23,975 bases of DNA from a virus. The translations under genes and the position numbers were made by a program. The notes beneath the pieces are model-generated. The model ran no database searches, was not told where the DNA came from, and saw only the letters and a program-made list of their open reading frames with translations. Numbering within the stretch: the first letter of the stretch is position 1; every line of letters starts with the position of its first letter. Positions 1-23,975 of this stretch are shown piece after piece. The stretch covers positions 1 through 23,975 of IMG/VR virus record IMGVR_UViG_3300010401_000079, one strand, 5' to 3'.

Positions 1-5
1 CTCCG

Positions 6-713
6 TCAGATAATGATGCCGCGCAGCCCAAGCGACTGCTTGACGCTGGCATAGATCGCGTCGATTTGCGGCTTGGTAAGGATGCCGCTGTAGTTCGCGA
101 CAAACGCGATATCGACAGCGCCATTATTCGTGCCGATCGCAGTCCCACCGGTGCCAAATACCTTGAGGTTGACGCCAGACGGCGTGTTGGTGACCGGGCC
201 GGCGCCGGTTGCGCTTAGATTTCTTGTCAGATCATAGATCATCGGCGTGGTGTTGCCGCCGATCGTGCAGGCGAAAAAATGCCAGTCAGTGATTGGCGAC
301 ACCGGCATGGAGAGACTGACCGTATTGCCGTTATACATCTGCAAGGCCGTCACGCCAACATAGGGGCTATAGCCGATGAATCCGCTGTTAAAGCCGGAGA
401 CGATGAGCGCCTGGGCGCCGACCTGCGACGCCACGGGAACCTGACGGCTTGCAAACAGCATGGTTTCCGCCGCGTGCCACGAGAGCGGCGTCTGTAGACC
501 GCCTGTCGCGTTCTGGCAGTGCATGTATGCCGGAGAATAGATCGGTGCCCCGGCAGTGTGGTTCGTCCACGGTCCTGCCGTCCCGACGTTCTGGCTGGTG
601 GCGAGGTCTTTGCCGAAATACGCCCAGCCATCCATGTTCGGCAGCACCGGCGGCGGCTTGACCAGCGCCGAGGCGGAAAAATCCACGCCTGCGAGCGTGA
701 TTGCGGTGGGCAT
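6..713 (-). CDS. Lectin-like (LamG/concanavalin fold) virion protein
   Basis: This 235-residue protein is probably a virion appendage that binds sugars or decorates the tail tip. The start is the ATG at 713, which has a GGGGAGAG ribosome binding site just before it; an upstream in-frame ATG at 743 lies beyond that site. The sequence is Gly/Ser/Thr/Asn-rich and beta-strand-like, with the segment WHFFACTIGG near the middle and an ending of the type IDAIYASVKQSLGLRG. In phage LamG-like domains such an ending forms the closing helix. It is the last gene seen, directly downstream of the tail-fibre gene, which fits a receptor-binding or accessory fibre role. No catalytic motif is visible. The fold assignment is from sequence feel only; an unrelated beta-sandwich virion protein is the alternative. 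Confidence 0.6.
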   Translation of the reverse strand: MPTAITLAGVDFSASALVKPPPVLPNMDGWAYFGKDLATSQNVGTAGPWTNHTAGAPIYSPAYMHCQNATGGLQTPLSWHAAETMLFASRQVPVASQVGAQALIVSGFNSGFIGYSPYVGVTALQMYNGNTVSLSMPVSPITDWHFFACTIGGNTTPMIYDLTRNLSATGAGPVTNTPSGVNLKVFGTGGTAIGTNNGAVDIAFVANYSGILTKPQIDAIYASVKQSLGLRGIII

Positions 714-727
714 ATCGTCTCTCCCCT

Positions 728-2575
728 TTAGGCCACGCGACACATGACTGCCGAACCGCTGCGGTAGATTTGCCCAGGCTCCACGCCGCCGGCCGCCGCC
801 GCCGCGTCGTTCGCGTAGCTCGGCGAGCCCGGCAGCCAGTCGAAAAAGAATTGCGGCGACGCGGTGTTGATCGCGGTTGCGCGCATCAGGTTGGTCGGAT
901 GGTTACCTAATCGGAAAGTATTATTTTCGGTCGGCGCGGCCGCATCGATCGCGTTGCTGGCACCGAGATAGATTAGTCCGGTGCCGTTGACCAATGTGCC
1001 CGACGCGACGTTCGGCCCGAGCACGAGGTTGCCGGGCACGCTTTGGCCTTTACGCACGACGTTGGCGCCGACGAACACCGAATTGTTCGCCGACCCCATG
1101 TTCGGATCGGATAGCACGTAGGAACCGATCGCCACGGTGTTGACGAGCGGCGGCATCACGCCGTCCGTGCCGAACATCACCCAATGACCGATCAGGATGC
1201 TGTCGGTGATGCCGTTGCCATTGCGCCCGGCGTGTGTGCCAACGAACACCGAGCGCAGGTTATTGGTCGAGTTGCGGCACACGTCGGAACCGACCGCGAC
1301 GACGTTTGCCGGACTAGGATCGACCCGCAAGGCACCGCAGCCCATCGCAAGATTCTGTTGCCCAGGGCCGGTGTGCGAGGCGCCGGCTTGCATGCCGACA
1401 TAGGTGTTTTCGCCCGAGGTCATATTCGGACCACCGGCATAACATCCGACCAGCACGTTACCGTTGCCGACGCTGGTGATGTATTGCCCAACATGCGTGT
1501 TCGGCAGACCATCGACCCCGGTCGATCCGGGGTTTGGGGTCCACATTCGGATCGCCATCTTGCCGCCGATCAGGTAGTGATCGGGGACGTTCACCGAGTT
1601 AAAGGTCGGATCGAGGCCGGGACCGCTGCCGCCGGCGTTCAGCACCGCCTGATCCACGTAGCCCTTGCTGGCGATCTGCGCGGCGGTCGTCGGAGCGGCG
1701 GCCACGCTAACCGGCCCGAGTAGCGCGCCGCCGGTCAGCAGCAGCGCCTTGGTGTCCACATAATTCTTGGTTGCCGCACCGTTCGGCACCGACGGCGACG
1801 GATCGGCCGCCAGGATGAGCGGACCGGTCATCGATGCGCCGGAAATCGGCACCATCCCGGTGTTCCCCAGCGCCGCGTTGAACACGCCATTTCTGTCGAG
1901 GCCGGCAACAATGTTGCCGCTGGCGTCCTGCCAGACATAGACGAAATCCGGCACCCGCGGATCGAGTTCGCTAAACCTGTCGGCGCCGATCGTGAGCGTT
2001 GTGGTTGTCACAGCAGGCGAGGTCACGACGCTGGCCCGCAGCACCGACCACATCAGCACGCCGGCACGATCGATCGCGCCGCCGATATTGCCCGCGGCAT
2101 CCTGCCAACTCAGCATGATATCGGGGACGCGCGTATCCAGCGCGGCCACCTGATTCTCCTGAAGGTTCAGCACGATTGGCGTCAGCGTGTTGGCCGACGC
2201 GGTGCTCGCCTTCATTGTTGTCGCGGCGATCAGTCCCCATTGCAGCGAGCCGTCATCCATCACCGCGCCAGCGATATTGCCCGCCGCGTCCTGCACGCCG
2301 AGCCCCAGGTTGGGAATGCGCGGATCGCTCGCCGCGAAGGCCGTGGTGACGACGCCGAGCTGCGTCAGCCCGCTCACCTGGCCGCCGGTGATGGCGACCG
2401 CCGGCGCATTCTGCTGCGCCATGCTACCGAAGCCGGCGATGGCGTCGGCACGCGCCTTGATCGCCGCATCGATCAGATCGGCGTTGGTATTCCAGTCACC
2501 GCCCCAAAGATCATTGTCCCCGCCGACGGTCGGCTTGCGCAAATTGTAATTGGGCGTGGTGGTGAAGCCACTCAT
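728..2575 (-). CDS. Tail fibre / spike protein with repeated modules
   Basis: This 615-residue protein is probably the receptor-recognising tail fibre. The start chosen is the ATG at 2575, which overlaps the previous stop as ATGA; the longer reading from 2617 lies inside the previous gene. Residues 1-50 (TPNYNLRKP, WGGDWNTNADLID) look like a fibre attachment head. Three copies of a module with the core DPRVPDFVYVWQDASGNI start near residues 84, 147 and 205. Two fibre-stalk repeats of the form MTGPL...YVD follow at about 246-309. Residues 365-560 carry many short repeats of the VFVGTHAG / VAIGS type, as in trimeric YadA-like heads and phage beta-prism fibres. The C-terminus is short and has no obvious autoprotease site. 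Modules and order support a trimeric fibre; the receptor is unknown. Confidence 0.85.
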   Translation of the reverse strand: MSGFTTTPNYNLRKPTVGGDNDLWGGDWNTNADLIDAAIKARADAIAGFGSMAQQNAPAVAITGGQVSGLTQLGVVTTAFAASDPRIPNLGLGVQDAAGNIAGAVMDDGSLQWGLIAATTMKASTASANTLTPIVLNLQENQVAALDTRVPDIMLSWQDAAGNIGGAIDRAGVLMWSVLRASVVTSPAVTTTTLTIGADRFSELDPRVPDFVYVWQDASGNIVAGLDRNGVFNAALGNTGMVPISGASMTGPLILAADPSPSVPNGAATKNYVDTKALLLTGGALLGPVSVAAAPTTAAQIASKGYVDQAVLNAGGSGPGLDPTFNSVNVPDHYLIGGKMAIRMWTPNPGSTGVDGLPNTHVGQYITSVGNGNVLVGCYAGGPNMTSGENTYVGMQAGASHTGPGQQNLAMGCGALRVDPSPANVVAVGSDVCRNSTNNLRSVFVGTHAGRNGNGITDSILIGHWVMFGTDGVMPPLVNTVAIGSYVLSDPNMGSANNSVFVGANVVRKGQSVPGNLVLGPNVASGTLVNGTGLIYLGASNAIDAAAPTENNTFRLGNHPTNLMRATAINTASPQFFFDWLPGSPSYANDAAAAAGGVEPGQIYRSGSAVMCRVA

Positions 2576-2967
2576 GCTGCTTGCCTTATCGTCCAGGGTG
2601 GCCAGTCTTGCGTCCACGTGCCCGCTTCGCAGGGCGTGGCGCTCGGACCATCCAGCCAGGTTTTCACCAGCCTGCCTTGCAAGGCGAAGGCGATCTGCGT
2701 CTGTCCGCCAACCTGCCGGGTCAGCCCCGACGTCGATTTCAGCGCGAATCGGATCTGCGTTGCCGCGACCGGCATCCAGATGCGCGTTGGTGAGGCGTAG
2801 GGTGCCAGCGTGATGCCGGTGGCGCCGCCAGCGGCGCGGATCGCCGTCGGTTTCGCACTGACCGGCAGAGTGATGCTGGTCGCCGCGCCGACATACTGAT
2901 CCGTGGCGCTGCCGACGCCGTATCGCCCGGTGCCATAAGCGCCGATGCCGTAGGCGCGGCTCGCCAT
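2572..2967 (-). CDS. Hypothetical virion protein (131 aa)
   Basis: I do not recognise a family for this 131-residue protein. It begins with a Gly/Tyr-rich repeat (YGIGAYGTGRYGVG) and continues with repeated beta-strand-like units built on ATSITL, ATGITL, ATQIRFAL and TQIAFAL, each about 25-30 residues apart. This internal repetition suggests a small all-beta structural protein. It sits between the gp80-like tail protein and the tail fibre, overlapping the fibre start by ATGA, so a tail or fibre-base role is likely. The start ATG at 2967 lies one base past the previous gene's stop. Confidence 0.7.
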   Translation of the reverse strand: MASRAYGIGAYGTGRYGVGSATDQYVGAATSITLPVSAKPTAIRAAGGATGITLAPYASPTRIWMPVAATQIRFALKSTSGLTRQVGGQTQIAFALQGRLVKTWLDGPSATPCEAGTWTQDWPPWTIRQAA

Positions 2968-2968
2968 G

Positions 2969-3394
2969 CTAGATCGCCTGTACGGCGATTTGGTTCGCCG
3001 TCAGTCGCAGGATATCGCCGGCGTTGATGCTGCGGATGATCGGCGTCACGCCGTCGGTCGGATCGACCAGCGGCCCCCAATACAGCCGATTGCCGGCCGT
3101 CAGCGCATCCCACAGCTCGAAATAGCCGAGCGAGCCCCAGTTGCTCGCTGCGGTCGGGTATTCGACGGTAACCGGGTTGGTCGCCAGGTCGGTGCGCCCG
3201 GCAGCGAGCGCGAATGTCGCCTGGCGGCGCACATAAGCCGTCCCTGACGTGGAAACCTCGGCGCCCGGCGCGGTGGCGGTCGGCGCCGACGTGCAGAGCC
3301 CGACGTACACGTTGACCGGCATCACGTAAGCGCCGAAGCCCAGCGTGTGCGACAACACGCGCTGGCGCAGATAGTCGGTTGCGCTGCCTGCCAT
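2969..3394 (-). CDS. Gp80-like phage tail fibre protein
   Basis: This 141-residue protein matches the pattern of a small phage tail-fibre family, typified by mycobacteriophage Gp80-like proteins. It has an N-terminal helix ending LSHTLGFG, then VNVYVGLCTSAP, an EVSTSGTAYVRRQATF segment, an SNWGSLGYFELWDA core, LYWGPL, and a closing INAGDILRLTANQIAV strand. Length and motif order agree with that family. Its start overlaps the adaptor stop as TGATG, so the two are translationally coupled. In known phages such proteins are virion components near the tail tip; the precise position here is inferred. Confidence 0.75.
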   Translation of the reverse strand: MAGSATDYLRQRVLSHTLGFGAYVMPVNVYVGLCTSAPTATAPGAEVSTSGTAYVRRQATFALAAGRTDLATNPVTVEYPTAASNWGSLGYFELWDALTAGNRLYWGPLVDPTDGVTPIIRSINAGDILRLTANQIAVQAI

Positions 3395-4029
3395 CAGAAC
3401 CCCCGCACCACGGCGCGCAGCGGCGCGCCGGAATAATCCGCCTCGGTCTTCCAGCGGTTCGCTGCGAGCAACGCGTCCTTGAATTCAGCGTCGGCCTGCG
3501 CCGCAGTGTCGTCGTCGCGCTCCCATTTCGCGCCGTAGCGCAGGCAGCCGAACAGATAGACTTGGTAATGCGCCTCGAGCACCGCGTTGCTGTCTTGCGG
3601 ATCGCGCAGCGGTTTCGGCCTGGCAAACCAGGCCATTTCGACGATCTGCGGCTGCCAGGCGGGATCCGTCGGGATCACCGGATGCGGCAAAAACTCGACA
3701 CAGGTGCCGACGAAACGATAGGCCCACGACGGATGCACCGCGCAGTGACACGCCGGGCCGCCGGCGAGCGGCCCGGTCCAGTGATCCTCGAGCGACAACA
3801 GGTGGCCGCAATCCTTGAATCGGATCGACTCGGCCTCGACCCAGTCGGTGGGCAGCGTGATCAAGCCGGCGTCGATCGCCTGGTCGGCGCGCGCCACCAT
3901 GCAGCGCGCACGCAGCGCCTCGGCGATGTCGTTTTCTGTCATGCGCAGCCAGCTGGCGAATGGCTCGCTGATGTCGCGGCGATTCATCCAGCTGGCCACG
4001 TCGCTACTGAGAACGGCGAGGCTCGCCAT
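3394..4029 (-). CDS. Head-to-tail adaptor protein (P22 gp4-like)
   Basis: This 211-residue protein probably forms the ring under the portal that joins head and tail. The N-terminus is helical, with SWMNRRDISEPFASWLRMTE followed by a short loop and ITLPTDWVEAESIRF; this arrangement is typical of podovirus adaptor proteins. The C-terminal part has a long helix containing HYQVYLFGCLRYGAKW and then a D/A-rich helix, also typical. Its position fits: after capsid and head-completion genes and before tail fibre genes. The start ATG at 4029 lacks a strong ribosome binding site, so coupling to the gene ending at 4033 is likely. Family assignment is from motif layout, not from a search. Confidence 0.7.
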   Translation of the reverse strand: MASLAVLSSDVASWMNRRDISEPFASWLRMTENDIAEALRARCMVARADQAIDAGLITLPTDWVEAESIRFKDCGHLLSLEDHWTGPLAGGPACHCAVHPSWAYRFVGTCVEFLPHPVIPTDPAWQPQIVEMAWFARPKPLRDPQDSNAVLEAHYQVYLFGCLRYGAKWERDDDTAAQADAEFKDALLAANRWKTEADYSGAPLRAVVRGF

Positions 4030-4032
4030 CGA

Positions 4033-4365
4033 TCAGTCGGTCAGCGTCGGCGCGGGCGGCGGTGGCGGCACCACGTCGGACACTGGCATGAACGCCCCGG
4101 CCGAGGCGGTGGCGGCGTTGCGCAGCGGCGGCGAGGTCGGGTCGTCGACGTTGGCGATCTGCATCACCGGCATCGGCGGCGGCTCGGTGGCGGCGGCCAT
4201 TTCCGCCATCTGCTCGGCCACGCCACGCTCGTTCTTCAGGATGTAGATGGGCAGGATCCCGACCGGATAGTGCCGCGGCTCCGGTGGCGGCGGATGCGGC
4301 ACCGTCTCGGTGCCGTAGGGCGCGGGGGCCATCTGCCGGGATTCGTCGTCGTGCTTGCGGGCCAT
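4033..4365 (-). CDS. Small proline-rich virion-region protein (110 aa)
   Basis: I do not recognise this 110-residue protein. It has a charged N-terminus (MARKHDDESRQ), proline-rich stretches at both ends (PHPPPPEPRHYP and VVPPPPPAP), and a short central segment with VGILPIYILKNERGVAEQMAEMA. No cysteines, membrane segment or catalytic motif are visible. The start ATG at 4365 has a good AGGAG site. It lies between a head protein gene and the adaptor gene, so a minor structural or assembly role is the simplest guess. Confidence 0.65.
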   Translation of the reverse strand: MARKHDDESRQMAPAPYGTETVPHPPPPEPRHYPVGILPIYILKNERGVAEQMAEMAAATEPPPMPVMQIANVDDPTSPPLRNAATASAGAFMPVSDVVPPPPPAPTLTD

Positions 4366-4373
4366 GTGAGCTC

Positions 4374-4694
4374 CTATGCGAGGGGGCGTCCGTCATCGAC
4401 GCGGAAGAACCGCGTGTCGTCGCGCGACAGCCATTGCAGCAGCGCCTTGCGGTCCTGGGTGATGCCCATGCTGTGCAAGTGCCAGTAGATGACGTTGGGG
4501 ATCGACGCGACCATGCGGCCGCGTCCACGCGCTGCGTTGCGGTCGAACAGGTTGGCGAGCCGCTTGTTGAACGACACGATCGCGTCGGTTTTCTGCCGGC
4601 TGATGATCACCGGCAGACCGCTCTCGCTGTCGCGCACCAGCGCGGTCATCAACTGGGCAGCGTGATCGTGGCGTACGTAGAGGGGATGTGTCAT
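4374..4694 (-). CDS. Hypothetical head-region protein (106 aa)
   Basis: This 106-residue protein has mixed alpha/beta character: PVIISRQKTDAIVSFNKRLANLF and VIYWHLHSMGITQDRKALLQWLSRDDTRFF are its best ordered parts. I do not recognise a named family. The ATG at 4694 has no clear Shine-Dalgarno sequence of its own but overlaps the stop of the 26-residue gene upstream as ATGA, so it is probably translated by coupling. Its place directly after the capsid gene suggests head completion or decoration. Confidence 0.65.
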   Translation of the reverse strand: MTHPLYVRHDHAAQLMTALVRDSESGLPVIISRQKTDAIVSFNKRLANLFDRNAARGRGRMVASIPNVIYWHLHSMGITQDRKALLQWLSRDDTRFFRVDDGRPLA

Positions 4695-4771
4695 AAGGCT
4701 GCGGCGGCGCGACGAGCGGAGATGAAGCGCCTGGGAATCTTCCGAGGCGACGAGTAACTATATGATATCAT
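4691..4771 (-). CDS. Tiny basic peptide gene (26 aa) after the capsid gene
   Basis: An 81-base open frame fills the gap between the major capsid gene and the next gene. Its ATG overlaps the capsid stop as ATGA, and its own TGA overlaps the next ATG as ATGA, so both borders have exactly the coupling used by other gene pairs here. The peptide starts MISYSYSSPR and has six basic residues, no acidic residue and an Ala-rich end (RRAAAAL). It is shorter than a usual ORF cut-off. The double overlap is the main support. It could be a cement peptide, a nucleic-acid-binding peptide, or merely a translational relay that carries ribosomes to the next gene. No family is recognised. Confidence 0.55.
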   Translation of the reverse strand: MISYSYSSPRKIPRRFISARRAAAAL

Positions 4772-5748
4772 TGGTTTAAATCCCACACGCAGGCATGCGC
4801 CTTCGGCGCGGTCGGGCGCAGCGTGCCTTCCCACACAATACCTCCCTGGGTATTATCCCCGGTCTTAGCGTACGCTTCCTCGATCATGTTGCGCGAGGGC
4901 AGCGGCGCCAGCTCGAGATAGTCGGGATCCACCAGCTCGAGCACATGCGCGGGCATATAACGATCCGGCACCAGATCGATTGGCCCGAAATCCGAGAGGA
5001 ACACCCCGACCGCGCCGACGATGGTCACTGGCTGCGGCGAGGTTGCTTGCACAACATTTTGGGCGACGGTGGGGTTCGACGCGCCGCCCTGCGCCATGTT
5101 GGAGAACCATCTTTTGATGGAGGCCGACATGATCGCGGTGCGCGGCTTGCCGCCGGAGTTCCATGACGCCTGGATCGCGTCCTCGACCATGTTGAGGGTG
5201 AGGTCGCGCAACGTGCCGGCGGTGTGGCCGTTGGTGCCGTCGCCGGTCGGAAATGCCCCGGTGCCGGCGCCGACACTGCCGTTGGAACACCACGTCTGGA
5301 ACCCCGCCAGCACGCGCGGGTCGGCGATCGATTTGATCGACTCGCCGGTGATGGTCAGCTCGAGGTCGCGGCGCAGCTCCATGCCGCGCGCGACGATCTG
5401 GCGGGAATACTCCTCGTCGCCCACTTGGTCGACGACGCGCAGCGTGTCCGACACCGCCACCGTACGGGCGAGGATCTGGCATATGTTCCCCAAACGCAAC
5501 GGCTTCTTCGCCGGCGACATCGCCGCGGTGAACCCTTCGGGCTGAGGAACGTTCGCGGCAGCGTAAAGCTCTTGGACTAGCCACTCAGTATTGACCTGCT
5601 CCGCTTCCGAAATAGTGCAAAGCGATACCATCGGGGTATCAGCTTTGTCTATCTGGAATATTACGTCTGCGAGGTCTTCTTTGACGTTCGGGGCGGTCGT
5701 TTCGATGTACGTATTGGTCGGCGCGGCCGACATAGTGGGCAGTGCCAT
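4768..5748 (-). CDS. Major capsid protein (SU10/DUF5309 type)
   Basis: This 326-residue protein is the probable HK97-fold major capsid subunit. The start is typical of SU10-type capsid proteins: a short N-arm, then NVKEDLADVIFQIDKADTPMVSL, then a W-containing strand (NTEWLVQELYAAA). Around residues 80-130 lies the segment with ICQILARTVAVSDT and a helix with MELRRDLELTITG, as expected for the family's spine region. The C-terminal half has DPDYLELAPLPSRN and ends with a strand containing GGIVWEGTLR. Length fits. It follows the scaffold-like gene and a promoter-like leader of about 320 bases. The 5' part of the gene is less GC-rich than its neighbours. No N-terminal protease domain is present. 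Confidence 0.85.
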   Translation of the reverse strand: MALPTMSAAPTNTYIETTAPNVKEDLADVIFQIDKADTPMVSLCTISEAEQVNTEWLVQELYAAANVPQPEGFTAAMSPAKKPLRLGNICQILARTVAVSDTLRVVDQVGDEEYSRQIVARGMELRRDLELTITGESIKSIADPRVLAGFQTWCSNGSVGAGTGAFPTGDGTNGHTAGTLRDLTLNMVEDAIQASWNSGGKPRTAIMSASIKRWFSNMAQGGASNPTVAQNVVQATSPQPVTIVGAVGVFLSDFGPIDLVPDRYMPAHVLELVDPDYLELAPLPSRNMIEEAYAKTGDNTQGGIVWEGTLRPTAPKAHACVWDLNQ

Positions 5749-5766
5749 CGCGTGACTCCATCGCAG

Positions 5767-5783
5767 GCGCGCCTCGGGCGCGC
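5767..5783 (-). other. GC hairpin just upstream of the capsid ribosome binding site
   Basis: A seven-base-pair perfect stem (GCGCGCC with GGCGCGC) and a three-base loop end about 18 bases before the capsid start codon. Such a 5' hairpin could stabilise the abundant capsid mRNA. It is short, and GC-rich palindromes are common in this DNA, so function is uncertain. Confidence 0.35.
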
Positions 5784-6029
5784 GGGGGTTTCGATTGGGG
5801 TCGCGATGGAGACTCCGAAATGAGGTGGCGCGATCGGTGGGTGACCTGGCAGCGCCAGGACTCCGACCCGCATGACATCACCCGCGGTGGGTCGCTCCGT
5901 CGTCGGTGGGCACGACCGCGCCGCGCTGCTGGGTCACACAGGACTGCGCGCGACGACTGCGACCGGCATTGCTGGGTGACGACCCCCGTTGGGGAGAAGG
6001 TCGGGACTGCCATGGCCGGCCGCGCCGGC

Positions 6030-6058
6030 ATCAGAACCGGCGCGCCGGAATCTGTCAA
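6030..6058 (-). promoter_or_regulatory. Candidate sigma70-like promoter for the capsid gene
   Basis: On the minus strand a perfect -35 TTGACA (6058-6053) is followed after exactly 17 bases by TCTGAT (6035-6030), which matches four of six -10 positions. The spacer contains a GANTC site (GATTC, next to the -35) and the 12-base palindrome CCGGCGCGCCGG at 6037-6048. It lies just after the stop of the preceding gene and about 280 bases before the capsid start. The -10 is imperfect, so this is a candidate only. Confidence 0.45.
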
Positions 6059-6071
6059 GAGTGTCGATGGG

Positions 6072-7799
6072 TCAGCCGGCGATCGACCATTTCCGGTCGG
6101 TGTAGCGGCTGGCCGTGCTGTTCGCGTCGATCTGTCCGCGCAGCCAGGCGTGGCAATCGGCGGCACCAACGCAGCCGAGCGCCGCCGCTATCGCCAGTGC
6201 GGACATGGTGTAGCTGGCATAGGTCAGGCTGTCGGCGGCGGGAATCGTCTGCGGGTCATCGCACGCCATATAGTCGGGCTGCAGCCGCTGATTCAGCGCC
6301 CAGCACTCAGCCCAGTCCGCCACATAGGGCGCCTTGTCGGCCTCCCGCATGGCCATCGTGTAGGGCGCAGGCTTGGCGGGCCACCAGCCTGACACGCCGC
6401 TGGTCCGCGCGATGCTGTGCTGGATTTTCCATTCCAAAATCGCCCGCCAGTCCTCGTGCCCCATCTGCACGACATGGCCGAGCACCGCGCCCTCGTAGTC
6501 CTCCTGCCAGGGGCTGGTGTAGCTGCCGTACGGCAGCGTGCTGGTGGCCGGCGAGCCGGTGGCGTCGGCGAGGCAGTGGAACACCGCATAGGGCAGCTCG
6601 GTGTAGGGCGGCGCGCTCGGGTAAACGAACGTGGTCAGCATCCAGTCGCGCTCGCGATCGAGCCAGTCCTGCCAATAGGCGCGCGGCTGGATCCAGTCGC
6701 CGCCGCCATCAGGGGTGACGCGCGCGCAGCGCGCCAGATTGCGCAACTGCCAGGCATGGGCGCGCACCGCCTTGCCGATGGAGAATTTTTCGCGGCTCTG
6801 CGGCGGCGAGCTGATGATGTCGTAGGTGCCCGCGAAATGCTGCTCCTCGAGGTAATACACGTCCCCGGTCAGCAGGTGGGCGACGTAACAAAGCGCCGGC
6901 GTGTGCGCGACATCCAACGTCACCGGGCAGGCGATCCACGGGATGGTCGGGCCATACAAGGTCGCGCCGGGATGCGTGTTGACGTCGAACACGCCGCCGC
7001 CGGTTTCGTTCCGGAAATGCCAGGGGAAGGTGCCCGACGCCTCGGCCTGCGCGAGCAGCGAGTCAGCCGAGGCATCACCGCGCAGGAATTCGGCCTGCGC
7101 CTCGGTGAACAGGCCGATCTCGTCGCGCTCGCCGGTCGACGGCACGTAGGCGGTCAGGCCGGCCAGATCCATCGGCGCGCTATAGACGCGGGCCGGCGAC
7201 AGCGGCCGCGTGGTTGCCAGCGAGGTATCGAAGCGCGGCAGCAGGCCGTCCGCCTGCAGTTCGTCGATCGTGGCGACGATCGGCCGCGCCTTCGACTGCC
7301 AGCGCCAGCGCGAATACCAGTAATGCGCCGGCACGTCGCGCGCGAACAGCAGCGTATCGCCGTCCCAGATCATCGCGGTGTGTTCGCCCATGTTGAAGGC
7401 CTCGACACCTTCCGTGGTGTCGCCCAGTTCAAACACGACCTCGACGCGCGCGGGGTCGTCACTGTCGTCCGTGTCGCAGCGGAATTGCACGACGAAGCCG
7501 GGCAGCGCCGGGTTGGTCACGTCGATGCGGTTCTGCACATAGCCGCCGCGCGGATCGATCCAGTCGCCGCGATCGATGCCGTCGGCCGCGACGAAGCGGT
7601 GAATTTCCGCGCCATCGTTGATGTTGATGGACACCACCAGGCCGGGCGTCGGCAGCGGCGGCGGCGTCGGCTCGGGCGGCGGCGTCGGCTCTGGCGGCAC
7701 CGGCTCCATCGATATGACCGCGGACACCTCAAGCGGCACAAACCCGTCCAGCACGCCGGTGACCGTCAGGGTCAGTTCATTGCGAATCGCGTCGGCCAT
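6072..7799 (-). CDS. Large protein of unknown role between scaffold and capsid genes
   Basis: This 575-residue protein is not confidently recognised. Residues 1-30 look like a short beta domain; a proline linker (PPEPTPPPEPTPPP) follows at about 33-52. The rest is rich in Trp and Tyr and has long alternating helices and loops, for example HAWQLRNLARCAR, YWQDWLDRERDWML, and HEDWRAILEWKIQHS. That pattern resembles alpha/alpha-toroid proteins such as polysaccharide lyases or glycosidases, but I cannot point to catalytic residues. It overlaps the scaffold-like gene by TGATG and precedes the capsid leader, an unusual slot for an enzyme. It may be a capsid decoration protein, a virion-borne depolymerase or an assembly factor. 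Confidence 0.6.
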   Translation of the reverse strand: MADAIRNELTLTVTGVLDGFVPLEVSAVISMEPVPPEPTPPPEPTPPPLPTPGLVVSININDGAEIHRFVAADGIDRGDWIDPRGGYVQNRIDVTNPALPGFVVQFRCDTDDSDDPARVEVVFELGDTTEGVEAFNMGEHTAMIWDGDTLLFARDVPAHYWYSRWRWQSKARPIVATIDELQADGLLPRFDTSLATTRPLSPARVYSAPMDLAGLTAYVPSTGERDEIGLFTEAQAEFLRGDASADSLLAQAEASGTFPWHFRNETGGGVFDVNTHPGATLYGPTIPWIACPVTLDVAHTPALCYVAHLLTGDVYYLEEQHFAGTYDIISSPPQSREKFSIGKAVRAHAWQLRNLARCARVTPDGGGDWIQPRAYWQDWLDRERDWMLTTFVYPSAPPYTELPYAVFHCLADATGSPATSTLPYGSYTSPWQEDYEGAVLGHVVQMGHEDWRAILEWKIQHSIARTSGVSGWWPAKPAPYTMAMREADKAPYVADWAECWALNQRLQPDYMACDDPQTIPAADSLTYASYTMSALAIAAALGCVGAADCHAWLRGQIDANSTASRYTDRKWSIAG

Positions 7800-8977
7800 C
7801 AGCGGCCTCCCCGCCGCGCGGCCAGCAGCTTCACCGCGTTGCGCTGCGTCGGCGCATCAGCGAAGCGCCGCTCGGCGTCGCTGGCCTGCGGCGAGCCCGC
7901 CTGCGGCGGCGCGCGGCCGCGCTGCACGTTCGGCACCATCGGTGCGTCACTGCGCACGCCGTGCATCATCCTGTCGAACGCCATGGCTTTGAACAACGCG
8001 ATGACGTGGCGCGGCTCGTAGATCGAATTCAACTCGTTGTCGGGGAAGCCCTGCGTGCGCCCCCAGCGGATCATTTCGCTCTGCAGCTTCCCCCTGGTAG
8101 CCGCGTCGTCCCAGCCCGGCAGCGCCTGGGTCAGCTGCGCGTGCCCGTCGGTGAGGCGTTTCTGCCGCGCCTGCTCGGTTTCCTGCTGCTGCACCGCCAT
8201 CAGGCTGTCGAGCCGCTGCCGCTCGGCCGCCGCCTCTTTCCAGGCGGCGTCTTGCCGCTGATATTCCGCCGGATCGGTCGCCGCGAGGCGTTTCCAGTCA
8301 GGCTGGCGGCCGAGCTGCGCATCCAACGCCGCGATTTGCCGCTCGATCTCCGGCATCAGCACCGGCAGCATGCGCTCGATCGCCGCGGCGCGCTCGGCGA
8401 CCTGGCGATGCACCTCGGCGAGCTGTTTGGTCTTGTTGGTGTAGTCGTTCGCCTGGCGCACCGCGGCGGTGAGCTGCTGCGGCGTGAAATCCACCTCCCG
8501 CCCGTCGATGGTGAGCCGCACCGGCCCGCTCAGCTCGGCGGGCGCCCCCGGCGCCTGACCGTTGGGCGGCGGCGGCGCGCCATTGGCGCCCGGCGCCGGA
8601 TCCGCGCCATTTGGCGCGCCCGGCGGCGCATTGCGCTGCCGATAGGCGTTGATCAGCCCGTCGATCGGGTCGGCCGGCGCCTCGGCCGGCGCGGCATGGC
8701 CGTTCCCGGCCGCGGCGCCGTTATTATGCGGCCCGGCGGCCAGTTGCGGCGTGGCGGCGGCCTCGCCGGCCGCCGGCGCGGCGCGCCGGGGCGGGCGTTC
8801 GCCGCCGCGGCGGCTCTCGCCGACGCGTTTGACCGCCTCCTCCAGCGAAATGCCCTCGCGCAGCCGCGGCGACTGCCCGAGCGGCGCCACCGCGGCCGGC
8901 TTGATGTCGGCGCCGCTCGGCTGCGGGCCTGGGGATGGCGCCGGCGCGGCGCCGGTGCCGTTCGCGGATTCGCTCAT
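7799..8977 (-). CDS. Scaffold-like head assembly protein
   Basis: This 392-residue protein has the composition and place of a phage scaffold. Residues 1-150 are disordered and Ala/Pro/Gly-rich. A short ordered piece with RLTIDGREVDFTPQQLTAAV follows. Residues 180-290 form a long coiled-coil rich in Glu, Gln, Arg and Ala (LAEVHRQVAERAAAIERML and similar). The C-terminal part has a helical segment (YEPRHVIALFKAMAFDRMM) and ends in basic residues (AARRGGR), which often contact the capsid shell. It lies between portal and capsid genes, the normal scaffold site. Its ATG overlaps the previous stop as ATGA. The role is inferred from layout and composition. Confidence 0.7.
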   Translation of the reverse strand: MSESANGTGAAPAPSPGPQPSGADIKPAAVAPLGQSPRLREGISLEEAVKRVGESRRGGERPPRRAAPAAGEAAATPQLAAGPHNNGAAAGNGHAAPAEAPADPIDGLINAYRQRNAPPGAPNGADPAPGANGAPPPPNGQAPGAPAELSGPVRLTIDGREVDFTPQQLTAAVRQANDYTNKTKQLAEVHRQVAERAAAIERMLPVLMPEIERQIAALDAQLGRQPDWKRLAATDPAEYQRQDAAWKEAAAERQRLDSLMAVQQQETEQARQKRLTDGHAQLTQALPGWDDAATRGKLQSEMIRWGRTQGFPDNELNSIYEPRHVIALFKAMAFDRMMHGVRSDAPMVPNVQRGRAPPQAGSPQASDAERRFADAPTQRNAVKLLAARRGGR

Positions 8978-9135
8978 GATTTACCTTTCATGCGCGGCGC
9001 CACCGGATCTTTCGGCAACAGCCGCTGGTAGCTCTGCTGGAACCGCGCCGCCGCCGCTTCGCCCGCGCGCTTCTGCTTGGTCGCCGCGCGCGGGCTGCGC
9101 CGCGCGAACAGCTCGAGCTCGGGCTGTTTCCTCAT
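8974..9135 (-). CDS. Small basic protein (53 aa)
   Basis: This gene is shorter than its open frame, which runs back to 9306. I chose the ATG at 9135 because it overlaps the stop of the 52-residue membrane protein as ATGA, while the longer reading would cover that gene. The product starts MRKQPELELFARR and is rich in Arg, Lys and Ala; it has a LFARRSPRAATKQKRAGEAAA helix-like stretch and ends RMKGKS. No family is recognised. It may be a minor head protein. Confidence 0.6.
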   Translation of the reverse strand: MRKQPELELFARRSPRAATKQKRAGEAAAARFQQSYQRLLPKDPVAPRMKGKS

Positions 9136-9290
9136 CGTAGCAGCGGCGCAGCGTGGCCGAATAATTCGGACGCGATCCAAAACGCTATGGCGCACCAGCC
9201 GAGATGCGGCCGGGCGATGCCGACTGGCCACGCGGCCGCCGCCAACACCGCGCAAACGAACGCGAACACCAGCAATATCACCGGCAGCAT
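9132..9290 (-). CDS. Small two-helix membrane protein (52 aa)
   Basis: A 52-residue frame hidden behind a longer frame. The ATG at 9290 has an excellent AGGAGG site directly after the previous stop, and its TGA overlaps the next ATG as ATGA. The protein begins MLPVILLVFAFVCAVLAAAA, a clear hydrophobic helix, followed by a short polar turn (PVGIARPH) and a second hydrophobic stretch (LGWCAIAFWIASELF). Small membrane proteins of this shape occur among head genes of some podophages; a holin is a possible alternative, but no endolysin gene is nearby to support that. The function is unknown. Confidence 0.65.
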   Translation of the reverse strand: MLPVILLVFAFVCAVLAAAAWPVGIARPHLGWCAIAFWIASELFGHAAPLLR

Positions 9291-9302
9291 TGTCCCCTCC
9301 TG

Positions 9303-9566
9303 TCACTCATTGGCCTTTTGCCGCTGCAACAGCGCCGATGCGGCCTGCCAATTCTCGAACACCGAGGTCAGCGCGCCGCGCAGCTTGAGGATCGCCAGCA
9401 CCTCCTGGCGCGCCTCCTCGCGCACGATCGAATTGGCGCCGCGGATCGCTGCGTCGGTCGCCAGCTGCACCATCTCGTCCAAGGTTTCGACGAGGAACGG
9501 ATCGCGCAGCAGCCGCCCTGCGGCATCCGCCGCCGCGCGGGCGTTGGCGTCGGTGATCTCGACCAA
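9303..9566 (-). CDS. Small helical protein downstream of portal (87 aa)
   Basis: This 87-residue protein is almost entirely helical (ANARAAADAAGRLLRDPFLVE, LDEMVQLATDAAIRGA, EARQEVLAILKLRGAL). No family is recognised. The frame begins with TTG at 9566, just past the portal stop, with a GGGGGCG purine run upstream; no ATG is available nearby, so the start is TTG if the gene is real. Small helical proteins after the portal gene are common in podophages and may regulate assembly. Confidence 0.6.
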   Translation of the reverse strand: MVEITDANARAAADAAGRLLRDPFLVETLDEMVQLATDAAIRGANSIVREEARQEVLAILKLRGALTSVFENWQAASALLQRQKANE

Positions 9567-9567
9567 C

Positions 9568-12255
9568 TCAACGCGCCCCCGGCGGCATCACCGCGCGATC
9601 GACCAGCATCTGCCCGGCATTCGGCCCGCCGCGCGCCAGCATGGCGCGGCGCATCGCCAGCACCGAGGCGGGATCCGGCGGCGCCGGCCCCACTGCCGGC
9701 GCGGGCGCGCCTGGCGGCGCCGCCCCCGGCGGCCGCAGCGGCCCCGGCGCGCCGAGCGCCGGTGGCGGCGGGCCGCCGGGGGCGGCGGGCGTCGGCTGCG
9801 CCGGCTGCGGCGCCGGCGGCTGCACCAGCAGCGCCTGCAGCGGGATCTGCCCGCGCAGCGCCTGCTTAAATTCGTCGATCGACGGCAGCGGCGTGTTGTT
9901 TTTGCCCGCCGCGACATAGGCCTGCACCCAGGCGGTGACCGCCGCCTCGGCGCGCGAGCGATCGTCTTCGAACGCGAGTTTCAGCCGGTCGGTCTGCGAG
10001 CTGCGCGCGTCGTCCAGCGATTGTGCCTGCAATTTGCCGGCCTCGACCTCGGCCAGTACCTGCTCGGTCGAGGGCTGCGGCGGCGGTGGTGGCGGCGGCT
10101 GCCAGTTGGGCGGCAGTTCCTTGAAATACGACACCACGTCGGAGATCCCGGCGGTTTCGCACATGCGCGCCAGCGTGTTGCGGTATTGCGGCAACCCGAC
10201 GATCGGCGTGTCGAGCATGCCCTGCTGCACCGCCGGCGCGAGGATCGCCTCTTGCTTCGCCGCGATGGCGTTCAGCATGGCGAGGCGTTCGCTGGGCGTG
10301 CCTTTGCCGCCGATATTGGTCTGCACGTCCCATTGCACGCTCAGCGCGCGCGGATCCACCGTCACCCATTTGCCGCGGATACTCAGCACGTTGGGGCGGT
10401 CCTGATGCTTCGCCATCAGCCGCAGCAGGCCGAGATACAGCGGCACCAATCCCGTCTCGGCCATGGTGCGCGCGATCATGTCAATCCGGTCCTGCGCCGC
10501 GCCGGTCTGCGCGCTGACCGCACTTGGCGTGGTCGATTGCAGCGCGTCGGCGGTGAGCCCCTGCGAGGTGCGGGTGATGCCGGTGCGACTCTCGCGCACC
10601 GCCTCGAGCTGCTCCATCACCAGCAAGGCCTTGTCGCCGATGAACGGCTTGGTGAGCTCCGACACCGCACCCTGCTGCGTCACGCGGATGATGCTGCCGA
10701 TCGCGGTCTGCCGCGTGTCTTCGATATAGGCGCCGCCGACCTGCACCACGGTGCGCGGAAAGATCGACTGCGCCAGGCTGTCCAGCGCCGCGCGCATCAC
10801 CCGCGTCTCGGTGCGCTGCAGATCGAGGCACATATCCGCCTGGCTGTAGCCGATCACCCGCCCCGGCTCGCGATACGGCACCATGGCCGCCAGTGGCACC
10901 TCGTCGGTGCGATCCCAGCGGCACAGGGTCGGCGTGTCGCCGAGCGCGTGGAGATGCACCAGCTCGGCGATGCCATCGCCGTCGGTGTCCATCTGGCACC
11001 AGCCTTCGACGTAGCGGATCAGCCGCATCGAACGATCGTTGCCGGGCTGCGACGATCGCCAGGCGCGACCGCTGACCGGATCGCGCGCGGTGCGCTCCTG
11101 ATGCCGTCGCGTCACCCCGCCATCCGACGCCGCGGCGCGCGCAATCGCGTCGGCCGGCAGGCCGGCGGCCAGCAGATCCGAGGCCGGCACGTCGCGCACA
11201 TGAAAAATCGCCCGCGCGCTGGAGGCCTGCTCGGCGTCGGTGACGATCCACACGCATTCCGGCGGCACCGCCTCGACGATCGGCCAGGAGCGCGCCGCGC
11301 TGCGGGTGATGCGCGCGCCATACAGCAGCGGCGGCCCGCCCTGCTGGAAATACGCCATGCCCTCCGGCGTCGCCGCCACCGCGCGCTGCTCGGAGGGCAG
11401 CATCGGCCGCTTGGTGACGCGCTGCGCCACGATACCGGGCTCGGCGAGCAGCGCGCGCAGCTGCGGCGCCAGCAGCCGATCGCAGTCCTCGACGCGCTGG
11501 CTGCGGCGCTCGCCCCAGCGCCAGCGCAGCCAGCCGACCTTGCGGGTCAGCGCGTCCAGCATGGCGTCGTGCAACACCACCCAGCCGCGATTCGCGACGA
11601 ACAGCGCCCAGTGGGCATACGAGGTCGCCTGCCGCGCGAGCTCGGCGTGCAATTCGCCGAGCTGCTCGTTGTCGGACACGCTGGGCAGGAACTCGACGGG
11701 GTTCTCGACGCCGGTGAACACCCGCAGCAGCGACGGCATCGTCGCGCGGATCGTATCGCGCACCGTGGTGAGCACCAGCTGCGACCGGCCGGGCTCTTCG
11801 TCGCCGAATTTTTTGCCGCGATAGGCGTTCGACGCCTCGATGCGATCGGCCGACAGCGCGCTGTCGTAGGCGCGCGCGTCGTCGTAATAACTCATCATCT
11901 GCGCCTGCACCTCGGCGTCGGTCACCGCGATGCGGTCGAACAGCACCTCCTGCTGCCACTCGACGCCGGCCGGCGGAATCGCCGGCTGCAGCGCCGCCCG
12001 GTATTCCTCGAGCGGCGCCGGGAAGGCATCCTCGCCGAACAGGTCGGGCATCGCCGCGCCGAGCGTCGCGCGGTCGCTCAGCGTGAGCCGCCCGCCGAGC
12101 ATCATCTCGCGCGGGATCGCCGAGCCCTGTGGCGGTGCCAGGCTGGCGAGGTCGATCACCAGCGGATTGAGCAGGCCAGGCGGTCCGGGCGGGCCAGGCG
12201 GGCCTGCCGGCGCGACCGGCCGGGCGATCGGCGGGATGAAGCCGGTGCCGCTCAT
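9568..12255 (-). CDS. Portal protein (P22-like, long form)
   Basis: This 895-residue protein is the probable dodecameric portal through which DNA enters the head. Typical P22-class segments are visible: DARAYDSALSADRIEASNAY, then VLTTVRDTIRATMPSLLRVF, VEGWCQMDTDGDGIAELVHLH, and RTETRVMRAALDSLAQSIFP. The helical wing and C-terminal barrel follow. Residues 17-28 contain collagen-like triplets (GPPGPPGPPG). The C-terminal 110 residues are Pro/Ala/Gly-rich and probably disordered. The length slightly exceeds usual P22-class portals because of these extensions. The ATG overlaps the preceding stop as ATGA. It stands between terL and the scaffold-like gene, as expected. Confidence 0.85.
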   Translation of the reverse strand: MSGTGFIPPIARPVAPAGPPGPPGPPGLLNPLVIDLASLAPPQGSAIPREMMLGGRLTLSDRATLGAAMPDLFGEDAFPAPLEEYRAALQPAIPPAGVEWQQEVLFDRIAVTDAEVQAQMMSYYDDARAYDSALSADRIEASNAYRGKKFGDEEPGRSQLVLTTVRDTIRATMPSLLRVFTGVENPVEFLPSVSDNEQLGELHAELARQATSYAHWALFVANRGWVVLHDAMLDALTRKVGWLRWRWGERRSQRVEDCDRLLAPQLRALLAEPGIVAQRVTKRPMLPSEQRAVAATPEGMAYFQQGGPPLLYGARITRSAARSWPIVEAVPPECVWIVTDAEQASSARAIFHVRDVPASDLLAAGLPADAIARAAASDGGVTRRHQERTARDPVSGRAWRSSQPGNDRSMRLIRYVEGWCQMDTDGDGIAELVHLHALGDTPTLCRWDRTDEVPLAAMVPYREPGRVIGYSQADMCLDLQRTETRVMRAALDSLAQSIFPRTVVQVGGAYIEDTRQTAIGSIIRVTQQGAVSELTKPFIGDKALLVMEQLEAVRESRTGITRTSQGLTADALQSTTPSAVSAQTGAAQDRIDMIARTMAETGLVPLYLGLLRLMAKHQDRPNVLSIRGKWVTVDPRALSVQWDVQTNIGGKGTPSERLAMLNAIAAKQEAILAPAVQQGMLDTPIVGLPQYRNTLARMCETAGISDVVSYFKELPPNWQPPPPPPPQPSTEQVLAEVEAGKLQAQSLDDARSSQTDRLKLAFEDDRSRAEAAVTAWVQAYVAAGKNNTPLPSIDEFKQALRGQIPLQALLVQPPAPQPAQPTPAAPGGPPPPALGAPGPLRPPGAAPPGAPAPAVGPAPPDPASVLAMRRAMLARGGPNAGQMLVDRAVMPPGAR

Positions 12256-12791
12256 GCCGCGATCACCTGGAATTCGTTCGATTCCGTGCCGATGTCGGGG
12301 CGGCCGCGCACCCAGAGTTGGAACCGATAGGAATCGCCGACCGGCACGCCGCTGCAGGACAGCAGCAGCGTGCCGTCGGGCAGGATGCTCACCACGAGCG
12401 GCGGCGACACCCAGGCCTCGTCGAGCGACAGCACCACGCAGTCACAGCTCACGGTCTGCGGCTGCATATGCCCCTCGGCGGTCACCGTCGCGGTGTCGGT
12501 CGCGGTGACGTCGGCCACCGGGTTGATCCAGAGTTGGTAGGGCGGCGGCGGCGCATCGATCGAATAGCCGTCGGCCGGCGGATCCGGCGCCGCGGGATCG
12601 TCGACCAGGCGGATCGAATAGCCGGGGGCGATCGGCCGGCGGTAGAGTCCGATGCCGGCAAATCCCGCCTTGCCGCCGCAGCGCCGGCGATAGTCGGGAT
12701 AGCGCCAGCCGGGCACGATCAGCCCGTCGCACGGCGCATAGGCGGGATCGTCGGGCGGCTGCTCGCTCACGATCGTGCCAGCTGGCTCCAT
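12252..12791 (-). CDS. Hypothetical virion-associated beta protein (179 aa)
   Basis: This 179-residue protein lies between the small gene after terL and the portal. The N-terminal half is Pro/Tyr/Asp-rich with a WRYPDYRRRCGGKAGF segment. The C-terminal half is an Ig-like strand pattern: ADVTATDTATVTAE, then LSLDEAWVSPPLVVSILPDG, TLLLSCSGVPVGDSYRFQLWV, ending STESNEF-like. This resembles small phage fibre-adaptor beta domains, but I cannot name a family. A strong GGAGG site lies eight bases before the ATG at 12791. Expression is coupled to the portal through an ATGA overlap. Confidence 0.65.
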   Translation of the reverse strand: MEPAGTIVSEQPPDDPAYAPCDGLIVPGWRYPDYRRRCGGKAGFAGIGLYRRPIAPGYSIRLVDDPAAPDPPADGYSIDAPPPPYQLWINPVADVTATDTATVTAEGHMQPQTVSCDCVVLSLDEAWVSPPLVVSILPDGTLLLSCSGVPVGDSYRFQLWVRGRPDIGTESNEFQVIAA

Positions 12792-12792
12792 C

Positions 12793-12966
12793 TCACGCCT
12801 CCTCTGCGCCCGCGAGCGCCGCCTGTTTTTCGTGGTGCCTGCGAAGGTGATAAATCGTCTGCTCGAAATAGCTGCGCGCGATGGCGAGCTCTTGCGTGCG
12901 CCGCGTCTCCGCGTCGCAGAATTCGCGGAACAGCCCGGCCAGCGCGATGATGTCGGGCTCGGTCAT
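12793..12966 (-). CDS. Small helical protein after terL (57 aa)
   Basis: A 57-residue frame fills the interval between terL and the next gene. Its ATG at 12966 overlaps the terL stop as ATGA, and its stop lies two bases before the next start codon, with that gene's GGAGG site inside its last codons. The product is helical and charged, with REFCDAETRRTQELAIARSY and YHLRRHHEKQAA. No family is recognised. Tight packing on both sides supports it as a real gene. Confidence 0.65.
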   Translation of the reverse strand: MTEPDIIALAGLFREFCDAETRRTQELAIARSYFEQTIYHLRRHHEKQAALAGAEEA

Positions 12967-14408
12967 TCGGTGCCGGCGATCACCCGGCGCACCGGGATCC
13001 GGGGGTTGAGCAGCCCGCCCATGCCGAGCTGCAGCGCCATGCCGCCCGGCGCGAAGGTTTGCACTAGGGCATCACCTGCGTCGGGTGACGGTAACCCGCG
13101 GCTGCGCATTTGCGTCTTGCTTTCCACTTGCATGCGGCCGTCCGACATGAAGGACAGCCGCGGGCCGGCCAGGTCGGCGCGCAGCCGTTCGTCGTACGGC
13201 AGCGACACATTGCGGGCTTCCAGCCATTCGCGGCAGCGGATCCATAATTCGTCGCGCATGCGCACGAAGCGCCCGGCGACGCTCGGCGTCTCGCCGACAT
13301 TGAGTCCGAGCACTGGAAGATTCTGCTCGATCAGCCGATCGACCACGCCGCTGCCGATACCGATCACGTCGATAACGATCAACGCTGGCCGCGCTGGCGG
13401 CGGCAACATGTCGAATTCTGCCTTGACCGCGCCGGCGAGCCCCATGGTGTCCACGCCGGTCCAGCGGCGTGGCATTTCGGTGACCTTGTTGCCACGTCGC
13501 TTCACCAGCACCGAGGAGTCGGCGCCGAAGCGTGCCACGTCGAGCCCCCAAATCTCTGGCACAGCCAGGTTCGGTGCCACGTCGCGGCTCATCGCGGAGT
13601 CAATCAGGCCGGCGGGAATCACCGTGTCCTCGTCGGCGGTAGGAAATTCGCCAAGCACGCGCACGCGCCAAGCATTACTGTCCTCGCCGTAGCGGTTGGC
13701 GATTTCTTCGATGAACGCGCGGTCGACTCGCGGCGAGTCGTGGCAATCGACGCGCATGGTAAACCAGCGATCACGCTCGAGGTTGTGCACTCGCCAAAAG
13801 AAACCGGTCGCACGAGTCGGGTTTCCCGTTAATATCGTCAGGGCCCCCGGCGTGGACATCGAGCCGGACGCCGCCTCGAACACCTGTTCGCTGACGCCCG
13901 AGGCTTCATCCACCACCAGCAGCAAATTCGCGGAGTGCAACCCTTGTAGCGACTCGGGATTGTCTGCCCTCGAGGTCCGCGCAGTGACAAAGCATTCGTC
14001 TGGTGCCGCTTTGAGCTTCACGTGATCGGAGTCCACGTCGAACAAGTCTTGCCAGGCAGGCGGCAACAATCGAAACGCAGCACGCACATCGCTCATTAAG
14101 GAGTCGTGCAATTGTGGCGCGCTCGGAGCTGTCACCCCAACCTTGAACGGCGCCCGCGTCGCGCAGAACCAGACAATTGTTGAGCTAAGCCAAAAACCTT
14201 TTCCAACACCGTGACCGGAACGAATCGCAATCCGTCGATGCCCATATGCTAACGCGCGGTTTGCTTGTTCCTGCCAGGGGTCTGGCGTACGTCCAAGCAC
14301 TTCGCGAAAGAATGCGTTCGGCGATCTTGCATAGTGATTGACGCAGATGGCGAATGGATCACCGGAATTAGCAATTAGCTGCGCCACATCGGTATATGTG
14401 TCAGGCAT
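12963..14408 (-). CDS. terL: Terminase large subunit
   Basis: This 481-residue protein is the packaging motor ATPase and nuclease. The start is the ATG at 14408, which overlaps the HNH stop; the longer frame to 14468 lies within the HNH gene. Walker A is SGHGVGKG (64-71), Walker B with the catalytic Glu is LLLVVDEAS (162-170), and the coupling motif is LTGNP (193-197). The nuclease domain shows GLDVARFGADSS with D290, VIDVIGIGSG with D347, and SPDAGDALVQ near 441-450. All key residues are present and the length is usual. The 5' half is much less GC-rich than the portal gene. One stretch around 14161-14220 is about half G+C, which may reflect co-conversion with the adjacent endonuclease gene. 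Confidence 0.95.
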   Translation of the reverse strand: MPDTYTDVAQLIANSGDPFAICVNHYARSPNAFFREVLGRTPDPWQEQANRALAYGHRRIAIRSGHGVGKGFWLSSTIVWFCATRAPFKVGVTAPSAPQLHDSLMSDVRAAFRLLPPAWQDLFDVDSDHVKLKAAPDECFVTARTSRADNPESLQGLHSANLLLVVDEASGVSEQVFEAASGSMSTPGALTILTGNPTRATGFFWRVHNLERDRWFTMRVDCHDSPRVDRAFIEEIANRYGEDSNAWRVRVLGEFPTADEDTVIPAGLIDSAMSRDVAPNLAVPEIWGLDVARFGADSSVLVKRRGNKVTEMPRRWTGVDTMGLAGAVKAEFDMLPPPARPALIVIDVIGIGSGVVDRLIEQNLPVLGLNVGETPSVAGRFVRMRDELWIRCREWLEARNVSLPYDERLRADLAGPRLSFMSDGRMQVESKTQMRSRGLPSPDAGDALVQTFAPGGMALQLGMGGLLNPRIPVRRVIAGTE

Positions 14409-15252
14409 CCGCGACGTGCTTCCAGCTTTTGCGGCCGCGGACTTTGGACACTGTTTGCCGCGCGACACCGAATTGTGCCGCGATCGCCTCGTGACTACCT
14501 TCGGCGGCGCGGATTAGCCGCACCAATGTATCGGTCAGCTTCGCGGCCTTGTGCTTCGCTCCGACAGCGCAGCCAGGATTGAAGGGCTGGATACCTGTCA
14601 GGTGCGACCAGCGTAGCCCGAGCCGGATTTTATTGATGGTCTGGTGATTCACACCAAACTCGGCTGCCAACTCTGACTCTGGGGCAATGCTTCGGGTGAT
14701 CGCCAGCACCTGCGCCGTCGTAAGTTTCGCCTGACGACGTTGCTCACCCCGCGGGTGGCCTCGGCCGACTGCTGGATCAAATCCGGTGAGGTGCCGCCAA
14801 TTCTGACCACGGCGGATGGCATCTACGGCGCTCAGGCTTAACTGATAGTGTTCGCACAAGTCACTGCGCGGAGCGGGGCTGTTCGCGATAGCGATGACAT
14901 CCGCTTCGGTCAGGCGGGTTAGGTAGTGATCGACGCCAATCTGCGTAATCGGAGGCGGTCTGACTCGGCCTTTGCGAAGCGCGTCCTGCATATTTTCCAG
15001 GTGCGTGCCCCAGAACAGGTGATCTGGATTGACGCAGAACCACCTATCGCACGTGTGGCAAGCGTCGAGGTCCGCGCTTGGCGGCGGGCGGTCGTGCAAT
15101 TCGAGCGCGATATGCGTCGCGGGTCGCTTCCGGCCGGAAACGTGGATCTGGGGGCGGCTGGTCGGCGTGCAGTAACCGTCCCACAACCAACAGCCACTGT
15201 TCGGTTCCGGTGAGACATATGCGAAGAACCGTTCCCGCAGCGACTTCGGCAT
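14401..15252 (-). CDS. HNH homing-type endonuclease with three HTH repeats
   Basis: This 283-residue protein probably nicks or cuts DNA at a specific site in related phages. I chose the ATG at 15252 because it has a GGGGGUGA site and because the frame upstream to 15573 reads through structured, non-conserved-looking DNA. The HNH core is at about 20-93: CWLWDGY, HIALEL, CHTCDRWFCVNPDHLFWGT, then LENMQDALRKGRV, typical of phage HNH_3 nucleases. Three repeats of about 42 residues follow at 114-156, 177-220 and 239-280. Each has LT...V..I, a helix-turn-helix core (for example FGVARQTVSKVR) and a W.HLTG-like end, and likely gives DNA specificity. It lies between packaging genes, a common site for such selfish nucleases; a packaging role as in HK97 gp74 is the alternative. 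Confidence 0.85.
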   Translation of the reverse strand: MPKSLRERFFAYVSPEPNSGCWLWDGYCTPTSRPQIHVSGRKRPATHIALELHDRPPPSADLDACHTCDRWFCVNPDHLFWGTHLENMQDALRKGRVRPPPITQIGVDHYLTRLTEADVIAIANSPAPRSDLCEHYQLSLSAVDAIRRGQNWRHLTGFDPAVGRGHPRGEQRRQAKLTTAQVLAITRSIAPESELAAEFGVNHQTINKIRLGLRWSHLTGIQPFNPGCAVGAKHKAAKLTDTLVRLIRAAEGSHEAIAAQFGVARQTVSKVRGRKSWKHVADA

Positions 15253-15277
15253 ATTCACCCCCGTTGGTAGGGTGAAT
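15253..15277 (-). promoter_or_regulatory. Hairpin sequestering the HNH ribosome binding site
   Basis: An eight-base-pair perfect stem (AUUCACCC with GGGUGAAU) encloses a short loop immediately before the HNH start codon. Its 3' arm overlaps the GGGGGUGA ribosome binding site. Homing endonuclease genes in phages such as T4 are known to be translationally restrained by hairpins over the ribosome binding site, so the same logic is plausible here. Confidence 0.5.
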
Positions 15278-15520
15278 CCTAGCGAAACGACCGCGCGGCT
15301 GCTACGTTCGGGATGCGACCGATTGCCTGCGAGAGCGGGCAATGGTGCCCGCCAGGGTATTCGGCCGCCCCGGAGAACCGTCAGATGCTTTGCATCCGAC
15401 TGGCGATCCGGTGGGGCCGGAAGCGGATACGGTTGCTGATCGTGCTCCGCTTCCGAGCCTAGCCGGGGCCGGCAGGGTGTAACCAGCACCCTGCCGGTTT
15501 CGGCAATGTAGGTCTCCCGG
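15253..15520 (-). ncRNA. Candidate structured RNA / leader of the HNH gene
   Basis: The interval between the GcrA-like gene and the HNH gene contains many strong stems. They are an 11-bp perfect stem with a 7-base loop (15469-15497), a 10-bp stem (15418-15427 with 15446-15455), a 9-bp stem with a 3-base loop (15380-15400), and a long-range helix (15370-15379 with 15511-15520) enclosing these. There are also two mutually exclusive stems (15322-15343 and 15335-15352) and an 8-bp stem (15253-15260 with 15270-15277) that hides the HNH ribosome binding site. The 9-bp stem is complete only as minus-strand RNA, through a G-U pair. One stem (15322-15343) fits the plus strand slightly better. No match to group I intron core sequences was recognised. 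Confidence 0.45.
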
Positions 15521-15539
15521 TCATACGCTGCAACGAGGC

Positions 15540-16175
15540 TCACGCCGCGGCCTTCGCTGGCTTGCTGTAGCACCGCGCGCAGTGCTCGGCGCAGTACGCC
15601 GACAACCGGGTGGCGCCCGGCGAGCTGGGCACGCGCGGGCTGTCACAGATCCGCCAAGGATTCTCCGAGGTCGGGAACTGGCAGCCGTCGCCCGGCATGG
15701 TGTCGAGGCAGACGCGGATCGGCGCCGCGACGCGGGCCGCCTCGGCGGCGGCACGCAGCTGGATCGCCCGGCGGGTCGGGGCGCGCGGCTGCACCGGCCT
15801 GGCCACCCGTTTCGGTTTCGCCGGTTTCACCATCACCACGACGTGCGGCTTGGCCGGCCGCAGGTTCCGCCGGTGGATGATGCCGCAAATGACGTTTTTG
15901 CTGACCCCGAGCGCGTCGCCGACCTGCGCCCGGCTGAGTTTCTGCGCCAGCAGTGCCGCCACCCGCTCGACGAAGCCGGGCGCGTAGTAGGGCGAGCGGT
16001 GCTGGGCGCGCGCCTCGCGCACCAGGCGCTCGCAATCGGCGCCGCAATACTCGCTGCCGCGGACGGCATAGCTGCCGCAGCCCCGCCGCCCGCAGAACGG
16101 CGCCGGCACGCGGCGCCTGCCCCCCACGCCCCGTGCAGGAGCCTTCGATAAGACACCCGGGTCCGGTGTCACCAT
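15540..16175 (-). CDS. GcrA-like regulator with extra cysteine clusters
   Basis: This 211-residue protein resembles GcrA, an alphaproteobacterial factor that joins RNA polymerase sigma70 and promotes transcription at promoters carrying methylated GANTC sites. Residues 68-104 form the helix-turn-helix (FVERVAALLAQKLSRAQVG, then GVSKNVICGIIHRRNL), matching the GcrA pattern of ERV...LW..GLS..QIA..LG..RNAVIGKVHR. The C-terminal region ends with CQFPTSENPWRICDSP and YCAEHCARCY, like the GcrA tail that ends in C-W/F-P...YC..H. Unlike ordinary GcrA, an N-terminal cysteine cluster (C28, C33, C44, C48) precedes the HTH. Start is ambiguous: ATG 16175 is chosen for proximity; ATG 16223 is possible. It may redirect host transcription or sense methylation. 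Confidence 0.65.
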   Translation of the reverse strand: MVTPDPGVLSKAPARGVGGRRRVPAPFCGRRGCGSYAVRGSEYCGADCERLVREARAQHRSPYYAPGFVERVAALLAQKLSRAQVGDALGVSKNVICGIIHRRNLRPAKPHVVVMVKPAKPKRVARPVQPRAPTRRAIQLRAAAEAARVAAPIRVCLDTMPGDGCQFPTSENPWRICDSPRVPSSPGATRLSAYCAEHCARCYSKPAKAAA

Positions 16176-16336
16176 GGCCGGGCCGCTATGGGGTGGCGCT
16201 GCCGCGAGGGGGGCCGGTACCATCGGCCCCCGGGGGGGGTCGCCGCGGCGCCGGCCTGGCCGGCCGCCGGCGGCCGGCCGGGCGGCGTCAGAGGCGGCGT
16301 CCGAGGCGTCGTCGTCGCCGGGCCCAGGCTGGTCAT
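16169..16336 (-). CDS. Possible 55-aa Pro/Ala-rich frame
   Basis: A short frame starts at an ATG at 16336 with a GGTAGGGGG purine run before it, and ends overlapping the GcrA-like ATG. The predicted product starts MTSLGPATTTPRTPP and is low-complexity Pro, Ala, Gly and Arg. It lies across a hyper-GC palindromic spacer where stop codons are rare by chance, so it may not be a gene. The ribosome binding site and overlap are its only support. Confidence 0.25.
   Translation of the reverse strand: MTSLGPATTTPRTPPLTPPGRPPAAGQAGAAATPPGGRWYRPPSRQRHPIAARPW
16224..16300. other. Hyper-GC palindromic spacer beside terS
   Basis: The segment between the small terminase-like gene and the GcrA-like gene is almost pure G and C and strongly self-complementary. 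It includes the 16-base perfect palindrome at 16261-16276 (CGGCCGCCGGCGGCCG), repeated GGCCGGC blocks around it, and a CCCCCGGGGG block near 16227-16240. Such structure can act as an attenuator or terminator, although no U-run follows it. Its place beside terS also makes it a candidate packaging signal. Base composition alone could explain part of it. Confidence 0.4.
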
Positions 16337-16365
16337 CGACCCCCTACCGGCGGGTGGATCCGCCG

Positions 16366-17031
16366 TCAGTCAGCGCCTTTGGGCGGCAGGCCGGCGAGTG
16401 CCGACCCAGTGCTGGCTGGTTTGCCAGCCGCCATGTCGCTGATCTGCAACGCTAATTCGCTGGCCACCTCTCCGTCAAGAGTGTGGCCCACTCTTGACGC
16501 GCGACTCGGCGGCGTATTGCGGGCCGAGTCGCGCTCCGCGGCGAGCTCGGCGGACATCGCGCGGGCCGCCAGGAAATGCCCGAGCGCCAGGCCGCCGGCA
16601 GCGTTGGGCCCGAGCTCGAGCGTCTCGAAGCGGGCCGCGGTGTACGGCAAAAGTGACTCGGCCGCGCGCTGCCAGATCGCCATCGCCCGCTCCGGCGGGA
16701 TGCGCAGCTCGCGCGCCAGATCCCGCACGCCGCGCCGCCAGCCCTGTTTCACGAGGTCGTGGAGCGCCTCGATAGGGGTCGTGCCCCGCGTCGCCAGGTA
16801 TTCCGCCGTGCGCTTGGCGTCCGCCCGCAGCAGCTCGCGCTGCTGGACGCGGCGCCGCGCGACTCGGTTGGCGTCAACCTCGGTGACCACCGGCTCACCG
16901 TCACCCGACCACGCGAGCGCGGTCTGAATAGCGGTCGGTTGCGGCTTATCGGTGCCCTGATCGCGCGCGATGCGGCCAGCGACGTCGAGCGGCCTGTTTT
17001 GATCATAAACCCTTACAGGATCGTTTTGCAT
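16366..17031 (-). CDS. terS: Probable terminase small subunit
   Basis: This 221-residue protein is probably the DNA-recognition subunit of the packaging enzyme. The central part has TRGTTPIEALHDLVKQGWRR followed by a helical segment and ERAMAIWQRAAESLLPYTAARFETLEL; the motif of a helix followed by LPY...L resembles small terminases of several phages with this capsid type. The N-terminal third is polar and the C-terminus low-complexity. It is the first gene of the packaging cluster, upstream of terL by two other genes. A clear ribosome binding site is missing before the ATG at 17031. An extended -10-like sequence and two GTTCAC hexamers lie just upstream. An unknown DNA-binding protein is the alternative. 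Confidence 0.5.
   Translation of the reverse strand: MQNDPVRVYDQNRPLDVAGRIARDQGTDKPQPTAIQTALAWSGDGEPVVTEVDANRVARRRVQQRELLRADAKRTAEYLATRGTTPIEALHDLVKQGWRRGVRDLARELRIPPERAMAIWQRAAESLLPYTAARFETLELGPNAAGGLALGHFLAARAMSAELAAERDSARNTPPSRASRVGHTLDGEVASELALQISDMAAGKPASTGSALAGLPPKGAD
16474..16498 (-). other. 10-bp perfect hairpin inside terS
   Basis: A perfect ten-base stem (GTCAAGAGTG with CACTCTTGAC, five-base loop) lies within the coding region of the probable small terminase, towards its 3' end. The same ten bases recur at 6055-6064 in the capsid promoter region. A hairpin of this quality inside a coding frame, with an outside copy, suggests a protein-binding site, for example for packaging or regulation, or an internal RNA processing or termination site. 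Confidence 0.4.
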
Positions 17032-17077
17032 CTGTGGCGTTCACACCTGTTCACGTCTCTTTTTTGAACTGTGAACA

Positions 17078-17086
17078 CTTATAGCA
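17078..17086 (-). promoter_or_regulatory. Candidate extended -10 promoter for terS
   Basis: The minus strand reads TGCTATAAG, an extended -10 (TG.TATAA.) about 47 bases before the terS ATG. No good -35 is seen at the usual distance, which an extended -10 can tolerate. Three hexamers of the array lie between this element and the start codon (17071, 17049, 17039), where a bound protein could block transcription. Confidence 0.35.
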
Positions 17087-17105
17087 TATCTGAGCATAAC
17101 AGATA
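17087..17105. promoter_or_regulatory. Small operator-like inverted repeat
   Basis: TATCTG and CAGATA form six-base arms around a seven-base centre, adjacent to the promoter-like TGCTATAAG. The size matches a typical dimeric repressor site. It could also be chance in this AT-richer patch. Confidence 0.3.
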
Positions 17106-17159
17106 AGACATTGATCTCTCTCTCTCTTTCGTTTCGATGATCGTGTCTTATTCTTCTGT

Positions 17160-17258
17160 GTTCACGCTGTTCACGGAGTCACAGGGGTATGCCCCCGTGC
17201 GCGCGCACACGTACGCGAGTCAGGGGACCCCCCCTGTGACACCGTGAACACCGTGAAC
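17160..17258. repeat. 28-bp near-perfect inverted repeat, 43-bp spacer
   Basis: The arms 17160-17187 and 17231-17258 match as inverted copies at 26 of 28 positions. Each arm holds a pair of hexamers and then GTCACAGGGG on the inner side. The 43-base centre is GC-rich and contains the perfect palindrome GTGCGCGCGCAC (17198-17209). Two GANTC sites lie at 17176-17180 and 17217-17221. A dyad of this length could extrude as a cruciform or form a large hairpin. It is a strong candidate for a replication origin core or a large operator. Confidence 0.7.
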
Positions 17259-17334
17259 AATCGCTTAAACGATGAGCCCGATCAATGGGTTACGCTGTTC
17301 ACACCGCGACGACCCCGCTGTGAACACCGTGAAC

Positions 17335-17425
17335 ACCTTGTCAGGCATACTGGCACGCCGTTGGCGGTCATGGATGAGAGGCAAGATGATCATCACCACG
17401 GGTGCAAGGGGCGCGGGAGACGGAC
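17335..17425. other. Gene-free tail of the intergenic region
   Basis: Between the last hexamer and the stop codon of the ATPase gene I see only a ten-base palindrome GATGATCATC at 17385-17394. No terminator with a T-run and no convincing gene are present. Confidence 0.4.
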
Positions 17426-19384
17426 TTAGTGAAGCGGGACATCGCCCGGCCGGGCGATGTCCACCACCTCGGCCAGATCCTCGCGCGGCGCGGCCTCGGT
17501 CGCCGGCTCATTGCCCAGCACCACGTCGATAGGCAGGATCACCGCGCGCGACCTGACACCACCACGAAACCGCCACGGCTCGCGTGAGGCCTGCGCACCA
17601 GGCGCACGCCGCAGCACCTGCGACCAGCCGCCACCAGTCGATGCCTCGGGCAGCGAACGCCACACCGTCCCCTGGAACACCTCGGCCAGCGCGCGGTGCG
17701 TATTGGCGATGACCAGCACCACGGCAGCGTCGCCGCTCACCGGATCCGTCAGCCGCATCAGCCGCAGTCCGTATCGCATCAGGCGGTTGCGCGCTGCCGC
17801 GCCCTCCCGATCGTCCTCGTCGACCTCGATCTCGTCGCCGGCCTCGTCGAACAACGCATGCTGCATCAGGCTCTGCCGCGGTTTCATCAGCCGCCTTGAG
17901 CCGCGGGTGATCAGGTCGCCGAACGCATCCGACTCGGCCCGCATCCGGTCGAGGCGCGACGACAGCAGGTAGTCGACGCACCGCCGCCACTCCGGTGTGA
18001 GCTCGCGCATCGCCGACTCTTTGGCGAGCAGGGTCGGCGGCTGACGCAGCCAGTCGGCCAGCCGATCGGCCGAGAATTCGTCGTGCATGGCGACATCGCG
18101 CGCCGCCCACAGCGCGGCGTAGACATCCGCCGATCGCGTGGGAAATCCATCCGCCTGCATCTGCTGACGCACCGCCGGCAGCACCTCGCGCACCAGCCGC
18201 GGATAGTGATCCGCCAACCGCCTTGTCAGCGCCGCACCCTGCTCGGTGACCTTCTCGATCGCGAACGGCAGCCGCCGGGTGCCGGGCGGATCCTTCAACA
18301 ACTCGAGCACGACGATGCGGCTGGCATCCTGCGACGGCATCGGCGGGACGATGATCGATGAACAGAGAAAACAGCTCGCGACGGTGAACGCGGCACCGGC
18401 GTGACTCGCCCCACCGCGCAGGATCAATGCCCCCGAGCTCGCCTGGCGGATCAGCTTGATGATGCTGGTCTGCCTCGCCAGCTCCCCTTCGGATTCGATC
18501 TCGTCGATGCCGACCGGGATCGAGTCGGATGCCAGATGCTGCCACAGGCCGGCGGCCGAGGCGTCGGTCACCGACACCATGCCGGTCGAGGAAAACAGCG
18601 CCTGCAGCATGGTCTGCAGCGTGGTTTTGCCCGTGCCAAAATCGCCGGTAATCCATAAATGCGGGCGGAACACCAAAGCCCCGCCGAGGATGCCGCAGCA
18701 GATCCAACCGAACGCCAGGTCGACGTCGTAGGTGCCGCGCGCCCAGCGCAGCTCGTCGAGCCGTGCGGTGAGCTGTGCCGCGGCGGCATCGATCAGCGGC
18801 GCCATGCGCGGCCCGAAATCCACCCGCGGCATGGGGCGGCGGGGCACGTAGACGAAATCCCCATGGCGGCCCAGCGTCACCGTGCGGCCGCGCACAAACA
18901 GGTGGTCGCCACGGTGCAGCACGAGATCGCCGTCGGCGCCGATCCAGGCACCGCTGCCGCGCACATGATCGTCGGGCGACCAGTAGCCCATCACCTTGCA
19001 GGCGGCGACGAGCTCGGCGGTCGCCGTCGACACCTCGATGCCGTAGGCCTCGCGGTCTTTGCGGTCCTTGCTCTTGCGGGTTTTCGGGTAGCGTTTCAGG
19101 CACCACGCCGCGCCGGCGAGCGACACCATCATGTTCAGGTTGAGGTCGCGCTCGCGCAGCTGGCGCACGATCCGCACCTCGTTGATCACGTAGTACGACG
19201 TCTCGTCGTAGCCGAGCGGCACGTAGGGGCAATCCTCGCCGAGCATCATCCGCACCTTCTCGGCGCGCGTGTCGGCGGGCACCGCGTCGACCACCGGTGT
19301 GGCGCGGGCGCCACGGCGGCGATCCAGCCGGGTGACCTTGCCGGATTCGGGCGCCTCGCCCGGCGGCACCGGCTCGTCGGGCAT
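17426..19384 (-). CDS. P-loop ATPase, probable replicative helicase
   Basis: This 652-residue protein likely unwinds DNA during phage replication. I chose the ATG at 19384, overlapping the previous stop by ATGA; the frame extends further upstream, but only as an antisense-like reading of another gene. Residues 40-240 hold an accessory domain with a strand-rich patch (WIGADGDLVLHRGDHLFVRG). Walker A is GDFGTGKT (247-254), Walker B is VGIDEIES (D294, E295), and a sensor-like region follows with SCFLCSSIIVPPMPSQDASRIVVLELL. This arrangement matches phage or plasmid DUF927/primase-helicase ATPases more than DnaB. The C-terminal 250 residues are a helical domain and an acidic patch (EIEVDEDDRE). 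It pairs with the upstream Toprim primase. The neighbouring hexamer array may be its origin. Confidence 0.7.
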   Translation of the reverse strand: MPDEPVPPGEAPESGKVTRLDRRRGARATPVVDAVPADTRAEKVRMMLGEDCPYVPLGYDETSYYVINEVRIVRQLRERDLNLNMMVSLAGAAWCLKRYPKTRKSKDRKDREAYGIEVSTATAELVAACKVMGYWSPDDHVRGSGAWIGADGDLVLHRGDHLFVRGRTVTLGRHGDFVYVPRRPMPRVDFGPRMAPLIDAAAAQLTARLDELRWARGTYDVDLAFGWICCGILGGALVFRPHLWITGDFGTGKTTLQTMLQALFSSTGMVSVTDASAAGLWQHLASDSIPVGIDEIESEGELARQTSIIKLIRQASSGALILRGGASHAGAAFTVASCFLCSSIIVPPMPSQDASRIVVLELLKDPPGTRRLPFAIEKVTEQGAALTRRLADHYPRLVREVLPAVRQQMQADGFPTRSADVYAALWAARDVAMHDEFSADRLADWLRQPPTLLAKESAMRELTPEWRRCVDYLLSSRLDRMRAESDAFGDLITRGSRRLMKPRQSLMQHALFDEAGDEIEVDEDDREGAAARNRLMRYGLRLMRLTDPVSGDAAVVLVIANTHRALAEVFQGTVWRSLPEASTGGGWSQVLRRAPGAQASREPWRFRGGVRSRAVILPIDVVLGNEPATEAAPREDLAEVVDIARPGDVPLH

Positions 19385-19752
19385 CAGCTGATGCCGCCGG
19401 CGATCAGGATCCGATCCGGCGTGCCGGCCAGCACGCCATCGGCGAGCTCGACCAGGCGGTCGAACGCCGCCGCGCGCTCGCCGATCGGCGTGCCGCGCAG
19501 ATAGCCCGACAGCAGCGCCGACAGCAGCGCCGCGACCGGCACGATCGACGATTCCATCTCGACGCGGCTGATCCTGCCGCTGGCCACGCGCTCGCGCCAG
19601 AACAGCTCGATCACCGCCAGCCCGTCGGCCAGGCCGCGGTCCTCGATCGCGGCCACCGACAGGATGCGATCCGGCACGTCGACCAGCAATTTGTCGGTGG
19701 CGCGCGTGAGATACGGCACCGAGGCCGGCCGGTGGCGCTTGACCACTTTCAT
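19384..19752 (-). CDS. Hypothetical protein between IS element and helicase gene
   Basis: This 122-residue protein starts MKVVKRHRPASVPYLTR and is mostly helical, with DRGLADGLAVIELFWRERVA and VPVAALLSALLSGYLRG as the longest helices. No family is recognised. Its stop overlaps the helicase ATG as ATGA, so it belongs to the replication operon. The insertion element lies immediately upstream, and a GGAGG ribosome binding site at 19758-19762 lies at or within the element boundary. Whether that site came with the element cannot be decided here. Confidence 0.6.
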   Translation of the reverse strand: MKVVKRHRPASVPYLTRATDKLLVDVPDRILSVAAIEDRGLADGLAVIELFWRERVASGRISRVEMESSIVPVAALLSALLSGYLRGTPIGERAAAFDRLVELADGVLAGTPDRILIAGGIS

Positions 19753-19770
19753 CTGGGCCTCCGCGAGAAA

Positions 19771-19790
19771 CCCCGTCCTTCAGGGCGGGG
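19771..19790 (+). repeat. Left-end hairpin of the IS element
   Basis: CCCCGTCC, loop TTCA, GGGCGGGG forms an eight-pair stem with one T-G pair. It matches the right-end hairpin except in the loop, and both point the same way, as expected for TnpA recognition sites. Confidence 0.75.
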
Positions 19791-19801
19791 AGGGATAGCG
19801 G

Positions 19802-19818
19802 GGCGTGCAAGGCACGCC
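19802..19818 (-). terminator. Hairpin directly after tnpA
   Basis: GGCGTGC and GCACGCC form a seven-pair stem with a three-base loop that begins right after the tnpA stop. No T-run follows, so it may be a weak terminator or a second structural element of the left end. Confidence 0.35.
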
Positions 19819-20229
19819 TCACGGCGCCGCCGAAGCCCGCTGCTGCTGGATGTATTGCTTGACCTGTTCCAGCGGAGCGCCCCCAGTCGAGGCTGCGAAG
19901 TAGCTTGGCGACCAAAGCACATCATCGCGGTATCGGGCGGCAATGTCGGTCCGCGCTTGCCGCAGCAGGCGGCTGGATGTGCCCTTGAAGGCGTTGACCA
20001 GCACCGAAATGGAGTGTTTCGGCGGATACTCGACAAGTAGATGGAGGTGGTCCGCCTCACCATCGCAGGCGAGCAGCGCGCATCCCATTCCGCCGAACAC
20101 TTTGGCCGCGTGTTCGCGCAGCCATGCCAGGGCGGCATCGTCCAGCACCTTGCGCCGATACTTGGTGACGCAGACCAAATGGACTGTGAGCCTGGAAACG
20201 CTGTGTCGTTCGCGCCTAAAGTCTTGCAT
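19819..20229 (-). CDS. tnpA: IS200/IS605 Y1 transposase TnpA
   Basis: This 136-residue enzyme is a single-strand transposase of the HUH family that cuts and rejoins the hairpin ends of the element. The HUH metal-binding motif is HLH at 61-63 within GEADHLHLLVEYPP, preceded by strand VHLVCVTKYRRKVL. The catalytic tyrosine is Y126 in LEQVKQYIQQQ, near the C-terminus. The segment VNAFKGTSSRLLR and the WSPSYFAAS stretch are also conserved in the family. Length is normal. It is divergent from tnpB, as in IS605-like elements. All key residues are present, so it should be active. Confidence 0.92.
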   Translation of the reverse strand: MQDFRRERHSVSRLTVHLVCVTKYRRKVLDDAALAWLREHAAKVFGGMGCALLACDGEADHLHLLVEYPPKHSISVLVNAFKGTSSRLLRQARTDIAARYRDDVLWSPSYFAASTGGAPLEQVKQYIQQQRASAAP

Positions 20230-20258
20230 TTGCCGCGCAGACCAATTACACGGCCCGC

Positions 20259-21299
20259 ATGATATTGACCTACCGCTACAGGATCAAGGATGCGACGACC
20301 GGGAAGCACCTCGATGTGCTCAGCCGGTCGGTCAATCGCGTCTGGAACTACTGCGGCGAGGTCCACGAGGCGTCGCGGCGCCACAATAAGCGATGGCCCA
20401 GCGCGTTCGACATGATCAAGCTGACGACCGGCTCCGGCGCCATGCTTGGCCTGCACAGCGACACCGTGCAGGCGGTCTGCAAGCAGTTCGTTGGTAGCCG
20501 CGATCTGCACCGCCGACGCCCTCGGTGGCGTGGCAAGAAGTCCCTCGGCTGGGTTCCGTTCGCTGCCGCCCGCGCCATCAAGCTGGACGGCGATGCGGTG
20601 ATCCACCTCAAGCGACGGTATCGCTTCTGGAATAGCCGGCCAGTTGGTGGCGATATTCGATGCGGCAGCTTCGCCCAAGACGCACAGGGGCGCTGGTATC
20701 TCAACCTCCAGGTCGAGGTTGCAGCCGACAATGCCTGCGGACCTGGCGAAGTCGGCATCGACCTCGGGTTGAATACTTTGGCGGCGATGTCCGATGGATC
20801 GAAGGTCGCCAACCTTCGACACTACAGGAAATACGAGCGAGCATTGGGAGTGGCGCAGCGCGCTCGCAACAAGGGTAGGGCGAAGGCAATCCACGCGAAG
20901 ATTGTCAACGCCAGACGACACCACCTGCATGAGCAGTCCACGAAACTTGTGCAGGCCAATAAGCTGATCGTTGTAGGCGACGTGAACGCCAAGACGATGA
21001 CGCAGACCAGGATGGCAAAGTCCGTCCTGGACGCGTCGTGGTCCGGCTTTCGGTCGATGCTCCGCTACAAAGCCATGAGGCACGGGGCGCGATACGTCGA
21101 GGCCGACGAGCGTGGAAGTTCCGTGACCTGTTCCGCGTGCGGTGCGTGCGGCGGCCCTAAAGGTATCGCAGGTTTGCGAGTGAGAGACTGGGTTTGCGAT
21201 AGCTGCGGTGTTCACCATGATCGGGATACCAATGCTGCCTTGAACCTATTGCTCGGGGTGGAACGCCACCCTCTGGTTGCAGAAATCCCCGTCCTTTAG
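20259..21299 (+). CDS. tnpB: TnpB RNA-guided nuclease with altered RuvC-II site
   Basis: This 346-residue protein is TnpB, an RNA-guided nuclease ancestral to Cas12, which helps the element persist. RuvC-I is GIDLGLN with D168. RuvC-III is HDRDTNAALNLL with D321 and D323. The zinc ribbon has C291, C294, C313 and C316. The usual RuvC-II glutamate (E in VVEDL) is a glycine here: the sequence reads IVVGDVNAKTM, G240-D241. From memory, a TnpB group with VGDV...KTRMAKSVLDA has this pattern, and such proteins may use a relocated acidic residue; loss of activity is the alternative. The protein is on the short side for TnpB. Its last codons overlap the right-end hairpin, as in most TnpB genes. It is the only gene in the window clearly on the plus strand. 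Confidence 0.9.
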   Translation: MILTYRYRIKDATTGKHLDVLSRSVNRVWNYCGEVHEASRRHNKRWPSAFDMIKLTTGSGAMLGLHSDTVQAVCKQFVGSRDLHRRRPRWRGKKSLGWVPFAAARAIKLDGDAVIHLKRRYRFWNSRPVGGDIRCGSFAQDAQGRWYLNLQVEVAADNACGPGEVGIDLGLNTLAAMSDGSKVANLRHYRKYERALGVAQRARNKGRAKAIHAKIVNARRHHLHEQSTKLVQANKLIVVGDVNAKTMTQTRMAKSVLDASWSGFRSMLRYKAMRHGARYVEADERGSSVTCSACGACGGPKGIAGLRVRDWVCDSCGVHHDRDTNAALNLLLGVERHPLVAEIPVL

Positions 21300-21312
21300 G
21301 GCGGGGAAGGCG
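21170..21312 (+). ncRNA. Probable omega RNA scaffold at the tnpB 3' end
   Basis: TnpB proteins use a guide RNA made from the 3' part of their own gene and the right end of the element, with the guide copied from flanking DNA. Here the scaffold should include the last part of tnpB and the hairpin at 21287-21306; the guide would start close to 21313, in the 3' end of the methyltransferase gene. The 5' limit given is a guess. Confidence 0.5.
21287..21306 (+). repeat. Right-end hairpin of the IS element
   Basis: CCCCGTCC, loop TTTA, GGGCGGGG repeats the left-end stem with one loop change. The tnpB stop codon TAG (21297-21299) lies across its loop and 3' arm. Confidence 0.75.
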
Positions 21313-21972
21313 TTAATCGCGCACCGCCTTGATCAGCACCGGCACCAGATCGCGGAAGATCACCTCGTATTCGGCCTCGCTCGCGAACAGGCTGCGGAAC
21401 AGGCTGTCGTCGCCGTCAGGGTAATCGCGCAGCGTCAGCCGCCATCCCGCCGCCTTCAGCTCGTCCTGCATCTGCTCGCCGTACAACGCCCAGGCGTAGA
21501 GTCGCTGATGCATCAGCTCGTTGGTACCGCCGAGCCGCTGATAATCGTAGACGAACAGCGCGCCGCCGGGCGCGGTCAGCCGCGCTGCCTCGCGGAGCAC
21601 CGTGTAAAAACTCGCAGCGTGGCACAGCGAGTAAAGGAACATGCAGCCGTCCACGGCGCCGTCGCCGAGCGGCACCGCCGCCATGTCGGCCTCGAGCGTG
21701 CGGAATCCCTCGGGCACCTGATCCAGCTGGTAGCGGTTATTGTTCACCAGAATGAATCTGAGATCCGGCCGCAGTTCGCGCATGTGGCGCGCGACCTCAC
21801 CGAAGCCGCAGCCCATGTCGAGCCAGAGCGTGTGGCGCGGCGGCGCCATATACGCCAGCAGCCGCACCACATGCAGCTCATCCGTCGGCGCCAGCCGGTA
21901 GCCCTGCAGGATCCGCAGGCCTCGCTCCCAGCCGGCGCGCGAGGCCGCGGTGAGCATGTCCTGCGGGATCAT
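21313..21972 (-). CDS. Class I SAM-dependent methyltransferase-like protein
   Basis: This 219-residue protein has a Rossmann methyltransferase layout. Motif I is LWLDMGCGFGEVARH (49-63), motif II is near LRFILVNNNRYQLDQV, an acidic motif is RTLEADMAAVPLGDGAVDG, and motif IV-like CMFLYSLCHAASFYTVLREAARL is followed by APGGALFVYDYQRLGG. This is typical of small-molecule methyltransferases such as those acting on sugars or lipids; there is no DPPY or similar motif of a DNA N6 or C5 enzyme. I chose the ATG at 21972, which overlaps the previous stop. The frame is complete because the IS inserted after its stop. Why a replication operon carries it is unknown; base or nucleotide modification is one guess. 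Confidence 0.7.
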   Translation of the reverse strand: MIPQDMLTAASRAGWERGLRILQGYRLAPTDELHVVRLLAYMAPPRHTLWLDMGCGFGEVARHMRELRPDLRFILVNNNRYQLDQVPEGFRTLEADMAAVPLGDGAVDGCMFLYSLCHAASFYTVLREAARLTAPGGALFVYDYQRLGGTNELMHQRLYAWALYGEQMQDELKAAGWRLTLRDYPDGDDSLFRSLFASEAEYEVIFRDLVPVLIKAVRD

Positions 21973-22241
21973 GCGAGGCTCGCCACGAAGCGCACCGTCA
22001 CCCGGCAATCGCGGTTGGCGTCGGTCGGCTCGCCCTCGATGATCCACGGCAGCGTGTCGAGTCCGTCGAGCTCCTCGCGCAGCAGCAGCTCGGCGAGCAG
22101 CGCGTTGACCGCATGCTGCATCGCCACCGCCCAGATCATCGGCGGAGGAAACCCCGCCGGGCGCTTGCGGTGGCCGTCCAGCACGCCGCGCAGCAGCCCC
22201 GCAGCCACGCACAGCGCGCGCTCGTCGAACTGCAGGCTCAT
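21969..22241 (-). CDS. Hypothetical protein (90 aa)
   Basis: This 90-residue protein starts MSLQFDERALCVAAGLLRG and has a helical centre, MIWAVAMQHAVNALLAELLL, then a strand-like end with DCRVTVRFVASLA. The middle is mildly hydrophobic but charged at its ends, so a soluble helix is more likely than a membrane segment. No family is recognised. It overlaps both neighbours by ATGA. Confidence 0.6.
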   Translation of the reverse strand: MSLQFDERALCVAAGLLRGVLDGHRKRPAGFPPPMIWAVAMQHAVNALLAELLLREELDGLDTLPWIIEGEPTDANRDCRVTVRFVASLA

Positions 22242-22522
22242 CCGGCCGCCGTGGTGGCGAACGGATCCTGCGCCAGCGCCTGCTCGCCGTCGGCGGTCAG
22301 CGACGCGTAGGCGTGCGGGAATCCCGCGCCGTCGTAGCGGAAGGCATGCCCCGCCAGGCCGCGCGCCTGCAGCCGGCGGAACGCCCGTTCGATGTGCTTG
22401 ACCTCCACCACGCCGCTGGCGAGTTGGCGCAGGCCGGCGAAATCCTCGCGGATCAGCTCGAGCTCGCGATCGTCCGCGCCGCCGCGGCCGCGGATCTTCA
22501 CCCGGAATTTCGGCGTGCTCAC
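22238..22522 (-). CDS. Hypothetical protein (94 aa, GTG start)
   Basis: This 94-residue protein begins at GTG (22522) overlapping the previous stop as GTGA. It starts MSTPKFRVKIRGRGG and includes ELELIREDFAGLRQLASG, a helical stretch VVEVKHIERAFRRLQARGL, and FPHAYASLTADGEQALAQ. The second half resembles a small winged-helix arrangement in which a basic helix is followed by a beta turn, but this is weak. No family name can be given. Confidence 0.55.
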   Translation of the reverse strand: MSTPKFRVKIRGRGGADDRELELIREDFAGLRQLASGVVEVKHIERAFRRLQARGLAGHAFRYDGAGFPHAYASLTADGEQALAQDPFATTAAG

Positions 22523-22881
22523 GCCTCGGCGGCCGGGCCGGGGCCGAACGGCAGCGGCGCCCCCGCCGGCGCGCTCACCGTGCCATTGGCTTTCGGTTTG
22601 CGGCCGCGCCTGGTGCCTGGCTTGGCGTCTTCGCTGGCGGGTTTCTTGTTTGCCGCGCGAACGGCGGCGGCTTCGCGCGTGCGCTTGTGGTCGGCGTATT
22701 GCCGCGCGTAGCGCGCCTCGAGGTAGTCCAGCGCCTCGCGCAACCGATCGATGGTGTGCCGTGTGCCGTGGAAATTGGCCACGTTCTCGCCGAACAGCAA
22801 TTCGCCGAGCGTCTGACGCATGGCCCGGTCGGATTTTATGATTTCCTCGATCTGCTGTTCGATCATCGGGAATTCACTCAT
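22519..22881 (-). CDS. Hypothetical protein with basic tail (120 aa)
   Basis: I chose the ATG at 22881 because it overlaps the primase stop as ATGA; the upstream extension lies inside the primase gene. The N-terminal two thirds are helical (MIEQQIEEIIKSDRAMRQTL, then IDRLREALDYLEARYARQYA). The C-terminal third is disordered, with an AT-hook-like basic motif RRGRKPKA and a Pro/Gly-rich end. A DNA-associated role is plausible given its place beside replication genes. No family is recognised. Confidence 0.6.
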   Translation of the reverse strand: MSEFPMIEQQIEEIIKSDRAMRQTLGELLFGENVANFHGTRHTIDRLREALDYLEARYARQYADHKRTREAAAVRAANKKPASEDAKPGTRRGRKPKANGTVSAPAGAPLPFGPGPAAEA

Positions 22882-23897
22882 CGCGTCGCCTCCAGTTCGC
22901 TCTGCCAATAGGCGTTCGCATCCTTGAAGCCCGCCGGCGGCACCCATTGCGCCACCGCGCGGCCCTCCTCGCTCCAGTGCAACAGGGTGTCGCGCCGCAG
23001 CTGGGTGACCGCCTCATTTTCCCCGTCGCGGTCCATCACCAGCACCAGGTCGGCGAGCGTCTCGGGCAGCGCGAGCGCGGCGAGATTGCCCGCCGAGACG
23101 TAGGCCAGCGCGCGCCGCTCGGGGAACCACTGCGCCACCGTGAGCGTGTTCTCGATGCCCTCGCCGAGCAGGGCGGCGTCGCCCTCCGGCGCGCGCCCGA
23201 GCGGCTTGTCCGAGGCGCCGCGGGTCAGTGGGATGATCCCACCGAGGCCCGGTCCCAGCAGCTTCTTCGCCGTCTCGAGCGGCGCCTTGCGCCAGAGCCG
23301 TCCGTCACCCGCCAGCCAGGTGCGATGGGTGGCGATCTGCACCCTGGTCAGCGGGTCGATCACCGCCGCCACCATCGCCGGCATGTGCCGCTCGCGCTCG
23401 GTGTTCCAGCACGAGGGGTGGAAGCGCAGCGCGTTGAGCGGGCGGTCGTCGAACGCCGCGCGGTCGATGCCGCGGCCCTCGAGGTAGCAGCCCACGGGTC
23501 CGTCCCAGTCGAACGGCGTGGCGTGCAGGTACATGCCTAGCGCGGCGGCGTTGCGCGGCGGCAGGGGCTTGTGCGGCGGCCGCTTCGGTGGGTCAGCTGG
23601 GTCAGGTGGGGCAGCCGCCTCGCCGAGCCAGTCGAGTGCCCAGCGAAACGCCGCGACGTGGTCGCCGGCGCAGAATGCATCGCGGATCAGCGACAATCCC
23701 GAGGTGCCGGCGGCGCCGGATCCGAAATTTTGCCATTTGGCAACTTTGGCGCCGGCAATAACGATTCCCCATTTACTGCCGTCGGGGCCGTGGCCGACCC
23801 ATTCGCGGCCGATCACCCGTCCGTCAGGCGCGACCTCGCGGGCGAGGGCGATGATACGCAAAATTAACAGTTGCTTGACGGCGTCAGGCGACAGCAT
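22878..23897 (-). CDS. Toprim-domain DNA primase
   Basis: This 339-residue protein is a phage primase that makes RNA primers. Residues 1-95 form an N-terminal domain with GPDGSKWGIVIAGAKVAKWQNF, as in phage primases lacking a classical zinc finger. A Pro-rich linker at about 97-113 follows, then a domain with a conserved RFHP motif (158-161) and IDPLTRVQIATHRTWL. The Toprim catalytic part has LLGEGIENTL (E246, E249) and VLVMDRDGEN (D289, D291), both needed for metal binding. The ATG at 23897 overlaps the preceding gene. It stands at the head of the operon that also encodes the helicase-like ATPase, so they probably act together. Confidence 0.85.
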   Translation of the reverse strand: MLSPDAVKQLLILRIIALAREVAPDGRVIGREWVGHGPDGSKWGIVIAGAKVAKWQNFGSGAAGTSGLSLIRDAFCAGDHVAAFRWALDWLGEAAAPPDPADPPKRPPHKPLPPRNAAALGMYLHATPFDWDGPVGCYLEGRGIDRAAFDDRPLNALRFHPSCWNTERERHMPAMVAAVIDPLTRVQIATHRTWLAGDGRLWRKAPLETAKKLLGPGLGGIIPLTRGASDKPLGRAPEGDAALLGEGIENTLTVAQWFPERRALAYVSAGNLAALALPETLADLVLVMDRDGENEAVTQLRRDTLLHWSEEGRAVAQWVPPAGFKDANAYWQSELEATR

Positions 23898-23975
23898 GGC
23901 CGCACCACGCGGCGGCGACCTCCGGATGTAGCCGGCGGCGGAACGCCTCGGCCTCGGCGGCGGGGATCCAGGCGC
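23884..23975 (-). CDS. 3' end of an unidentified gene (partial)
   Basis: Only the last 29 codons and the stop are inside the window. The visible end reads AWIPAAEAEAFRRRLHPEV and closes ...WCGHAVA, overlapping the primase start by 14 bases. The reading frame stays open to the window edge, and the overlap fits the operon style here. It is too short for identification. Confidence 0.5.
   Translation of the reverse strand, partial: AWIPAAEAEAFRRRLHPEVAAAWCGHAVA

Follow-up and report, generated by a model that had tools for sequence, protein, structure and literature searches.

A mirror-image iteron array around an alternating purine-pyrimidine tract: a likely replication origin beside an SF3/D5-like phage helicase gene

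The locus and its genes

The window, that is, the whole stretch of DNA analysed, is the 23,975-base IMG/VR phage record IMGVR_UViG_3300010401_000079. Nearly all of its genes are carried on the minus strand, in the order primase, small genes, methyltransferase, helicase, gap, 221-aa gene, GcrA-like gene, HNH gene, terminase and head genes. The features considered here are as follows.

17039..17334, no strand assigned: array of iterons, 296 bases with ten GTTCAC/GTGAAC cores, proposed as the replication origin
17039..17174, no strand assigned: half A, five sites, mirror image of half B (plus-strand reading: GTTCAC at 17039 and 17049, GTGAAC at 17071, GTTCAC at 17160 and 17169)
17077..17159, no strand assigned: AT-rich stretch inside half A (64% AT), a possible additional unwinding element
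17196..17217, no strand assigned: strictly alternating purine-pyrimidine tract CGTGCGCGCGCACACGTACGCG, 22 bp, proposed melting or deformation site
17244..17334, no strand assigned: half B, five sites (plus-strand reading: GTGAAC at 17244 and 17253, GTTCAC at 17297, GTGAAC at 17320 and 17329)
17426..19387, minus strand: SF3/D5-like helicase, 653 aa, proposed initiator binding the array (phrog_21086 / phrog_35358)
17522..17632, minus strand: helicase residues 586-622 (GGWSQVLRRAPGAQASREPWRFRGGVRSRAVILPI region), put forward as the iteron-reading segment from covariation with motif bases
17552-17554, minus strand: codon of helicase residue 612, the top covarying position
19819-20229, minus strand: Y1 transposase of an IS200/IS605-type insertion
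20259-21299, plus strand: TnpB/OrfB of the same insertion
22878..23897, minus strand: DUF7146 + Toprim primase, a separate gene on the same strand as the helicase, probable initiation partner

The IS200/IS605-type insertion (19759-21318) is flanked by a 122-aa gene and the methyltransferase gene. It is missing in the relative IMGVR_UViG_3300048894_000068 (L004), the helicase of which is 96% identical to that of the window, and therefore probably entered the replication module recently. The HNH endonuclease gene (14401-15573), which has HTH matches, separates the GcrA-like gene from the terminase. L004 has nothing corresponding to about 1.2 kb here (14369-15581), and the gene is thus probably a mobile homing-type endonuclease. 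The GcrA-like regulator (15540-16223; phrog_16311) gives only a weak Pfam GcrA match, and its presence fits an alphaproteobacterial host.

The ten-site array

A first-pass annotation, made without database searches, had claimed that the ten sites at 17039-17334 were far above chance and included four pairs at a one-turn spacing, and both claims held. Exact GTTCAC/GTGAAC copies number 18 in the window, against 7.8 expected and a count that none of 100 shuffles reached, and ten of these 18 fall within the array; a first-order Markov model of the region gave a mean of 0.41 sites and a maximum of 4 in 20,000 trials. Four pairs of sites are 9–10 bp apart. Three copies of the doublet GTGAACNNNGTGAAC are present in the window, all inside the array, and three in a 42-kb relative, again only in its array. 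Each of these two genomes has a single array. The annotation had also stated that its reading would be refuted if the unit were absent from all relatives or common across the genome; neither condition was fulfilled, as relatives retain the array and it is not dispersed over the genome. All ten sites keep their sequence and spacing in L004, with 60 of 60 site bases identical and 12 of the 236 bases between sites changed. To the earlier description can be added the 5+5 mirror-image halves and the 22-bp alternating tract between them.

The array is richer in AT (48%) than the window (33%). Its centre (17175-17243) is not AT-rich (29% AT) but alternating, and the 64% AT stretch lies off centre. 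The measurement of GC skew, one of the checks suggested in the annotation, revealed no turning point at the array in either the window or the 42-kb relative.

The helicase next to the array

The array lies 92 bp past the stop codon of the helicase gene. A Pfam search with the helicase found no family above the cut-off and no Pfam-level match to the P4/D5 helicase models, and a PDB sequence search with its profile returned only a P-loop protein (E 3.5e-5), which was uninformative. The AlphaFold model (mean pLDDT 86) has the SF3 AAA+ fold, at a low TM-score, with fold matches to the NrS-1 enzyme, the SaPI5 primase-helicase (7ola), ASFV PrimPol and Mpox E5 (E 5e-8 to 1e-6, prob 1.00). The best PDB match is the primase-polymerase-helicase of phage NrS-1 (6k9c; E 5e-8), with TM-scores of only 0.28–0.30 by query length and about 11% identity; given these low scores, the protein is regarded as a distant member of the SF3/D5 group. 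To our knowledge, no iteron array has been described for NrS-1. The window helicase has no primase domain, the primase being encoded separately. Its C-terminal domain has a predicted order of helix-strand-strand-helix-helix-strand, which fits a P4-type winged helix, but a fold search with this domain alone found nothing significant in the PDB, and the P4 origin-binding fold is therefore not claimed.

Arrays beside related helicases

Distant relatives of the helicase (25–33% identity) have no GTGAAC arrays, but most have another hexamer array near the helicase gene, and viral loci encoding helicase relatives were collected for this reason. The sample consists of 297 distinct loci, and arrays were called at a score of at least 9, the maximum in 297 shuffled loci being 8.1, with no array in any of them. 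Hexamer arrays above this threshold, with about 7–13 copies of a short motif, were found in 240 of the 297 loci: 233 downstream from the helicase gene, seven upstream and none inside it. The downstream arrays were centred no more than 750 bp from the helicase stop in 151 cases. No significant array was found within about 5 kb in the other 57 loci, and a few of the scored arrays are coding or simple repeats rather than iterons (e.g. L237, L430 and L432). A homologue of the primase is present in 148 of the 297 loci. In a separate set of named bacterial genomes, nearly all of them from Alphaproteobacteria where named, most loci had arrays and some had no clear array.

After refinement, the motifs fit NNNNAC(A/G/C), and 69 different 4-mers precede the AC; examples include GTGAACA (window), AGAACC, CCTAACG, GGGGACA, TACGACA, CACAACG and TTAGACA. 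Neighbouring sites on the same strand are mostly 8–12 bp apart. The innermost sites across the centre are inverted in 168 of the 173 arrays with a clear centre, and the commonest half-array counts are 6+6 (the mode), followed by 6+5, 5+5 (as in the window) and 5+6. In about a fifth of the arrays, including that of the window, the orientation of the motif cannot be assigned unambiguously, a problem affecting palindrome-like motifs. Relative to NNNNAC, the arrays fall into two orientation classes, one with inward-pointing and the other with outward-pointing inner sites (L020, L058 and the window differ in this respect from L042), for reasons that remain unexplained; the strand orientation of the window motif is left open because of these two classes.

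The central alternating tract

The tract at 17196-17217 is the only alternating run of at least 16 bases in the window, and it has five sites on each side, in mirror order. Of 194 arrays of the family, 169 have a central tract that ranks in the top 5% when compared with control windows from their own loci. The alternating run at the centre has a median length of 18 bp, versus 8 bp in the control windows, and is centred at 0.51 of array length. The rate of alternation is 0.72–0.76 within 20 bp of the midpoint between the innermost sites and about 0.5 elsewhere. The composition of the tract follows that of the genome (r = 0.71), with TATATA in AT-rich phages and CGCGCA in GC-rich ones. In 46 disjoint pairs, substitutions within the tract comprised 112 transitions and 37 transversions, as against 1246 and 1657, respectively, outside it (OR 4.0, p 9e-15). 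Changes in the tract are thus mostly transitions, which keep the alternation, suggesting that alternation itself is preserved. Each pair includes one member selected on the basis of its tract, and part of the transition excess could therefore be due to ascertainment, although this seems improbable as a full explanation, given the size of the effect.

Which protein reads the motif?

Above 50% identity, the more alike two helicases are, the more alike their motifs. Helicase residue 612 ranked first of 476 columns for mutual information with motif bases (standardised z 7.5), and residues 595, 606, 602 and 614 also stood out. The second base before AC is G in 29 of 32 cases with Lys at residue 612, A in 17 of 25 cases with Gln, and mostly T with Thr, Ala or Asn; the window helicase has Arg at this position, which is not diagnostic. 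In identity-controlled contrasts of 103 disjoint pairs of relatives, residue 612 again ranked first (of 454 columns), and residues 586-622 exceeded the other columns (p = 5e-4). A third ranking placed six of its top 12 columns inside this 32-column segment. L296 and L017 have helicases that are 95% identical; their motifs differ, and the 586-622 segment carries substitutions.

These controls for relatedness are approximate. Nearly all the sequences fall in one cluster, making the cluster-stratified permutation behind the third ranking weak, and it serves only as a ranking. Leave-cluster-out prediction from residue 612 reached 0.50, versus 0.35 for the majority base and 0.41 for the nearest outside relative, but at coarser clustering it was no better than the majority base. 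The residue-base code is real in aggregate but incomplete. The terS-like and GcrA-like proteins proposed as binders in the first-pass annotation are disfavoured, because their homologues are detectable in only one of the 297 helicase loci. Given the covariation between motif bases and the C-terminal helicase segment, and the absence of other candidate binders from nearly all loci, the helicase is the best candidate reader. It probably reads the array through this segment, although direct binding is inferred here, in the absence of binding data.

Similarities to known replication systems

The annotation had recognised no known origin type, and this claim failed on two counts: the GTTCAC core is identical to that of the annotated type-1 repeat of the ori and crr of phage P4, and the array lies directly 3' of the initiator gene, as do P4 crr and the origins of phage-inducible satellites (PICIs, including SaPIs). 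The P4 record has ten type-1 repeats (TGTTCACC / GGTGAACA) in crr and six more in ori. The octamer TGTTCACC ends in C, whereas the window sites end in G or A, nine of the ten sharing the 7-mer TGTTCAC. The annotated P4 repeats include doublets 9–11 bp apart, close to the spacing of the window pairs, and P4 crr (4291-4590) is directly 3' of the alpha gene (4636-6969, minus strand). The P4 alpha initiator is, like the window helicase, an SF3-type helicase (PMC4234260), but it fuses a Toprim primase, the SF3 helicase and a C-terminal binding domain. P4 also differs in having two arrays (ori and crr) and no long alternating tract in either, the longest runs being 7 and 5 bp.

The SaPI Rep protein binds iterons just downstream of the rep gene with its C-terminal domain (PMC7581432), a mode that covariation supports for the window helicase, and the PICI origin, immediately 3' of rep, has two iteron sets flanking a central element (PMC6092414). 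The window array shares the position of the origin in PICI/SaPI rep-ori, and in SCCmec Cch2, immediately 3' of the helicase gene, and its two mirror-image sets are the counterpart of the two iteron sets. The PICI/SaPI centre is, however, simply AT-rich rather than alternating, and these elements are satellites without particle genes of their own, whereas the window phage has terminase, portal and other head genes. SaPI sequences were not among the controls. The authors of a 2018 study reportedly considered this plan of origin to be found in PICIs alone. The open literature (subscription papers were outside the search) yielded no description of the alternating tract or helicase-iteron covariation; these two features look new, and the initiator-iteron plan was already known.

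A proposed origin and its alternatives

The comparative evidence strongly supports the earlier suggestion that the repeats are iterons of an origin. The array is likely to be the replication origin of the phage, read by the adjoining helicase, although this rests on comparative sequence evidence and not on any binding or replication experiment. It is probably a self-contained initiator-iteron origin, of a known kind but in a new phage form; no experiment shows origin activity. In the mechanism proposed, each half-array would load one helicase hexamer via the C-terminal DNA-reading domains of its subunits, and the two hexamers, oppositely oriented, would sit face to face on either side of the tract. 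The tract is proposed as the opening site because every second step in alternating DNA is a pyrimidine-purine one and stacks weakly; ATP-driven movement of the hexamers would strain and open it, and two forks would then start, with primers from the DUF7146-Toprim primase of the phage. With a private motif, each initiator would fire mainly its own origin. The number of hexamers, their facing and the opening step are all inferred from the numbers of sites (modal six per half) and the SF3 family.

Three other explanations can be considered. The array could be a cooperative operator, bound by the GcrA-like, terS-like or another phage regulator, controlling the operon that begins with the 221-aa gene. 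Indeed, it sits just upstream of the start of this gene (17031, minus strand), and the GcrA-like gene then follows. However, homologues of the GcrA-like and 221-aa proteins were detected in only one of the 297 loci, versus arrays in 240, the motif bases covary with the helicase C-terminus, and mirror symmetry about a tract selected for alternation would not be expected of an operator, making this reading unlikely. Marginally stronger, but still improbable, is the possibility that binding of the array by the helicase serves chiefly regulation or copy control, as in the additional role of plasmid iterons or in P4 crr, which is one of two required sites, and that synthesis starts elsewhere. In favour of this reading, the P4 record places rep_origin 4.5 kb from crr, which it calls a cis-required region, and GC skew does not mark the array. 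Against it, the window and the 42-kb relative have one array each, the central tract suggests a melting site, and PICI origins directly 3' of rep drive plasmid replication (PMC6092414). Both explanations fall far below the origin reading.

Symmetrical repeat arrays also occur at centromere-like sites, and the array could, in principle, be a partition site or a packaging or recombination signal for an unidentified binding protein. This is very unlikely, as the array stays with the helicase gene in hundreds of genomes and its motif covaries with the helicase C-terminus.

Under the origin reading, a bolder hypothesis can be formulated, which in our judgement could equally well prove right or wrong as a whole: that a single origin design is common to tailed phages and prophages of a very large group, with two mirror-image iteron half-arrays taking one helicase hexamer each, a centre selected for purine-pyrimidine alternation rather than for sequence or AT content, and a few residues in the helicase C-terminus setting the spelling of the iterons. 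If this is true, the alternating tract represents a new type of melting element at origins, and initiator specificity can be read from the residue-base pairs as a code. The tract provides a testable hypothesis as to how double-hexamer helicases open DNA that is not AT-rich. The plan recurs in hundreds of viral loci, alphaproteobacterial prophages among them, and it allows the origins of these to be predicted from sequence alone. Nature provides pairs of near-identical helicases with different iterons, through which one can test how an initiator picks its origin and what determines whether satellites and phages cross-replicate.

The isolated phages S-H1 (L010), KLER1-1 (L011) and Acjo_20 (L012) have the same kind of array beside their primase-helicase genes and are possible laboratory systems; in Acjo_20, the array lies upstream rather than downstream of the primase-helicase gene.
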